Assembly (NCBI GenBank): GCA_024278755.1
Contig: JAJRSO010000019.1
Location: 1-64,000, forward strand
Origin: Calditrichota bacterium
GTDB lineage: Bacteria; Calditrichota; Calditrichia; Calditrichales; Calditrichaceae
Length of the DNA stretch: 64,000 nt
Reading direction: 5' to 3'
Part shown: positions 1 to 64,000 of the stretch, piece by piece
Layout: the number at the start of each line of letters is the position of its first letter
Numbering within the stretch: the stretch's first letter is position 1
The notes under the pieces: generated by a model
What the model was told of the DNA's origin: nothing
Seen by the model: only the letters and a program-made list of their open reading frames with translations
Databases searched by the model: none
Translations under genes and position numbers: made by a program

Positions 1-1
1 A

Positions 2-1108
2 ATCGATTTTATGCCCTGCTATGCCTTAAAGGCCAATTACAATCCCCATCTTCTTGCGCTTGTTCGCGACCTTGGTTTCGGCGCCGATGTGGTTTCTGGA
101 GGGGAGCTGGATTTTGCTCTGCGTTTAGGTTCTGATCCGCAAAAAATTGTCTTTGCAGGGGTGGGTAAAACCGCCGCCGAAATTGATTTTGCCATTCGCA
201 GCGGAATCGATTCCCTCAATATCGAATCGGCCGAAGAGATGGAAACCGTTGCCGCCACGGCAGCCCGCCTGCAAAAGAAAACCCGCATCGCTCTGCGCGT
301 AAATCCGGATATCGAAGCCAAAACCCATAAATATATTTCCACCGGCAGACATATTAACAAATTTGGTATTACCGTAGAAGAAGCCCTGAAGCTGTATCAA
401 AAAGCCGCACAGGATAAATGGTTAGATCCGCAAGGCATTCATGTACACATCGGTTCGCAAATTACAACTCCCGGACCGTTCTTACGCACGGCTGCTTTTT
501 TGAAGGATTTTGCCCGGCAGCTACAAGCGTTGCATATTCCCATTTCTTATCTGGATTTGGGCGGCGGAATCGGTATAAATTACAACGATGATTTCCGCGG
601 CGCCGGAAGTGGAAAAAACTATTTTCACGAAATCTTAGCGCCCTTTTTAAAAGAATTTAAAGATTCCGGATTTAAAATCATTTCCGAACTGGGACGTTCC
701 GTTACCGCTTCTGCCGGTATTTTGGTCAGCCGGGTTTTGTATCGTAAAAAAACGCCGCTCAAACAATTTATTGTTATCGACGGCGCTATGAATAATCTCA
801 TCCGTCCCAGTCTGTATAGCGCACACCACGAAATGATCCCGCTCATTTTAAAAAACGGCGAAAAAGAGGTGGTGGATGTGGTCGGGCCGGTTTGCGAAAG
901 CAGCGATTTCCTTGCCAAAGAACGCGAACTTCAACCGTTGTACAAAGATGATCTGCTGGCCGCCGCCGCCGCAGGCGCTTACGGACAAGCGCTTTCTTCC
1001 AATTATAATTTGCGGCCGTCCGTCGCCGAATATCTGGTGAACGGCAGCGATATAAAAACCATTTACAAGGGGCGTTCTGTGGACCAGCTTTTTAAGGAAT
1101 ATCATTAG
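2..1108 (+). CDS. lysA: Diaminopimelate decarboxylase, 3' part (5' end outside window)
   Basis: PLP-dependent fold-III decarboxylase that converts meso-diaminopimelate to L-lysine, the last step of lysine synthesis. The open frame runs in from the window edge, so the N-terminus is missing; the first Met in frame (base 11) is internal. The motif 'CYALKAN' just after it carries the PLP lysine, 'DVVSGGEL' follows, and 'DLGGGIGI' and 'ELGRSV' form the phosphate and cofactor site. Near the end 'GPVCESSDF' supplies the active-site cysteine and 'AGAYGQALSSNYN' the C-terminal PLP-binding tyrosine region. About 365 visible residues match the family length minus a short N-terminus. The stop codon TAG is the first triplet of the inverted-repeat element that follows. 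Family assignment is secure. Confidence 0.95.
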   Translation: MDFMPCYALKANYNPHLLALVRDLGFGADVVSGGELDFALRLGSDPQKIVFAGVGKTAAEIDFAIRSGIDSLNIESAEEMETVAATAARLQKKTRIALRVNPDIEAKTHKYISTGRHINKFGITVEEALKLYQKAAQDKWLDPQGIHVHIGSQITTPGPFLRTAAFLKDFARQLQALHIPISYLDLGGGIGINYNDDFRGAGSGKNYFHEILAPFLKEFKDSGFKIISELGRSVTASAGILVSRVLYRKKTPLKQFIVIDGAMNNLIRPSLYSAHHEMIPLILKNGEKEVVDVVGPVCESSDFLAKERELQPLYKDDLLAAAAAGAYGQALSSNYNLRPSVAEYLVNGSDIKTIYKGRSVDQLFKEYH

Positions 1109-1356
1109 TGTCCGGTTAAATAAAAGAACTTTTTAAAAAAGAAAATTGGGTTGATTATTTCGTATTCTGACCCTCCCCGGTTCCCGATTTATCGGGAACC
1201 TTTCCCCTCCCTAATTGAATTAGGGAGGGTCTTGCCGAAGGTAAGGGGTGGGTAAAAGAAATGTTTAATAATCAAGTCTCAGTTTTTTACTAAATGCACT
1301 AACCTTTGATGTACATAGTGCTTTTTAGACATTTGTTACTTTTTAACCGGACACTA
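1106..1356. mobile_element. MITE-like element, copy 1 (15-bp terminal inverted repeats)
   Basis: A 251-bp non-coding element with perfect 15-bp terminal inverted repeats, TAGTGTCCGGTTAAA at 1106-1120 and its complement at 1342-1356. Inside are two palindromes, GGTTCCCGA..TCGGGAACC at 1179-1200 and CCCTCCCTAATT..TTAGGGAGGG around 1204-1229. It encodes no protein. The flanks are imperfect 16-bp direct repeats that match at 14 of 16 positions: 1091-1106 (TTTAAGGAATATCATT) and 1357-1372 (TTAAAGGAATATGATT). This could be a diverged target duplication. The left end supplies the lysA stop codon and the right-hand repeat supplies the AAAGGA ribosome-binding site of alr. A second, split copy lies at 25961-26018 and 28163-28275. 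The transposase family is not recognised. Confidence 0.75.
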
Positions 1357-1377
1357 TTAAAGGAATATGATTGGTAA

Positions 1378-2490
1378 ATGGGGCCGACTAAAGCATATAT
1401 CCTGCATACGAATTTTAGGCATAATTTACAGCTGATCCGCCAGGCGGTTTCTCCTGCAAAAGTGATGGCTGTGGTTAAAGCCGATGCTTACGGACATGGC
1501 AGCGTTGAAACAGCCCGCACCATGCTGGAAAACGGAGCCGAGTACCTTGGCGTTGCTTTTCACGAAGAGGGTATTGAATTACGCAGAGCCGGAATTGCGG
1601 CGCCTATTCTGGTTTTTGGCGCCCAGTTGGAAAAATTTTTTGAAGACCACCTGCGATACGATTTAGAACTAACCCTTTCCCACAGCGAACAGATTAAACC
1701 GTTGGGCGATATGTGCCGTAAACTCAATACAAAGGCACGTGTGCATATTAAAATCGATACCGGAATGGGACGGGTTGGATTTATGGCCGACGGCGATTTG
1801 AATCCGGTTTTTAAACTGCTCTCCGATGAATGGATTGAAGTGGTTGGCGTTTATTCCCATCTGTCCAGCGCCGATGAGGAAGATTTAAGCAACGCCCGCG
1901 AACAGCTTTCTAAATTCGGATATATCCAAAAGGAAATACAAAAACGCACCCCAAAGAATATTCTGTTTCATATTGCCAATTCCGCCGCTATTATGCGTCT
2001 GCCCGAAGCCTATTTTGATATGGTGCGTCCGGGCATTATGCTGTATGGCAATCCACCGGGGCCTGATTTTAATCTGACCTGGGATTTAAAAGAAACCATG
2101 CGTTTCGTTTCGCGGGTTGCCGCCGTTAAAACCTTACCACCCCATCATCCGGTCAGCTACAACCGCCGTTTTTACACCAAAGAGCAAACACAAATTGCCG
2201 TTATTCCCGCCGGTTATGCGGATGGGTACAACCGCCTGCTGACAAACCGCGGAGAAGTGCTCATTCGCGGAAAACGCTATCCCGTTATTGGAACCGTTTG
2301 TATGGACCAGTTCCTGGTAAACTTAGGCCCTAAAAGTCCGGTTAAAATTGCAGACGAGGTTGTATTGTTCGGGCAACAGGAACAGGCGCGGATTTCCATT
2401 ATCGAACTATCCCGGAAGTTGCAAACCATTCCTTACGAAGTAACCTGCCGTGTTTCCGCGCGCGTGCCGAGGGTACATGTAAAGGAATAG
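1378..2490 (+). CDS. alr: Alanine racemase
   Basis: PLP enzyme interconverting L- and D-alanine for peptidoglycan. The N-terminal TIM barrel has the PLP lysine in 'VVKADAYGHG' (Lys34). The C-terminal domain has 'SYNRRFYT' with the second catalytic tyrosine (near residue 260), 'AGYADGYNR', and 'GTVCMDQFLVNL'. At 370 residues it is of standard length. The ATG at 1378 is preceded by AAAGGA at 1359-1364, a rather long spacing of 13 nt, and this ribosome-binding site lies in the direct repeat bordering the upstream element. It follows lysA, so D-alanine and diaminopimelate/lysine genes are side by side. Confidence 0.96.
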   Translation: MGPTKAYILHTNFRHNLQLIRQAVSPAKVMAVVKADAYGHGSVETARTMLENGAEYLGVAFHEEGIELRRAGIAAPILVFGAQLEKFFEDHLRYDLELTLSHSEQIKPLGDMCRKLNTKARVHIKIDTGMGRVGFMADGDLNPVFKLLSDEWIEVVGVYSHLSSADEEDLSNAREQLSKFGYIQKEIQKRTPKNILFHIANSAAIMRLPEAYFDMVRPGIMLYGNPPGPDFNLTWDLKETMRFVSRVAAVKTLPPHHPVSYNRRFYTKEQTQIAVIPAGYADGYNRLLTNRGEVLIRGKRYPVIGTVCMDQFLVNLGPKSPVKIADEVVLFGQQEQARISIIELSRKLQTIPYEVTCRVSARVPRVHVKE

Positions 2491-2550
2491 CATTTTCCCG
2501 GGCTGTTTAGTATATTGATGCCAATAATTCTGTTAATGGAGTATGAAAAA

Positions 2551-3387
2551 ATGAAATCCTTTTTCATCGGTATTCTAATTGTATTCACTTTTGCGGTTTT
2601 CGCACACAGCCAGGTATTAAAGGCTTCCGTAACCGTTCAATACGGCCACCTTCCCACAGAAGAACAAAACGCCTTAAGCACTTTTGCCGAAAAGATTGAA
2701 CAATATTTTAACGGCTACGATTGGGTGGACGATGAATTTGAATATGACGTGGACTGCAACATCCAGGTCATTGTGGAAACCGTTCAGAAAAAAACGGCCG
2801 AAAAGATTTATAAAACCCAGTTTTTAATTTCCAGTATTTCCGGTTAAAATTTTTACGATAAGAGTTGGGAATTCCCTTACCAGCCCAGTTTCCCGTTAAG
2901 CCATTCCAAAGCGCAGTTCGATCCGGTAACGCATTTTCTGGATTTTTATGCGTATATGGTGCTGGCCGGCGAAATGGATACAAATGGCCTGCTTCTTGGA
3001 ACGCCTTTTTATGATAAGGCTATGGATATTGCCAGTCAGGCCAAACTCAGCAAATATTCCCGTGGCTGGAACTACCGTATTCAGGAATTACAAAATATTA
3101 CAGACACACGCACCCGGCCTCTGCGCGAACTGAAACCGGAGTTTTTTGATGCGCTTTATTTTCTTGGTCAAGATAAGCCGTTGGACGCCTATAAAGAAGG
3201 CTTGCTTGTTTTAAAGGGATTAAAAAAAGTCTACAAGATGCTGCCGAATTCGAAACCCCTGCAAACCTTTTTCAAGTCTCACCACAAAGAATTGGCCAAG
3301 TTATTCCGAGGCCATAATGCAGAACTGCAGCAATTGATAACCCTGGATAGCAAACATCGTGAAACCTACCGGGCCGTAATGGAATAA
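2551..3387 (+). pseudogene. DUF4835 family secreted protein, interrupted by in-frame TAA
   Basis: Two open stretches in one reading frame form a single DUF4835 protein of about 278 codons, a secreted family of unknown function common in the FCB group. The ATG at 2551 follows GGAG and opens a clear signal peptide (MKSFFIGILIVFTFAVFAHS). Codon 99 (2845-2847) is TAA, between 'SSISG' and 'NFYDKSWEFPY'. Homology continues past it without frame change through 'LDFYAYMVLAGEMDT', 'GTPFYDKA', 'YSRGWNYRIQ' and 'HRETYRAVME'. A single C-to-T change from CAA (Gln) would explain it. It may be a true pseudogene, a strain polymorphism or a base-call error. The following gene starts 3 nt after the stop, suggesting one operon. 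Confidence 0.8.
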
Positions 3388-3389
3388 AT

Positions 3390-3803
3390 ATGGAACGGCC
3401 GGTCGGACAAACAAAGGATATGGGCTTTCAGTTTGGACTGCGGAAAACCGTTCCCTTTTCTGCAAATTTTGTTTGGGAGTTTTTATTCTCCGAAGCCGGA
3501 TTAAATATTTGGCTTGGTGAACTGCAAACTTCGTTTAAAATCGGCCAGCCGTATATCACAAAATCCGGTATCGAAGGATTTATACGGGTTTTCCGTCCTT
3601 ACTCGCATGTTCGGCTTAACTGGAAAAAGAAACACTGGAACAACTACTCAACTCTTCAGCTTCGGGTCATCGAACATCCACAAAAAACAACTATTAGTTT
3701 CCATCAGGAAAAGCTTTTTAACTCCGAACAGCGGAGTGAAATGAAAATCTACTGGAATGATGTAATGGATAAAATAACGGAAACAATGGAAAACCGGAAA
3801 TGA
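3390..3803 (+). CDS. SRPBCC / AHSA1-like domain protein
   Basis: A 137-residue protein with the START/Bet v1-like (SRPBCC) fold typical of AHSA1-domain proteins. 'LRKTVPFSANFVWEFLFSEAGLNIWLGE' is the usual N-terminal strand and helix with the W-L-G-E turn. It is followed by 'VFRPYSHVRLNWKK' and, near the end, 'EMKIYWNDVMDKITETM', the long C-terminal helix. The ligand or partner is unknown. It starts 3 nt after the DUF4835 gene and overlaps the next gene by 4 nt (ATGA), so the three are probably translated together. An alternative internal start lies at 3420. Confidence 0.75.
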   Translation: MERPVGQTKDMGFQFGLRKTVPFSANFVWEFLFSEAGLNIWLGELQTSFKIGQPYITKSGIEGFIRVFRPYSHVRLNWKKKHWNNYSTLQLRVIEHPQKTTISFHQEKLFNSEQRSEMKIYWNDVMDKITETMENRK

Positions 3804-4126
3804 AAAAAAGGATAATCGGGCTTTCCCTGGGAATGCTTGCCGGAATGATTGATCTTATTCCGATGATCGCCCAAGGATTAACCTGGGAGGCCAATTTATC
3901 GGCTCTGGCTTTGTGGATAGTAGTTGGCTTTTTTATCGCTTCCGTCGATTTAAAAATCAATCCCGCAGTGAAAGGTATTTTTACCGCCTTTTTAGTTCTG
4001 CTGCCCAGCGCCATTTTAATTGGATGGAAAGAACCGCCCACACTGATACCAATTTTTATTATGACCACTTTCTTAGGAGCGGCGCTGGGATTTGCGATTC
4101 ATAAAACAACAAAACGGTTTTGCTGA
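3800..4126 (+). CDS. Small integral membrane protein, unknown function
   Basis: A 108-residue protein made almost entirely of hydrophobic helices: about residues 5-25, 32-50, 58-75 and 82-100. This suggests three or four membrane spans in the inner membrane, with a short basic tail (HKTTKRFC). No family was recognised. Its ATG overlaps the stop of the SRPBCC gene by 4 nt, and its stop lies directly next to the end of convergent tyrS, leaving no intergenic space. The tight coupling supports it as real. Confidence 0.65.
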   Translation: MKKRIIGLSLGMLAGMIDLIPMIAQGLTWEANLSALALWIVVGFFIASVDLKINPAVKGIFTAFLVLLPSAILIGWKEPPTLIPIFIMTTFLGAALGFAIHKTTKRFC

Positions 4127-5341
4127 TTATTCCTTTAAAAGTCTCACAAATTTTCGCTTACCCACTTTTAATACATGGCCGTTTTCGATGGTTATAATCG
4201 CATAGGGATCGGTTATTTTTTCACCGTTAATGGAAACGCCCCCACCCTGTACTAAGCGCCGCGCTTTCCCTTTGGATTCGCTGGTTTCCGTTTTCAGCAT
4301 CAGATCGGCAATGGCTATTTTTTCATCTTCAATTTTTATTTCGGGCATTTCGTCGGGTACGTCTTTTTTTACAAAGATTTGTTTAAACGCTTCCTGTGCC
4401 TGTTCGGCCGCCTGCTGATTATGATACATGCGCACCAGGGTTCGGCCAAGATACTGTTTCACATCGCGGGGATTGGTTTGCGGATTTTCCAATTCGGTTT
4501 TAATGCGTTTTAATTCCGCGCCATCCACATCGCTTACCAGTTCAAAATAACGCAGAATCATTTCATCCGGCAGGGACATGGCCTTGCCGAACATCTCCGC
4601 CGGCGCTTCGTCGATGCCGATATAGTTGCCCAGCGACTTGCTCATACGCTGCTTACCATCCAGCCCTTCCAGAACCGGCAGCGTCAAAATCACCTGCGGT
4701 TCCTGTCCGAATTCCTTTTGAATATTACGACCGATTACCAGGTTAAATTTCTGCTCGGTTGCGCCCAGTTCCACATCCGCTTTAATTTCCACCGAGTCAT
4801 AGCCCTGCATCAGCGGATAAAAGAATTCGTGAATGCTGATGGGCAACTGACCGTTATAGCGTTTGGAAAAATCATCCCGCTCCAGCATACGGGCCACCGT
4901 AAACTTGGAGGCCAGATTCATAATTTCGGCACAATTCATTTTACTGAACCATTCACCGTTCAGCCGTACGTGCGTCTTTTTTTTATCCAAAATTTTAAAA
5001 AACTGATCCTGATAGGTCTGCGCATGTTCCATTACCGCCTCGTGCGAAAGTCGCGGACGGGTACTGTTCTTTTCGCTGGGATCGCCCACCATGGCCGTGT
5101 AGTCACCGATGATAACCACCACCTGGTGGCCCAGTTCCTGAAAATGGCGCAGCTTACGGATGCCCACCGTATGGCCGAGATGAATGTCCGGCGCCGTAGG
5201 GTCGAATCCCTGTTTAATGATCAACGGCTTGTTTTCTTTTATGGATTTTTCCAACTTCTTTATTAGTTCTTCTTCCGGTAGGATTTCCACGGTTCCTCGT
5301 TTGATCAAATCCATTTGTTCGTTTACTGAGGGAAAAGACAT
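4127..5341 (-). CDS. tyrS: Tyrosyl-tRNA synthetase
   Basis: Class I aminoacyl-tRNA synthetase that charges tRNA-Tyr. The HIGH motif appears as 'HLGH' (residues 54-57) after '[12 protein letters not shown]', and the KMSKS loop as 'QRMSKS'. A C-terminal S4-type RNA-binding domain runs from '[20 protein letters not shown]'. I choose the ATG at 5341 because it follows GGAGTAACA and begins the conserved region (MSFPSVNEQ); the frame stays open another 28 codons upstream without family similarity. The 404-residue length fits the TyrZ-type bacterial enzymes. Confidence 0.95.
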
Positions 5342-5467
5342 TGTTACTCCATTGGTTTCAGTTGCCCGTTTACAGGTTATAATTTTCAGGTTTTTACTTC
5401 TAAAGGCCCGTGTTAAAAAGGCCATTAGATAACCTCTGTGTTCTCTGTGGCGTTCAAATAAAGTTAC

Positions 5468-5929
5468 TTAATAAGTATTTTTTTTCATTCGCTCCATATC
5501 CCGTTTTTGATCGCGTTCGGCTATGGCCGCCCGTTTGTCGTATTTCCGTTTACCACGCGCCATGCCGATAGCCGCTTTAATCAGGTGCCCTTTCAGATAT
5601 ATTTTTAACGGGACAACGGTCAACCCTTTTTCCTGAATCTGACGGTGAATTTTTTTGAGTTCCCGCTGATGCAGCAACAATTTTCGGTTTCGTAGCGGAT
5701 CATGGCTTTCCATTGCGGCTTTCGTATAGGGCGAAATATGCATACCGATCAGCCAAAGCTCACCGCGAATAAAACGGGCGTAGGCATCGGAAAGATTTAC
5801 CCGGCCTTCGCGGACCGCTTTTACTTCTGTTCCCTGCAGTACGAGTCCGGCTTCATAGGAATCTATGATTTCGTATTCATAACGCGCTTTGCGGTTATTC
5901 GTAATTGTTTTAGTATTTTTTTCCGCCAT
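5468..5929 (-). CDS. smpB: SsrA-binding protein SmpB
   Basis: Small basic protein that binds tmRNA and brings it to stalled ribosomes for trans-translation. Seen here: N-terminal 'ITNNRKARYEYEIIDSYEAGLVLQGTEVKAVREGRVNLSDAY' pattern, central 'RKLLLHQRELKKI' and 'GLTVVPLKIYLKGHLIKAAIGMARGKRKYDKR', then the basic tail that enters the mRNA channel. At 153 residues it has the normal length. It lies 126 nt upstream of tyrS on the same strand. The tmRNA gene itself was not seen in the window. Confidence 0.96.
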   Translation of the reverse strand: MAEKNTKTITNNRKARYEYEIIDSYEAGLVLQGTEVKAVREGRVNLSDAYARFIRGELWLIGMHISPYTKAAMESHDPLRNRKLLLHQRELKKIHRQIQEKGLTVVPLKIYLKGHLIKAAIGMARGKRKYDKRAAIAERDQKRDMERMKKNTY

Positions 5930-6017
5930 AAAGGAATTTTTCTTTTATTATTCCGTTTTGATATTCAATCAAGTCGCTAAGTTTAATCATAAACAAGGGT
6001 TCGGGCAAAAAAATCTG

Positions 6018-6926
6018 ATGACGTCTCTTTTTGTAGATCTTCCGTTAAGCTGGAAACGGATTCCCACACAAGAACCGGCTTTTAAAACAATTACCTTAGG
6101 CCGGATGCGCTGGCTAAGCCTGGCCGAAATTCCTGCTCATTCCGATCTTTCCCAAAGTGTATTAACCCATTTCAGGCATGGTGTGCTCATTCGCGGCTGT
6201 AACCGCTCTGTTGCCGATAAACTGCGCCCTTTCGGATTTCGTTCCATGTACATCGGCGGAGAGGCGCTTCTAAATCTGGAACAAAACCCGTTTAGTAAAA
6301 AATCGTTGCGTGAACTCGTTCGCCGGGGACGGCGTCATGGACGGATTATCGAGGTGCCGTTTAACGAAGAAAACCGTCTGAAAATAGAGCGTCTGAAAAC
6401 AGAAAGTCCCTATGGCGCCCGTCCTCAGCTTCGGCATCTTTTTCGTAGCCAGTTCGAATCCGGATTGCGTTGTTTTATTTTCGAACACTTCGACGGCGAC
6501 TGGCTTGCTGCCATAACCCTTTCGGATGTGCACGCCAATAAGGTGCAAACCGAGTTGTTACTGCGCAGTAAACATGCCCCGGCAGGTATTATGGAAGCGC
6601 TGGTTCAATCGGTATTTGATCGGTTAAAAAAGGAACAAAAAAAAATCTGGAGCCTTGGCGAAGTGCCCTTTTTAAAAGATCGCGCGGCGCGTTCTTTTAA
6701 AGAGCGTATGACCGGCGTTGCAGGCCGTCGTTTTAAATTTGCTTACAATTACGAGGGATTATTTCGGTTTAAAAATAAATTTTCACCGCGCTGGGAACCG
6801 GTTTATATCTGTGCTAATCCGGGGATTAATTATTTGTCTCTTGTTCGCCTCTTTATAAAAAGTAATTTTTTTAAACTGATTGCCGCGCAAATGTTTCGAA
6901 AAAAGCAGACGCTAATTAAGGTATAA
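6018..6926 (+). CDS. DUF2156 / MprF C-terminal-like acyltransferase domain protein
   Basis: A 302-residue protein resembling the GNAT-fold catalytic domain found at the C-terminus of phosphatidylglycerol lysyltransferases (MprF, DUF2156). Signs are the early 'YIGGEALLNL' strand, the basic helix 'KSLRELVRRGRRHGRIIE', and the late 'HAPAGIMEALVQSVFDRLKKE' and 'KIWSLGEVPFL' segments of the acyl-CoA/aminoacyl-tRNA fold. The N-terminal membrane flippase half of MprF is absent, so lipid lysylation is not certain. The ATG at 6018 is chosen because the upstream frame has no family-like sequence and overlaps smpB's promoter region; its ribosome-binding site is weak. It overlaps the convergent next gene by 15 nt. 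Confidence 0.6.
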   Translation: MTSLFVDLPLSWKRIPTQEPAFKTITLGRMRWLSLAEIPAHSDLSQSVLTHFRHGVLIRGCNRSVADKLRPFGFRSMYIGGEALLNLEQNPFSKKSLRELVRRGRRHGRIIEVPFNEENRLKIERLKTESPYGARPQLRHLFRSQFESGLRCFIFEHFDGDWLAAITLSDVHANKVQTELLLRSKHAPAGIMEALVQSVFDRLKKEQKKIWSLGEVPFLKDRAARSFKERMTGVAGRRFKFAYNYEGLFRFKNKFSPRWEPVYICANPGINYLSLVRLFIKSNFFKLIAAQMFRKKQTLIKV

Positions 6927-8240
6927 TTTGGCATGCGCCGGATAAACCATTTCCAGCCGGTTTAAACGGAACTTAGGACCTTTGGCGGAAATTTGCATAT
7001 GCAGAATATCGCCAGGTTTTAATTGCGATGTATCAAGGCCGATAAGTTCAACAAAATCAAATTTTGATTTTAAATGAATGTCTTCCACTCCGGCAACGTC
7101 TCCGGAAACTTCCAGCACTTCAAAAAAACCTTCCAGCAAAGCCGGTTCGGAGGCCTCTTCGGATAATAGATAGTTTACAAGCGGATGTTTGTTGTTGTAC
7201 ACCCTGCTGATGTTAAACGTACGCTCAATTTGCGGAAACGCTTTCGATAAAAACGAATCGAAGGACTGTGATAATTGAATGTCATAATTGTAATCCAGAA
7301 AACGCATCATTTGGCGGAACATATTGGCCGCTGCGTTTAACAGATTTTTATCAATGGTAAGCAGTTCATGTACCACAATGACCGTAAAAAATTCCTGTAC
7401 CTCATCTACAGCAAGGTTTTCGATACGTTTCATTTCCAAAAACTCTGTAAGAAACTCGGAAAATCGGTTTAGCAGAAGAAGCAAACTACTTTCCTCATTT
7501 GCATCCGGGTAAGATTTCTTAAACGTTTCCACCGCATCGGCCGAACCGGAAAAAGCCAGTTTCCACTCTTCCCCTTCACGAATCTCCGCATCTTCGTCTT
7601 CTTCCAGATCAAAACTTCCGTTCCAGTCGGTATCATCCGTTTTTATTAAATTGTCAAATTGTAAAGAAGCATTCTCCTGAGGATTTTGTAACAATTCCTG
7701 ACCGTGTTTTTTTATTGTATCGAGAATGTTTTTTACAATGAAATCCGAAAACTTTATAAAACCCGGGTCTTTTTCATCCAGAACATAACCTTTTTCAAAC
7801 TGATAAAAATCCAGCAATGTGTCTTTTACTACAAATACTGCGATTTCGGAATAGAGACATTGTAACTTCGCTCGGCAGGTTCCGGAAGGCAAGAGCGCAT
7901 CAGAAAAAACCGCCTGCCGTTCATTTTGTTCCTCGTTCGAAAGCGTATCCTGCATGCGCAGCGGGCAGTTTAATGCACAGCTTTCAAAGCAATACTCTTC
8001 AAAAAACATCTGCAACCCGTCGCCTAAATTAAAGGAGAGAGTCCCTGCTTCTTCGGAATGAAGCCGCAGCAAATTTGTTTCGGGCAAATTGGATAAATAA
8101 TTGGTCTCTATTTCGCCGGCAAGATTGTTAATAAGCAGGAAGATAAAATAATCCAGATTGGTCAGTTCATAAATTTCTTTTTCCCAGGAATCGACAAATT
8201 CATGAACGGATATATACGTTTTTTTAAATTGTTCGGCCAT
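6912..8240 (-). CDS. Hypothetical protein with a four-cysteine cluster
   Basis: No family recognised. The 442-residue protein is acidic and soluble-looking, without signal peptide or membrane segment. Residues about 95-130 carry 'CFESCALNCP' and, 30 residues later, 'GTCRAKLQC'. This spacing could hold a metal or iron-sulfur cluster. A very acidic stretch ('LEEDEDAEIREGEE') separates the N- and C-terminal halves. The ATG at 8240 has GAGGAG 12 nt upstream; the frame opens 9 codons earlier without a better signal. It stands alone between two convergent or unrelated genes. Confidence 0.65.
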   Translation of the reverse strand: MAEQFKKTYISVHEFVDSWEKEIYELTNLDYFIFLLINNLAGEIETNYLSNLPETNLLRLHSEEAGTLSFNLGDGLQMFFEEYCFESCALNCPLRMQDTLSNEEQNERQAVFSDALLPSGTCRAKLQCLYSEIAVFVVKDTLLDFYQFEKGYVLDEKDPGFIKFSDFIVKNILDTIKKHGQELLQNPQENASLQFDNLIKTDDTDWNGSFDLEEDEDAEIREGEEWKLAFSGSADAVETFKKSYPDANEESSLLLLLNRFSEFLTEFLEMKRIENLAVDEVQEFFTVIVVHELLTIDKNLLNAAANMFRQMMRFLDYNYDIQLSQSFDSFLSKAFPQIERTFNISRVYNNKHPLVNYLLSEEASEPALLEGFFEVLEVSGDVAGVEDIHLKSKFDFVELIGLDTSQLKPGDILHMQISAKGPKFRLNRLEMVYPAHAKLYLN

Positions 8241-8320
8241 TTTTGTTTCTTTTCTCCTCAGCCGCAAATTTACTTTTGACTGCTCCGTCAGTCAAATAAA
8301 AGACGCGTTTTAATTATACA

Positions 8321-8351
8321 GACCTTCCGGGTTTATATAGCCCGGAAGGTC
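8321..8351. repeat. Palindromic intergenic repeat (stem-loop)
   Basis: Perfect 11-bp arms, GACCTTCCGGG at 8321-8331 and CCCGGAAGGTC at 8341-8351, around a 9-nt A/T loop, immediately downstream of icd on the minus strand. There is no T-run on either side, so it is a weak terminator candidate. One arm with the same flanking bases (CAGACCTTCCGGGTTT) recurs at 29158-29173 after the M14 peptidase gene, which marks it as a dispersed repeat rather than an icd-specific signal. Confidence 0.7.
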
Positions 8352-8362
8352 CTACATTATTG

Positions 8363-10591
8363 TTACATTGCGTCAATTATTGCATTTAGCGTTGCACTGG
8401 GGCGCATGGCATTTTCCGTTTTCGTCTCGTCCGGCAAAAAGTATCCGCCAATATCCATAGGGCTTCCCTGAGCAGAAAGAAGTTCCTGAGCAATTTTTAT
8501 TTCATTTTCTTCCAGTTGCCGTGCCACGGCTGCAAAGCGCGCTTTTAGCTCGGTATCTTTATCCTGTGCCGCCAACGCTTGTGCCCAGTACAGGGCCAAA
8601 TAAAAACTACTGCCTCTGTTATCCAGCTCATTTACCTTCCGGGACGGAAGTTTTCCGTTTTCCAGATAGGTGGCTATGGCCGTATCCAGTGTTTCCGCCA
8701 GAATAGCCGCTTTTTTGTTTTTGTTGTTTTCGGCAATCATTTCAAAAGAAGGCACCAGAGCGCAATATTCGCCGAGCGAATCCCAGCGCAGGTGACCCTC
8801 TTTAATAAACTGCTGAACATGTTTGGGTGCGGAGCCGCCGGCTCCCGTTTCAAATAATCCACCGCCATTCATCAACGGAACAATGGATAACATTCTGGCG
8901 CTTGTACCCAGTTCGAGAATGGGAAACAAATCAGTCAGATAATCTCTGATAACATTTCCGGAAACCGAAATTGTATCCAGCCCTTTTCGAATCCGGTCTA
9001 CCGAAAACTGCATGGCTTCCTGCGGAGCCATGATACGAATATCCAGGCCGGTTGTATCATGCTGCGGCAGATACTGATGTATTTTTTTAATTATCTGCGC
9101 GTCGTGCGCCCTGTTCTTATCCAACCAGAACACCGCCGGAACGCCGGTTGCTTTGGCACGGGTAACGGCCAATTTAATCCAGTTTTGAATGGGCGCGTCT
9201 TGTACCTGGCACATCCTAAAGATATCTCCGCCGTCTACCGTTCGTTCCAAAAGCGTGTTTCCCGAAGCATCTACAATGCGAAAAAGACCTTTTTCGGGAG
9301 CTTCAAATGTTTTATCGTGTGAGCCGTATTCTTCCGCCTTTTGCGCCATCAGCCCCACATTGGAAACACTGCCCATTGTGGCCGGGTCAAATTGCCCGTT
9401 CTTTTTGGCGTCTTCAAGAATCACATCATACATGGTGGCGTAACAGCGGTCGGGAACCATGGCGATAACATCCTGAAGTTCGTCCTTTTTATTCCACATT
9501 TTTCCGCCGTCGCGAATAATATTGGGCATAGAAGCATCAACAATTACATTGTTGGGCATATGTAAATTGGTAATGCCTTTTCTGGAATCCACCATTGCCA
9601 AATCGGGACGGGTTTCATACACAGCGGCAATATCCGCTTCGATTTCCGCTTTTTTATCTGCCGGTAGACGATCCAGTTTATCCAAAACATCGGCCAAACC
9701 GTTATTGACGTTTACCCCAATTTCCTTGAGGGTATCGGCATGTTTTTCCAGAGCATCTTTGTAGTAAACCGAAACGCAGTGGCCAAACATAATAGGGTCG
9801 GAAATTTTCATCATTGTTGCTTTAAGATGCAGTGACAATAGTACATCGTCTTTTTGGGCCGCTTCAATCTGTTCGGCATAAAATTTCCGCAGGGAAGAGA
9901 CATTCATCGTTGTGGCATCGATGACTTCGCCTTCGAGCAGGGCAAGATTTTCTTTGACCACCTGTATATTTCCATCCGCGGAAACAAACTCAATCTTAAC
10001 CTCTGTCGCCGAATTAAGCGTGGCAGACCGTTCATTTCCATAAAAATCATTCTCCTGCATAAAAGCAACGCGCGATTTGGAACCGGTTTTCGGCCAGGGT
10101 TTCATCATTTTATGTGGATTCTTTTTCGCAAATTTCTTAACGGAAGCGGCGGCGCGGCGATCGGAATTGCCTTCGCGCAGAACCGGATTAACGGCAGAAC
10201 CAAGCACTTTGGCAAATCGTTCTTTCAGTTCCTTTTCCGCTTCATTTTTTGGCTCTTCCGGGTAATCGGGAATGGCATAGCCTTTTTCCTGCAATTCTTT
10301 AATAGCGCTTTGTAATTGCGGAATAGAGGCGCTGATATTGGGTAATTTTATGACATTTGCCTGTGGTGTTTTTACAAGTTCGCCTAATTGCTTCAAAGCA
10401 TCCGGCAATTTTTGTTCTTCGGTCAGATTATCCGGAAAGGCGGCGATAATTCTGCCGGCGAGAGAGATATCGCTGGTTTCAATATCAATTCCTGTATGCT
10501 TGGTAAATGCTTTAACAATCGGAAGCAATGCATAGGTTGCCAGAGCCGGCGCTTCATCGATCTTTGTCCATGTAATCTTTGAGTTACTCAT
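8363..10591 (-). CDS. icd: Isocitrate dehydrogenase, monomeric NADP-dependent type
   Basis: Oxidatively decarboxylates isocitrate to 2-oxoglutarate with NADP in the TCA cycle. The 742-residue length and the sequence from '[25 protein letters not shown]' onward match the monomeric IDH-II family, not the 400-residue dimeric enzyme. Recognisable blocks are '[14 protein letters not shown]', '[15 protein letters not shown]', '[18 protein letters not shown]', '[19 protein letters not shown]' and '[12 protein letters not shown]'. A good AAAGGA precedes the ATG. It is followed by a palindromic repeat and stands apart from other TCA genes. Confidence 0.96.
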
Positions 10592-10776
10592 GTTTTTTCC
10601 TTTAATTAGATAATGTATTTCTATTTAAATATATTCTTTTTCATCTGACTGAAAGTAGGGAAAATAACCGAATACTTCAAGCATTATCACAGAGGTTGCA
10701 TGTAAAAAACCGGGTTAGAGGCAGTGAATAACCGGAAGTTAAAAGAGGAAAAAATACCTGATCTCTGTTACTTACA

Positions 10777-11205
10777 CTAGGTGTTTAGTATTATTGTTTT
10801 CATTTGGTCACAATCAACGGATCGCTGATAAACCGGGCAATCCCGGCAGGAGGGTAAAGGATGAGCGCATTTTTCTTCGGTAAACCAACATGGTTTATCA
10901 CTTACTTTAACTGCGCTGCACCCATCTTTTTCATTATTGTCACAATCCCGTAAACGCCAGCAAGGCAACAAAGCAAGCAGGCGGCGGATTCCTGCAAAGT
11001 TAAGACCTTTTTCATTAATCATTTTACGGATACAACGCGCTTTTTCAATTTCGAGATCCGAATAGAGGCGCCGTCCGCTTTCTGTCCGCGCAGTAATAAT
11101 CAGGCCTTCCCGTTCGTAAACCCGTAGCAAATGTACGGAAACACCCACTTTTTTTGCCGCTATTCCAATAGCATAAACAGGTTCTGTATTAATTGTTTTC
11201 TCCAT
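10777..11205 (-). CDS. MerR-family transcriptional regulator with cysteine-rich C-terminus
   Basis: The N-terminal 70 residues are a MerR winged-helix: 'YAIGIAAKKVGVSVHLLRVYEREGLI', then the wing 'TESGRRLYSDLEIEKARCIRKM' and 'GLNFAGIRRLLAL'. The following 60 residues hold nine or more cysteines ('CWRLRDC', 'DGCSAV', 'KPCWF', 'EKCAHPLPSCRDCPVY', 'VDCDQM'), suggesting metal or redox sensing, or an iron-sulfur cluster. It has 142 residues and no effector domain of other known type. A strong hairpin (11218-11246) sits 12 nt before its ATG and may be the terminator of the upstream fadL-like gene, a leader element or an operator. The target genes are unknown. Confidence 0.8.
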   Translation of the reverse strand: MEKTINTEPVYAIGIAAKKVGVSVHLLRVYEREGLIITARTESGRRLYSDLEIEKARCIRKMINEKGLNFAGIRRLLALLPCWRLRDCDNNEKDGCSAVKVSDKPCWFTEEKCAHPLPSCRDCPVYQRSVDCDQMKTIILNT

Positions 11206-11217
11206 CTCTCAAAAAAG

Positions 11218-11246
11218 AGAATAGAGCGCACCACACGCTCTATTCT
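11218..11246 (-). terminator. Hairpin between fadL-like gene and merR
   Basis: Perfect 11-bp inverted repeat, AGAATAGAGCG and CGCTCTATTCT, separated by 7 nt. Read on the minus strand it is followed by CTTTTTTT, as in a Rho-independent terminator for the FadL-like gene. It lies only 12 nt upstream of the merR start codon, so merR either has a promoter buried in this short gap or is transcribed by read-through. A dyad operator for autoregulation is the alternative reading. Confidence 0.7.
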
Positions 11247-11275
11247 TTTGTATACTATTTAATTTAATTCTTTTT

Positions 11276-12601
11276 TTATTTATTAAAAAAATAATTTATT
11301 CCCAGACTAATTGCCGCAACATCCATTTGATGCTCACCCGGCATATTCTCTGCCGCAGGGTCAATAATTCGTTTGGTACCCATCAGATATTCAGCTGCGC
11401 CGAAAAATTCCAGAGCGTTCATGCGATAGCTGAAACCACCGGTAAGACCGCGGTTCGTGGAAGAAGGGAATAAAATATTAACCGTTTCGTCCGGAGCCGG
11501 AGCCGGATCATGATAAAATCCCAAACGGATGGTCAGGTCTTGTGACGCTTTAAGCGCCACGCCAAAACGGTATTGTACGGCATTTTTCCAGTCCAGGGTC
11601 ATCACATTTTTACCCTGTTGATCAATAGCGCTGTCCCAAACGGGATCTTTATAATCGGTTACCAGCTCTTTGCTTGATTCCGCCCATTGACTTAGCTGAA
11701 TATCGCCTGTCAGGGTAATGCGATCTGTCGGATGCAAAGCAATACCGGCGCCCAGCCACATGGGCCAGGTTATGTCGCGGCTAAAATCGGATTTTTCAGC
11801 GCCATAAGCGGCAAAAGCTGTATTGGTTACGGTTCCGTCAAAAGCAACTTTTGTTTCGGAACGGAAGGTTAAACCAAAACTCATCATTTCGGAAGCTATA
11901 TATTTTAAGCCAACGGTAAAGCCATATCCCAAACCGCTGCTGGTTTCTTTATATTGATTATCAACCATTCCGTCCGAACCGCCTACGGGAGGATTTTGTG
12001 TAATGTCAACCGCATCTACGGCCCGATCCATATCAAACATGCCATAATAAACGTTTACCGCTACGCAGAGAGAAAGCTGTTCCGAAACTTGATAGGACAC
12101 CGCCGGAGAAATACTGAACACACCCAGTTCACTTCGCCATTTGTAAGCTTTTCCGGCAAACGGATTAGCCATCGTCTGACCCGGATCGAGATAGGCGGGA
12201 CCACCAAACGCAACCAGATCGTTTCCATCCCATTCCGCCCCGAGCCCGGCCGGTACGTACAGTCCCAGACCGAATGCCCAATCGCCCATGCTGTAATTGG
12301 CAAAAATATTCGGGCTGATATAGTGGTTTGTCTTTGTAACCGCACTTATTCCGTACATATCGAGTTGATACGTAGCAAAGGGAATTACATCCGTTGTAAA
12401 AAACATCACGCCTGTTTCCTGCCCTGATAAACCGGCCGGATTCCAGTAGATTGCCGTATAATCGTCGGCCAAACCGACAAACGCGCCGCCCATACCAAGC
12501 GCCTTGGTGCCAATGCTATTCAGACTCAATCCGTTTGCGAAAAGACTTCCGCTTAACAGTAGTGCGAAGAATAATGTGTAAAACGTTCTTTTGGTACGCA
12601 T
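11276..12601 (-). CDS. OmpP1/FadL/TodX-family outer membrane protein
   Basis: Outer-membrane beta-barrel of the long-chain fatty acid/hydrocarbon transporter family. After a signal peptide (MRTKRTFYTLFFALLLSGSLFA) comes the family's N-terminal hatch 'NGLSLNSIGTKALGMGGAFVGLADDYTAIYWNPAGLSG'. Alternating strands follow ('SLCVAVNVYYGMF', 'GYGFTVGLKYIASEMMSFGLTFRSE', 'YRFGVALKASQDLTIRLGFYHDP', 'SLGINYFFNK' at the end). 441 residues is a typical length, and AAGGAG precedes the ATG. The substrate is not predictable. A hairpin terminator follows the gene. Confidence 0.9.
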   Translation of the reverse strand: MRTKRTFYTLFFALLLSGSLFANGLSLNSIGTKALGMGGAFVGLADDYTAIYWNPAGLSGQETGVMFFTTDVIPFATYQLDMYGISAVTKTNHYISPNIFANYSMGDWAFGLGLYVPAGLGAEWDGNDLVAFGGPAYLDPGQTMANPFAGKAYKWRSELGVFSISPAVSYQVSEQLSLCVAVNVYYGMFDMDRAVDAVDITQNPPVGGSDGMVDNQYKETSSGLGYGFTVGLKYIASEMMSFGLTFRSETKVAFDGTVTNTAFAAYGAEKSDFSRDITWPMWLGAGIALHPTDRITLTGDIQLSQWAESSKELVTDYKDPVWDSAIDQQGKNVMTLDWKNAVQYRFGVALKASQDLTIRLGFYHDPAPAPDETVNILFPSSTNRGLTGGFSYRMNALEFFGAAEYLMGTKRIIDPAAENMPGEHQMDVAAISLGINYFFNK

Positions 12602-12626
12602 AACAACTCCTTGGTTTGTGTAATTT

Positions 12627-13703
12627 TTAGTTATTCCCTAACAGGGCTTTTTTAATTGAATTATCCAACATTTTAGGTAGGTTCATATACTCCATAAAGG
12701 CCATTTTCCCGGCATCCCAAAAATACATATCCATGCGAAACATCTCACGGGCGGTGCGCATAATAAGTTTACCCTCTTCTGCATAAATTAAAACTTCAAT
12801 AGGATAGGCGGCGGAATGATCCAGTCCGGGACAATTATTTTTTGCGTCAGCCCGTGGTTTCCCGGCAATCAAAAAAGACAACGCTTCCGTTCGATTACGG
12901 GAAAGACCAAGCAAAGCCGCGCTGGAATCTGGCGTATAAAGCATCCCGGTAAGCTTCCATTTTAGATCTGCCTTTTTCGGCGTCCACTGGTATTCGCGGT
13001 CCCCTTCCGAGGGACGGAATGATTGCAGATTTTTTTGTACACGGGCAATTAACTTTCGAATATCCTGTTGCACATTTTGAGTGGATTGAGAATAGATTAC
13101 AGGAAACTGATCCTCATCGTCATAAAAGGTCATGGGGCCGACCATCATAAACATGTCTTTAGACGCTTCCCGTAGATCTTCCGTGCTGCGAACCGGCTCT
13201 TGCGCTTTGGTTACTTTGGCTCCGGAGGCCTGTTGTTGAATGGCGGAAATTAATTTTGTTTTAAAAGGAATGACCTGTTTACAAGCCGCGTTATATTGGG
13301 CATCATCCAAATCATTTAATACGATACGGCTGATAGTTTCCGGATCGGTAATATTGACCTGCACGCCATGTTCCGATTCGTAAATGCCAATCTTTAAAAA
13401 TGCGGCGACTATATATTTTTCTCCCACGGATGCAAGAAAATCCGTATATGCCGGATCCTGCAATACCAGAATAAACCCGCGATAACCACATTTTTTTTCA
13501 TCCGCTCTACGAATTAAATCCGGGCTGGAAATTCCTTTTTGAGCAAGCACCGTGTAACCGGATTCCTGCACATTGAGGCGCACCTGTTCCACAACCTTTT
13601 CGATGGGAAGCGGACTGTTTTCCAGGACTTTTAAATAGATCCCGTGATCTGCACTAATGGCAAAACCGGTCAGCATAAATAATAAGACTAATAACTTTTT
13701 CAA
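12627..13703 (-). CDS. Exported protein with DUF302-like N-terminal region
   Basis: 358 residues beginning with a signal peptide (LKKLLVLLFMLTGFAISA). I place the start at the TTG at 13703, which follows AGGAGGATCA; the open frame extends 23 codons upstream but without hydrophobic leader or ribosome-binding site. Residues about 25-110 ('PLPIEKVVEQVRLNVQESGYTVLAQKGI' and onward) resemble DUF302-type domains. The rest is not recognised, including 'FRMDMYFWDAGKMAFMEYMNLPKMLDNSIKKAL' at the end. Two cysteines occur in 'KKCGYRG' and 'NNCPGLDH'. It lies 25 nt upstream of the FadL-like gene on the same strand, so the two are probably co-transcribed. Confidence 0.6.
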   Translation of the reverse strand: MKKLLVLLFMLTGFAISADHGIYLKVLENSPLPIEKVVEQVRLNVQESGYTVLAQKGISSPDLIRRADEKKCGYRGFILVLQDPAYTDFLASVGEKYIVAAFLKIGIYESEHGVQVNITDPETISRIVLNDLDDAQYNAACKQVIPFKTKLISAIQQQASGAKVTKAQEPVRSTEDLREASKDMFMMVGPMTFYDDEDQFPVIYSQSTQNVQQDIRKLIARVQKNLQSFRPSEGDREYQWTPKKADLKWKLTGMLYTPDSSAALLGLSRNRTEALSFLIAGKPRADAKNNCPGLDHSAAYPIEVLIYAEEGKLIMRTAREMFRMDMYFWDAGKMAFMEYMNLPKMLDNSIKKALLGNN

Positions 13704-13935
13704 TGATCCTCCTGTTTTTAATAGAACATATATTATAGTTAACCTATAACGTTTGTTATAGAATTTAAACACTATATTTTTATTTTCAAACTTTTTTTGT
13801 AATTTTTTTCACGAACTGATCGGGCGCTCTTAAACATTATATACAGGAAGATTTGACGGAATAGAACAGAATGATACAGATCGAGTTAAGTAAAGTGTAT
13901 CGGAGCTCGGAATTAGTTTTAAAAACAGTATCCGA

Positions 13936-15927
13936 TTAATGGAGAAAAATAATTTTTTGTACCCGAAACGGGTAATTCCTTTTGCTGACGGGACGAACAA
14001 AATAGACGCCGGAACTCACCTTTTGTCCCTGTTCGTTACGACCGTTCCATTCATATTTCCAGTCGTGGCCCCGTTTACTTTTATGAGACAGCGTTTGCAC
14101 TTTTCGGCCATTTACAGTAAAAATTACCAGTCGTGCCGGATCGCTATTCCAGTTTGTCAGCGTAAGTTGCACAGTGGTTCTGAAGGGATTGGGGTAAACC
14201 GTTTTAAATTTCAATACGGATGTAAAATGTTCACCTTCCGCCGGTCTGACATCCCGCAGGATCCATTGCTGAGGATCAAGCTGAACAGCCGTTGGCTTTG
14301 CCGACAGGGTAAAACCATACTGCTCTTTACGCCGATTATTTTGGATTACAACGGTTGTATCCAGACCATTGGCAAACGAAATTTTAATATCTATGGGCAT
14401 TCGAAAAATCGTTTCGTCCTGGAGCTGTGTAATGTCTAACTGTAAAAGATATTCGACCTTATTTTGCCTTTGCCTACTCCAGGAGTATTCGTATTCAGGG
14501 AAATAGGGAAAGCGCAGCCATTGTGTAAAAAAGGCCTCTAAATCCAGGCCGGATTTTTCTTCACAGATTGTCTTAAAATCTTCCGTACGGACCGTACCGT
14601 ACCGCCAGCGAATATCGTTTACATAAGTTTTTAGCACATCAAAAAACACCGCGTCACCCATCATGTGACGCAGCATGTGTAAAATCCATGACCCTTTGTA
14701 GTAAACGATACGGTTAAAAATATTGGATATCTTACTGGTATCCGAAATAAATACCGTTCCGCCTTCTGTCCAGCGCTGTTTTAAGATATAGGCCTGATAC
14801 GATTCGAATCCCGGTGCAAAATCTTTGTACCCCCTGCGTTCGGCATACAGCGCTTCCGAATAGGAGGCAAATCCTTCATTTAACCAGATATCACTCCAAC
14901 TGGCGCAGGTAACGGCGTCGCCAAACCATTGATGTCCCAGCTCATGGACATACACGTAGCGCCAGCTTTCACCGACTCCGCCGATACTGGTCAGCGTCTG
15001 GTGCTCCATTCCGCCGCCCCAGCCAAATTGCGCCATGCCGTATTTTTCCGCAGAAAACGGATAGGGCCCAAAATAATCGCTGAGCACATCCAGGTAATCG
15101 TGCATTTCGGCAAAAATTGTTTTCGCTTGCGGATAATTATCCGGATAAACGTAATAATCCAGCAGCATGGAATCGTTTGCGCTAAAATGGTAATAATCCT
15201 GAAAATGCGCATAATTGCCGGCCGCAATGGAAATCAGATAGGTGGCAATGGGATACTGTTCATGCCAGTGGAATGTTTTACTGTTATCCCAGTTATAAGT
15301 AATCGAAACCAGGGTTCCATTCGAACCAACCAACTGATCTTCGGGAACGGTGATATAAATATCGGCCGAATCGATTTTATCCGCCGGTAAATCTTTGCAG
15401 GGCCACCAGGTTCTGGCGCCGTAAGGTTCGCTTAAGGTCCACACATGCGGCGAACCGTCTGGCATTTGATCAAATTTAAAATGTGTAAAATCTTCCGGTT
15501 GCGGTGTTCCGGAATAACGCACCATAACCGTAAACTCTTCACCACGGTGATAAGGCCGCGCCAGATCAATCAGCAGGTAATCCACATCATGATTAAAAAC
15601 CTGTCCCGCGCCGCTGACGCTACTCACCTGCATATTCCGGTTTAAATCCAGAACAACCTGTGTCAGGCTGTCGTCCAGCGAACGAAAACGGTGGCTTACC
15701 CTTCCAACAATTGTCTGGTTTTCGTAGTCAATAAAAATATAAATTTCACTATACAGGGCATCTATTTGGCTTTGACCGGGGTGTGCGTTAAGCGCCGTAC
15801 GTGCATACAGAACATTATCAGACAAACGCTGTTTATGAGAGGCAAGCGCCGACTCCGGCGAATCTTGGGCAAACAGCATTGCAGAAAAAAGAAATAAAAA
15901 AAGAATATCGATCCGGTACTGTTTCAT
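13936..15927 (-). CDS. Secreted M1-family aminopeptidase with C-terminal sorting domain
   Basis: Zinc metallopeptidase of the gluzincin M1 family. After a signal peptide (to about residue 20) comes the beta-saddle domain. The catalytic domain follows with 'GGMEH' (305-309, the exopeptidase GAMEN equivalent), zinc ligands in 'HELGH' (328-332) and the third ligand Glu351 in 'NEGFASY'. The last 90 residues start 'VYPNPFRTTVQLTL' and contain 'NGRNEQGQKVSSGVYF', a FlgD-like Ig/sorting domain of the type-IX-secretion kind. It is thus a peptidase secreted or held at the surface. It stands alone between the DUF302-like gene and the symporter. Exact substrates cannot be inferred. Confidence 0.9.
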   Translation of the reverse strand: MKQYRIDILFLFLFSAMLFAQDSPESALASHKQRLSDNVLYARTALNAHPGQSQIDALYSEIYIFIDYENQTIVGRVSHRFRSLDDSLTQVVLDLNRNMQVSSVSGAGQVFNHDVDYLLIDLARPYHRGEEFTVMVRYSGTPQPEDFTHFKFDQMPDGSPHVWTLSEPYGARTWWPCKDLPADKIDSADIYITVPEDQLVGSNGTLVSITYNWDNSKTFHWHEQYPIATYLISIAAGNYAHFQDYYHFSANDSMLLDYYVYPDNYPQAKTIFAEMHDYLDVLSDYFGPYPFSAEKYGMAQFGWGGGMEHQTLTSIGGVGESWRYVYVHELGHQWFGDAVTCASWSDIWLNEGFASYSEALYAERRGYKDFAPGFESYQAYILKQRWTEGGTVFISDTSKISNIFNRIVYYKGSWILHMLRHMMGDAVFFDVLKTYVNDIRWRYGTVRTEDFKTICEEKSGLDLEAFFTQWLRFPYFPEYEYSWSRQRQNKVEYLLQLDITQLQDETIFRMPIDIKISFANGLDTTVVIQNNRRKEQYGFTLSAKPTAVQLDPQQWILRDVRPAEGEHFTSVLKFKTVYPNPFRTTVQLTLTNWNSDPARLVIFTVNGRKVQTLSHKSKRGHDWKYEWNGRNEQGQKVSSGVYFVRPVSKRNYPFRVQKIIFLH

Positions 15928-15988
15928 TTTGTTTTTACACCGTTTTTAATATAAACGCATCCCGCCCCTATTGGCAGTCGGTAGCGGT

Positions 15989-17371
15989 TTAAAACAAAAT
16001 ATCAAAATCAATTAATCCGATACGCTGTAAAACAACGGCAATCACCGCCAGCGGCGCAATAAACTTTAAAAAGAAGAGCCAGATTTTATAGTACCAGCGA
16101 TTCGAAAAATCGCCGCCCGTTTCAAATTCCGCTTTACGTAACGCCGGGTCCATCGCCCAGCCCACATAAATGGAAATAAATAAACCGCCCAATGGCAGCA
16201 TCCAGTTACTGGCCAGATAATCGAAAGTATCAAAAAAGTTTTTACCGTACATGGACTGCCATTCCGGAAATAAAAGTCCCGTACCCGACAAAGCGCTGGG
16301 AATTCCAAAGAGAAACACGGCGCCGGCCGTAATAAGGGTGGCCTTTTTACGATCCCAGCCTTTTTCATCGATAAAATAGGAAGTCACAACCTCCAGCAAT
16401 GAAACGGCGGAAGAAAGCGCGGCAAAAACAAGCAGGATAAAAAAGAGAAAGGAGAGCAGCATACCGGCCCGGCCGATTTCGCCGAAAATGACCGGAAAGG
16501 TCTGGAACACCAAACCCGGCCCGGCCTGCGGATCGAAACCGTATGTAAAAATAATAGGAAACATCACCATACAGGCTAATAACGCCACGCCCGTATCTAA
16601 CAGACTTACATAAACAGACGCCATAGGGATATTTGTTTTTTTATCGAGATAACTGCCGTAGGTAAGCATGGCGCCCATGCCGAGACTGAGCGTAAAAAAG
16701 GCATGTCCCAGCGCTTCCAATACGCCGGAAGGCTTTAATTTATCGAGGTGGGGGTAAAAAACAAATTCAACAGCCTCTTTCCAGCCGGAAAGAAAGATTG
16801 AAAAAATAGCAAAGACAATAAAGATCAGTATTAAAATCGGCATTAAAATACGGTTCCACTTTTCGATGCCTTTTTTTACTCCGGCAACCACTACTGTTGC
16901 CGTTAAAATCATAAAAATTGAATGCCAAAACAGATTAATTCCCGCAGAAGCATAAAGTGTATTAAACGTGCCACTTATTTGTTCTGCCGTTTTCCCGTCA
17001 AAAAAATTAGTCAGCGACATAAAGGTATAATTAAGCGCCCAGCCGGCGACGACACTATAATAAGATAGAATGATAAAGCCGGAAGCCACCCCGAGAATAC
17101 CGACAATCTTCCAACTGCTGTTTTCTCCTGCCAGAAAAGAAAAGGCGCCGACCGGGGATTTTTGCGAGGCGCGACCGATCACCACCTCGGAAATCATGAT
17201 GGGGATGCCGACCACGGCAACGGATACCAGATAAATAAGAACGAAAACACCACCGCCGTTTTCACCGGTGATATATGGGAATTTCCAGATATTTCCCAGG
17301 CCGACAGCAGAACCGGTAGCCGCTAGGATAAATCCAAATTTAGAACTCCAACTTCCTCTGTCAACGCTCAT
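15989..17371 (-). CDS. Sodium:neurotransmitter symporter (SNF/NSS) family transporter
   Basis: Inner-membrane Na+-coupled transporter of the LeuT type, usually for amino acids. The N-terminal signature 'WSSKFGFILAATGSAVGLGNIWKFPYITGENGGGVF' holds the unwound TM1 sodium and substrate site, and about 11 hydrophobic segments follow in 460 residues. GGAGG precedes the ATG. It is the next gene downstream of the BMC operon on the same strand, 366 nt after pduT, so it could import a compartment substrate; that link is only positional. Confidence 0.93.
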   Translation of the reverse strand: MSVDRGSWSSKFGFILAATGSAVGLGNIWKFPYITGENGGGVFVLIYLVSVAVVGIPIMISEVVIGRASQKSPVGAFSFLAGENSSWKIVGILGVASGFIILSYYSVVAGWALNYTFMSLTNFFDGKTAEQISGTFNTLYASAGINLFWHSIFMILTATVVVAGVKKGIEKWNRILMPILILIFIVFAIFSIFLSGWKEAVEFVFYPHLDKLKPSGVLEALGHAFFTLSLGMGAMLTYGSYLDKKTNIPMASVYVSLLDTGVALLACMVMFPIIFTYGFDPQAGPGLVFQTFPVIFGEIGRAGMLLSFLFFILLVFAALSSAVSLLEVVTSYFIDEKGWDRKKATLITAGAVFLFGIPSALSGTGLLFPEWQSMYGKNFFDTFDYLASNWMLPLGGLFISIYVGWAMDPALRKAEFETGGDFSNRWYYKIWLFFLKFIAPLAVIAVVLQRIGLIDFDILF

Positions 17372-17737
17372 TTAAACCTCCGGATTGTGTAATTTTATTG
17401 CTGAAATTCTCGTCGGCGTCAGTTTGTCCATCGTTTAAAAAAATCTTTTGATTCTCTCTTTAGCGCGGCCGTTTTGCTTAGATTGCTTTGCTATGCTCGT
17501 AAAGACGGGTAAAGGCCTTATTGCGAGGCGCGAAATATAAGCAACAAAACAATCCCCCGATAGTTTTGAAATTAAAAGATCTCTCGCTTGTCCCTTTTGG
17601 GACTACGTTCGAATTGACAGCATCTGTTTTATCATTCCGAATGTCCGATTTGTCGGGTTGAGGAACCTTTTTGTTGATCCGGGGATATCGTCATAAATCC
17701 CATTTTGTGATTGGTATTTGCTTTTTCAAATTTGTAC
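17372..17737. repeat. Gene-free spacer with degraded intergenic repeats
   Basis: No plausible gene. Around 17465-17560 it contains a fragment of the 'CAATCCCCC / TTGCGAGGCGCGAA' type of interspersed repeat, with GCGGCCGTTTTGCTTAG and TTATTGCGAGGCGCGAAAT as the clearest parts. From 17605 to 17680 comes a second degraded repeat (GAATTGACAGCATCTG, ATTCCGAATGTCCGATTTGTC). No T-rich hairpin was found after pduT, so transcription may run on to the symporter. Confidence 0.5.
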
Positions 17738-18286
17738 TTAAATATACTCGTTAATAATTTCCACCCGTGGGGACGGGATCACAACTTTTTCCACCAACAG
17801 TCCTTTTTCCTCGATTCGGGCGGAACCGGCGTCCACAGCCGCCTCAACGGCTCCCACTTCTCCGGTAAGCGTTACATATCCCTTCCCGCCAATAGCCATG
17901 GCAAGATGAATATTGACCAGTTCCACCTGGGCCGCTTTTACCGCGGCATCGGCCGCTTCGATGACGGAAGCTACCGTAAAACCCTCAATCACACCAAGCG
18001 CTTTAATTTCGGGCATGGCCGCCGCCCCGTTTATGGCCGGAAATACATCGGGATGAATATTTGGAATGATAAAATCATCCACCACGGTATGGGCCCCGAT
18101 TTTCTTTCCCGCCTCGATGGAAGCATTGACCGCATCCACATCGCCGCCAATCAACACCATATATTTTCCGGGGCAGATGGTACGATTAATTACTATTTGA
18201 ACACTGGCCGCTTTAAGTACCGCATCCGCCACTTCATATCCCTTGGCGATACTGGAGGTTTCCACGATTCCGATTGCTGTATGCAT
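17738..18286 (-). CDS. pduT: BMC-T shell protein with [4Fe-4S] pore cysteine (PduT-like)
   Basis: Tandem-domain microcompartment shell protein forming pseudohexameric trimers. Domain 1 (about 4-90) begins 'AIGIVETSSIAKGYEVADAVLKAA' and domain 2 (about 95-180) 'ALGVIEGFTVASVIEAADAAVKAA'. Cys38 in 'TICPGKYMVLIGGD' stands at the position of the Salmonella PduT pore cysteine that holds a [4Fe-4S] cluster. The ATG at 18286 is preferred because AGGAAAA lies just upstream and it starts at the shell domain; the frame opens 20 codons earlier. It is the last gene of the BMC operon, next to pduS, its presumed redox partner. Confidence 0.93.
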   Translation of the reverse strand: MHTAIGIVETSSIAKGYEVADAVLKAASVQIVINRTICPGKYMVLIGGDVDAVNASIEAGKKIGAHTVVDDFIIPNIHPDVFPAINGAAAMPEIKALGVIEGFTVASVIEAADAAVKAAQVELVNIHLAMAIGGKGYVTLTGEVGAVEAAVDAGSARIEEKGLLVEKVVIPSPRVEIINEYI

Positions 18287-18445
18287 TTCATTTTTTCCTG
18301 TAATTGGAAATTCATTAATTTCTGAACACGGATTTTCACAGAGCATACAGATAAAATTATTTAATTATTTTTTTCGTATTTTCTCTGCTCTTCTCTGTGG
18401 AACTCTGTGACTAAAGCTTTTTCCCTACTCTTTCCGTTTATTACT

Positions 18446-19780
18446 TTAAACGATATGAATACCCTTGGCGTCAATCAACTGAACGGCGCCGTCTACACTG
18501 GCATGCACCGGGCAGCCCAAATCGGCTTCCGCCACATTTGCCAGCAGGTCGCCCTTTTTTACCTTTTGGCCCGTGCTAACCTGCGGAGAGGCGGGAGCGC
18601 CCACGTGGGAGTTCATGGGAATGACCGCTTTTTTAAAGTTGCTTTCTGTCTTCAAAAACTTGGCATGCCGATCGTATTTTTTTATATCAAGACGCTGATA
18701 CACTTTGGGAATGGGCACTTCCCGGCCCTTACGCACCGGGTGTACCGGACGAAATAACATCTCCAGTTCGGCTGCCGTGCGCGAAAGATTGTTTTCACGC
18801 AGCGTCTGTTTGGCGTCCACACAAATACTTTTTGGGTCCAATCCCTCCGGGCAAGCAATCAGCGTACAGACATTGCATTCGCAGCAGTACTGCGCCCATA
18901 AGCTTCCGCGGTCTTTGGCTTCGCCGGTCATGAGCAGGGTACGCATTACCTTGTGCGGTTCGATGGGATAACCCAGTAAATAGCGCGGACACATTTCGGT
19001 ACACATGGAACACTGATCGCACTGACCGTGCCCGATACGGGTATAGGTTTCTTTTGATTTACTTTTGTGTTTCACCAGAAAATGATCTTCCGGCAGAACA
19101 ATCACGCCGCCGTTTGTTTTGGAAACCGGAACGGTTAAATCCCGTTCAAGTCCGCCCATCATTACCCCGCCGGTCAACACCACCGGGTGAGCCGTAGTCG
19201 CGCCGCCGGCCAGAGTGATACAATCGGCCAGGGAAGTTCCCACCGGTACCACCGTCGTTAACGGATTTTTAACTTCTCCGGTAATGGTTACATATTTATC
19301 CACAACGGGGCGGTTTTCATCCGCCGCTTTGGCAATGTTGACGATGGTTTCCACATTATCCACCACACAGCCCACCTGCAAAGGAATGCCGCCTGGGGGA
19401 ATCTGTCGTCCGGTTATTTCGTAAACCAGAACATATTCATCTCCCGCCGGATAGACATCATCGTAAATAAAGAGCGCCATCCCTTTCGGTTCGGCCAAAG
19501 AACGTAGCATTTCCGCCACATCCGCATTTTTCTTTTTAACGGCAATGGTCACTTTTTTCGCGGAGGTTAGCTCCCGCATAATTTCCAGTCCGCGGATTAA
19601 GGCCTGCGGCTCCTGAAGCATTACCGAACGGTCTTTATACAAAAGCGGTTCGCATTCGGCGCCGTTGGCGATAATATGTTCCACATTGGCGTCTAATTTT
19701 TTATAGGTGGGGAAACCCGCGCCGCCGGCGCCGATAACCCCGGCCGTACGAATTTTTTGGAGTGTCTCTTGTTTGTTCAT
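18446..19780 (-). CDS. pduS: PduS/RnfC-like electron-transfer flavo-iron-sulfur protein
   Basis: 444-residue microcompartment redox protein. N-terminal NADH/FMN-binding region of the RnfC/NuoF type ('VIGAGGAGFPTYKKL', 'NGAECEPLLYKD'), an SLBB-like segment ('KYVTITGEVKNPLTTVVPVGTSL'), then two [4Fe-4S] ligand sets ('CDQCSMCTEMCP' and 'CCECNVCTLIACP') and a C-terminal biotinyl/lipoyl-like barrel ('GAPASPQVSTGQKVKKGDLLA'). In the Pdu system PduS is a cobalamin reductase; with PduT it may instead move electrons across the shell to recycle NAD. No B12 enzyme or cobalamin gene is in the window. It starts 175 nt after eutJ, separated by a small stem-loop. Confidence 0.93.
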   Translation of the reverse strand: MNKQETLQKIRTAGVIGAGGAGFPTYKKLDANVEHIIANGAECEPLLYKDRSVMLQEPQALIRGLEIMRELTSAKKVTIAVKKKNADVAEMLRSLAEPKGMALFIYDDVYPAGDEYVLVYEITGRQIPPGGIPLQVGCVVDNVETIVNIAKAADENRPVVDKYVTITGEVKNPLTTVVPVGTSLADCITLAGGATTAHPVVLTGGVMMGGLERDLTVPVSKTNGGVIVLPEDHFLVKHKSKSKETYTRIGHGQCDQCSMCTEMCPRYLLGYPIEPHKVMRTLLMTGEAKDRGSLWAQYCCECNVCTLIACPEGLDPKSICVDAKQTLRENNLSRTAAELEMLFRPVHPVRKGREVPIPKVYQRLDIKKYDRHAKFLKTESNFKKAVIPMNSHVGAPASPQVSTGQKVKKGDLLANVAEADLGCPVHASVDGAVQLIDAKGIHIV

Positions 19781-19917
19781 TAACAGAACCTTTAATTTCT
19801 TTGCCCGGCAGGTTTGCCGCGTCTAAAATCCGACTTCGTTAATCAGGAACCAATAAAAATTCTGCCTTAAGATTAACGATTACAGCGCAATAAAAACCCA
19901 ACCTCTTTTTTTAATAG

Positions 19918-19942
19918 CTTCCCGAAAAATCCATTCGGGAAG
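19918..19942. other. Stem-loop between eutJ and pduS
   Basis: Nine-base arms CTTCCCGAA and TTCGGGAAG around a 7-nt loop in the 175-bp gap between eutJ and pduS. There is no run of T after it in the direction of the operon, so it is more likely an RNA processing or stability element than a full terminator. It could separate expression of the upstream shell/enzyme genes from pduS-pduT. Confidence 0.45.
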
Positions 19943-19955
19943 AATGATAAATTTT

Positions 19956-20777
19956 TTATCCTTTACCATACGAAGCGATGGCCAGCGGCGTTAAATACAA
20001 CGGATGATAGGGCATGATGATTTCCAAACCTTCTAACTCTTCTTTAAAAACGCGGTCTGCCCCTGGGAAACAACAGGTACCGCCGGAAAAATAGAGCTGC
20101 TTTACATTTTTATCTTTGATATGTCCAAGCACAATAGCACTCATCTTTTGAAACACAGGAGCGATAACCGCGCGTATCTCGTCGGCCGGTCCGTTGCGTT
20201 TCAATTTTTCGGCCTGCTCATAACTGATTTTGCGGTTACCGGCAAGGGTTAGCGTCATATGCCTGCCGCCGGTCGCTTCATCCGCCGTATAAACAATTTC
20301 TTTTTTTTGAACAATGGAAATCCCGGTCGTTCCCCCGCCGATATCTACCACGGCGCCCTCTTCTATTTCCAGCAGATGCACCACGCTCGAAGGCTCGTCC
20401 ACCACTGCTTCCACCTGAAGTCCGGCGGCAATCAGTACATTTTTTGATGTGCGCGGATCCGTTCCGGGCGGATAAGAGGTTACGGCCGAATCAATTTTAA
20501 TGTGTAATTTTTGTTCCGCCCGTTGCACCAGTCGCTTAACAATTTCAACGGCGCCCCAGTAATCCAGCACCACTCCGTCGCGCACCACCTCGGCCCATTC
20601 TAAAAAAGCGGCCAGCGGCCGGCCGGCTTCATCGATAACAATCAGCACGATATCCGCTGTACCGAGATCGATTCCGCTTCGAAAAACCTTAGGCGTCGAA
20701 ACCGGTTGATCGTTGTTAACGATACGCTCGATTTCCTTTAAATGTCCATTGATTAAATCCGGTAGCGCCGACATCAT
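19956..20777 (-). CDS. eutJ: EutJ-like actin/Hsp70-fold chaperone of the microcompartment
   Basis: 273-residue ATPase of the actin/Hsp70 superfamily. Phosphate-1 loop 'SGIDLGTADIVLIVID', phosphate-2 loop 'GAVVDIGGGTTGISIV', and adenosine motif 'LYFSGGTCCFPG' are visible. EutJ proteins accompany ethanolamine-type microcompartments and are thought to act as chaperones, though the client is not established. Its ATG overlaps the pduP stop by 4 nt (ATGA), showing translational coupling with the aldehyde dehydrogenase. Length is as in EutJ. Confidence 0.92.
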   Translation of the reverse strand: MMSALPDLINGHLKEIERIVNNDQPVSTPKVFRSGIDLGTADIVLIVIDEAGRPLAAFLEWAEVVRDGVVLDYWGAVEIVKRLVQRAEQKLHIKIDSAVTSYPPGTDPRTSKNVLIAAGLQVEAVVDEPSSVVHLLEIEEGAVVDIGGGTTGISIVQKKEIVYTADEATGGRHMTLTLAGNRKISYEQAEKLKRNGPADEIRAVIAPVFQKMSAIVLGHIKDKNVKQLYFSGGTCCFPGADRVFKEELEGLEIIMPYHPLYLTPLAIASYGKG

Positions 20778-22171
20778 ACGATTCTGAAATGGTCAACAAT
20801 AACACAGCGCCGGGAGCGGACAAAACTTCTCGCAGAGGTAACGCCTTCGCCGGTAGGCGTTGTAATGGTCATAGAGGTCCAGCCTTCGCCGCCAAGACCC
20901 AACCCGGCAAGACAGGGGCCGTTTTTAACAAAAATACTGGTGTTAATTTCATTCGCCATACGATGCATATTATCAATATTTTTCGAATGCATCGCCGCCG
21001 TGTGCTTCAAGCCCCGTTCTAATTCCACGGCAAAATCGATGGCCTGGTTAGCGTCCCTGGCCCGGATGAGCGGAATGACCGGCATCATTAATTCAACTTG
21101 GGCAAAAGGATGATTTTTTTCGGTTTCTACAAAAAGCAGACGGGTGTCTTCAGGAACGTTTAACCCGATTGCTTTGGCAAAAAGGCTGGCATTGCGTCCT
21201 ACCCAATCACGGCTGACCCGGGGGTTTTCCGCCGGGTATTTTTCAAAAATAATTTTCGCCAGCGCTTCCGCCTGGGCGGCACTTAATTCTACCGCTTTGT
21301 TTTTTTTCATTTCCGCTTTCAACTGATTCACGATCAAATCAACGGCAATGATTTCCTTTTCATCGGCACAGATAATATTGTTATCAAACGAAGCGCCGTA
21401 GACGATGTCCCGAGCTGCGCGGGCAATATCGGCCGTTTCATCCACCACAACAGGCGGATTACCGGCCCCGGCCGCCATCAGACGTTTATTGGTGGTTTTG
21501 CGGGCCGCTTCCACCACGCCTTCTCCCCCGGTGACCACCAACAGATGGATGCCCGGATAGACAAATAATTGCTGGGCCGATTCGATGGATGGCGTGCGTA
21601 CGGTGGTAAGTAAATTATTGGGCCCGCCAACCTGAATGATGGCTTCGTTTAACAGACTGATGGTACGCTGAGAGGTTTTCGCCGCGGCAGGGTGCGGAGC
21701 GAAAACAACAGAATTGCCCGCCGCCACCATACTGATTCCATTATTAATGATAGTTGCCGCCGGATTGGTGGATGGCGTAACCGAGGCAATGACGCCCCAG
21801 GCTGCATTTTCGGTTAGCGTTAATCCCCGGTCGCCGGATAGGGCTTCGGGACGCAGGTCTTCGATTCCGGGCGTGCCTTCCGCCTGGGAAATATTCTTTT
21901 TAATCTTATCTTCAACCCGGCCCATCCCGGTTTCGGCCACGGCGGTTTCGGCCAGTTCGCGCGCATACTGTACGCCGGCCCGGCGCATGGCGGCAATAAT
22001 TTTACCGCGCAGTTCCAGGTTGTGAATTTTTTTCTGCGCTTCCGTCGCCGCCTGAACCGCTTCGTCCAGGGTTTCAAATATACCGAACTGCGCAGTGGCA
22101 GAAGCGGCGCTGTTTAAACGCTGTAAAACCGTATCCACAATACGGTTAATTTCCTGCGTATTTAAATCCAT
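20774..22171 (-). CDS. pduP: CoA-acylating aldehyde dehydrogenase (PduP/EutE-like)
   Basis: Oxidises an aldehyde to acyl-CoA with NAD+ inside the microcompartment. The N-terminal 18 residues ('DLNTQEINRIVDTVLQRL') form an amphipathic helix of the encapsulation-peptide type, followed by a short linker. The ALDH core shows 'VTPSTNPAATIINN', 'VVTGGEGVV' and the catalytic cysteine in 'NNIICADEKE'. The start is the ATG at 22171, eight bases after AAGGA; a TTG two codons upstream is a weaker choice. 465 residues is normal. The real aldehyde (acetaldehyde, propionaldehyde or other) cannot be read from sequence alone. Confidence 0.95.
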   Translation of the reverse strand: MDLNTQEINRIVDTVLQRLNSAASATAQFGIFETLDEAVQAATEAQKKIHNLELRGKIIAAMRRAGVQYARELAETAVAETGMGRVEDKIKKNISQAEGTPGIEDLRPEALSGDRGLTLTENAAWGVIASVTPSTNPAATIINNGISMVAAGNSVVFAPHPAAAKTSQRTISLLNEAIIQVGGPNNLLTTVRTPSIESAQQLFVYPGIHLLVVTGGEGVVEAARKTTNKRLMAAGAGNPPVVVDETADIARAARDIVYGASFDNNIICADEKEIIAVDLIVNQLKAEMKKNKAVELSAAQAEALAKIIFEKYPAENPRVSRDWVGRNASLFAKAIGLNVPEDTRLLFVETEKNHPFAQVELMMPVIPLIRARDANQAIDFAVELERGLKHTAAMHSKNIDNMHRMANEINTSIFVKNGPCLAGLGLGGEGWTSMTITTPTGEGVTSARSFVRSRRCVIVDHFRIV

Positions 22172-22359
22172 ACACAATTTCCTTCGGTATTCCTATCGCA
22201 TACAAGCAGTAAATCAGCCACAAACTACCACAGATTTTCACAGATAGATAGAAATAATATTTGATAAAACAAATCGCTTCGTGAAATTCGTTTTATTTCG
22301 TTATGAAGGATTTTACTTACTTCTTTCATAACTGTTTATAAGCGAAATCTATGCGCGGT

Positions 22360-22647
22360 TTAGTCCATTTTCCCGTCAAATTTAATGGGAAAAACATCGT
22401 CCAAATCATTATGCTGACGCGGAATCACGTGTACCGCTACCAGCTCGCCCACTCGTTCGGCCGCTGCCGCACCGGCGTCCGTTGCCGCTTTACAGGCCGC
22501 CACATCGCCGCGTACCAACGCCGTAACATAGCCGCCGCCGATTTGTTCGTAGGCAATCAGTTTTACGCGGGCTGCTTTTACCATAGCGTCTGCCGCTTCA
22601 ATTAAACCGACCAGGCCTTTGGTCTCAATCATTCCTAATGCTTCCAT
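22360..22647 (-). CDS. BMC-H shell protein (PduA/EutM-like), copy 2
   Basis: 95-residue single-domain hexameric shell protein: '[24 protein letters not shown]' and '[32 protein letters not shown]' are canonical, with the pore segment 'YEQIGGGYV'. It is almost identical to the neighbouring copy at 22699-22983, differing in a few surface positions (for example 'KLIAYEQ' against 'ELVSYEQ') and in the C-terminal tail ('[13 protein letters not shown]'). AAGGAG precedes the ATG. It lies 51 nt downstream of its twin and upstream of pduP. Confidence 0.96.
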
Positions 22648-22698
22648 CGAGCGCTCCTTGGTTATCTAAGTAAGTTGTTTTCTATCTTAATGAATCGT

Positions 22699-22983
22699 TT
22701 ACTTTTTCCCTTTTACGGTAAGTGGAAAAACACCTTCCAAATCATCGTGGGGACGCGGAATTACGTGAACCGCCACCAGCTCGCCAATACGTTCGGCCGC
22801 CGCCGCGCCGGCGTCCGTTGCCGCTTTACAGGCCGCCACATCACCGCGCACCAGCGCCGTTACGTAACCGCCGCCGATTTGTTCGTACGAAACCAGTTCT
22901 ACCCGCGCTGCTTTCACCATGGCGTCCGCAGCCTCGATAAGACCAACCAGCCCTTTGGTTTCGATCATTCCTAATGCTTCCAT
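22699..22983 (-). CDS. BMC-H shell protein (PduA/EutM-like), copy 1
   Basis: 94-residue hexameric shell protein with the same signature as the adjacent copy: '[24 protein letters not shown]', pore 'YEQIGGGYV', and '[18 protein letters not shown]' leading to a short basic tail ('LTVKGKK'). These proteins tile the facets and their central pores pass small substrates. GGGAG precedes the ATG. The tandem pair points to a recent duplication; the different tails may alter assembly or cargo contacts. Confidence 0.96.
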
Positions 22984-23108
22984 TTATTTCTCCCTCTGGT
23001 TAGAATTTTCCTGCTTTATTGAATACTTTTCGAATTATTTTTTCAATCTCCGTTATAGAGAACACGGAACTTTTTATGTTTTCAAAACCGAAATCACACG
23101 ACCCGGCT

Positions 23109-24080
23109 TTAGTCCAAACAAGAGGCCAGTATGATGCCATTTACAATCTCATCACCGGCGCTTTCCCCGCTAATATGGTATAACGGGGTTTTTAAACCCT
23201 GGATAAACGGACCAAAGACCTGATACCCGGCAAGATGCTGCGCCATTTTAATTCCGATGTCCACCGCACTTAACGATGGAAAAACAAACACATTGGCCCG
23301 TCCCTCCAATCGTCCTTCGGGCATTTTCTGCATCGCCACCCGCGGCGTAACGGCCGCATCAAACTGCACTTCGCCGTCTACGAGCAAACCGGGTCGTTTC
23401 TCCCGAACCAGTTTGAGCGCATCCACTACTTTCTGCGCCAGAGGATGCTCCGCCGAACCGGCCGTTGAAAATGATAGCATCGCGACGCGCGCTTCTTGTC
23501 CGCTTAGTTGTTCATAGCTTTTTCCCGTAGCAATGGCAATATCCGCCAGTTGCGCTTCCGTTGGCCTCGGAACAATCAGACCATCGGCAAAAAAAAACGT
23601 CTGTTCGTTATCCGGGGCAACCAGAATATAAAACCCCGAAACCGTTTGGATATCGTCTTGCAATCCGGTAAGCCGGAGGCCCGCATCCACGATGTTGCCG
23701 ACGGCGCTTGCGGTTGCGCACAGATCGTTGCTCTTGCGGGATAGCCAATCGGCCGCGTACCAGAATGGTTTTTTAAGCAACGCGGCGGCTTCCCTGCGCG
23801 TAAGGCCCTTGTCTTTTTGTTTGTCACAGAATGCGCGTACCAAGTGATCAAACTGCGGATCGTGTTCCGGTTTGCGGACTTTGATACCGTTGGTACGCAG
23901 TTTCGCCGCCGAAGCGACCTCTCGTATCCGCACCGGGCTGCCGATTAAAATCGGCTCGGCCAGCCTGTTATCTTTTAAGTAGCGCGCCGCCCGAAGTACC
24001 CGTAAATCCAGCGCATCCGGCAACAGCACCGTTTTCGGTTTTTTCAAACAAAGCTGTTTGCAGCGCTCCAGCAGTTCCAA
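23109..24080 (-). CDS. eutD: Phosphate acetyl/acyltransferase (EutD/Pta catalytic domain)
   Basis: 323-residue enzyme of the PTA_PTB family converting acyl-CoA and phosphate to acyl-phosphate and CoA, which recycles CoA for PduP and leads to ATP. Family features include 'KTVLLPDALDLRVLRAARYL', 'FFFADGLIVPRPTEAQLADIAIAT', 'VAMLSFSTAGSAEHPLAQKV', 'DGEVQFDAAVTPRVA' and 'GRANVFVFPSLSAVDIGIKMAQ'. It is of EutD length and not related to PduL. The start is a TTG at 24080 nine bases after GGAG; the gene begins 13 nt after the small upstream ORF. Confidence 0.9.
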   Translation of the reverse strand: MELLERCKQLCLKKPKTVLLPDALDLRVLRAARYLKDNRLAEPILIGSPVRIREVASAAKLRTNGIKVRKPEHDPQFDHLVRAFCDKQKDKGLTRREAAALLKKPFWYAADWLSRKSNDLCATASAVGNIVDAGLRLTGLQDDIQTVSGFYILVAPDNEQTFFFADGLIVPRPTEAQLADIAIATGKSYEQLSGQEARVAMLSFSTAGSAEHPLAQKVVDALKLVREKRPGLLVDGEVQFDAAVTPRVAMQKMPEGRLEGRANVFVFPSLSAVDIGIKMAQHLAGYQVFGPFIQGLKTPLYHISGESAGDEIVNGIILASCLD

Positions 24081-24093
24081 TCCGGCTTCTCCG

Positions 24094-24402
24094 CTATTTG
24101 GCGTATTCCATCAGGACTTCCGTCGTCACCTCTTTGATGACGTCTAACTGCCGTTTCTCCGGCGGCAGGCGATCGATGACCTTTTCCACAACCAGCCGCA
24201 CGAGGTTTTCACTGATTTCTATTTTAGAAACCGGCGGCGCGTCGTCCGGCACAACAGCTTCCTCTCTCAGCCGGATACCGAGTTCTTTGGCTCTTGTCCT
24301 GGCCTCGTCGGTCACCATGGTTGTTTTCGGCGGAGCCGCTAATTCCTTAAGCCCGTCTTTGTGCGCCCGTTCCACCGTTAAAACCGAAATCAGTTTTCTC
24401 AT
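24094..24402 (-). CDS. Small BMC-associated protein, unknown
   Basis: 102 residues, no firm family. The N-terminal half reads 'VERAHKDGLKELAAPPKTTMVTDEARTRAKELGIRL'. It resembles the short module found at the start of some microcompartment-associated proteins, of general form 'G.K.L.....T.VT..AR..A.ELGI'. The C-terminal half is a predicted helix ('NLVRLVVEKVIDRLPPEKRQLDVIKEVTTEVLMEYAK') resembling an amphipathic encapsulation-type helix. It lies 9 nt after parA and 13 nt before eutD. Because McdB adaptors are small and encoded beside McdA/ParA, it could be a ParA adaptor; that is inference from position. Confidence 0.6.
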   Translation of the reverse strand: MRKLISVLTVERAHKDGLKELAAPPKTTMVTDEARTRAKELGIRLREEAVVPDDAPPVSKIEISENLVRLVVEKVIDRLPPEKRQLDVIKEVTTEVLMEYAK

Positions 24403-24411
24403 ATTTTTATC

Positions 24412-25176
24412 CTACAGTTTAATGCGCTTTAAGATTTCTTCCGCAAGCGCGCGGTATTCTTTGGAGCCACGGGCCGACGGGGCGTATTTTAAAATGGGCT
24501 CCTGAGCGTTATAGGCCTCGATCAGTTTACTGTTCACACCGATGACCGTATCGAACACCTTTTTACCCATCTGTTTTTGAATGAGCTGGTACACCTCTTT
24601 GGCCACGTTGGTACGGCGGTCGTAATGCGTGCCGAAATACCCCAAAATTTTTAAACGCGGATTCAGATGGCGCTGCGCTTTGGCGATGGTACGGTTGGTG
24701 ACTTCCAGACCGCTCATAGCCAGGTATTGTGTCTGCACAGGGACCAGGGCATAGTCGGCGATGGCCAAAGCGTTTAAGGCCAAGGTGCCCATATTGGGCG
24801 GACTGTCAAACAGAATAATATCGTATTTATTGGGAAAGCTGCGCCGTTCCAAAAAAAACTCGGTATCTTCTTCCTGCTGAATTTCTTCATAAAATTCGCT
24901 TAAAGCCGGCTCCGATGGCAGCACAAACAGGTTTTCCATCTTAGCCGGATAGATATAATCGCCGAGGCTGCGGTTCTGCGCAATCAGGAAATCACAAATA
25001 GTGCGGTGCTTGTTTTCCTTTTTGTCGAAACCGAGATGGATGGAGGCACTGGCCGACGGATCTAAATCCACCAGCAGAACCCGCGGGCCGAATTTTGCCA
25101 GCCAGGCGGCAATATTTACGGCGCTGGTGGTTTTACCCACGCCGCCCTTGTTATTAATTACGACAATATACTTCAT
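24412..25176 (-). CDS. ParA/MinD-family ATPase, likely microcompartment positioning (McdA-like)
   Basis: 254-residue Walker ATPase with deviant Walker A including the signature lysine, 'NKGGVGKTTSAVNIA' (8-22), A' region 'LLVDLDPSASAS', and Walker B 'DIILFDSPPNMG'. C-terminal 'GTHYDRRTNVAKEVYQLI' matches ParA/Soj proteins. Inside a BMC operon the parallel is McdA, which spaces carboxysomes over the nucleoid. It overlaps the stop of the EutK-like shell gene by 4 nt (ATGA) and precedes the small 102-residue protein. No ParB or parS-type site was recognised. Confidence 0.92.
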   Translation of the reverse strand: MKYIVVINNKGGVGKTTSAVNIAAWLAKFGPRVLLVDLDPSASASIHLGFDKKENKHRTICDFLIAQNRSLGDYIYPAKMENLFVLPSEPALSEFYEEIQQEEDTEFFLERRSFPNKYDIILFDSPPNMGTLALNALAIADYALVPVQTQYLAMSGLEVTNRTIAKAQRHLNPRLKILGYFGTHYDRRTNVAKEVYQLIQKQMGKKVFDTVIGVNSKLIEAYNAQEPILKYAPSARGSKEYRALAEEILKRIKL

Positions 25177-25859
25177 TTACCCTGTCTGCCGTTTATTAAA
25201 AAATACCTTTTTTGAACCTTTTCAACCACGCCGCGATCCATCAGCTTTTTAATCAGAACCCGAATTTCCGCCGCTGGCTTTTTAAACGCTTCGGATAGTT
25301 GGGTAAGCGTAATTCCCCTCGGCGCCGCTTTAATCAAATGCAGAAGTTTTTCCTGGGGAGAAAATGAATCCGTTTTCTTAACGGTTTTGCGCAGCTTTTG
25401 GGGTGCTGTTTCCGTTTTTTCCGGGGCCTGTTTTTTGGGTGCGGCTTTTTTTACAGCAGGCGTTGATTTTTTTTGTTTACGGACAGGAGCGTTCCTTTTC
25501 CCTTTTTCTTCCGTAGGCGTTACTTCTGATTTCTTTTCCCGAATGGACTCTGCCGCTTTAGCCTGTTTTTTCTTTTTTCGTCCGCCGAGATACTGCGATA
25601 CCAACTGCTCCGTATCGTCATAGGGATTGGAAATGACGTGTGCGGAAACCAGCTCACCAATGCGATCGGCTGCGGCGCATCCGGCGTCCACCGCGGCACG
25701 ACAGGCGTCCAGACGGCCTTTAACGATTACCATCACCAAGGCGCCGCCCGCTTTTCGCCGGCTAACGATCTCCACTTTTGCCGCTTTCAGCATGGCGTCG
25801 GCCGCTTCAATAGCCGCGATAAAACCCCGTGTTTCCACAAATCCATAAGAGAAATTCAT
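25173..25859 (-). CDS. EutK-like shell protein: BMC domain, basic linker, winged helix
   Basis: 228 residues with three parts. Residues 1-90 are a BMC domain ('YGFVETRGFIAAIEAADAMLKAAKVEIV', 'KGRLDACRAAVDAGCAAADRIGELVSAHVI'). Residues about 105-170 are a linker very rich in Lys/Arg/Pro/Ala ('GGRKKKKQAKAAE', 'KKAAPKKQAPEK'). The last 55 are a winged helix-turn-helix ('EKLLHLIKAAPRGITLTQL' then 'GVVEKVQKRYFLI'). E. coli EutK has the same BMC plus C-terminal HTH order, but with a much shorter connection. The ATG at 25859 is chosen over a TTG six codons earlier. It is the first gene of the operon. The basic linker and wing suggest nucleic-acid contact, which is inference. Confidence 0.88.
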   Translation of the reverse strand: MNFSYGFVETRGFIAAIEAADAMLKAAKVEIVSRRKAGGALVMVIVKGRLDACRAAVDAGCAAADRIGELVSAHVISNPYDDTEQLVSQYLGGRKKKKQAKAAESIREKKSEVTPTEEKGKRNAPVRKQKKSTPAVKKAAPKKQAPEKTETAPQKLRKTVKKTDSFSPQEKLLHLIKAAPRGITLTQLSEAFKKPAAEIRVLIKKLMDRGVVEKVQKRYFLINGRQGK

Positions 25860-25960
25860 AAGCAGTAAATTAAACAAATATTTAGACTACAATCAAGAGG
25901 AAAGTGGGGCGGAAATGTTATACTAATCCGGAGCTACTTAAAACGGATATAATGTTTCAC

Positions 25961-26018
25961 TAGTATCCGGTTAAATAAAAATGTTCTTTTTATAAGAGAA
26001 ACCGGGTTTATTATTTTG
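25961..26018 (+). repeat. MITE-like element copy 2, left part
   Basis: Begins with TAGTATCCGGTTAAATAAAA, one mismatch from the left end of the element at 1106, and stays alignable with small gaps through TTATTTTG at 26018. There the match stops at a G directly followed by TT. The continuation of the element is found only at 28163, after the restriction-modification genes. It lies about 100 nt upstream of the BMC operon start, in the region that should hold its promoter. Confidence 0.8.
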
Positions 26019-26100
26019 TTACGTGCTTTTTTTATAGAAGAAAATCCTCTTATTGTTGTTAATATTTGTAGATAGCATTAAAAAAGATTAAATTTTATCT

Positions 26101-27345
26101 ATGAAATATGAAGATTTTAGTTGGGATTTTAGAGATTCCAACACAAAAGAACTTACACATTGTTTTCATGCCTATCCAGCTATGATGATTCCTCAGGTTG
26201 CTCGTAGGTTGCTCTATAAATATGGGGATTCCGCCGAAACATTATTTGATCCTTATTGTGGCAGCGGCACTTCACTTGTTGAAGCAAATGTAAAAGACAT
26301 TAACGCAATCGGAACGGATTTAAATCCATTGGCGAGATTGATTGCTAAAACTAAAACCACACCAATTGATATACAGACTCTTGACCTTTATCTAAAAGAT
26401 TTTTACGATTATTCTTTTAAATTTCAATTTTATATTCAAAAATCTATTTCTGTTGTTGTTCCTGATTTTGCCAATATTGATTTTTGGTTTAGTGAAAACG
26501 CTCAAAAAAAACTTTCACTAATTAGGGATTATATAGATAATATTAAAGATTCTAAAGTTAAAAACTTTTTTCTCACCACCTTTAGCGAGACTGTTCGGGA
26601 ATCTTCCTATACAAAAAAAGGTGAATTTAAGTTAGTGCGTATTCCAGAAGAAAAAAGGACTAAGTTTAATCCCGATAGCTTTGGTATTATGTTGTCAAAA
26701 CTTTCACGTAATAAAGCCGGTTTATTGGAATTTATAAAACAAAAACGTAATGGTTCCGTAGCCAGAATATTTGATTTTAATAGTGTTGATTCTGTGCCAA
26801 AAGAAATAATTCCGGATGAATCTGTTGACATAATAATAACATCTCCTCCGTATGGTGATTCACGAACGACCGTTGCTTATGGCCAGTATTCCAGACTTGC
26901 TAATCAGTGGATGGGAATAAAAAACGCATCAAAAGTTGATAATTTATTAATGGGCGGTGTTAGATATAATTCAAGATTTAAATTTAATTCGCAATATTTA
27001 AATGAAACGTTAGAAAGGATTGAACAAACAGATTCTAAAAGAATGGCAGAAGTAGGATCATTCTTCATCGATTATAAAAAATCAATAGACAATATATCTA
27101 AATCTGTAAAGAAAAACGGATTTGTTTGTTATGTAGTCGGAAATAGAACTGTAAAGGGGATCAATATTCCAATGGATTTGATTACTAAAGATTTTTTTGA
27201 AGAAAATGGTTTCCGGCATATTGAAACAATCATACGAAATATACCTAATAAACGAATGCCTTCTCAGAATTCGCCTTCAAATATTCCCGGTATTAAATCA
27301 TCTACAATGAAAAATGAATTTATAGTGATATGCGAGAAAAATTAG
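26101..27345 (+). CDS. DNA amino-methyltransferase (probably N4-cytosine), R-M partner
   Basis: 414 residues. The SAM-binding motif I is 'LFDPYCGSGTSLVEA' (residues about 53-67) and the catalytic motif IV 'DIIITSPPYGDS' lies near residue 245, so the order is I before IV. The TSPPY form is typical of N4-cytosine methyltransferases, although N6-adenine activity is not excluded. It protects the sites cut by the endonuclease encoded directly after it (TAG|ATG junction, no gap). The coding sequence is visibly A/T-rich. The ATG lacks a strong ribosome-binding site (AAAAAGA only). An internal TAA-free frame of full length shows it is intact. Confidence 0.92.
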   Translation: MKYEDFSWDFRDSNTKELTHCFHAYPAMMIPQVARRLLYKYGDSAETLFDPYCGSGTSLVEANVKDINAIGTDLNPLARLIAKTKTTPIDIQTLDLYLKDFYDYSFKFQFYIQKSISVVVPDFANIDFWFSENAQKKLSLIRDYIDNIKDSKVKNFFLTTFSETVRESSYTKKGEFKLVRIPEEKRTKFNPDSFGIMLSKLSRNKAGLLEFIKQKRNGSVARIFDFNSVDSVPKEIIPDESVDIIITSPPYGDSRTTVAYGQYSRLANQWMGIKNASKVDNLLMGGVRYNSRFKFNSQYLNETLERIEQTDSKRMAEVGSFFIDYKKSIDNISKSVKKNGFVCYVVGNRTVKGINIPMDLITKDFFEENGFRHIETIIRNIPNKRMPSQNSPSNIPGIKSSTMKNEFIVICEKN

Positions 27346-28050
27346 ATGACATTAAAAGAGCTGCAAGATAAGTTTAGAGAATTACATGAAAAAGGATATA
27401 TCCCATCTATAAGAAAAGGTCCAACAGGCATCGGGCACACTCTTGAGCAGGAATTGAATTTAAATGAGAATAATTTAGCCATTCCTGACATTGGCGGTCG
27501 AGTAGAACTAAAGGCCACTCGTAAGACTTCTAATTCTATGGTTACGCTATTCACTTTTAATCGTGCTGTTTGGCAATTATCTCAAAAAAAAATTATTGAA
27601 AAATATGGTTATATTGATGATCATAATCGCAAATCGCTTTATTCTACCGTATTTCACGGACAATCCAATCCGCAAGAGTTAAGAATCGAAATTGATAAGT
27701 CAAATAATAAAGTTCATTTATACCATAATTCAGGTGTTTTACTTGCCACCTGGAGCATTTTTACAATTGTAGGAAAGTTTATTTCAAAGCTTGAAAGACT
27801 TTTAGTCGTTTTTGCAGATAATAGAATAAACAATGAACTTAAGAGAGAAGAGTTTCTTTTCACAGAAGCATATCTTTTAGAAAATCCTTCCCCCGATAAT
27901 TTTCTTGAAGCTTTTGAAAATTCATTAATTGCAATAGATATTAGGATGCATATTAAAGACACAGGCTCAGTAAGAAATCACGGTACAGGTTTTAGAATTC
28001 AGGAAAAAAATATTACTGATTTGTATTCTGTTAGGAAAAAAATTCTTTAA
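27346..28050 (+). CDS. MvaI/BcnI-family type II restriction endonuclease
   Basis: 234 residues. The N-terminal block 'GYIPSIRKGPTGIGHTLEQELNL' and the active-site block 'IPDIGGRVELKATR' (D, then E-x-K) match the MvaI/BcnI family of monomeric nicking-type endonucleases, whose members cut CCWGG or CCSGG. 'FTFNRAVWQL' and the late 'HGTGFRI' also fit. The recognition sequence here is inferred only at family level. It starts immediately after the methyltransferase stop and ends 16 nt before the attC-like site. Confidence 0.9.
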   Translation: MTLKELQDKFRELHEKGYIPSIRKGPTGIGHTLEQELNLNENNLAIPDIGGRVELKATRKTSNSMVTLFTFNRAVWQLSQKKIIEKYGYIDDHNRKSLYSTVFHGQSNPQELRIEIDKSNNKVHLYHNSGVLLATWSIFTIVGKFISKLERLLVVFADNRINNELKREEFLFTEAYLLENPSPDNFLEAFENSLIAIDIRMHIKDTGSVRNHGTGFRIQEKNITDLYSVRKKIL

Positions 28051-28066
28051 CAGTCTTCAACGGTGC

Positions 28067-28168
28067 ACATAACCTGCGGCTCAAGTGCGACATGAACATG
28101 CGGGCGATGAATTAGCATTTTGAAATTTTTTACGCGTGCTCGTGCAGCTTAGCCGCAAGCCGTTATCT
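28067..28168 (+). other. attC-like recombination site
   Basis: Imperfect palindrome directly after the endonuclease gene. R'' ACATAAC (28067-28073) pairs with R' GTTATCT (28162-28168). L'' GCGGCTcAAG (28076-28085) pairs with L' CTTAGCCGC (28148-28156), leaving C28082 extrahelical, as in classical attC sites where L'' is GTTcAAGC opposite GCTTAAC. The roughly 60-nt centre is variable and partly self-complementary. The core G^TT at 28162-28163 is the predicted crossover. The circular cassette would carry R' GTTACGT (G28162 joined to 26019), which also nearly complements R''. Confidence 0.78.
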
Positions 28169-28275
28169 GACCCTCTTCGTTAAACCCCTCCCTAAGTGAA
28201 TTAGGGAGGGGCTGAACGAAGGAAAGGGGTGGGTTAATGTAATATTTTAAAATCAAGTCTCTGTTTTATATTTTG
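28163..28275 (+). repeat. MITE-like element copy 2, right part
   Basis: Matches copy 1 from TCTGACCC through the palindrome CCCTCCCTAA..TTAGGGAGGG, GGGGTGGGT and AATCAAGTCTC (28252-28262; copy 1 1271-1281). The long GGTTCCCGA palindrome of copy 1 is replaced by a short different stretch. Similarity fades after about 28275 and the right terminal repeat (TTTAACCGGACACTA) is not found, so this copy has lost its right end. Confidence 0.75.
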
Positions 28276-28367
28276 CGCAAACTCCCTTTCGGCTAAACAG
28301 ATTTTTCTTGAACTGCATTCGTAAATGGATTATTATTGCAGATATTATTTACCGGAGCGGTTGTTGT

Positions 28368-29153
28368 ATGCATTTTAATTTTAAGTGGAATTTTATCATT
28401 TTGGTTTTGTTGGCCGTTGTTTTATTTTACCAGTTCGGCCGGCCCTATCTAAAACATATGCAGTTGCATTCCAGTACAAAAAGCGTGTATCAAGAAATGG
28501 CCTCGGCCCGAGCGGCCTGGCAGGTTTACGGCGCCTCGGAACAGGAACATAATATTTATTTCCGGCAGATCGGCGATAGCTCCGAGACAACCCTTATTTT
28601 AGGAGCCTTTCACGGAGACGAGCAAAGCGGATTTCATCTTGTAAAACGGTTGGCCGATACGCTTTTAGCCCATCCGGAAAAAATATCCAAACGAGCAATC
28701 CTGGTGCCGGCTGTCAATCCAGACGGTCTGCTAAACCGCACGCGGGTTAATGCAAACGGCGTTGATATTAACCGTAATTTCCCCACCGAAAACTGGACAC
28801 CGGTTTATGAAAAGAAACGCTACTACCCCGGTCCCGAACCTGCTTCCGAAAAAGAGACACGCCTGGTGATGCAGATGATTGCCGAATTTAAACCGGTGCG
28901 TATCATCACCATTCACGACGCGCTGGAAATGAATAATTACAACGGCCCGGCCCTGAAGCTGGCGGAAATGTTCAAACGCTACAACGGCTATCCGGTGACA
29001 GCCGATGTGGGTTACCCCACGCCCGGTTCCTTTGGTAATTATGCCGGAACGGAACAAAATATTGCGGTTGTAACGCTGGAACTGCCCGACATCGGGCCGG
29101 AAGAAGCCTGGGAGCAAAACGGGCAGGCTTTAATTGAAGCGATTAACTTTTAA
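28368..29153 (+). CDS. M14-family zinc carboxypeptidase/amidase, membrane-anchored (MpaA-like)
   Basis: 261 residues. An N-terminal hydrophobic segment ('WNFIILVLLAVVLFYQFG') anchors or exports it. The zinc site is 'GAFHGDEQSG' (H and E), the conserved 'PAVNPDGLLNRTRVNANGVDINRNFP' block follows, then 'TIHDA' (third ligand) and the general base in 'VVTLELP'. This arrangement is that of murein peptide amidase A and succinylglutamate desuccinylase-like M14 enzymes, so a role in peptidoglycan peptide turnover is likely. I use the ATG at 28368 with GGAG 10 nt before it; a TTG at 28308 is possible. One arm of the palindromic repeat seen at 8321 lies just after the stop. Confidence 0.8.
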   Translation: MHFNFKWNFIILVLLAVVLFYQFGRPYLKHMQLHSSTKSVYQEMASARAAWQVYGASEQEHNIYFRQIGDSSETTLILGAFHGDEQSGFHLVKRLADTLLAHPEKISKRAILVPAVNPDGLLNRTRVNANGVDINRNFPTENWTPVYEKKRYYPGPEPASEKETRLVMQMIAEFKPVRIITIHDALEMNNYNGPALKLAEMFKRYNGYPVTADVGYPTPGSFGNYAGTEQNIAVVTLELPDIGPEEAWEQNGQALIEAINF

Positions 29154-29175
29154 AAACAGACCTTCCGGGTTTTTA

Positions 29176-30384
29176 TTATTTTCCCATCAATCTGAAATCA
29201 CCGCCGCTCGGATTCTGAAAAATCCGCAGGTCAAATTCATTGATAACAGATAAAATATGATCAAAAATATCCGCCTGCGCTGCTTCGTAAGCCAGCCATT
29301 CGGTCGTATTGGTAAAAGCATAGACTTCCAGCGGCAATCCGTTGGGGCCGGGCGGCAGCTGGCGCACCATTGTTGTTAAATTATGGTTTAGCTTTGGATG
29401 CATTTCAAGATACGCTTGGGCATAGGTCCGAAACGTGCCAAGGTTGGTCATACGCCGCCCATTCACTTTTAACGCGTCGTCTATTTTATTTTCCGCATTA
29501 AATTTTTCCAGTTCCTCTTTCTTTTGCCGCACATAATCCGCAATGAGATGGATTTTTTCAAACCGTTCAATCATTTCATCCGTACAAAAAGCAACGCTGC
29601 TTTGATCAAGGTAGACCGAACGTTTAATACGTCTGCCGCCGGCCTGTATCATACCGCGCCAGTTTTTAAATGATTTTTCCGTCAGTTTATGGGTGGGAAT
29701 TACGGTGATGGTTTTATCCCAGTTTTGCACCTGTACGGTATGTAAAGCAATATCAATCACATCACCGTCCGCGCCGTATTCCGGCATTTCAATCCAATCG
29801 CCCACATGCACCAGATCGTAACTGGTTATCTGAATGCCGGCCACAAAGGAGAGAATGGTATCTTTAAAAATCAGCAGGACAAGGGCGGTCATAGCGCCGA
29901 CGCCGCTAAGCAGTACCCACGGCGATTGTCCGGTAAGGCTGCCGATGATAAAAATAATACCCAAAATATATATGATGATAACGGCAACCTGGATGTAGCC
30001 TTTTATAGGCCGTTCTTTAGATTTGGGTTTGGTTTCGTAAAAACCGTTAACGGCGCCCAAAAAAGCAGATATGGCAAGAATAAAGATCCAAATCAGAAGG
30101 ATATGACTAAAACGGTTGATAAACGGCTGTATATTTGGTGTTAAAAATAATAAATTATCGATCACCAATAGAGGCACGATATAAGAAAGCCGGGAGAGTG
30201 TTTTACTCTCAACTAAAAAATCGTCAAACCTGGTCTTGCTTTTAGACGCCGCTTTCTTAAGAAGGACAATCAAAATACGGTGTACTAAAAAATAGGACAA
30301 CCAGGCCAAAAAGAAAATCCCTGTAAGCAACAGTAGCGATTTAACTATGGGATACTGTTCGATATAAGTTAAAAATGTTTTCAT
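29176..30384 (-). CDS. MscS-family mechanosensitive channel (YbdG-like)
   Basis: 402 residues with four to five N-terminal membrane spans (about 15-35, 60-80, 90-110, 130-150 and 155-180). The conserved MscS pore helix and beta-domain entry follow: 'LLSGVGAMTALVLLIFKDTILSFVAGIQI' then 'HVGDWIEMPEYGADGDVIDIALHTVQVQNWDKTITVIPTHKL'. The C-terminal extension with 'GGRRIKRSVYLDQSSVAF' is typical of the YbdG branch. It relieves osmotic downshock. Its ATG directly abuts the stop of the S51 peptidase gene. Confidence 0.92.
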   Translation of the reverse strand: MKTFLTYIEQYPIVKSLLLLTGIFFLAWLSYFLVHRILIVLLKKAASKSKTRFDDFLVESKTLSRLSYIVPLLVIDNLLFLTPNIQPFINRFSHILLIWIFILAISAFLGAVNGFYETKPKSKERPIKGYIQVAVIIIYILGIIFIIGSLTGQSPWVLLSGVGAMTALVLLIFKDTILSFVAGIQITSYDLVHVGDWIEMPEYGADGDVIDIALHTVQVQNWDKTITVIPTHKLTEKSFKNWRGMIQAGGRRIKRSVYLDQSSVAFCTDEMIERFEKIHLIADYVRQKKEELEKFNAENKIDDALKVNGRRMTNLGTFRTYAQAYLEMHPKLNHNLTTMVRQLPPGPNGLPLEVYAFTNTTEWLAYEAAQADIFDHILSVINEFDLRIFQNPSGGDFRLMGK

Positions 30385-31050
30385 TTAATCTCCGTTAACG
30401 GGAAAGATAAGATTTTGCTGCCCGTCGCTAATCTCAATTAGCGGTTTACGCAACGCTTCGATGGTATGATCCGGATGATAAACCATTCCTCCTCCAGAGG
30501 GGATACCGATTCCCGTAAATAATGCGCCCGGCCGGCCGGTTAGCTCCTTTAATGTTTTCCACTCTTTTTGTTCGTCGTGCACCGCAATACAAAGCGGAAC
30601 GATTCGCAGCAACTCTAACACATTTTCCTCGTCTTTGGCTGTTAATCCTAACTGAATGGCCCCGGCAGAAATCCCTATCAGTACGGCGCCCTTTTCCCGG
30701 CGTTCCCGAATGACATCCTGCATTCCGCTTTTTTCCAACACCTTCCAGCCCTGCAAAACGCTTCCTCCTGCCAGTAAAATCACATCACTCGATTTCAGGA
30801 ATTGTTTTTCTTCCGCCGAATAAGCTGACGTAATATGCCGGCAATTTTGAATGTCTGCCAGACGCATGGCCGCTTCGAACATTTCATAAAAAACCGGTTC
30901 ATCTCCATTGGAGGCGCCGATATACGCCGCCCGAATATCTTCCTTTGGAAAAGACTGTGTTAATGTTTGTATAAAAGGGCCGTCTCCCGATTGCCAGAAT
31001 AGCAACTGGCTATCCGCGAAAAGATAAACAGGCTGAAACGGGCGATTCAT
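30385..31050 (-). CDS. S51-family serine peptidase (dipeptidase E / cyanophycinase-like)
   Basis: 221 residues with the class I glutamine-amidotransferase-like fold. The nucleophile elbow is 'LIGISAGAIQLG', with the catalytic serine after G-I. Upstream comes 'DVILLAGGSVLQGWKVLE', and near the end 'GIPSGGGMVYHPD' with the histidine. S51 enzymes hydrolyse Asp-containing dipeptides or cyanophycin; the substrate cannot be told. It lies directly upstream of the MscS-type gene without spacer, on the same strand. No signal peptide, so cytoplasmic. Confidence 0.8.
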   Translation of the reverse strand: MNRPFQPVYLFADSQLLFWQSGDGPFIQTLTQSFPKEDIRAAYIGASNGDEPVFYEMFEAAMRLADIQNCRHITSAYSAEEKQFLKSSDVILLAGGSVLQGWKVLEKSGMQDVIRERREKGAVLIGISAGAIQLGLTAKDEENVLELLRIVPLCIAVHDEQKEWKTLKELTGRPGALFTGIGIPSGGGMVYHPDHTIEALRKPLIEISDGQQNLIFPVNGD

Positions 31051-31419
31051 ATCTGTGTTTTACTCCGGAGAAATCAGTATCCATTTGAATTAGGTTGACA
31101 GTACGCATCAAATTTAACATTTTAGTAGATAGTTTTCAACCGTGGCCGCCAATGAATCAAAACCTCTTCCGGCCCGCATCTTCATAAAAAACTCCACTCC
31201 TTTACAGGCGATGACAAATAGAAAAAAGGCAGTTCAGTATCTATCCGCGTGGGTAAGAAAAAAAGAAACGCCACGGATTACCGCTACACCAGAGACGGAC
31301 AGGCCGAAAAAGCTCCGTTCTTTTCGTTTCCTCTTTTCCGTGTAAATCCGCGGCCATATTATTTTATTGACTAAATGTTACCCGTTAATATCGACAGAAA
31401 ACGGGGAACACTGTTTTTA
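31051..31419. repeat. Gene-free spacer with dispersed repeat (31271-31311)
   Basis: No credible gene. The segment at 31271-31311 (CCACGGATTACCGCTACACC.. and on through GACGGACAGGCCGAAAAA) recurs inverted at 50350-50391 with about 80% identity. Around it are pieces of the common 'CCGTGTAAATCCGCGG' type (31327-31345). A 67-codon GTG-started frame crosses the repeat but has no ribosome-binding site or family similarity. Confidence 0.55.
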
Positions 31420-32034
31420 TCAGTTTTCTAACAATTTGGGAATGGTTTTCAGATTCGGCTTTTTTGGGGCCTTAAAATAGGTTTCGTTCTGTTTTTGCCG
31501 CTGTGCTTCGTACTGTTTTTCCAGGTATTTAAAATTTCGGCGAAAATAATTTGTTTCGTTTTCCGAATGGGGCTGCACCAGGCTGTTATTGGCCATACGC
31601 CGGGTAAAGACGATAATCTGTCGCAACAGTTTATTTTTTTCTTTCAGAATCTGAACCACCGTATCCCGCGCCAAAATGAAGGTATTCAAACTGTCCGAAA
31701 GGGCTGTTGTGTTTGTGCCGGATTCTTTCAGACGGGAATTTAACGTGGTTATTTCCTGTTCCAATGAATTCTGCTTTAACTGGAAATGAATGGCAGAATA
31801 TCCAAACATAACCGCGGCGCCCACGGCAAGACCGATAACCAGAAATAAAAGCGGCATCAGAAAACGGGAATGTTCTTTAAACCATAATCTGCGCAGCGCT
31901 TTCTTGTTGGTTTTTGTGGTTTCACCAGGTTCAAAGACAGATTGATATATATGTAAATCCAACGCTTTTTTACAATGCGGACATACTTTTGCCGGATTAT
32001 TTAAGGGCCCGGAACAGAAGGGACAGTATTCCAT
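31420..32034 (-). CDS. Zinc-ribbon, single-pass membrane protein with coiled coil
   Basis: 204 residues, no named family. N-terminal double zinc knuckle 'YCPFCSGPLNNPAKVCPHCKKAL' (residues 3-25), a basic juxtamembrane stretch, one membrane helix ('RFLMPLLFLVIGLAVGAAVMFGYSA', about 57-81). A predicted coiled coil follows ('LKQNSLEQEITTLNSRLKESG' and onward), then a basic tail. The layout suggests the ribbon faces the cytoplasm and the coiled coil the periplasm. It stands alone, with repeats on both sides. Confidence 0.7.
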   Translation of the reverse strand: MEYCPFCSGPLNNPAKVCPHCKKALDLHIYQSVFEPGETTKTNKKALRRLWFKEHSRFLMPLLFLVIGLAVGAAVMFGYSAIHFQLKQNSLEQEITTLNSRLKESGTNTTALSDSLNTFILARDTVVQILKEKNKLLRQIIVFTRRMANNSLVQPHSENETNYFRRNFKYLEKQYEAQRQKQNETYFKAPKKPNLKTIPKLLEN

Positions 32035-32103
32035 ATCTTTTTCCTTAGTAATGGTAACGCTGTTAAAATCTAAATAAATTTACCATGAAAATCCAATGCA
32101 TTC

Positions 32104-32218
32104 TATGTATGAGTTCACTATAAAAACCACGAATCTATTCAATGTAATTTCAATAAAAACAATCCGTGTCTTTTATGGAAATCAGAGGCCATGCCTTTTT
32201 AGACTGGACTCATATATG
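32104..32218 (+). repeat. Dispersed repeat, copy A (inverted partner at 41129)
   Basis: 115-bp non-coding repeat with imperfect terminal inverted repeats: TATGTATGAGTTCACT at the left and AGACTGGACTCATATATG at the right. The reverse complement of 41129-41254 matches along the whole length, including 'ACTATAAAAACCACGAAT', 'ATTCAATGTAATTTCAAT' and 'ATGCCTTTTTAGACTGGACT'; copy B has an extra 8 nt and a few changes. No ORF. Ends and size are those of a small non-autonomous element. Confidence 0.75.
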
Positions 32219-32267
32219 CTAAAACAATTGCTGCAAAAGAAGGCGTAATTTAATAAGGAGTACCATA

Positions 32268-32789
32268 ATGAAACATGTAACCATCTTATATTTTTCTTTT
32301 CTTCTCACCACAACTCTTTTTGGAGGAACTATGTTAACGATCGGCCAACCGGCCCCCGATTTTTCTTTAAAAGACGCGCAGGGAAAAATACATAAATTAT
32401 CCGACTACAAAGGTAAAACCGTCGTCCTTTATTTTTATCCCAAAGACGATACCCCGGGCTGCACGGCCGAAGCCTGCAATATCCGGGATAACTACAACGA
32501 CCTGCTAAAACGTAATCTTGTTATTCTCGGCATTAGTTTTGATGACCAAAAATCCCATCAAAAATTCAGCCAAAAATATAACCTGCCCTTTCCCATTCTT
32601 TCCGACACCAATAAAAAGGTCGCCGGGCAGTACGGGGCGGTACGCGGCGCGCTACTCTCCTTTGTGGGACCGAAACGCATAACCTATTTAATCGATGAAA
32701 AACAGAATATTCTTCATATATTTGAAAACGTGGATACTAAAAACCATACGGCTCAGATTCTGAATATATTAAATTCCATAAGAAAATAA
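32268..32789 (+). CDS. PrxQ/Bcp-type peroxiredoxin with possible dual start
   Basis: Thiol peroxidase reducing H2O2 and organic peroxides. 'IGQPAPDFSLKDAQGK', 'VVLYFYPKDDTPGCTAEACNIRD' with peroxidatic and resolving cysteines five apart, and 'GISFDDQKSHQKF' are typical of PrxQ. The long form (173 residues) starts with a signal-like segment ('VTILYFSFLLTTTLFGG') after GGAGTACCATA. A second ATG at 32331 has its own GGAGGAAC just upstream and would give a 152-residue cytosolic enzyme. Both starts look usable. It stands alone between two repeat-rich gaps. Confidence 0.93.
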   Translation: MKHVTILYFSFLLTTTLFGGTMLTIGQPAPDFSLKDAQGKIHKLSDYKGKTVVLYFYPKDDTPGCTAEACNIRDNYNDLLKRNLVILGISFDDQKSHQKFSQKYNLPFPILSDTNKKVAGQYGAVRGALLSFVGPKRITYLIDEKQNILHIFENVDTKNHTAQILNILNSIRK

Positions 32790-33061
32790 TTACCATAAGG
32801 CGGACGGATAGCTGTAAGCCAAATTATTTAAGCCAATTTTCAAAGTAAAACCGGAAATGATTTAACGGGTAAATACTAACTTTAAAAAATTAATACTCAT
32901 CCGTCCGGATGAAACATCCTACAAGATTTAATCTGTTGTTTCTTTGAGATTTATTTGAATTTTGTTATTTGTTCTTTAGACATTTAGATAGTACATTGAA
33001 TAAACGCTTAACTCATCTGTATGCTTGATTTAATATATGAACATTTTAAGGAGGCCCTTTT

Positions 33062-34054
33062 ATGAATCAACAAAATCCGCAGTTTGATTTTAATAATATC
33101 AAACCGCCTAACATTTCCGGTAAAACAATCCGCCTCGGTGTCATTATTGTTTTGGCTCTGGCTTTTGTTTTTTCCGGTTTTTTTACCATCAGCCCGGAAG
33201 AAGTTGGTATTGTATTGCGCTTTGGTAAATATACGCGCACCGCTTCGCCCGGTTTGAACCTACAATGGCCGTTTGGAATTGAAACGGTTATCAAGGTACC
33301 GGTGGAACGGCAGCAAAAACAGGAATTTGGTTTTCGTACGGTTCGCGCCGGCGTACGCACGCAGTATTCCAACGCCCGTTATACAGACGAATCCCTTATG
33401 CTGACCGGCGATCTCAACGCCGCTCAGGTTGAATGGATTGTGCAGTACCGCATTACCGATCCCTACAAATTTTTATTTAAGGTACGCAATGCCCAGCAGA
33501 CCTTTCGTGATTTAAACGAAGCGGTCATGCGCGAAATCGTCGGTGACCGTACCGTAAACGAAGTAATTACCGTAGGACGGCAGGAACTGGCGGACGCTGT
33601 GGCCGTTAAGTTGCAATCGCTATGCGACCAGTACGAGACCGGTATTAAAGTGGAACAGGTTGTGCTTCAGGATGTAAATCCGCCAGATGCGGTAAAACCC
33701 TCTTTTAACGAGGTAAACGAAGCCGAGCAGGAAAGAGAGAAATTAATCAACCAGGCGCTTTCGGAGTACAATAAAGTTATTCCAAAGGCCAAAGGTGAAG
33801 CGGAACGTAAAATTGAAGAAGCCTACGGGTATGCCTTAAAACGGGTAAATGAAGCCAAGGGCGACGCCAAACGTTTTACATCCCGGTTTAATGAATATAT
33901 TAAGGCAAAAGAAGTGACACGGCAGCGTTTATATCTCGAAACAATGAACGACGTTCTGAATAAAGTCGGACGAAAACTCATTTCCAGCGACAAGACGTCA
34001 GGCATTTTACCGCTGTTCCAGTTTGATAAAGGAGATCTAAACAATGCAAAATAA
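33062..34054 (+). CDS. hflK: HflK-type SPFH membrane protein
   Basis: 330 residues. One N-terminal membrane span ('IRLGVIIVLALAFVFSGFFTI', about 23-43), then the SPFH/prohibitin domain beginning 'SPEEVGIVLRFGKYTRTASPGLNLQWPFGIETVIKVPVERQQKQEFGFR' and a C-terminal coiled coil ('VNEAEQEREKLINQALSEYN'). HflK forms a periplasmic cage with HflC around the FtsH protease. AAGGAGG precedes the ATG. It overlaps hflC by 11 nt; ftsH is not in the window. Confidence 0.95.
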   Translation: MNQQNPQFDFNNIKPPNISGKTIRLGVIIVLALAFVFSGFFTISPEEVGIVLRFGKYTRTASPGLNLQWPFGIETVIKVPVERQQKQEFGFRTVRAGVRTQYSNARYTDESLMLTGDLNAAQVEWIVQYRITDPYKFLFKVRNAQQTFRDLNEAVMREIVGDRTVNEVITVGRQELADAVAVKLQSLCDQYETGIKVEQVVLQDVNPPDAVKPSFNEVNEAEQEREKLINQALSEYNKVIPKAKGEAERKIEEAYGYALKRVNEAKGDAKRFTSRFNEYIKAKEVTRQRLYLETMNDVLNKVGRKLISSDKTSGILPLFQFDKGDLNNAK

Positions 34055-35003
34055 AAAAAATATATTCATTGCCTTTGCTGCGCTAATTGTCTTATTAGTC
34101 GTCATATCCGCAGCATATACGGTAAATGAATCTCAACAGGCAATTATTACACAGTTCGGACGGCCGATTGGCGACCCGATAATCGAACCGGGCATCCATT
34201 TTAAAGTGCCCTTTTTGCAGGAAGTAAACTTTTTTGAAAAACGCTTTCTGGAATGGGACGGAGACGCCAATCAGATTCCTACCAAAGGCAAAAAATTTAT
34301 CTGGGTCGATACGTATGCCCGCTGGCGCATTCAGGACCCCTTGCTGTTTTTCCAGCGGGTTCGTAACGAGCGCGGCGCCCAGGCCCGTCTGGATGATATT
34401 TTGGACGGCGAGACCCGTAATGCCATCGCCAACCATGATTTGCATGAAATTATCCGTAACACCAATCGCAAACCGACTCTGATAACGGCAACACAAACAT
34501 TGGCCGGCGAGACCAATGTCGTTCTTCCAAAAATCAAAATCGGCCGTGAAAAAATCACACGTGAAATTCTGGCTGCCGCGTCCGAACGTACCAAAGAACT
34601 AGGCATCGAACTCTTGGATTTGCGTTTTAAACGCATTAACTATTATGAAGATGTGCGCCAAAAAGTGTATGAACGAATGATCACCGAACGGAAGCGCATC
34701 GCCGATAAGTTTCGTTCCGAGGGTCAGGGAAAAGCATCCAAGATTTTGGGTGATAAAGATCGCGAGCTTAAACGTATTCAGTCGGAAGCATACCGTAAAT
34801 CTGAAGAGATTTTGGGAAAAGCCGACGCCGAAGCCACGGCTATTTACGCGGCCGCTTATAATCGAAACAGAGATACCCGGGAATTCTTCCGTTTTATCAA
34901 AACACTGGAAACCTACCGTAACACGTTTTCGGAAAAAGACTGGTTGATTCTTTCCACAAAGAGTGATTTTTATAAATTACTGGAAAATCAGGGAAGCAAA
35001 TAA
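34044..35003 (+). CDS. hflC: HflC-type SPFH membrane protein
   Basis: 319 residues. One N-terminal span ('IFIAFAALIVLLVVISAAYTV'), then SPFH domain with 'NESQQAIITQFGRPIGDPIIEPGIHFKVPFLQEVNFFEKRFLEWDGD' and 'KKFIWVDTYARWRI', followed by a long helical region. 'ERTKELGIELLDLRFKRINYYEDVRQKVYERMITER' is the HflC hallmark. Its start lies inside the end of hflK, so the pair is translationally coupled. A clean terminator follows 4 nt after the stop. Confidence 0.96.
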   Translation: MQNKKNIFIAFAALIVLLVVISAAYTVNESQQAIITQFGRPIGDPIIEPGIHFKVPFLQEVNFFEKRFLEWDGDANQIPTKGKKFIWVDTYARWRIQDPLLFFQRVRNERGAQARLDDILDGETRNAIANHDLHEIIRNTNRKPTLITATQTLAGETNVVLPKIKIGREKITREILAAASERTKELGIELLDLRFKRINYYEDVRQKVYERMITERKRIADKFRSEGQGKASKILGDKDRELKRIQSEAYRKSEEILGKADAEATAIYAAAYNRNRDTREFFRFIKTLETYRNTFSEKDWLILSTKSDFYKLLENQGSK

Positions 35004-35006
35004 CTA

Positions 35007-35036
35007 AAAAGGGCTGCGATTACAGCCCTTTTTTTT
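35007..35036 (+). terminator. Rho-independent terminator after hflC
   Basis: GGGCTG (35011-35016) and CAGCCC (35023-35028) form a stem around a 6-nt loop, followed by eight T. The A-run before it would make it act weakly for the convergent ferritin gene as well. Confidence 0.88.
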
Positions 35037-35052
35037 GATGCTTTTAAATGTT

Positions 35053-35568
35053 TTATTCTGCCGCGGAAGCCGCTTCAGCGGTACCCCGACCAGCCATTTT
35101 TTGATCCAGCATAAACAAGGCGGTTGATTTATCTCCAACCCAGCGCAGTTGCTGAATAATTTCCTTGGCGGTTTTTTCTTCTTCCACCTGTTCGGTAATA
35201 TACCACTGTAATTCAATCTGCGAAGGATAATCGTCCTCTTCAAGCGCCAGTTTGTATAACTCGTTAATACTTTTGCTGACAAACTGTTCATGCTTCAGCA
35301 CATGTTCAAACATATCCAAAACCGAATCGTATTCTTCTTTGGGAGCGTCAATCGCTGCAAAGGTTGGGCGGGCGTCCCTATCCAAAACAAACTGATAAAA
35401 ACGCAGCGCATGGGCATGTTCTTCCTGTGCCTGCGCCATCATCCACGAAGCAAACCCCGGCAGGTCGATGCTTTCACAATAGGCCGACATGGCCATGTAA
35501 TAATATTCCGAAAAGAATTCTTTGTTTATCTGGTCATTAAAAGCCGCAACCATTTTTTCTGTCATCAT
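35053..35568 (-). CDS. ftnA: Bacterial non-haem ferritin
   Basis: 171-residue four-helix iron-storage protein. Ferroxidase ligands are visible: Glu17 in 'NKEFFSEYYYMAM', then 'QEEHAHALRFYQFV' with Glu50 and His53, and the later 'ITEQVEEEKTAKEI'. The ATG at 35568 follows GGAGATTTAAAG; a second ATG is the next codon. The alanine-rich tail ('GTAEAASAAE') is a variable end. A good sigma70-type promoter lies upstream at 35606-35634. It faces hflC across the terminator and is divergent from the proline dehydrogenase gene. Confidence 0.94.
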   Translation of the reverse strand: MMTEKMVAAFNDQINKEFFSEYYYMAMSAYCESIDLPGFASWMMAQAQEEHAHALRFYQFVLDRDARPTFAAIDAPKEEYDSVLDMFEHVLKHEQFVSKSINELYKLALEEDDYPSQIELQWYITEQVEEEKTAKEIIQQLRWVGDKSTALFMLDQKMAGRGTAEAASAAE

Positions 35569-35605
35569 CTTTAAATCTCCAATCAATTGTTGTTTTAATG
35601 CCCAT

Positions 35606-35634
35606 AATATAGTGAATATAGAAATTCATGTAAA
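35606..35634 (-). promoter_or_regulatory. Sigma70-type promoter for ferritin
   Basis: On the minus strand TTTACA (35634-35629) and TATATT (35611-35606), each one base from consensus, are separated by exactly 17 nt. The predicted start of transcription is about 30 nt before the ferritin ribosome-binding site. No clear Fur box was seen. Confidence 0.55.
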
Positions 35635-35775
35635 TAACTGAATGATTTACGCCGCGCTTAAATCCTCCTGTGAAGCCTTTAAAATAGTGAAGATTACTGT
35701 TGTATCTTTCCATTTGGCTTAATAAATTTTAGCTTTATGGGATTGGAAATATTTGGTTCTTTCAGGAGCAGAGAT

Positions 35776-36678
35776 ATGAGCTTTTTTAATAAACTTGTTG
35801 TTTGGGGCATTCCGTTCGTACCAAAACCGATTGTCGGTTATTTTTCAAAAAACTATATTGCCGGGCCCACCCTGGACGACGCCGTCGCAACCGTCAAAGA
35901 CCTGAACGCCAAAGGAATGATGGCAACAATGGACCTGCTGGGCGAAGAAAGTATGAACAAAGAAGAGGCCGAAGCTGCCGTTGCCGAATATATGCGTATT
36001 ATTCAGACCATTGACGAAAATAAACTGGATTGTAACCTGTCCATTAAACCCACCCAAATGGGGCTTTTAATCGATAAAGAATACTGCTTTAATAATATCC
36101 GCACCATTGTGGCGGAAGCGACAAAACATAATAATTTTGTACGCATCGATATGGAAGACAATACGACTACATCCAATACAATTGCGATGTATCTGCGTTT
36201 GAAAGAAGAATTCGGCGATCATGTGGGGACCGTCATTCAGGCCTATCTGCGCCGTACTTCCAATGATATTAATGGATTGATTACACACAAAGCCAACCTA
36301 CGTTTTTGCAAGGGAATTTATGTGGAAGACCGCAAAATTGCCTACAAAGACATGTCGATTATCAACGAGAATTATAAATTCAATCTGGAAAAATTACTGT
36401 CTAACAACTGTTATACGGGCATTGCCACCCATGATGAGATTCTGGTTTGGCATGCATTAAGCCTTATTGAAAAATTTAAATTAAAACCGGAACAATATGA
36501 GTTTCAGATGCTGCTGGGAGTGGATGAGCAGTTGCGCCAAATTATCGTGGACAGCGGACACCGCCTCCGCGTATACGTGCCTTACGGAAAAGAATGGTAT
36601 GCCTATTCCACCCGCCGTTTGAAAGAGAATCCTAAAATGGCCGGTTATGTGCTTAAAAGTATTTTCGGGCTGAAATAA
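35776..36678 (+). CDS. Proline dehydrogenase (monofunctional)
   Basis: FAD enzyme oxidising proline to pyrroline-5-carboxylate. 300 residues of the short PutA-PRODH type: 'AGPTLDDAVATVKDLNAKGMMATMDLLGEE', 'CNLSIKPTQMGL' (substrate strand), 'FVRIDMEDNTTT', 'TVIQAYLRR' and 'IATHDEILVWHAL', with 'YEFQMLLGV' and 'RVYVPYGKEWYAYSTRRLKENP', the two arginines that bind the carboxylate. The ATG at 35776 follows AGGAGC with 6 nt spacing; the frame extends 13 codons upstream without signal. The P5C dehydrogenase gene is not in the window. Confidence 0.93.
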   Translation: MSFFNKLVVWGIPFVPKPIVGYFSKNYIAGPTLDDAVATVKDLNAKGMMATMDLLGEESMNKEEAEAAVAEYMRIIQTIDENKLDCNLSIKPTQMGLLIDKEYCFNNIRTIVAEATKHNNFVRIDMEDNTTTSNTIAMYLRLKEEFGDHVGTVIQAYLRRTSNDINGLITHKANLRFCKGIYVEDRKIAYKDMSIINENYKFNLEKLLSNNCYTGIATHDEILVWHALSLIEKFKLKPEQYEFQMLLGVDEQLRQIIVDSGHRLRVYVPYGKEWYAYSTRRLKENPKMAGYVLKSIFGLK

Positions 36679-36864
36679 CAAGCAAAAAATATGATTTTTA
36701 TTTTCCGATACCATTAACGTAAAAGAATTTCCCGGAAAATGAACAACCCCGCCGTAGGTAAAAAATACCGCTTTATCGGGCAATGGGATATCCGGAACAA
36801 ATTGCGTTTTTATCACGAACCAAGGGGCGGGGAATAAAACCCCTTCGGATGGGAATTACAAGAT

Positions 36865-37791
36865 TTAAAAGTTTCTAAACGATCGTAACAACCCCAAGTA
36901 AGCTTCGAACAACTCCCGATTAAGCTCCTTCATTTCCGCACGCAATTGTTTTAAGGTTTCTGTTTCTTGGCCGCGGGACAAACGCAGCCGTTCCGTCTCT
37001 GCCAAATACAATAGGCGGATAAATTGTAATTGCCCGGCCTCAGTATCGTATTTTGCTTGGCCCCTGTTTTTTTCCGTTTTATTTAATAATAGCTGTTCAT
37101 ATTGTGTTTCTTGCGAACTGATATAGGTTTTGCTATCCAGCCATAAAGCAAGGGGTAGCCTAAGCCAGGCTGTTTTTTCACTCCCTGTTTTATATTTTAA
37201 ATACTTAAATTTATTGGAGAAATCCCCCGGCAATAAAAACCGTTCCGTACATTTAAACGGATCGTTAAACAGGGCAAAGGTAGCAACCGTGTTTGCGCGC
37301 GCATTCTGACCTAATTTAAATAAAGCATACGCCTGAATCTGCCTTAAATAGGCATGCTCACCAAAATGGCGGAAAAATTCTTCCGTTGTTTCCACCACTC
37401 TATCAAATTTTCCCAACTCCATAAAAATTTCTGCCGGATGTAAATCGGGGATAAGAAATTCATAAAAACCCGGTTCTATATTCTGCGTCAGCGCTCTGTT
37501 TAATCCTTCCCTCAGATATTTAAATTCCTTTTTCAGCGCTGATAAATATTCTATCTGCGCATACCCCTTTCGCAATACCGATAAGTTTGCTAATACATTA
37601 TCGGACTCTGCATATATTTCTTTTTGCAGACGTTGTACCGCTTTAATTTTCTGTTCAATTTGCGGAGGCGCATCCAGTGTCTTTTGCCAGGAATGTAAGT
37701 TTTCAAGCGCTGCCGGCAGATCAAATGCTTTCAGCGCATTATGCCAGCCGATACGGCATAGATTTTCGTCGTCGAATAAACTAAATTGCAT
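36865..37791 (-). CDS. Hypothetical protein with TPR-like helices
   Basis: 308 residues, no named family. Mostly helical; the middle ('HPAEIFMELGKFDRVVETTEEFFRHFGEHAYLRQIQAYALFKLGQNARAN') looks like two tetratricopeptide-type hairpins. No signal or membrane segment. The ATG at 37791 follows AGGATATTCCAA and begins 10 nt after the stop of the rRNA methyltransferase gene, indicating one transcription unit; the longer frame upstream only runs into that gene. Confidence 0.65.
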   Translation of the reverse strand: MQFSLFDDENLCRIGWHNALKAFDLPAALENLHSWQKTLDAPPQIEQKIKAVQRLQKEIYAESDNVLANLSVLRKGYAQIEYLSALKKEFKYLREGLNRALTQNIEPGFYEFLIPDLHPAEIFMELGKFDRVVETTEEFFRHFGEHAYLRQIQAYALFKLGQNARANTVATFALFNDPFKCTERFLLPGDFSNKFKYLKYKTGSEKTAWLRLPLALWLDSKTYISSQETQYEQLLLNKTEKNRGQAKYDTEAGQLQFIRLLYLAETERLRLSRGQETETLKQLRAEMKELNRELFEAYLGLLRSFRNF

Positions 37792-37801
37792 TTGGAATAT
37801 C

Positions 37802-39205
37802 CTATAAAACCAATCTGAATTTATGCGGCAGGCGCAACTTGGCCCGACCTGCTTCCACATAAAGCGAACCGATTGCCCTCCCTTTCTGCTCCAGTACATA
37901 ATAACCGTTGGGTGTATTATCCAGCTCCATTGTTCCCTGCGAAAAAAGAGCCCGCATTTGATCCGTACTCAGCGAAATATGCCGTTTTGTAATATATATA
38001 TCTAAAAAACGTGCGCTCTGATTAAACAATTTCCACATAAACTGTTTTTTTTCGCCCAGCAGCAACCCGCTGCTGCTAACCCCTTCCGCCGGGATTTCCG
38101 CGTTTGCGACATTGGTCATCCAAATCCGTTTCTGCGTTCGGATATAGCGGTAGTTTTTCCACATCTCTGCAGAGATTCCGTAAACTTGGGAAATCTCCGC
38201 CAAATCATCGGCCACGCGCGTATCGGTAAAGGATAACGTTGGTACAAACGCCGCCTTTTTCCAGGAAGGCTGGTACATAAAATCCCTTGTTTTGCGCAGA
38301 CGAATCACAAAAAAACCTTCCATCCCGTGTTCCTGAGGAAAAACACGTACTGCCTTTTTCATATCTTCCGTAAATGTATGGCCGTTATACTTTTGGAATC
38401 CGCCGGCAAACGGCTCCGTTCCTTTCAATTTTATCGGTAAAATTTCCAGTGGATATTTGTCGATGATTTTCTGAATTAGCATTTCATTTTCTTCCGGGGC
38501 GATGGAGCAAGTCGAATAGACCAGTTCACCGCCGGTTTTTAGGGCTTTCATAGCCGAAATAAGCAGACGCTCCTGAATAGAGGATAGTTTTTTTAATTTC
38601 TCCAAACTCCACCAGCCACCGACCTCCGGCTGTCCGCTTAGCGTACCTAGCGCCGTACAGGGCGCATCCAGCAAAATCTTATCAAAATATGCCGGAAATA
38701 AATTCCCCAGACGTTCCCCGTTATGGTTGAGCAGCACCTGATTTATAACCCCGGCCTTTTGCGTGTTACTGTTCAGCGCTTGTAAGCGCTGACGGGAGAA
38801 ATCATTTAGATACAGGCTGCCTTCGTTTTGCATTAGCGCGGCGATTTGGGTGGATTTGGAACCGGGCGCCGCGGCTATATCCAACACTTTCTCTCCGGGC
38901 TGGGGATTTAAAACAAGGGCCGGAAGCTGGGAGGCAATGCCCTGGTACTGAATTTCCCCGCAGAAAAAATCCAGCGTATGGCTTAGCGGGAGGGAATCAT
39001 CGGAAATGATAAATCCGTTTGAATTGAATGAAATCGGTTTAAAAGAAACACCGAGTTGGCCGAAGCGGTTTTGCAGATCGGTAGCCGAGATGCGCAGGGT
39101 GTTCACGCGGACGGCGGTTGGTTCCGGAACGGCATTTAAAAATAGTTCTTTTTGTTCCCCGAAAAATCGGGTCAGCCAGTTATTTAAGTCTGTATTTTTT
39201 CCCAT
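37802..39205 (-). CDS. RsmB/RsmF (NSUN)-type rRNA m5C methyltransferase
   Basis: 467 residues. SAM-binding 'GEKVLDIAAAPGSKSTQIAALM', motif IV 'ILLDAPCTALGTL' and motif VI 'ELVYSTCSIAPEENE' give the two catalytic cysteines of RNA (cytosine-5) methyltransferases. The N-terminus ('WLTRFFGEQKELFLNAVPEPTAVRVNTLRI') and a C-terminal PUA-like part ('PNGYYVLEQKGRAIGSLYVEAGRAKLRLPHKFRLVL') place it nearer RsmF/YebU than RsmB. The ATG at 39205 follows GGAGATGCAC; an upstream in-frame ATG is less well placed. Confidence 0.92.
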   Translation of the reverse strand: MGKNTDLNNWLTRFFGEQKELFLNAVPEPTAVRVNTLRISATDLQNRFGQLGVSFKPISFNSNGFIISDDSLPLSHTLDFFCGEIQYQGIASQLPALVLNPQPGEKVLDIAAAPGSKSTQIAALMQNEGSLYLNDFSRQRLQALNSNTQKAGVINQVLLNHNGERLGNLFPAYFDKILLDAPCTALGTLSGQPEVGGWWSLEKLKKLSSIQERLLISAMKALKTGGELVYSTCSIAPEENEMLIQKIIDKYPLEILPIKLKGTEPFAGGFQKYNGHTFTEDMKKAVRVFPQEHGMEGFFVIRLRKTRDFMYQPSWKKAAFVPTLSFTDTRVADDLAEISQVYGISAEMWKNYRYIRTQKRIWMTNVANAEIPAEGVSSSGLLLGEKKQFMWKLFNQSARFLDIYITKRHISLSTDQMRALFSQGTMELDNTPNGYYVLEQKGRAIGSLYVEAGRAKLRLPHKFRLVL

Positions 39206-39411
39206 GTGCATCTCCAAAGATAAGAAAATATTACAGTAAAGAAAATTGTTAGTACTGGAAAATATGACCTCGTTTAAGAATCATTTAAAAGTAAAGTGCT
39301 TTCGTTGAACAAAATAATTGTTTATATTAACACTTTGTTTTTTTTGCCCGAGTACATAAATAATTAACGTTATTATTAAATGATCTATCTGACCAGGGAA
39401 GGGTTTAAAAA

Positions 39412-40962
39412 ATGAAAAAAAAGATGTTCTTACTTAAAACTATTCTCATTCTGACTCTACCAATTTTAGCCCTGTCTCAGACCGTTTTACCATTGGGACA
39501 AACGGTCTCTTTATCACAGGATATGTCTACCACGCTTCGTACGGAAATCCATCTGACTGCACCAAGTAAAATTACAATTTATGTTAAAGACTGGGAAAGT
39601 ACCTATAATTGGGATACCGATTACGACAGAATTTACATTTATAATTCCGCCGATACCGTTATCGAATACAGTTCATTCGCTTCCGAATCCGATCCGTTTT
39701 TGTTTCATATGATTGGAGATTCTGTATATTTGTCCACAAGAGTTGGGCAGGAAGGCGTTTATTATATCGATTTCCATTCCGGAAACGACTGGGGTTGGCC
39801 TGACGGAAAAACAACGCAGAATTATACGGTAAAAGTATCCTCTCTGCCCGTTGATGATGCTTACGAACCTAATGATGATTGGACCAGCGCAGCAACGGTT
39901 GCATTCAATCAGACTTTCTCTGCCTATCAGTGGAAAAGAACGACTACCTCTTCTGTTGAGGGCGATGAAGACTGGTATAAGATAAACCTGCCTTCTCCAG
40001 GCATTCTCAATGTAAAAGTTACGGATTGGCTATCCGTTTATAACTGGGGAGCCGATTATGACCGCTTTTATATTTATAATGCAGATACCGTCCCTATTGG
40101 CGGTTACAGCGCCGATAATCCCTATTTTTCCGCAATGTTTCAGGATACGCCCAATGGTATCGACATTAATCTGACTTCGGGCGGAATATACTATTTGAGA
40201 TTCCATTCCGGAAATGCCTATAAAACGGAACCCTATTCGCTAACGGCAACATTTACGCCCGTTAACGATCAATTCGAACCGAATGATCAACTTGCAGACG
40301 CAGCCCAAGTTGATTTTGATATTACATATCAGGCGTATCAATGGCGGTCCCTGGGTGCAAGCGATACGGTCTGGGCCGATGAAGACTATTATGAAATTTC
40401 GGTTCCCGAAGCAGGTAAACTAACCGTAACGGTTTCGAATGGCTGGAATTCCATTTATAATTGGGGAACCGATTACGACAGGCTATATTTCTATGATGCC
40501 GGCGGAAATCAAATCGGGGCAAGCGAAAATGATCCCAACGCCTCTATGTTTTCCGATACCAAAACAAGTGTGGATTTACCCGCTTCCGGGAAATATATTA
40601 TTCGGCTGCACAGTGGAAATGCGTATTCCGAAAACCCTTATGAGGTCATCTTTAAATTTAAAGGGCTAAGCGGAATAAATGATGAAAATACCATACCTTC
40701 TAAATTTGGGCTCTCTCAAAACTATCCAAATCCTTTTAACCCAAGTACAACAATAAGATATCAACTGCCAGCCAGCGGAATGGTAACATTAAAAATATAT
40801 GATTTACACGGCTGTGAAATAATGGAGATTATCAATAAACAACAGGCTCCGGGCAATTATGAAGTTAATTTTGACGCCACGGACTTAGCCTCAGGAAGTT
40901 ATTTTTATACTTTAAAAATAAACAATCTGGTAAAAACAAAACAGATGCTTTTATTAAAATAA
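39412..40962 (+). CDS. Secreted protein with three PPC-type repeats and C-terminal sorting domain
   Basis: 516 residues. After a signal peptide ('LLKTILILTLPILALS') come three tandem beta-sandwich repeats of about 125 residues. Each has the motif 'YNWxxDYDRxYxY' (at about 64, 209 and 346), an acidic 'DxYEPND' or 'DQFEPND' linker and 'YYLRFHSGNAY'-like end, as in pre-peptidase C-terminal domains. From 'LSQNYPNPFNPSTTIRYQLP' (about 438) the last 80 residues form the FCB-type sorting/secretion domain ending 'KTKQMLLLK'. No catalytic domain is present, so a surface or matrix binding role is possible. It stands alone. Confidence 0.85.
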   Translation: MKKKMFLLKTILILTLPILALSQTVLPLGQTVSLSQDMSTTLRTEIHLTAPSKITIYVKDWESTYNWDTDYDRIYIYNSADTVIEYSSFASESDPFLFHMIGDSVYLSTRVGQEGVYYIDFHSGNDWGWPDGKTTQNYTVKVSSLPVDDAYEPNDDWTSAATVAFNQTFSAYQWKRTTTSSVEGDEDWYKINLPSPGILNVKVTDWLSVYNWGADYDRFYIYNADTVPIGGYSADNPYFSAMFQDTPNGIDINLTSGGIYYLRFHSGNAYKTEPYSLTATFTPVNDQFEPNDQLADAAQVDFDITYQAYQWRSLGASDTVWADEDYYEISVPEAGKLTVTVSNGWNSIYNWGTDYDRLYFYDAGGNQIGASENDPNASMFSDTKTSVDLPASGKYIIRLHSGNAYSENPYEVIFKFKGLSGINDENTIPSKFGLSQNYPNPFNPSTTIRYQLPASGMVTLKIYDLHGCEIMEIINKQQAPGNYEVNFDATDLASGSYFYTLKINNLVKTKQMLLLK

Positions 40963-41334
40963 GGATCAAATATCCGGTTAATTTCTTCTTTTTGATATTT
41001 GTCTTCTGTACTCTTTTCCTATTATTATTCAGGGCTTCAACTTAATTAAATACTGTATTGAGTTAAAGCCCTGTTGTAATTCTCATAACGCGCTTTTTCC
41101 GCAAATCAAACCTAAAAGCGACAAATAGTATGTATGAGTCCAGTCTAAAAAGGCATAGCCCCCGATTTCCACAGAAAGACACAGATTGTTTTTATTGAAA
41201 TTACATTGAATAGATTCATGTAAATTCGTGGTTTTTATAGTGAACGCATGTATACTTTTTCTATAAAAACTTGCCGCTTTAATTTATACTCTTAAATCCG
41301 TACCTTTTTTTATCTGTAAAAAAGGAGAATACAT
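40963..41334. repeat. Gene-free spacer with stem-loop and dispersed repeat copy B
   Basis: Contains a long stem-loop at 41031-41072 (AGGGCTTCAACT and AGTTAAAGCCCT), possibly a terminator for the PPC gene but with no strong T-run. Then comes copy B of the dispersed repeat at 41129-41254, inverted relative to the copy at 32104. Downstream of that, AAAAGGAGAATACAT is the ribosome-binding site of the next gene. Confidence 0.7.
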
Positions 41335-41643
41335 ATGGTTTTACTTGAACTGACAATGAGTCCCTTGGACAAGGGAGAAAGTCTGGGGCCTTACGTAGCC
41401 CGCATTGTTGATATTATTGATAAAAGCGGCATTCCCTATAAACTGACGCCCATGAGCACCATCATGGAAGGCAAATACGAACCACTAATGGAAGTTGTGC
41501 AGAAGTGTTTTAATGAATTACAAAAGGACTGCCGGCGGATTTCGGTATCCATAAAAATCGATTATCGCACCGGAAATGAAAGCCGCCTGGAAAGTAAAAT
41601 TCTACGTATCGAATCGTTGCTGAATCGGGAAATCAGTAAATAG
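41335..41643 (+). CDS. MTH1187 (UPF0045) thiamine-binding family protein
   Basis: 102-residue ferredoxin-fold protein. 'VLLELTMSPLDKGESLGPYVARIVDIIDKSGIPYKLTPMSTIMEG' and 'VSIKIDYRTGNESRLESK' are characteristic of the MTH1187/YkoF-like family, members of which bind thiamine or related compounds. A strong AAGGAG lies 9 nt before the ATG. Partners are not nearby, as the gene stands alone between two repeat-rich gaps. Confidence 0.88.
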   Translation: MVLLELTMSPLDKGESLGPYVARIVDIIDKSGIPYKLTPMSTIMEGKYEPLMEVVQKCFNELQKDCRRISVSIKIDYRTGNESRLESKILRIESLLNREISK

Positions 41644-42096
41644 AATATATCCGGCGCGATGTTATTTTATATGGGAAGTTAGGTAAAAAAATTACGACGA
41701 TTTTATATAGATTTGCGGGCGGAGCGACAAAAAAAGCGCTAGCTGGTTTTTTACTAAAAGCAACGGCTTCCGATCCGGCGATTCATAAATCATATACATA
41801 CGCCTGTTCAAAAAACATTGCCGCCGGTTTTTTCCGTAATACAAGGATTGTTTTAAAGAACTCATTCGCGTTAATTCGTGAAAGTCGCAGCTTTTTTTCT
41901 CTTTTTGTTCTTGCCTACACGAGTCGACTTAGGCCATATATTTCGGAAAGGGGAGATCTTTTAGATTGTTTCTCCAGATTCTCAGGATCGCGATGGCGGT
42001 TACTATATTGGTCTTATAAAAGATTTTTTCTTTTATTTCCGCATTTTCTTATCTTTTGAAAGAAAAACTTTCTTTTCATTGTGGCCAAATCGAATT
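41644..42096. other. Gene-free spacer, 450 bp
   Basis: No plausible gene. It is a patchwork of short low-complexity and repeat-like pieces, such as CATTCGCGTTAATTCGTGAA around 41862-41881, similar to fragments near 46040 and 50275. No clear terminator hairpin or promoter pair was recognised. Confidence 0.4.
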
Positions 42097-44911
42097 ATGC
42101 GGTTTTTATCAATCATACTTTTTTCACTGCTTTTCTTAATAACTCCGCTTTTTGCACAATCCCTCGACAATATGCAGGATCCGCCCGGAATTAACTGGAA
42201 AACCATTAATACCGCCCATTATGAATTTATCTTTCCCGAAGAGATTTCGACAGACGCCCAGCGGGCGGCCAATATAGCCGAGCATCTTTACAATCCCGAA
42301 ACAAAAACCATGCCCTACCCCTTTAAACGGTTATCCGTTTTGCTCTCCAACCGAAGCGCAATTGCCAACGGGTTTGTAACTTTGGCGCCCCGGCGTAGCG
42401 AGTGGTTTGCCGTTCCCTTCCGGCTTGGTTCCGACGACGGCGGCTGGTATGAACTGCTGGCGGTACACGAACTGCGTCATGCCGCTCAATTTGATATGCT
42501 TAATTATCATGGTCTGAACCGTCTCTGGAAATTTCTCGGCGGCGAACTCTTCGTTTCCGCCTTTAACAGCATGCTGATTCCCCGCTGGTTTTGGGAAGGC
42601 GACGCCGTGCTGACCGAAACGGTGCTCAGTAACGGAGGGCGGGGGCGCAAAGCGGATTTTACAATGGGCGTCCGCGCTTTACAACTTAGCGGGAGACACT
42701 ATTCCTACTATAAATCCGCTCTCGGGTCCTATAAAAATTTTATTCCCAACCCGTACCCGCTGGGTTATTTAATGGTCGCTTATGCCCGTAAGCGCTACGG
42801 GGCGCAAATCTGGGCGGATATCCTGCGGCGCAGCAGCTGGTGGAGTTTTTTCCCCTTTACGTTTACTCTGGCTTCACATAATATGAGCGGCCGTTTTGCC
42901 GCCGATATGTATGACGATGCGATGAACGATTTTCGCACACATTGGCAAGAGCGGCAAAAAAACCTCCCCATTACCCCCTGCCGGATTTTAAAAACGGAAC
43001 AGAAAAATGAGACGAATTTTCTATTCCCGCAGGCGGGAAAATACGGTGCGTTTTATGCGCTTAAAACAGGAATCGCTTTCGCGCCGGCGCTGGTAAAACT
43101 GGATTCTTTGGGACGAGAAAGTTACTCTGTTCCTATTTTGCCCCTGAATAAAATTTCCATTCGCGGGGGGGGGTGCAGCCTGGGCCTCCTACCGGGCCGA
43201 CCTGCGCTGGGGAAAACAGAGCTTTTCCGATATTTCCGTTTTGGATTTAAAAAACGGCTCCATACAGACCATTTCCCATAAAAAACGTTTTTTCACCCCG
43301 GCGCTTTCCCCGGACGGTAAATATATCGCGGCAATCTCTTTTTCTGCAAAAAGGGAAAGTCGCCTTATTCTTTTAAACCGGCAAGACGGCGCGCTCATTC
43401 GGCAGGCGCCAAATCCGCAAAACCGCATTCTCAAAGCGCCGGCCTGGTCAGCGGACGGAGAAAAAATCGTTTTTACGGCGCAATCCGCCGCGGGGAAATC
43501 ACTGTGCCTTTTTAACCGGCGCAGCGGCAGAGTAAAAACTATTTTACGGGAAACCTGGCTGGGAATCAGCGGGCCCGTTTTTTTTAGAAATTATATTTTA
43601 TTCAGTTCCGGCATGTCCGGAATTGACAATATTTATGCGGTTGACACCTTGAACGCGCAAATCTACCGGGTTACCTCACGACCTTTTGGCGCTTTTAACC
43701 CCTCTGTTGTTCCGGGAACAGACGAATTGCTCTTTAACGACTATTCAGCAGACGGCTATAAAATCGCCCGCATGAAACTTGCGCCGCAAACCTGGCAAAG
43801 CGTGCCGGCAACCGCGGCGCCCGGCCTAAATTATGCGCGGGAGTTAAAAGAGCAGGAACAGGGCGCCAATATTTTGGAACCGGAACAGATTCCTCAAAAA
43901 CAATATGCCGTAAGCGACTATAATACGGCGGCTTGGATAAATGTACACAGCTGGCTGCTCTTTTCCGATCCGCTGAACAGGGGGATTTATTTTATTTCCA
44001 ATAATATTCTCAATACTGTCGGCACCGGCGCGGGAATTTTTTATAACCGCAATGAATCCACTTTGGGCTATAACCTGAACCTGAGTTACGGCGGTTTCTT
44101 CCCCATTATCGATTTTAATGTCCAAAATCTTTTTCGCTCGTTTACGGTTCGCCACGGTACGCAAGGCGCCACTCTTTACTGGAACGAAACTTCCGCCGGG
44201 TTGGGGCTGCGGATGCCGCTTAATTTTTCAGCTGGGAACTATCGGCGCACTTTGATTTTATCCGCTTCGGTGCGAGGCGTTCGTTTTGGCGGAAAGGATT
44301 TGCGCTATTTTAACAATGTATCGGAAGGCAGCCTGTTTGTACCTTTTTACTATTCCCTGCGCTTCGCAAATTTACGCCGGGCGGCTTTGATGGATGTACG
44401 CCGTCAATGGGGACAAACGGCGGAATTTGTTTATGAACACACGCCGTTTAAAAGCGATTTGAACAGCCGCCATCTGTTTAGCCGTTTTTATTTTTATCTG
44501 CCCGGAATTTCCCACCATCAGAGCCTGTTGCTGAATGGCAGTTACGAATGGCAGGATGCGGTAAACTACTATTTTCAGCCGCTGCTGGAATATCCGCGCG
44601 GATATCGTTTCCGCTATTCCGCTTCTTTTTTAAAAAGCGGGTTCGATTATAGCCTTCCCCTGTTTTATCCCGATTGGAGTCTGGGCGGCTGGTTCTATCT
44701 GAAACGCATTAAATTAAATCTGTTTTATGATTACGGTTTAAACCTTGAAAGCGGAAATATGAAACCGGTCCGTTCCATGGGTGCAGAACTTTGGCTGGAC
44801 CACCACTGGTTTTCCCTGCCTTTGGAGCTGGAAGGCGGCGGCCGTTTTTACTACCGGCAGGAAGATCACAAAAGCGGGTACAAACTGCTTATCCGGCTTC
44901 CTCTGCACTGA
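42097..44911 (+). pseudogene. Metallopeptidase/TolB-propeller/outer-membrane protein, frameshifted in G9 run
   Basis: Two overlapping frames make one protein of about 938 residues. It starts with a signal peptide (MRFLSIILFSLLFLITPLFA). A gluzincin-like domain follows with 'VHELRHAAQ' (HExxH) and 'WFWEGDAVLTE' supplying a possible third ligand. Next comes a TolB/PD40 propeller ('PALSPDGKYIAAISF', 'PAWSADGEKIVFTAQ') and a C-terminal region of amphipathic strands ending 'SGYKLLIRLPLH'. The break is in nine G at 43165-43173. Eight G would join 'FSIRGGG' to 'AAWASYRADLRWGKQ' without loss. It may be a sequencing error, a phase-variable tract or a decayed gene; the reading frames on both sides are otherwise clean. 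Confidence 0.75.
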
Positions 44912-45245
44912 TTTTCCGCACCGTATCTTTCATTATTATATTATAGGCAAAGGTTAATCCCACGGCAAAAAGTACGGCTCCCGAACCTAATATTACGTTA
45001 ACATACGGCGGCGCCGTAAGCGCTAAACGAATGACTACGGTTGTCAGCGCAAAACCTGAATTGCGGAACAGGGTGCAGTAACGGTAATTGTAGCGCAATG
45101 AAATAAGAACGATTAAAATATCCACAAAGATTAAAATCGTATAAAACGAAGCAAAGAAATTTTTCTCCGGAAGGCCGGCCGCCATAGCCCATAAATGTTC
45201 CAGGCCGATAACAACAAAAATGGCCAGCAGCACTAGTGACGCCAT
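44889..45245 (-). CDS. Small membrane protein, unknown
   Basis: 118 residues with three to four hydrophobic helices (about 1-20, 30-52, 65-80 and 85-105) and a short polar tail. No family recognised. It overlaps the end of the upstream 177-residue membrane protein gene by 13 nt, so the two are coupled and may form one complex. It also overlaps the convergent TolB/peptidase gene by 23 nt. Confidence 0.6.
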   Translation of the reverse strand: MASLVLLAIFVVIGLEHLWAMAAGLPEKNFFASFYTILIFVDILIVLISLRYNYRYCTLFRNSGFALTTVVIRLALTAPPYVNVILGSGAVLFAVGLTFAYNIIMKDTVRKISAEEAG

Positions 45246-45766
45246 TTTTTTGAAGTGATAAAACGGCTTTTCTCTTCTTCATCTCTGGTAATAGGCTGGT
45301 GCTTTTGCAGATGATAATACAATCCCAATAGGATAAATATCAGCAGGGCGCCGCCGGAATCGGATAAAATATGTTTGATAGGATCGGTAAATGCAATCCA
45401 TTGAATCGGTTCGGGGAAATGGACAAATTCTTTAAAAGAAGAGCGCAACAGTATCAGAGAAAGAATTTCAAATTGTTTCCCCAATGCTTCCGAAATAGAA
45501 TGTGAAAGATTAAACACCAGGGAAATAATCTCCACAATGAGCAGGAGATTAAAAACAAATCCCACCGCGTAAAAATGGTTTATCGGGATCAGTGTGCTTA
45601 AGGCGCCCGGTAACACCCCCTGACGGTTAAGCTCAATTGCCGCCAGCGATCCGAGGAAGATCAGTACCAGCAACCAGCCAACCGTTACGTGGGTCGTTTT
45701 GGAATCCCATATTTTTTCGAGCCGGTCAAAGACACGGTCAATCTCTTTTGCCGCTTTTTTTCTCAT
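45233..45766 (-). CDS. Membrane protein with three spans, unknown
   Basis: 177 residues. An N-terminal amphipathic cytoplasmic segment ('KEIDRVFDRLEKIWDSKTTHV') precedes membrane helices at about 28-45, 62-85 and 137-152; an intermediate region 'LGKQFEILSLILLRSSFKEFVHFPEPI' lies between. Not assigned to a family. It is the first of two overlapping membrane-protein genes; no nearby gene reveals its role. Confidence 0.6.
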   Translation of the reverse strand: MRKKAAKEIDRVFDRLEKIWDSKTTHVTVGWLLVLIFLGSLAAIELNRQGVLPGALSTLIPINHFYAVGFVFNLLLIVEIISLVFNLSHSISEALGKQFEILSLILLRSSFKEFVHFPEPIQWIAFTDPIKHILSDSGGALLIFILLGLYYHLQKHQPITRDEEEKSRFITSKKWRH

Positions 45767-46332
45767 GTTTTTTCCTGACTTTTTACACCATCAATAAAAA
45801 AGAAACTCTTCTTAAAACGATCCGTATAACAGGGAAACTTGTTTTTTTAAATACAATCACATTCGTTCTAAATAGATTAAAAAATACTGTGGATCCGATT
45901 ATAACACATTCCTTCCAACCCTTTTTTAGGTGGTTACTAAAAGATTTTTTGTCTGTGAAAGAACACAATTTGACGCGAATACATTTAAACAAACGAAACA
46001 TAAACACTAAAGGGATTTAATCAGTGAAAATCCGTGTTCATTCGCGGATAAAAATTTTTCAGGATATTGTAAAATAATGAACTAAACGCTGAGAACGCAA
46101 TAAGTGCAAAGGAAAAAACACGAAAACAAAACCCGTTAAAATATGAGCCCTGTTTTTAGTTTTTCCTGGTGAAACATTGCCTGCTTTACGGTTCTCTTAA
46201 AAACAGCAACCGCCTGTTTTTCTGAAAAACAATATCACAAATCTGTAGTTTTCTTGCAAGATTAATTTAATTGATATAACTTATTTAATTCGATTAATTA
46301 TTTTTTAAACCATATCCATAACAGGAGTTTTT
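45767..46332. other. Gene-free spacer, 566 bp
   Basis: No supported gene. The only long frame (minus strand, 45783-46007) lacks a ribosome-binding site and is Phe/Lys-biased like random A/T-rich sequence. At 46021-46050 there is a fragment of the 'AATCCGTGTTCATTCGCGG' repeat type. The last 60 nt are very A/T-rich and probably hold the promoter of the M16 protease, but no convincing -35/-10 pair could be fixed. Confidence 0.45.
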
Positions 46333-49158
46333 ATGACTTTTAAAACCACCTTTTTGTTTCTTTTGCCTTTTATTATTTTATTCTCTTGCGCCGGCAATAA
46401 ACCACAACCGGTAAAAGCCGCCTTAGACCTGACCACCCTACCCATGCCGGTTGATTCTTTGGTGCACAAAGGAACTTTGGCAAACGGACTTACCTACTAT
46501 CTGCGCCACAACGCCAAGCCGGCCAAGCGGGTTGAATTACGTCTCGTAGTAAATGCCGGTTCCATTTTGGAAACCGATTTACAGCAGGGGCTGGCCCATG
46601 TTTGCGAGCATATGGCCTTTAACGGTAGTAAACATTTTCATAAACAGGCCTTGGTAAATTATCTGGAATCCATCGGGATGCGCTTTGGCGCCGACTTAAA
46701 CGCCTACACCAGTTTCGACGAAACCGTTTACAAACTTCAAATCCCCACCGACGATGAAGAGATCTTAAGAAAAGGATTTTTGGTTTTGCAGGACTGGGCC
46801 CAGCATGTAACCTACGATGATGAGGAAATTGATAAGGAACGCGGCGTTGTAATCGAAGAATGGCGGCTGGGACGCGGCGCGCAGATGCGCATGCTGGACA
46901 AACAGCTCCCCATTATGTTCAAGGGATCGAAATATGCCCATCGTCTGCCCATCGGACAAAAGGCCGTGCTCGATACTTTTAAGCACGAAACATTGCGCAG
47001 TTTTTATAAGACCTGGTATCATCCCGCTTTAATGGCGGTGGTGGTTACCGGTGACCTGGCTATCGACAAAATGGAAGCGCTGGTGCATGATAATTTTGAC
47101 GCCTTAACCAATCCGCAGCCTCTGCCCGAACGCAAAACCTTTGGCGTTCCCGATCATAAAGAAACCCTGTTTGCCATTGCTTCCGACCCCGAAGCGCAGT
47201 ATTCATCCGTCAGCATAAACAACGGTTATCCTGCCGAAGATGAATCGACAATAAAAGCCTACCGTGAAGGCATTGTGGAACGTCTGTTTACCGGCATGTT
47301 CAACAAACGCATGCAGGAATTGGGACAATCCGACGATCCGCCCTTCTTATATGGCTACGGATACAAAGGCGGTTTTATCCGTCCCTTTAAAAGCTATTCC
47401 CTCACCGCGGTTGTAAAGAACGGCGGTATTTCCCGAGGGCTGGAAACCTTAATGACCGAAGCCCGGCGTATTGAGCGATTCGGTTTTACAGAATCCGAGT
47501 TTATACGTGAAAAAAGGAGCGCCATGCGTTCCATTAGAAAATCTTTTCTGGAGCGGGATAAACAGGAATCGGGTCGTTATGCCGATGAATATATCCGCAA
47601 CTTTCTAACTAAAGAGCCCATCCCCGGTATTGCCTTTGAGTATGAAATGTATCTAAAGTTTCTACCCCAAATTACCTTAAAAGAGGTAGACGCTCTGGCC
47701 GATAAATGGGTTAAAGCGCATAACCGGGTCGTCGTCGTTTCGGTACCCGAAAAAGAAGGTTTGGCGGTTCCCACCGAAAGCGAACTTAAACAAGCTCTGG
47801 CCAACGCGCAGAAGGCTGAAATAAGTGCCTATAAAGACAACGCTCTCAACCAGCCCTTACTTTCGCAAAAGCCGAAACCCGGGAAAGTGGTAAAAGAAAA
47901 CCATATTACAGATCTCAACCTCACCGAATGGACACTTTCCAACGGAGTAAAAGTGGTGCTAAAACCCACTGATTTTAAGAACGATGAAATCATTATGAGT
48001 TCTTACAGTCCGGGTGGTTCGTCACAGGCGGCCACCAAAGACTTAACGGCGGCGCAAATGGCGGCCGGCATTGCGGCTCAAAGCGGCTTCGGTCCGTTTG
48101 ACCAGATGCAATTGCAAAAACAACTGGCCGGAAAAATGGTGCGCGTTAATATGGGCATCGGCGAATTAACCGAAAGTTTTTATGGCTCTACGACGCCTCA
48201 GGATCTGGAAACGATGCTGCAATTGCTGTATTTAGAATTTACAGCCCCGCGGGAAGACAGTACCGCCTACCGGGCTTTAATGGGACAGATGAGCGCTTTC
48301 CTGCAAAATAAAGGCGCCAGCCCCGAATCTATTTATCAGGACTCCGTAACGGTTACTTTTACCGGGCACCATCCCCGCTACAAACCGTTTACAATGGAAT
48401 CATTAAAAGAGATGGATCTGCGCAAATCCCTTGCTTTTTATAAAGATCGTTTTGCGGACGCCGCTGATTTTACCTTTTTCTTTGCGGGTAATTTTGATTT
48501 AAAAACCATCCGCCCGCTTATTGAAACGTATCTTGGCGGGCTGCCTTCTTCCGGGCGCAAAGAAACCTGGAAAGATGTAACCTTTGATTATCCCGCAAAC
48601 AAGGTTGAAAATATTTTTCATAAAGGGATGGAACCAAAAAGTCAGAATACGATTATTTTCTCCGGCGATATTCCCTGGAGCGAAGATAATGTTGTTTTGC
48701 TGAATGCTTTAACCGGCGTGCTTAGCATTAAGCTACGCGAACGCCTGCGCGAAGATAAAAGCGGTACATACGGAATTGGAGTGCGGGCAAATGTCAGCCA
48801 TTACCCGAGGCAGCGCTATAAAATTACCATCTCTTTTGGATGTGACCCTAAGCGAGTAGATGAGCTGACAGCCGAAATGTTCAGCCAGATAGACAGCCTG
48901 CAACAATTCGGCCTGGATAATTCCTACCTGGATAAGGTAAAAAATATCAGCCAGCGTGAATTTGAAAAAAATGTGAAACGGAATAATTTTTGGCTTTCTA
49001 AAATGAAATACGTTTATTTTAATCAAATTGATCCGGAAAATATCCTCAAACGCAATGAACGGATACACAAGCTGACTATGAAAGAGATTCAGGAAGCGGC
49101 CAGAAAATATTTTAATAAAGATAAATTTGTCCGCGTGGTTGTTCTGCCGGAAGAATAA
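46333..49158 (+). CDS. M16-family zinc protease, lipoprotein (PqqL-like)
   Basis: 941 residues. A lipoprotein signal ends 'IILFSC' (lipid on Cys19). The first M16 domain carries the inverted zinc motif 'HVCEH' (89-93) and downstream 'VVIEEWRLGRG' with the third ligand. Two inactive halves follow, with 'LTEWTLSNGVKVVLKPTDFKNDEI' opening the second unit and 'LRERLREDKSGTYGIGV' near its end. This two-unit, double-length layout is that of PqqL-type periplasmic proteases. AGGAG precedes the ATG and a terminator follows. It degrades peptides in the periplasm. Confidence 0.93.
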   Translation: MTFKTTFLFLLPFIILFSCAGNKPQPVKAALDLTTLPMPVDSLVHKGTLANGLTYYLRHNAKPAKRVELRLVVNAGSILETDLQQGLAHVCEHMAFNGSKHFHKQALVNYLESIGMRFGADLNAYTSFDETVYKLQIPTDDEEILRKGFLVLQDWAQHVTYDDEEIDKERGVVIEEWRLGRGAQMRMLDKQLPIMFKGSKYAHRLPIGQKAVLDTFKHETLRSFYKTWYHPALMAVVVTGDLAIDKMEALVHDNFDALTNPQPLPERKTFGVPDHKETLFAIASDPEAQYSSVSINNGYPAEDESTIKAYREGIVERLFTGMFNKRMQELGQSDDPPFLYGYGYKGGFIRPFKSYSLTAVVKNGGISRGLETLMTEARRIERFGFTESEFIREKRSAMRSIRKSFLERDKQESGRYADEYIRNFLTKEPIPGIAFEYEMYLKFLPQITLKEVDALADKWVKAHNRVVVVSVPEKEGLAVPTESELKQALANAQKAEISAYKDNALNQPLLSQKPKPGKVVKENHITDLNLTEWTLSNGVKVVLKPTDFKNDEIIMSSYSPGGSSQAATKDLTAAQMAAGIAAQSGFGPFDQMQLQKQLAGKMVRVNMGIGELTESFYGSTTPQDLETMLQLLYLEFTAPREDSTAYRALMGQMSAFLQNKGASPESIYQDSVTVTFTGHHPRYKPFTMESLKEMDLRKSLAFYKDRFADAADFTFFFAGNFDLKTIRPLIETYLGGLPSSGRKETWKDVTFDYPANKVENIFHKGMEPKSQNTIIFSGDIPWSEDNVVLLNALTGVLSIKLRERLREDKSGTYGIGVRANVSHYPRQRYKITISFGCDPKRVDELTAEMFSQIDSLQQFGLDNSYLDKVKNISQREFEKNVKRNNFWLSKMKYVYFNQIDPENILKRNERIHKLTMKEIQEAARKYFNKDKFVRVVVLPEE

Positions 49159-49189
49159 GCTATCTGTATTTTAATTTAATACAACGTAT

Positions 49190-49224
49190 CCCCTCTCTTA
49201 AAAAAAGGGAGGGGTGTTTTTTTT
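49190..49224 (+). terminator. Terminator after M16 protease
   Basis: CCCCTCTC (49190-49197) and GGGAGGGG (49208-49215) form a G/C-rich stem around an A-rich loop, followed directly by a run of T (49216-49224). It lies about 30 nt after the stop codon. Confidence 0.85.
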
Positions 49225-49387
49225 AAGGGTGCGCAGAAAATATTTATTAAAAAAGGGATTATCGATTCATCGCTTTTATAACTTTCGTTAATATTGAGTC
49301 GAAAAATCCCATCTTGGTGATGAAATCGGGTTATAGAATTGACTCGGAGCGCTCTTCTCAAACTCGGGTTTTAATCCAATTAAGGAC

Positions 49388-50101
49388 ATGATGGAGTTTC
49401 ATCAAACACTTATTCCGGGAAGATTAATCAAACGCTACAAACGTTTTCTGGCCGATGTGGAACTAAAAGACGGAACGGTTGTGACCGCCCACTGCCCCAA
49501 TTCCGGCAGTATGAAAACCTGCAACGAACCCGGCTGGCAGGTGTTGCTAAGCGAAAGCAATAACCCCAAACGAAAATTAAAATACACCTGGGAGCTGGCG
49601 CACAACAGCGTTTGCTGGATTGGCGTCAATACACATTTGGCCAATAAACTGGCTGTAGAAGCCATTCAAAAAGGTTGGATTCCGGAACTGGGCGGTTACG
49701 ACAAATTGGAGACCGAACGTAAATACGGACAAAATAGCCGCATCGATATTTTGCTTTCTTCCGCCGGGGGAAAATGTTATGTGGAAGTAAAAAATGTAAC
49801 CCTCGTGGAAGAAGACGGCTTTTATAAATTCCCCGATTCGGTAACCACACGCGGATTAAAACATTTATATGAACTTCGGGATATGGTCGAACAGGGCCAC
49901 CGGGCGGTTATGCTGTTTGCCATTCAGCGTTCCGACGGCGCTCTGTTTAAACCGGCCGAAGCGATTGACCCGAAATATTCCGCGGCCTTAAAAGAGGTGC
50001 ATACACAGGGTGTGGAAATATTAACATACCGGGCGGAAATAAGCCCGGAATCAATTGAACTAAAAATAAAAACAAATTATTCTTTAACCGGTAAAAAATA
50101 A
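49388..50101 (+). CDS. sfsA: SfsA family DNA-binding/sugar fermentation stimulation protein
   Basis: 237 residues. 'LIPGRLIKRYKRFLADVELKDGTVVTAHCPNSGSM' and 'ELAHNSVCWIGVNTHLANKLA' are signatures. 'SRIDILLSSAGGKCYVEVKNVTL' contains the D-(x)-E-x-K nuclease-like site of the family, which is now thought to be nuclease-related. Two ATG codons stand side by side at 49388 and 49391; AAGGA just before them favours the second, but the difference is a single Met. It stands alone. Confidence 0.95.
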   Translation: MMEFHQTLIPGRLIKRYKRFLADVELKDGTVVTAHCPNSGSMKTCNEPGWQVLLSESNNPKRKLKYTWELAHNSVCWIGVNTHLANKLAVEAIQKGWIPELGGYDKLETERKYGQNSRIDILLSSAGGKCYVEVKNVTLVEEDGFYKFPDSVTTRGLKHLYELRDMVEQGHRAVMLFAIQRSDGALFKPAEAIDPKYSAALKEVHTQGVEILTYRAEISPESIELKIKTNYSLTGKK

Positions 50102-50419
50102 TTATAGCGCTGTGCCGATCCAAGTGGGTAAGAAAAATACAAAAAAGACGAGCGATTCTATTTGTCCTAGTATTGTTTTAGCAGGTAAAGTTTTGCATAC
50201 ATCGCGGTTTAAAAATAAATTTTAGCCACGAAAGTACGTCAATGAACCCTAAACAAAAGAAACAATAAAATTTAATCCGTGAATATCCGCGGTTTTTTTA
50301 AGTAAATTACGCACATCAAACGACATAGTGCTATAATAAAAACACTATCGTTTTTTTCGTCCTGTCCGCCTCTGGTGTGATAGTAATCCTTAGTTTAAAC
50401 GTTAAATAAAAAGTACCTT
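50102..50419. repeat. Gene-free spacer with dispersed repeat (50350-50391)
   Basis: Contains the inverted partner of the repeat at 31271-31311 (TTTTTTTCGTCCTGTCCGCC and TCTGGTGTGATAGTAATCC) and, upstream, fragments such as AATCCGTGAATATCCGCGG (50274-50292). No gene, hairpin terminator or promoter could be supported. Confidence 0.5.
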
Positions 50420-51205
50420 ATGACCGAACGAATATTTTTAAGTGAAACTTTTCAGAAAATTCGCGAGAACCTGCATTTTGTTCTGGTGGAACCCCAATCC
50501 CCCGGCAACATCGGCTCCGCTGCCCGGGCGCTTAAGACCAGTGGACTTGATAAATTAATTTTGGTTAATCCCTGCGAAATCGATCAGCCGGAAGTACGCA
50601 TGCTGGCCCACCGCTCCCTCGATATTGTGGAAAACGCCCGAATTGTTTCCACGTTCGAAGAAGCGGTTTCGGATAAAAAGCTGGTTATCGGAACCACCAT
50701 GCGCAGCCGTCATTTTAAGTTCCCACTATTCACGCCCGAAGAAATTTGCGAAAAAATTCTGGCCGCCGCCGAGCAACCCATGGCCATTGTCTTTGGCACC
50801 GAAAAAAACGGATTAAGCAACGAACAGCTCCTGCAGTGCCATGTACATTCCAGCATTCCCACCGCCACTCAAAACCCTTCTTTAAACCTGTCTCAGGCCG
50901 TTATGGTGTACGCCTTTACCTTTTTTCAGAAACTAAATACCCATTCCGCCGTGTATACGTACGAACCGGCCAGCCAGCAGGAGCTGGAGAAATTTTACGA
51001 GCATTTGGGTTCTGCTTTGGATATGATTCATTTTATCCCCCGGGATGGTATCGAAAACTTTATCACCCGCTTTCGGCGCCTTATCGGCCGTTCCATGCCG
51101 GAACACCGCGACGTCAACTTACTTCATAAACTCATACAGATATTTGAAACCCGCATTCAGGATCTGGAAAAAGATTCTTCCCTCCCGCCCCGTGATATCT
51201 ATTGA
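50420..51205 (+). CDS. TrmJ/SpoU-type RNA 2'-O-methyltransferase
   Basis: 261 residues of the SPOUT family. The three signature motifs are present: 'VLVEPQSPGNIGSAARALKTSG', 'PMAIVFGTEKNGLSNEQL' and 'SIPTATQNPSLNLSQAVMVYAF', forming the trefoil-knot SAM site. This combination is that of TrmJ (2'-O-methylation at tRNA position 32), with an extra C-terminal helical stretch. The ribosome-binding site before the ATG is weak. It is a single gene with no obvious partner. Confidence 0.9.
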   Translation: MTERIFLSETFQKIRENLHFVLVEPQSPGNIGSAARALKTSGLDKLILVNPCEIDQPEVRMLAHRSLDIVENARIVSTFEEAVSDKKLVIGTTMRSRHFKFPLFTPEEICEKILAAAEQPMAIVFGTEKNGLSNEQLLQCHVHSSIPTATQNPSLNLSQAVMVYAFTFFQKLNTHSAVYTYEPASQQELEKFYEHLGSALDMIHFIPRDGIENFITRFRRLIGRSMPEHRDVNLLHKLIQIFETRIQDLEKDSSLPPRDIY

Positions 51206-51410
51206 TTTTTGGTGTTGGCGATACTTTTCTTTTTAATTTATTCTTTTCAGATGGATCGCTGCCCTGTCGCTTTTTATAAAGAGCATACAACAAGGTCATA
51301 AAAGAAACTTTTTTTACTCTGCCGCATTAAATTCAATCGCTGCCGGCTTGCCAATTGCAATAAATCCGCTGAAATCGTAACTTGCACTTTTTATTTAATC
51401 AGAGGAAAAA

Positions 51411-52265
51411 ATGGATAAAAGACAACGCATACTCTTTACCGCCTTTATCCTATCCCTATTGATTCATGCGGGATTTCTCTGGCTTATGGATTATCAGGGC
51501 TGGCTGACCTACGACACAAAAAACATCAAAAAAGCGCAGCCCGAAGAGGTTACCATTGTCTTTCCCGAAAATAAACCGCGTCCCCAACAACCACGGGAAG
51601 TGGTTCAAAATATGAATGAAAATGAAAACGTCCCCACGGACGCTTCCCTGCTTTCGGAGAAGAATTCCCAGGCACGTAACCCTGTTAAATCCGATAAGAT
51701 AAGCACCAGCCCGCTTAGTAGAGGGAATTCTCCGTTTAGCAATCTTTCCGGCGCGCAAAGCAAAAAAAAGAACTCTTTTTTTAAGAAAAAAACCTTTAGT
51801 AAAAATGCCTTGCGCGGACGTACGGCAAAAACACCTAGCGAGCGTTACCGCGAAGAACAAAAACAGAGCGCGTCCGCCTCTGCAGGCAGTAATCAAATGA
51901 TGAACCAAAGAAATTTTTCGGTGGAAGAAGTCGGCGCGCTTTCGCTCAGCACCTATAAATGGCAGTGGGCGCCCTATATAAATGCAATGAAGAATAAACT
52001 CACCCGGGTCTGGTTTCCCCCGGCCGCCTATTACCAGTTAGGGCTCATTCACGGCCAGACGGTTCTTCGCTATACCATCAGCAAAGAAGGCAAGATTCTG
52101 GATCTGACTGTTTTAGACCATTCCGGGCATGAATCACTGAAAACCTCGAGTGTTAAAGCCATTGAATCGCTTTTTCCCTTTTTACCTCTTCCGGAAGATT
52201 TTCCGGATGAGACTTTAACGATTACCGCAAAATTGTTTTATCCGGATTTAAGAAATAGGAGATAA
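51411..52265 (+). CDS. TonB-like energy transducer
   Basis: 284 residues. One N-terminal membrane span ('ILFTAFILSLLIHAGFLWLM'), a periplasmic region rich in Lys, Pro and Ser (about 40-165), then a C-terminal TonB domain of about 90 residues ('WQWAPYINAMKNKLTRVWFPPAAYYQL', 'TVLRYTISKEGKILDLTVLDHSGHESLKTSSVKAI'). TonB couples the proton motive force to outer-membrane transport. AGAGGAAAA precedes the ATG. It opens a run of eight closely spaced genes together with exbB and exbD. Confidence 0.88.
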   Translation: MDKRQRILFTAFILSLLIHAGFLWLMDYQGWLTYDTKNIKKAQPEEVTIVFPENKPRPQQPREVVQNMNENENVPTDASLLSEKNSQARNPVKSDKISTSPLSRGNSPFSNLSGAQSKKKNSFFKKKTFSKNALRGRTAKTPSERYREEQKQSASASAGSNQMMNQRNFSVEEVGALSLSTYKWQWAPYINAMKNKLTRVWFPPAAYYQLGLIHGQTVLRYTISKEGKILDLTVLDHSGHESLKTSSVKAIESLFPFLPLPEDFPDETLTITAKLFYPDLRNRR

Positions 52266-52266
52266 G

Positions 52267-52914
52267 ATGTTAGAACTATTCCAACGCGGCGGAATTATGA
52301 TGTATCCGCTGGCTCTCGCTTCACTCATTGCCGTTGCGCTTGTCATTGAACGATTAATCGCGCTGCGCAAAAATAAAATTATCATCCCCGAAATTTTAGC
52401 CGTGGTTAAAAATTTCTCGTCTCTAAAAGATAAGGCGCTGGCCATCTCTATGTGCCAAAAATACGATTCGCCTTTTTCAAACATGGTCCAATTAAGCCTT
52501 GAACATCATGCTCTTCCTAAGGCGGAATTGCGTGAAATGGTTGAAGACCAGGGCCGTCAGGAGGTGCGTAAACTGGAAAAAGGATTAACGGTTTTGGAAA
52601 CAATTGCCGCTATCTCTCCGCTGATGGGTCTGCTGGGAACCGTAATCGGCATGGTGCGTGTTTTTGATGTTATCAAAGAACAGGGTATCGGGCAGACCGC
52701 CGCGCTTTCCGGCGGTATTTCGGAAGCGCTACTCACCACGGTAAGTGGATTATTTGTCGGTATTCCCGTGCTTATCGCCTATTATTATTTTAGCAGTAAA
52801 TCCGAAAATTTGATTTTGGATATCGAAAAATACAGTAACCAGTTGATTTTGAAAATCAATTCTATCCAATCCACTCCTAACCAGCAACAGGTGGAAGATG
52901 AAGTTAACGAGTAA
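52267..52914 (+). CDS. exbB: ExbB/TolQ-type proton channel protein
   Basis: 215 residues of the MotA/TolQ/ExbB family with three membrane spans: about 10-27, 115-140 and 155-180. 'LETIAAISPLMGLLGTVIGMVRVFDVI' and 'GISEALLTTVSGLFVGIPVLIAYYYF' carry the conserved proton-path helices. It starts 1 nt after the tonB stop with AGGAG in front, and overlaps exbD by 17 nt. Confidence 0.95.
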   Translation: MLELFQRGGIMMYPLALASLIAVALVIERLIALRKNKIIIPEILAVVKNFSSLKDKALAISMCQKYDSPFSNMVQLSLEHHALPKAELREMVEDQGRQEVRKLEKGLTVLETIAAISPLMGLLGTVIGMVRVFDVIKEQGIGQTAALSGGISEALLTTVSGLFVGIPVLIAYYYFSSKSENLILDIEKYSNQLILKINSIQSTPNQQQVEDEVNE

Positions 52915-53299
52915 AGAGAAACGCAAGGTGTCCCTAAACCTGACCTCATTAATTGACGTGCTGTTTATTTTAATCATTTTTTTTACCGTTTCGTCTACTT
53001 TTTTAGAACAGCCCGGAATCGAACTCACCTTGCCTGAGGCAGAAAGTTCGGAAGGACATACGGCGCAAAAAGTTATTATTTATGTTGACAGAGATAAGAA
53101 TATTTTCTTAAATGACAATATTGTTTCCATGAATAATTTGACCAGTGAAGTAAAAAAAATGGCCGGACTGCAAAAGGACAAGAGTATCATCCTAAAAGCA
53201 GACAGCGGCGTAACACACGGTTTGGTTATACAAATAATGGACTTACTCAGGCAACAGGGTATTTATAAAATTGTCATTTCCACCACAAAGCCCAACTAA
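52898..53299 (+). CDS. exbD: ExbD/TolR-type motor protein
   Basis: 133 residues. A single N-terminal span contains the conserved Asp ('LNLTSLIDVLFILIIFFTVSSTF'), required for proton use, followed by a periplasmic domain ('KSIILKADSGVTHGLVIQIMDLLRQQGI'). Its start lies within the end of exbB. With TonB and ExbB it forms the energising complex in the inner membrane. Confidence 0.95.
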   Translation: MKLTSKEKRKVSLNLTSLIDVLFILIIFFTVSSTFLEQPGIELTLPEAESSEGHTAQKVIIYVDRDKNIFLNDNIVSMNNLTSEVKKMAGLQKDKSIILKADSGVTHGLVIQIMDLLRQQGIYKIVISTTKPN

Positions 53300-53322
53300 A
53301 ATCCCGTATCGGAGCATTGAAA

Positions 53323-54630
53323 ATGCCAAAGGTAAAAAAAGTAAATTTCGCCCTGCTGGGTTTAGGCAAACTTGGAACAGGCTTCTACAAAGTTTGGGAT
53401 CAAAAAAGAGATGCCATTAAAAAAGAGACCGGTTTCGAACTTAATTTAAAAAAGATCCTCGTTAAAAACATTCACTTTAAACGGCCGGGTTTTATTGATT
53501 TAGATTTGCTTACAACCAATATTGATGACATTCTGGACGAGCCCTCTATCGATGTTGTGATTGATGCCATCGGCGGGATTGAGCCGGTCTTTTCTATCTT
53601 AAAAAAAGTAATCGACCGTGGCATCCATATAATTTCGGCTAACCGTACCCTTCTTGCCTCCAAAATGCACACGATTTCACAACTGGTTCAGGAAAAAAAC
53701 ATCCTTCTTTTGCCGGAAACCTCTATGGGCGGCGGTGTGCCTATCATCAGTACCCTGCGCCATGATCTGGTCGCTAACAATGTAAGGGCGGTCGTTGGTA
53801 TTTTAAGCGGTACCTCCAATTATATTTTATCGCAAATGACAGAAAAAAGAATTACATTAAAAACCGCGCTCAAATCGGCAAACCTTATGCAGATGGCCGA
53901 ATCCTTGTCGGTGATTGATTATGAGGGTACAGACGCCGCTCAAAAAGTAGCAATTTTAGCCGCCGGCGCGTTTGGTCTGCGTATTAATTATCTTGATATT
54001 CCGGCCTCCGGCATTTCGGATATTTCTTTGTTTGATATCCAGTGCGCCGATGAATTTGGGTATGAAATTAAACCGCTTGCCATTTTAAAGCAGAGTACCG
54101 ATTTTTTTGAAATTCATATTCACCCGACTTTTGTACCAAAAGGCCATCCCATCACACTGATAAAAGGCGATCAAAACGTCTATTTTATTCAAACCGACCT
54201 GATTGGTGAGTACATGATTTATGGCCGGGGTATCGGCGCAGAGGCTGCCAGCAGCTTGCTTATACGCGACCTTGTAGCCGCCGGCAATCTTACCCGTGCC
54301 CATTTGTCACGAAGACGCGAATACCGGATTAACTGGAATCAGAAGCCCATTTTACCCATTGAGGATATCGTTTCGGCCTATTATATCCGATTCCCGTGTA
54401 TTGACGAGCCCGGCGTTGTGGGAAAAATTACCACGGCTCTCGGAGATGCCGATATAAACCTGGCTTCCGCCCATGCCGAAGTGGATAAAAAAGTACACCC
54501 CGATTTAGGGTACGTGCATATTTTAATTGATTCTGCGCCGGAACATGCCGTAATCAATGCTATTCGAACAATTGAGCAATTGAAAATCTTAAAGGGACGC
54601 GCTAAATATTTCAGGATATTAAGGAGTTAA
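53323..54630 (+). CDS. hom: Homoserine dehydrogenase with ACT domain
   Basis: 435 residues. N-terminal NAD(P)-binding 'FALLGLGKLGTGFYKVW', middle catalytic 'SANRTLLASKMHTI', 'ETSMGGGVPIISTLRHDL' and 'GILSGTSNYIL', and the C-terminal regulatory ACT domain ('CIDEPGVVGKITTALGDADINLASAHAEV'). It reduces aspartate semialdehyde to homoserine for threonine and methionine. The ATG at 53323 is preceded by GGAGC; an upstream TTG two codons earlier is less likely. It lies 23 nt after exbD, an unusual neighbour but within one gene run. Confidence 0.95.
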   Translation: MPKVKKVNFALLGLGKLGTGFYKVWDQKRDAIKKETGFELNLKKILVKNIHFKRPGFIDLDLLTTNIDDILDEPSIDVVIDAIGGIEPVFSILKKVIDRGIHIISANRTLLASKMHTISQLVQEKNILLLPETSMGGGVPIISTLRHDLVANNVRAVVGILSGTSNYILSQMTEKRITLKTALKSANLMQMAESLSVIDYEGTDAAQKVAILAAGAFGLRINYLDIPASGISDISLFDIQCADEFGYEIKPLAILKQSTDFFEIHIHPTFVPKGHPITLIKGDQNVYFIQTDLIGEYMIYGRGIGAEAASSLLIRDLVAAGNLTRAHLSRRREYRINWNQKPILPIEDIVSAYYIRFPCIDEPGVVGKITTALGDADINLASAHAEVDKKVHPDLGYVHILIDSAPEHAVINAIRTIEQLKILKGRAKYFRILRS

Positions 54631-54632
54631 CC

Positions 54633-55286
54633 ATGAAAGAAATTTTTTTTAACAACGAACTGAAATTAGTTCCTTCCAAAATTATTTGCGTGGGAAGAAA
54701 CTATGCCAAACATATTGAGGAAATGAAATCCACGCCTACCAAGGATCCCGTATTATTTTTAAAACCTAATTCCGCAATTCATCCCTTTGAGAAACCTCTT
54801 CCTGTTCCGGCTGCGTTTGGTTCTGTACATCACGAAATTGAACTGGCGGTTTGTATATCCAAAACCTGTTCCTCCGTTTCAGCCGAAGAGGCCGCAGCTT
54901 CCATTGCCGGATATGCCGTTGCACTAGATCTTACTTTACGCGATATGCAATCCGATGCCAAAAAGGACGGATTACCCTGGGCGGTTGCCAAAGGTTTTGA
55001 TAACGCCTGCCCTATCTCGCCTTTTGTGGAAACGGCTGCGGTTAAAGATGCCGATAATCTGGAACTGCTTTTAAAGGTTAACGGCCGTATTCGTCAGCAA
55101 GGTTCAACGCGTCATATGTTATTTAAAATACCGCAGCTTATCGCCTATGCCAGCACCTTTTTTACCTTTGAACGCGGGGATATTTTTCTTACCGGCACGC
55201 CGGCGGGAGTGGGACCGCTACAAGCGGGAGATGAAATTGAGGCTTCCATCGAATCTATCGGCACTTTTCGCACCACTTGTATCTAA
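54633..55286 (+). CDS. Fumarylacetoacetate hydrolase (FAH) family protein
   Basis: 217 residues. 'KIICVGRNYAKHIEEM', 'DPVLFLKPNSAI', 'VHHEIELAVCIS' with the metal-binding E-x-E, 'GYAVALDLTLRDMQ' and 'GDIFLTGTPAGVGPLQAGDEIEASI' are typical of FAH-family hydrolases and decarboxylases, including acylpyruvases and oxaloacetate decarboxylases. The substrate is not decidable. It follows hom by 2 nt with AAGGAG in front. Confidence 0.92.
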   Translation: MKEIFFNNELKLVPSKIICVGRNYAKHIEEMKSTPTKDPVLFLKPNSAIHPFEKPLPVPAAFGSVHHEIELAVCISKTCSSVSAEEAAASIAGYAVALDLTLRDMQSDAKKDGLPWAVAKGFDNACPISPFVETAAVKDADNLELLLKVNGRIRQQGSTRHMLFKIPQLIAYASTFFTFERGDIFLTGTPAGVGPLQAGDEIEASIESIGTFRTTCI

Positions 55287-55296
55287 GGAAACAAAA

Positions 55297-56064
55297 ATGT
55301 CCGAACAAAAAATAGAACGCCTGCTGCACATTATGAAACGGCTGCGAAAAGACTGCCCCTGGGATGCTGTTCAAACACATGATTCCTTAAAACCCTATCT
55401 TCTCGAGGAAGCGTATGAGGTGCTGGAAACCATTGATGATAAAAACTACGATTTGCTGGCAAAAGAATTAGGAGATTTATTACTGCAAATTGTCTTTCAC
55501 AGCGAATTGGCTTCCGAAGCCGGGCAGTTTACTTTTAATGATGTCATCGATAAAATTTCCCATAAATTAGTCGAACGTCATCCCCATGTGTTCGAAAAAC
55601 AAAAAGCACACTCCGCCGCCGATGTGCAAAGCAATTGGGAGCAATCCAAATTAAAGAGCGAAAACAGAAAATCTCTGCTCGAAGGCCTTCCAAAATCCAT
55701 GCCTGCATTATTAAGCGCTCAAAGGCTTCAGGAAAAGGCCGCCAGCGTTGGGTTTGAATGGGAAGAAATCGAATCCGTTTTTGAAAAAGTACGGGAAGAG
55801 TTGGAAGAATTTCAAGAAGCCTATCATCAGAATGATGCCGCAAAAATCCGGGAAGAATTCGGAGATGTTTTATTTGCCTTGGTCAATCTTGGCCGCTTTT
55901 TAAATGTAAATGCCGAGGACGCCTGCCGCCAAACCAATGCAAAATTTATCCGTCGTTTTCAATACATCGAAAAGAAATACAACGGTAATCCCGGAGCAAT
56001 GAAAAAAGCAAGCCTCGAAGAATTGGATGCCGTTTGGAATGAAGCAAAAAAACAGGGTATTTAA
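55297..56064 (+). CDS. mazG: MazG nucleoside triphosphate pyrophosphohydrolase
   Basis: 255 residues with two MazG domains. 'RLRKDCPWDAVQTHDSLKPYLLEEAYEVLETID' and 'ELGDLLLQIVFHSELA' (first E-x-x-E...D), then 'KVREELEEFQEAYHQ' and 'EFGDVLFALVNLGRF' (second). It hydrolyses (d)NTPs, including (p)ppGpp-related control in E. coli. The ATG at 55297 follows AAGGAAACAAAA; the open frame upstream merely overlaps the FAH gene. It ends with a 1-nt stop/start overlap with the kinase (TAATG). Confidence 0.95.
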   Translation: MSEQKIERLLHIMKRLRKDCPWDAVQTHDSLKPYLLEEAYEVLETIDDKNYDLLAKELGDLLLQIVFHSELASEAGQFTFNDVIDKISHKLVERHPHVFEKQKAHSAADVQSNWEQSKLKSENRKSLLEGLPKSMPALLSAQRLQEKAASVGFEWEEIESVFEKVREELEEFQEAYHQNDAAKIREEFGDVLFALVNLGRFLNVNAEDACRQTNAKFIRRFQYIEKKYNGNPGAMKKASLEELDAVWNEAKKQGI

Positions 56065-57092
56065 TGGACTATTTAGAATTTATAAAAACGTGTGCCGATG
56101 CGGAAGCGCTGGCGCTCAATACGGCTGATTTTTTACAAACACATATCGGGGCAAAAAATTTTGTCTTAATCCGGAATAAACGTTCCATTAACCCGTTCAG
56201 TCTGTTAATTCGTTCGGAAGATACTTTTAATTTTGAGCAATGGAAAAAATCGCTCTCCGGTAAATCCATCTCCCCGCTTGCCGGACAAGCTGTTTTAGAA
56301 CAGGGACTTTACTATTTTTTTCCTGAAGCCGATTACGAAAATGATCCTTTTTGTTTTTTTGTTTTTTTCAGAGAGCCCAATGCCCAAACCCAAAGGATTA
56401 TGAATCAATGGAGTCATGTCACAGCCTTGTTAACCAGGGTAATTTTCCGAACCACTAAAAAAACAGAAATCGAACAAGGAACCCTTGTTTCACAAATTTT
56501 ACACGATATAAACACTCTTATTGCTTTTCAAGAGCCGGAAGCCATCGACCCGGACAGTCACGCACGAATTGAATACCAAAAAAAGGTCAACGAAGACCTG
56601 CTTTTTTATATACGACCATTGGAAATATTGCCATTTAAAGTTTCCGTTGAACAACTCATTGAATCATCTCTGCAATTTACCGAACTGAAGAAAGACAATT
56701 TTTTACTAACGATTTCAGCCGATCCGGCCGAGATTACAATTGATGTTGAATTATTTTCAAAAGCCTTTAATGAAATAATTTTTAACGCTGTCAGGGCAAG
56801 CAAACTTACTTTATCAAAAATTAAAATCACCGTTGAGCTACTTTCATCGGTTTCTCCGTTTGTTTCGTTTAACTGGCTGCAAATTACGGTAACCGATAAC
56901 GGCCCGGGAATTAGCCCAGATTATAGGGAACATATCTATGAACCTTTTTTTACTACACAGAAAGCAGACGGACATAGCGGTTTTGGCTTAACAAATGCCA
57001 AAAAAATCATTACGGCTCTAAACGGATTTTTACAAATAAATTCCGTAAAAGGACAGGGTACGGAAGTTAAAATGTTTCTACCCATATTATGA
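56064..57092 (+). CDS. Sensor histidine kinase, soluble
   Basis: 342 residues. No membrane spans. The N-terminal 130 residues look like a small-molecule sensor of GAF type ('TADFLQTHIGAKNFVLIRNKRSINPFSLLIRSE'). A dimerisation segment contains 'ILHDINTLIAF' with the likely phosphorylated histidine, and the ATP-binding domain has 'NEIIFNAVRAS' (N box), 'TDNGPGIS' (G1) and 'GHSGFGLTNAKKI' (G2). It is encoded directly before its presumed partner, overlapping it by 4 nt. Confidence 0.9.
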   Translation: MDYLEFIKTCADAEALALNTADFLQTHIGAKNFVLIRNKRSINPFSLLIRSEDTFNFEQWKKSLSGKSISPLAGQAVLEQGLYYFFPEADYENDPFCFFVFFREPNAQTQRIMNQWSHVTALLTRVIFRTTKKTEIEQGTLVSQILHDINTLIAFQEPEAIDPDSHARIEYQKKVNEDLLFYIRPLEILPFKVSVEQLIESSLQFTELKKDNFLLTISADPAEITIDVELFSKAFNEIIFNAVRASKLTLSKIKITVELLSSVSPFVSFNWLQITVTDNGPGISPDYREHIYEPFFTTQKADGHSGFGLTNAKKIITALNGFLQINSVKGQGTEVKMFLPIL

Positions 57093-58432
57093 AAAATCAA
57101 AAAATACTCATTATTGAAGATAATATTGTTTGGCAGCAAAGCTTCCGCAAATGGCTGGGTAAAAATTATTTGTACGAATTTGCCGCCGATAAGGAAAAAG
57201 CACAGCAGGTTTTTACCCGTTTTTTACCGGATATTGTTTTGCTCGACCTTGGACTTCCTAAAATTGAGCAGGGATTGGAAGTGCTTGATTTTATAATCAG
57301 CCGAAGAACCGATGCTAAGATTATTGTAATTACCGCCTCGCAGGATCATCAAAATGCGCTGGAAGCTCAAAAACGCGGCGCCTCTTCCTATTTTTTTAAA
57401 AGTGAAAACATTAAAGAAGAGCTTCCCCTTTCCGTCAAACGCGCCTTACAGATGCAAAGCCTGGAACGGGAGAATTTAAGTCTGCGCAAAAAACTTACCG
57501 ACACCCTCTCGTTTGACGGTATTATTTCCGTTAGTAGGCAAATGCAAAACATTTTACGTCTCTCGGAACAAATTCGTAACACAGGTGAACCCGTTTTACT
57601 CACAGGTGAATCCGGCGTCGGAAAAGAGGTTATCGCCCGGCATATCCATAACCGCAGTAAGTTTTCCGATAAACCGTTTATTGCCATTAATGCGGCTGCG
57701 CTTCCCGAGAACCTATTAGAAAACGAATTGTTCGGCCATGAAAAAGGCGCCTATACCGGAGCTCATGAATTAAAAAAGGGACAGTTTGAATTGGTAAACG
57801 GCGGTACTCTGTTTTTAGACGAAATTGGAGAACTTCCTCCAACCATTCAGGCAAAGCTTTTACGTGTTCTTCAGGATAAAACATTTTACCGTCTTGGAGG
57901 AACGAAAGAATTGAAAGCGGCTTTTCGTCTTGTTACAGCTACCAACAGAGATTTAAGTGAAGAAGTGAAACATGGGCGCTTTCGTGAAGATTTATTTTAT
58001 CGTTTAAATGTCATTCCGATGCGCATTCCTCCTTTGCGGGAACGCCCGGACGATATTCCGGCTCTAATCAATTATTTTGCTACACGTTACTGTAGCACAA
58101 ACAATATTTCCCTGCCGCGTATCGAACCTTCCTTAGTGGCCTATTTGTCACGCTTGCAATGGAAAGGTAATGTACGGCAGTTGGAAAATACACTCATCCG
58201 GATGCTGGTTCTCGAGCACAAAACACTTACTATTAAGGATTTGCCGGAGCAAATTATTGAGGAAGAAAACGCCTTCATGCAAAACGCCTTAAGTACAAAA
58301 CTTACCTTAGAAGAAATGACCCGTTTATACGTAAACCTTGTTTATGAACATTCCGGAAAAAATAAAAAAGAAGCCTGTGCTTTTTTGAATATCAATTACC
58401 GCACCCTGCATAGCCGTCTCAAAAAAGAATAA
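57089..58432 (+). CDS. NtrC-family sigma54-dependent response regulator
   Basis: 447 residues. Receiver domain with acid pair 'IIEDN' and phospho-Asp53 in 'VLLDLGLP'. AAA+ core with Walker A 'GESGVGKEVIA', the sigma54-contacting loop 'GAYTGA', Walker B 'LFLDEIGELP' and arginine-finger region 'FREDLFYRLNV'. C-terminal Fis-type HTH 'KNKKEACAFLNINYRTLHSRLK'. It activates sigma54 promoters; the nearest such site is 140 nt after its stop (58570-58585), a likely direct target. Confidence 0.96.
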   Translation: MKNQKILIIEDNIVWQQSFRKWLGKNYLYEFAADKEKAQQVFTRFLPDIVLLDLGLPKIEQGLEVLDFIISRRTDAKIIVITASQDHQNALEAQKRGASSYFFKSENIKEELPLSVKRALQMQSLERENLSLRKKLTDTLSFDGIISVSRQMQNILRLSEQIRNTGEPVLLTGESGVGKEVIARHIHNRSKFSDKPFIAINAAALPENLLENELFGHEKGAYTGAHELKKGQFELVNGGTLFLDEIGELPPTIQAKLLRVLQDKTFYRLGGTKELKAAFRLVTATNRDLSEEVKHGRFREDLFYRLNVIPMRIPPLRERPDDIPALINYFATRYCSTNNISLPRIEPSLVAYLSRLQWKGNVRQLENTLIRMLVLEHKTLTIKDLPEQIIEEENAFMQNALSTKLTLEEMTRLYVNLVYEHSGKNKKEACAFLNINYRTLHSRLKKE

Positions 58433-58569
58433 TTGTAAAAAATACAACCGCCGCTTTTTAATAATTGCATATTCTGCAATCTATCCCTGAGATTACCTTC
58501 TACTTCCTTGTTTTTACTAATCTTATGGCTTTTTACACACAACCTGTTGTTTTTAAAACGTTTATGTGC

Positions 58570-58585
58570 TGGCACAATACTTGTA
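58570..58585 (+). promoter_or_regulatory. Sigma54 (-24/-12) promoter
   Basis: TGGCACAATACTTGTA matches the consensus TGGCAC-N5-TTGCW with exact spacing; only the C of the -12 element is T. It lies 35 nt before the small gene at 58620 and downstream of an NtrC-family activator, which fits target control of the small-protein/receiver unit. Upstream activator binding sites were not identified. Confidence 0.85.
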
Positions 58586-58619
58586 AGAATAAAAATAGTA
58601 ACCAACCAGGAGCGAGCAA

Positions 58620-58835
58620 ATGTCTTTTCAGAATATCCTAAACGGCAATCTTAAAATAACTTCGATGGATGATGAACTCGGAAGAAGATATTACAGCATT
58701 AAGCTAACCTTTTCCGACAATGATGTTTTAGCGGTTTATCGAAATAGTATGGACGAGCTTGTTACAGAACTACCAAACATTCTCTCTTCCGCTATTCAGG
58801 CAAGGATTTTAACGGACGATCGTCTCGTCAATTAA
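58620..58835 (+). CDS. Small hypothetical protein, sigma54-controlled
   Basis: 71 residues, no family recognised. Mixed alpha/beta pattern ('RRYYSIKLTFSDNDVLAVYRNSMDELVTELPNILSSAIQARIL'), no signal or membrane segment. AGGAG with 7-nt spacing precedes the ATG, and the sigma54 promoter lies 35 nt upstream. It is followed 13 nt later by a receiver-domain protein, suggesting a joint role in a response to the kinase/activator pair. Confidence 0.75.
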   Translation: MSFQNILNGNLKITSMDDELGRRYYSIKLTFSDNDVLAVYRNSMDELVTELPNILSSAIQARILTDDRLVN

Positions 58836-58848
58836 TCAGGGAGGAAAG

Positions 58849-59235
58849 ATGAAGATTTTTATCTGCGAACAAGATCCATACCGTGCCAAGCTAATGCATG
58901 ATATTCTCTCTGTTTATAATTACAAAATTGTTACCGTTGGTAGCCGGAGTGATTTTTTCCGCAAAGCACAAACACAAAAACCGGCTATTATCGTTATAAA
59001 CGAAATGTTTGCTCAGCATTCCGGTAATGAAATGCTAAGCCTCATGCGTAAAGATCCGCAAACCGCCGACATTCCGGTCATTTTTATTTACGGCGATACG
59101 CCTGTGGAACAGCAGTTAAACCAATATCAATTTGATAACCTCACCGAAATTGTGCACGAACCGGTTAAAATTAAAAATCTGAGGCATTATATTGATCGTT
59201 GGACAACTTTAAGAAGTTTATATATAAAGCATTAA
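58849..59235 (+). CDS. Receiver-domain protein lacking the phospho-acceptor aspartate
   Basis: 128 residues with response-regulator receiver fold: 'MKIFICEQDPYRAKLMHDIL' (acid pair E7/D9), 'DIPVIFIYGDTP' and a late 'EIVHEPVKIKNLRHYI'. At the phospho-acceptor position the sequence is 'IIVINEMF', with Asn51 in place of Asp. The conserved Lys of the usual K-P motif is Glu ('HEP'). Without these residues it cannot be phosphorylated in the normal way and is probably a constitutive or protein-binding pseudo-receiver. It has no output domain. GGGAGGAAAG precedes the ATG. Confidence 0.88.
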   Translation: MKIFICEQDPYRAKLMHDILSVYNYKIVTVGSRSDFFRKAQTQKPAIIVINEMFAQHSGNEMLSLMRKDPQTADIPVIFIYGDTPVEQQLNQYQFDNLTEIVHEPVKIKNLRHYIDRWTTLRSLYIKH

Positions 59236-59239
59236 AATT

Positions 59240-59332
59240 ATGGAATGGTTATATTTTACAATACAAATACTTCTCGCGGCCCTATGGTTAATATTTAAAG
59301 GAACCAGTATCAAGGATGATGTTTTATTCTAG
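59240..59332 (+). CDS. Possible 30-residue membrane peptide
   Basis: Short ORF of 30 codons (ATG at 59240, TAG at 59330) just after the receiver gene. It encodes one predicted membrane helix ('LYFTIQILLAALWLIF') and a short polar tail ('KGTSIKDD'). It lies in the sigma54 unit and before the terminator. The ribosome-binding site is weak, so it may not be translated; the clean helix is the main support. Confidence 0.35.
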   Translation: MEWLYFTIQILLAALWLIFKGTSIKDDVLF

Positions 59333-59364
59333 CATCATAGGGAATTCGTATCATGGATGATTTT

Positions 59365-59400
59365 AAAGGCTTTTCTGTTAAAACAGAAAAGCCTTTTTTT
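59365..59400 (+). terminator. Bidirectional Rho-independent terminator
   Basis: Thirteen-base arms, AAAGGCTTTTCTG and CAGAAAAGCCTTT, around a 6-nt loop, flanked by A- and T-runs. It ends the sigma54 unit and overlaps the end of the convergent nucleotidase-like gene, serving both directions. Confidence 0.9.
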
Positions 59401-61009
59401 ATTTCTTTTTCCAGCGGCCGTCAATTTGTATTCTTAACGGACTATTTGTTCTTATATATTCAGCAACAGCATCCCGGATAAGAATTTTTGTATTTTCAAA
59501 TCGCTCCTCCGACAAAAAAGCCAGCTTTGTCATTCCGCTGTTTCCTTCGGCCAGATAAGTTGTTGTTGCAATCTTGTATATGTGCGTTTCGTCCACAGGC
59601 TTTCCGTCTATGGTAAAGCGGACTATTTTATTACCATCCTGTCCTTTACTATCATACACCACGCGCCCACCGGAAATCGCCAATCCGGAGAAAGAACCGT
59701 AGACGCTTGTCTCCATCAGTTCCTTTAACAGCTTTCCGGAAACGGTGACCAGAACAATCTCATTGCCAAACGGAAAGACGCCCGCCAAATCTCTTGGGGT
59801 AATCGGACCGATGGCTAAATCGCGGCGCATACCGCTAAAATTATTAAAGGCAAAATCGGCCTTAACGGCGCTTAGCATGGCATCACACATCAAATCACCC
59901 ATGGGCGATTCGCCTCGCCCGCTACGATTTAATGTATTTCGGGTTACTCCAAGAACCGTATCAAAATCCGGACTGAATTTTTGCTTTAACGCAGCAATGG
60001 AATCGGCCATTTCCGCATCCGGCCAATACTCGTCCTGGCTCAACAACAGCAAGCCGCCGCTCTTGGACGGAAGCGTATACCCACTTAGTCTTTTCGCTTC
60101 CCTGTCCATATGCAAAACAGCCATTCCCAGATTACCGCCGCTTGCGTAGTTTTGAAAACAGAGCGTATGGTTCACCGGATCTTCCCAGGGCTGCTGATAC
60201 CCCTTATTAAATCCACCGGAAATTAAAATATCGATACCCGGAACAAAACGGGCAAGTTCCATAGTTGTCACATACGATTGTTTCTTAATCTCCTGTTTCT
60301 CTTCTTCCTTAATAACGTTGTACTCTTCCTGAGCATCATAGGGTAAACCGAGATATGCTAAAGCAATGATTAAATCAACGCCCTCTTTTTTAAGAGCGGA
60401 AATCGCATTTTTTGCCGCTGAAATTTCCGGAGTAAATTGCAGACCAGCCACATTACTTGTATCATCCGCTTGTTCTGCCGACTTGGAAATTATCCCGAAT
60501 ATGCCTATTCTGAGCCCGCCTTTTTCGAGGATATAATATGGTTTTACAGGAGCCGGAACAGTATCGGTGGCGGTGTCTAACAAATTGGCTGCAACAATTG
60601 GGAAATGAGCTTTTTGAGCCAAAAATTCGATATTGTCTTTCCCAAAATTAAAATCGTTATTGCCCAGAACCATGGCGTCATATCCGGCCATATTCATATA
60701 TTTAATTATGGCCTCGCCTTTAGAAGCCGTGCCAATTTGAACAGCGCCTGAAAAAATATTCCCGCCATCCAGCAGCAAAACAATATCCCCGTTTTTTTCA
60801 GCCTGGATGCGCGTCTTTTTCAGGACGCCTTGCGCCGCCGCGCCTCCTCCCAAAACCGGGGGGAAGTTGGGATTCATATAATACGCTTTTTGCACTTCGA
60901 TACCGCCGCGCAGATCGTTGGTATAAAACAGATAGATATTCTGCTGTTTTTAGGAAGCAAAAAGAGCGCCGGCAAATAAAAGAAACAAGAATCTAGAAAA
61001 TACTTTCAT
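59399..61009 (-). pseudogene. 5'-nucleotidase/UshA-like protein, nonsense codon after signal peptide
   Basis: A 536-codon frame opens at ATG 61009, which overlaps the stop of the upstream gene (TAATG). It encodes a signal peptide ('FLFLLFAGALFAS') and then TAA as codon 20 (60952-60950). The same frame continues 'NIYLFYTNDLRGG', then the remaining metallophosphatase and C-terminal nucleotidase domain ('NRSGRGESPMGDLMCDAML'). CAA to TAA would explain the stop; a GTG at 60895 could restart without signal peptide. Metal-site motifs are altered: 'TNDLRGG' for TNDLHG, 'LLLDGGN' for D-x-G-D and 'LGNNDFNFG' for GNHEFD. It may be inactive as an enzyme even if expressed. Confidence 0.8.
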
Positions 61010-62286
61010 TATTTTACCCCACCCCAGGTGTAGTTAAAATCGATACGCAGAAAATACTGCGTTACATCCACCCGGTCGCTGTCGGAACGGTCACCAAGCC
61101 CATAAATAGAATCGGCAAAATAATCATCCTGATAATATTGCATGGATGAGATGCCGCCGGCAATATCTACTTTAACATTTTGTACTTCAAAACCGGACCC
61201 GATGGTCAGCACGGTTCGGCTGAAATCCTTACTTTCCCGCAGAGTCCCAAAGAGAAACCCAACTCTAAGCGGAACTTTGTCGAAAAACAGGTGCTCGACG
61301 CCGGTGTGAATGGTATAGGTATCCTGAAAACGGGTCGGGTTTTTGCTATCATCAAAAGCGCTCCAGAAATCATATACAATATCAAATGATATTTTAGCCG
61401 CCAGCGCATTTACAAAGCGGTATTCCAATCCGGCTCCCAACCGTGCAGGATAAGTAAGCGTTTGTGAAAATGTTGTTGTATCGGAAGAAGAGGAGTGCCT
61501 GTTTTTAAATGCGACCGCATACGGTAACCGTGCAGAGAATCCTAAAGCCAGGTGTTCGTTATACGTATAACTTACCCCAACGGAAGTGGTAAGCGGCAGG
61601 CCGTCTAATTCTTTTATCAGGTATTCCCGGCTGGCTGCATCCATTACATTTGTATATTTTGGATCGATATTCATAACGGAATCTATTTCACCGCTTAAAA
61701 AACCGATTTGCAAACCGGCTGAGAGGTTATCTGTAATTTCATACGCCGCCGCTACCGCTGTCTGATATAAAAAACCGTTTTGAACAACCGAATTATATCC
61801 CAACAGAACATCGCTTTTATTCACCGGATCGCGCACTTCTTCTTTATAATCATACTGCATATCTTTAAATGGCAGAACGCTTGCCGCAAAGGTAAATTCT
61901 TTTAAAAATGAAAGCGACGAACGCATAATCACGGTTCCCTGAAAACGGTTATACCAGTGTTCATTGTAGGTATACGAACCGTAATCATTAAAACCGACAA
62001 AAGAATCATAATACGGAAAAGAACGGTCTTCACTGATTTTTGTTAAATTCAATCCGGTCTGAAACTGAACGGCGCCATTTGCAGCGCTCAGCAGAGCCGG
62101 GTTTAGCGAAGCCGCATTAAAAACATTGCCGCCGGCAATCCCTGCGCCGCCAAGGCCAAGTATTCGGGCATTGGTAAACAAGATATCATCGCCATAGCGC
62201 ATTTTCATCTGGTTAAAATCGGCCCGCTGGGCAAAAGCCGCTGTCGAGCTTATTATAATTACTAATAAAACCTTTATTAATTTCAT
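61009..62286 (-). CDS. Outer-membrane beta-barrel protein (OmpP1/PorV-like)
   Basis: 425 residues with signal peptide ('LLVIIISSTAAFA'). N-terminal 'TNARILGLGGAGIAGGNVFNAASLNPALLS' is the hallmark of the OmpP1/FadL and PorV/UPF0164-type barrels. Many alternating strands follow, ending 'FLRIDFNYTW'. It overlaps the following nucleotidase-like gene by 1 nt and follows the large barrel gene by 12 nt, so all three probably form an operon. The substrate or role is unknown. Confidence 0.85.
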   Translation of the reverse strand: MKLIKVLLVIIISSTAAFAQRADFNQMKMRYGDDILFTNARILGLGGAGIAGGNVFNAASLNPALLSAANGAVQFQTGLNLTKISEDRSFPYYDSFVGFNDYGSYTYNEHWYNRFQGTVIMRSSLSFLKEFTFAASVLPFKDMQYDYKEEVRDPVNKSDVLLGYNSVVQNGFLYQTAVAAAYEITDNLSAGLQIGFLSGEIDSVMNIDPKYTNVMDAASREYLIKELDGLPLTTSVGVSYTYNEHLALGFSARLPYAVAFKNRHSSSSDTTTFSQTLTYPARLGAGLEYRFVNALAAKISFDIVYDFWSAFDDSKNPTRFQDTYTIHTGVEHLFFDKVPLRVGFLFGTLRESKDFSRTVLTIGSGFEVQNVKVDIAGGISSMQYYQDDYFADSIYGLGDRSDSDRVDVTQYFLRIDFNYTWGGVK

Positions 62287-62298
62287 TCTATCCCTCGG

Positions 62299-64000
62299 TT
62301 AAAAATTATAATTGAATTCAACGTAATACAGATTGGTAATTTTTCGCAGCCACTGAGCGCCAAAACGTTTATCCGGGTTTTGATCTAACGTGGATTGCCA
62401 GGGTTCAAATAATACATTTGAAACCGTTTTTTGATGTTCTCCGGTATATTTCATACGAAAGGATAAATGATGATCCAGCCGCATATAAAACGAAAGCCAG
62501 TAACGCAGCGCGCCCCGCGGGCTGTCCATTACGGCAAACTGAGTGTCTTCAAAGTTCCACAAAAAACCTTTATAGTAGGCCAGCATTCCGCTGATTTTTA
62601 AATTCTTGTTAAAATTATGAACATAATTGGCCGTCAACGCTTCACCGTCCAATACAAAATCACCAAAAACCCTGGGACGTGGATGTACCAATAGTTTGGA
62701 CGAAGTATACATTAAATCGAGATTGTCATAATTCGAAAGCCGGGTACGTAAACGACCGCGGAACTCCAGGTTTTTATAATATAGATTGGATGTTAAATCA
62801 TTTTGATCTTCGCGGGTCTGCCATTTTTGGCGCAACTGAATACCCAACGGAAAAACCGGACGGTAATCAAGGGTTCCCACTAAACGGTAATGTTTGGCGC
62901 CGTCCGCCTTACGTACCCAATTATCATACTGAAAGCGGGTTGTAAACTTTCGATTCATCTGGTAAAAAGCATCGAGGTAAAAACCCTCTTCGGCCTGGGG
63001 CTGGGGATTGTTTTCGTACAACTGTCCGTATAACGCCGACTGCAAATAATAATAATCTTCGTAAATCGTCCCCTTATAGCGTCGGTTGTTAGAAAAGGAA
63101 CGCTGGTAGGGATTATCGAAACCGACGTCATAATTGCGGTAAAGGGCCAGCACATTTAATGTGGGAAACTGAAAATAGGCCGAAAACACCATTGCCTTGG
63201 GATCATCGCCCATTTTAAATAAGCTACCGTTTTTCTGTAATTCGCCATATTCTCCCTGAAGGACAATATTGCCGATTACCGATTGAAAATCAAAACCATA
63301 GACACGGCGGTAGGATTCCGCATCGCTCCACAAACTGCTTTGAGCCCGGGCAACAGCGCCCCCGTAAGCCTGTTTGATCTCACTATCGGTGGTTACCTGG
63401 CGCCGTTCCCAGTTTTCCACCCCGTTATAATCCCTGCCGGCAATTTCATACGGATTCGGATCGAGCGGCCGGTCATAAAGACTTTCGTAAAAACTAACGC
63501 CGAAAAATGTCCCCGGTAAAAAATCGTACTGCAGATGGCCGCCGTAAGTCATTTCGTTTACCGAATTCAGCCAGCTTAAATCCAGCCCATTTGCACCGCG
63601 CAGAGAATCGTCCAGCGCATAGTTAAAACGCTGATCCAAAACAATTAACTGATTAAAGCCGGCTTTTGTGGTATTGGAATAATTATAGCGGTTGATAATA
63701 GCGTCACGGGAGTCATAGGATAAAAACCCCAGAGCGCTGAAATTTTTATATCCGGCCTCGGCGGCAATACCGCGCAGCGTATATTCGCGGGTTCGTGAAT
63801 TATCACCGGAAAGACCGGTAAATCGTTTGCGGAATCCGTAACCGGATTTTCGTGGCGTAAAGAAATCGGTGTTTTCCATAATAACACCCTGTCCAAACGT
63901 CACTTTATAGTTTCCGAGAAATAATTTCCGCAAAACAAAATCACCGAATTGCTGGTTTTCGATGCCGATATAAAACTTAGCGTCCGGTATTTTTATCCCC
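62299..64000 (-). CDS. Large outer-membrane barrel protein, 5' end outside window
   Basis: The frame is open from the stop at 62299 to the window edge, about 567 residues seen. The visible region starts near 'GIENQQFGDFVLRKLFLGNYKVTFGQGVIMEN' and contains 'SRTREYTLRGIAAEAG', resembling the barrel part of FCB proteins that carry N-terminal helix-hairpin-helix (ComEA-like) repeats; those repeats would lie outside the window. Many aromatic-rich strands follow and the C-terminus ends 'NLYYVEFNYNF', typical for outer-membrane barrels. No enzyme motif was seen. It is the first visible gene of the barrel/nucleotidase-like operon. Confidence 0.75.
   Translation of the reverse strand, partial: GIKIPDAKFYIGIENQQFGDFVLRKLFLGNYKVTFGQGVIMENTDFFTPRKSGYGFRKRFTGLSGDNSRTREYTLRGIAAEAGYKNFSALGFLSYDSRDAIINRYNYSNTTKAGFNQLIVLDQRFNYALDDSLRGANGLDLSWLNSVNEMTYGGHLQYDFLPGTFFGVSFYESLYDRPLDPNPYEIAGRDYNGVENWERRQVTTDSEIKQAYGGAVARAQSSLWSDAESYRRVYGFDFQSVIGNIVLQGEYGELQKNGSLFKMGDDPKAMVFSAYFQFPTLNVLALYRNYDVGFDNPYQRSFSNNRRYKGTIYEDYYYLQSALYGQLYENNPQPQAEEGFYLDAFYQMNRKFTTRFQYDNWVRKADGAKHYRLVGTLDYRPVFPLGIQLRQKWQTREDQNDLTSNLYYKNLEFRGRLRTRLSNYDNLDLMYTSSKLLVHPRPRVFGDFVLDGEALTANYVHNFNKNLKISGMLAYYKGFLWNFEDTQFAVMDSPRGALRYWLSFYMRLDHHLSFRMKYTGEHQKTVSNVLFEPWQSTLDQNPDKRFGAQWLRKITNLYYVEFNYNF

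Follow-up and report, generated by a model that had tools for sequence, protein, structure and literature searches.

A conserved two-component system and sigma54-type promoter upstream of a stand-alone pseudo-receiver in Calditrichota

The DNA analysed here, a 64,000-nucleotide stretch of a Calditrichota genome (the window), encodes a histidine kinase and an NtrC-type activator followed by a short operon that includes a stand-alone receiver domain devoid of key catalytic residues. We propose that the kinase/NtrC pair is probably a dedicated sigma54 switch controlling the amount, not the phosphorylation, of this phospho-dead receiver, which would itself act by protein contact. In such a circuit, the soluble kinase would phosphorylate the activator, and the activator, judging from the conservation of its candidate sites, would bind two palindromes at 58433-58479. 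From there it would drive RNA polymerase-sigma54 from the promoter at 58570, as suggested by promoter conservation and by the rpoN gene in the genome. The products would be the phospho-dead receiver and, in the home lineage, a partner of 71 residues plus a membrane peptide with one span, the receiver most likely making contacts through its conserved last strand and helix.

This predicted wiring of the operon is well supported by comparison across genomes, the relatives retrieved being Caldithrix and other Calditrichota. We advance more tentatively, as a possibility somewhat short of even, that the arrangement is a design common to the phylum: a complete two-component system with a stand-alone phospho-dead receiver operon as its one conserved target, in which amount carries the signal and the dead receiver, together with lineage-specific partners, is the effector.

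The operon and the two-component genes beside it

Three short open reading frames of unknown role, closed by a strong terminator, had been described downstream of an NtrC-type activator gene, and each of these elements was borne out. All three reading frames lie on the forward strand: ORF1 (58620-58835) encodes a 71-residue protein, ORF2 (58849-59235) the 128-residue pseudo-receiver, and ORF3 (59240-59332) a 30-residue single-span membrane peptide with the C-terminus KGTSIKDDVLF. The intrinsic terminator (59365-59396, forward strand) comprises a 14-bp stem followed by a T-run, has a folding z of -5 and separates convergent genes; it sits just beyond the 3' limit of the region first described (58570-59332). 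In one scan of 17 relatives, the three genes occur in identical order wherever the contig extends far enough, and loci with enough DNA have orthologues of the kinase and activator immediately 5' of the operon. The order kinase-activator-palindromes-promoter-operon is thus retained in Calditrichota relatives with enough upstream DNA. The exception is genome G028, where the operon lies away from these genes: at this locus (L053, G028:C249), operon and palindromes are retained, the kinase and activator genes are not adjacent, and the divergent neighbour gene encodes a 929-residue membrane protein.

Two further features were seen 3' of the module. At three loci (L009, L011 and L012), the terminator region 3' of ORF3 is a long inverted repeat, GGCTTTTATATTTTAACCC ... 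GGGTTAARATATAAAAGCC, which lies between convergent genes and exceeds an ordinary terminator in size. At L113-L118, L059 and L060, which belong to families f4-f6, a cysteine-containing protein of 62-64 residues (MAKKQDFASK...KVCKCNEKEVYA) is conserved 3' of the module.

The gene 5' of the promoter (57089-58432, forward strand) encodes a protein with a receiver, an AAA+ domain with the GAYTGA loop and a Fis-type helix-turn-helix. The receiver is intact (E10, D11, D53, T82 and K104), and by Pfam the protein classes as an NtrC-type enhancer-binding activator, its HTH_8 match of 19.7 bits falling just below the 22-bit cut-off. The receiver residues and the Fis-type helix are conserved in relatives, most of which carry GAFTGA in the loop. 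Directly upstream is the gene for a soluble histidine kinase (56064-57092, forward strand; Pfam HATPase_c, E 7e-20) with an atypical H-box, SQILHDI, and the form SQxxHDxxxxI is common to the kinases read. A gene for a mazG-type nucleotide pyrophosphohydrolase (55297-56064, forward strand; Pfam MazG, E 1e-38; start codon chosen by similarity) heads the conserved mazG-kinase-activator cluster, an order found in most relatives with enough upstream DNA.

The kinases differ in their sensor part. Most of those read in f4-f6 are about 670-680 residues long with 8-9 membrane-like segments, whereas those read in f1-f3 and in genome G031 are soluble and shorter. Comparison of L113, L114, L115, L117 and L118 with the window (56064-57092) sets a multi-span membrane sensor against a soluble one, activator and output being unchanged. 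Since the sensor part varies between families, the same output appears to be attached to different inputs.

Palindromes and the reach of the activator

The gap between activator and promoter holds two palindromes that are putative activator sites and had gone unmentioned in the preliminary description: palindrome 1 at 58433-58447 (TTGTAAAAAATACAA) and palindrome 2 at 58465-58479 (TTGCATATTCTGCAA), the latter starting 32 bp past the former and lying 90 bp before the -24 box. Their consensus is TTGYA-N5-TRCAA, tandem copies are 31-33 bp apart, and where both are intact they stand about 90-105 bp 5' of the -24 box, at enhancer distance. Among those of the 17 relatives that have upstream DNA, all but two have at least one palindrome in this gap, and most have two; none is visible in L012, whose contig begins too late.

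A search of the home genome for the tandem pair, allowing three mismatches, returned one perfect match, at this operon, and all other hits carried three mismatches. Because the tandem pair is unique there, the regulator looks dedicated to the pseudo-receiver operon in this genome. Other single palindromes in the home genome were considered as targets and discarded, no convincing paired promoter being found. Across the 40 Calditrichota genomes, the pattern palindrome-N78..108-promoter has matches in 25, once in each, and its reversed control has 0 matches. The pseudo-receiver locus accounts for 23 of the 25; of the other two, one marks a second copy of ORF1 (G012:C321) and one lies in an apparent coding sequence (G019:C1). 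These searches are pattern-based and cover targets of exactly this palindrome-promoter architecture; within that scope, no conserved second target emerged in the phylum. The second ORF1 copy (L065) consists of palindrome, promoter and ORF1 without a pseudo-receiver, and a gene for a secreted-looking protein lies about 110 bp downstream.

The same palindrome occurs shortly before the mazG start in every locus of f2, f4, f5 and f6 with readable upstream DNA; it was not found at this position in f1 and f3, and the site is missing from the window. The mazG, kinase and activator genes are closely spaced wherever gene order was read. Together with this palindrome, that makes autoregulation of the operon by its activator probable in most of the phylum, and the activator may accordingly have a second target in those four families.

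These observations bear on a different role for the pseudo-receiver, namely feedback, in which it would be a brake or booster, serving as a decoy for or heterodimer partner of the kinase or the activator receiver, with the true targets elsewhere and under a different site architecture. The system that would switch on the pseudo-receiver is indeed the one it resembles, the circuit appears self-wired because the palindrome precedes mazG-kinase-activator in all readable f2, f4, f5 and f6 loci, and a recent review suggests that pseudo-receivers of two-component operons act as heterodimer partners or decoys (PMC12632262). We nonetheless hold feedback to be rather unlikely, since the palindrome-plus-promoter pattern gave no conserved second target in the phylum and, by eye, the pseudo-receiver did not look close in sequence to the activator receiver. 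Control of the amount of a contact-making receiver by a dedicated activator is the reading we prefer.

The pseudo-receiver and its lineage-specific partners

ORF2 is recognised by Pfam Response_reg (PF00072; E 4e-7, 30.5 bits against a cut-off of 30.2), and its AlphaFold model (pLDDT 81) has the fold of an ordinary receiver, with the PhoB and DivK receivers as best matches. A profile of the family finds exactly one copy in 39 of the 40 Calditrichota genomes (E <= 1.8e-34), the sole genome without it being 62% complete. The family is absent from about 250 non-Calditrichota genomes, and the next best receiver among the 290 genomes scores 2e-18.

A pseudo-receiver is a receiver that lacks any one of five catalytic residues (D, D, D, T/S and K), as defined in a review (PMC12632262), and the ORF2 family falls under this definition. 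With the activator's own receiver as reference, 36 of 37 pseudo-receivers no longer have the second metal-binding acid. The phosphorylatable Asp is replaced by Asn in 31 of these 37 copies and by other residues in two; it is kept in four genomes, an apparent Caldithrix abyssi genome among them, so that residual phosphorylation is possible there. The window has Asn51 at this position and belongs to the aspartate-less subset. The canonical Lys is Glu104 in the window, and Lys-Pro is replaced by Glu-Pro in every copy aligned, as judged by eye; the automatic alignment misplaces T and K, and both were read by eye from a separate alignment. Without the canonical Lys and a metal-binding acid, and in most copies without the Asp as well, the protein should have an activity that follows the amount made rather than phosphorylation. 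The best conserved stretch of the protein is C-terminal, EPxKIKNxRHxxxRWxxxRSL, which makes it a likely contact surface.

By contrast with this near-universal receiver, the 71-residue protein is found in 28 of the 40 Calditrichota genomes (and in 0 of 250 non-Calditrichota genomes searched), being absent in f6 and part of f5, so the conserved core is the pseudo-receiver rather than ORF1. Where ORF1 is not recognisable, in f6 and several f5 genomes, the promoter runs straight into the pseudo-receiver gene, which points to the pseudo-receiver as the constant output.

ORF1 itself is an orphan that has no Pfam or NCBIfam match and so represents a protein family outside both collections. It is predicted to fold as beta-beta-beta-helix, and its model, of moderate confidence (pLDDT 75), has three strands plus one helix; a Foldseek search with it gave no significant match (best E 0.31). 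Weak Foldseek matches had raised the idea of half an HPF or a dsRNA-binding-like protein, which profile comparison did not support (hhalign probability 0.2 against the HPF / S30AE ribosome hibernation factors of the same phylum). As to likeness with a P56-type DNA mimic, the match to the phage P56 uracil-DNA glycosylase inhibitor profile (E 0.034 over 36 residues) fell short of significance.

ORF3 was seen in three families only, f1-f3, where it is a peptide with a single span and the tail KxxxIKDDxL. Among its single-base codon differences, 61% are synonymous against 21% expected, the pattern of a sequence that evolves as coding. A membrane peptide 3' of the pseudo-receiver in L060 was left out of the count, as it is probably an antisense reading of a convergent gene that is itself conserved.

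The conserved C-terminal helix, which resembles a contact surface, would also suit a pseudo-receiver that serves as an accessory of the sigma54 machinery or as an adaptor for degradation or localisation, its complex being anchored in f1-f3 by the membrane peptide with its conserved span and tail. One-domain VemR lends this idea a precedent: in Xanthomonas it binds to RpoN2 and governs a sigma54-dependent gene (PMC6637908). The likeness to VemR seen here is that of the receiver fold, however, and ORF3 is missing in f4-f6, and we consider such a role unlikely.

Promoter conservation and comparison with known systems

The sigma54-type promoter occupies 58570-58584 on the forward strand (TGGCACAATACTTGT; TGGCAC-AATAC-TTGT). 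It had been called near-consensus: the site is present and its -24 box is perfect, but the -12 box reads TTGT and not TTGC as quoted. A genome-wide scan had been suggested as a check; run as TGGCAY-N5-TTGY, it gave 42 matches in the home genome against 48 for the reversed pattern. As single matches thus occur at chance level, a lone match proves nothing, and the case is carried by conservation.

We compared 38 loci from several families with the pattern [TCA]GG[CT]-N7-TTG, placed at most 170 bp after the last palindrome. The promoter was present in 37 of them, whereas 500 shuffles averaged 0.9 and never exceeded 5; the remaining locus (L059) has TGGCAC-N5-CTGC, as read by eye. GG and TTG are invariant in all 37 matching promoters, and TGGCA is nearly so. 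The last base of the -12 box is C in 9, T in 18, A in 9 and G in 1; the lone G comes from L010, for which the search took a chance upstream match instead of the true site, TGGCACGTGCTTTGT. With L059 counted in, just 10 of the 38 promoters keep the -12 C, so the set may have low strength or rely on a variant -12 box. Because the loci share ancestry, the shuffle test demonstrates conservation and not independent events; the occurrence in six families, amid divergent surrounding spacer, makes simple shared descent of unselected DNA unlikely.

The preliminary description had staked its proposal on conservation of the promoter in relatives, and that expectation held. Its view that the locus is a compact, sigma54-controlled output of the two-component system next to it also agrees with the promoter, tandem enhancer and gene order conserved through Calditrichota and with rpoN, which is found in the home genome and in 37 of the 40 genomes overall. 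That expression of the operon comes mostly from read-through or an ordinary sigma70 promoter, the -24/-12 site being fortuitous, is very improbable: the chance-level scan and the non-canonical -12 box would fit it, but GG and TTG are invariant in the loci examined and stand at fixed spacing downstream of the palindromes, which argues against it, as does the empty reversed control.

Sigma54-like sites also occur in a further region (L020, G000:C51:82500-86885), at position 540 before a DegP/HtrA-type protease gene (TGGCATATTTTTTGT) and at position 2449 before dnaK (TGGCACGTGCCTTGC, 67 bp from the ATG), with one palindrome 215 bp further upstream of the dnaK site. A stress regulon with dnaK and degP was entertained on this basis and kept as a lead only: the palindrome nearby is single and 215 bp away, and chance co-occurrence is not negligible.

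In the genome paper of C. abyssi, sigma-54, RpoN and two-component systems go unmentioned, and the locus gives a defined candidate sigma54 regulatory circuit in Calditrichota. Among known systems, VemR, which works with RpoN2 and FleQ in Xanthomonas citri, is likewise a one-domain response regulator tied to sigma54 regulation (PMC6637908), but is co-transcribed with rpoN2 and fleQ. PrsK/PrsR of PEP-CTERM systems are among the best NCBIfam matches of the kinase and activator, although the scores (372 against a cut-off of 502.6, and 56 against 300) place neither protein in these families. PEP-CTERM genes of floc-forming bacteria are reported to be RpoN-dependent (PMC9850573), whereas no PEP-CTERM gene was noticed in the target operon here. 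The pseudo-receiver of FrzS from Myxococcus xanthus has the same fold (Foldseek match 2i6f, E 2.7e-5), with the difference that FrzS has further domains. To our knowledge, FrzS is not a sigma54 target. It acts by protein contact (PMC12632262).

CmrRST of Clostridioides difficile also places a receiver without catalytic residues under an otherwise normal kinase/regulator pair, and it has been proposed in print that this pseudo-receiver is controlled by how strongly it is expressed (PMC12632262). CmrT is an OmpR-family regulator (PMC12548384), whereas here the receiver stands alone, under an NtrC-type activator and a sigma54-type promoter and with unrelated partner genes. The same 2025 review discusses 20 characterised atypical regulators, only two of which are not orphans, and calls the on/off switching of pseudo-receivers a mystery (PMC12632262). 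With a putative regulator and promoter identified and single-copy conservation across the phylum, the pseudo-receiver described here makes the idea of control by amount directly testable and offers a natural test case for how 'dead' receivers are controlled.
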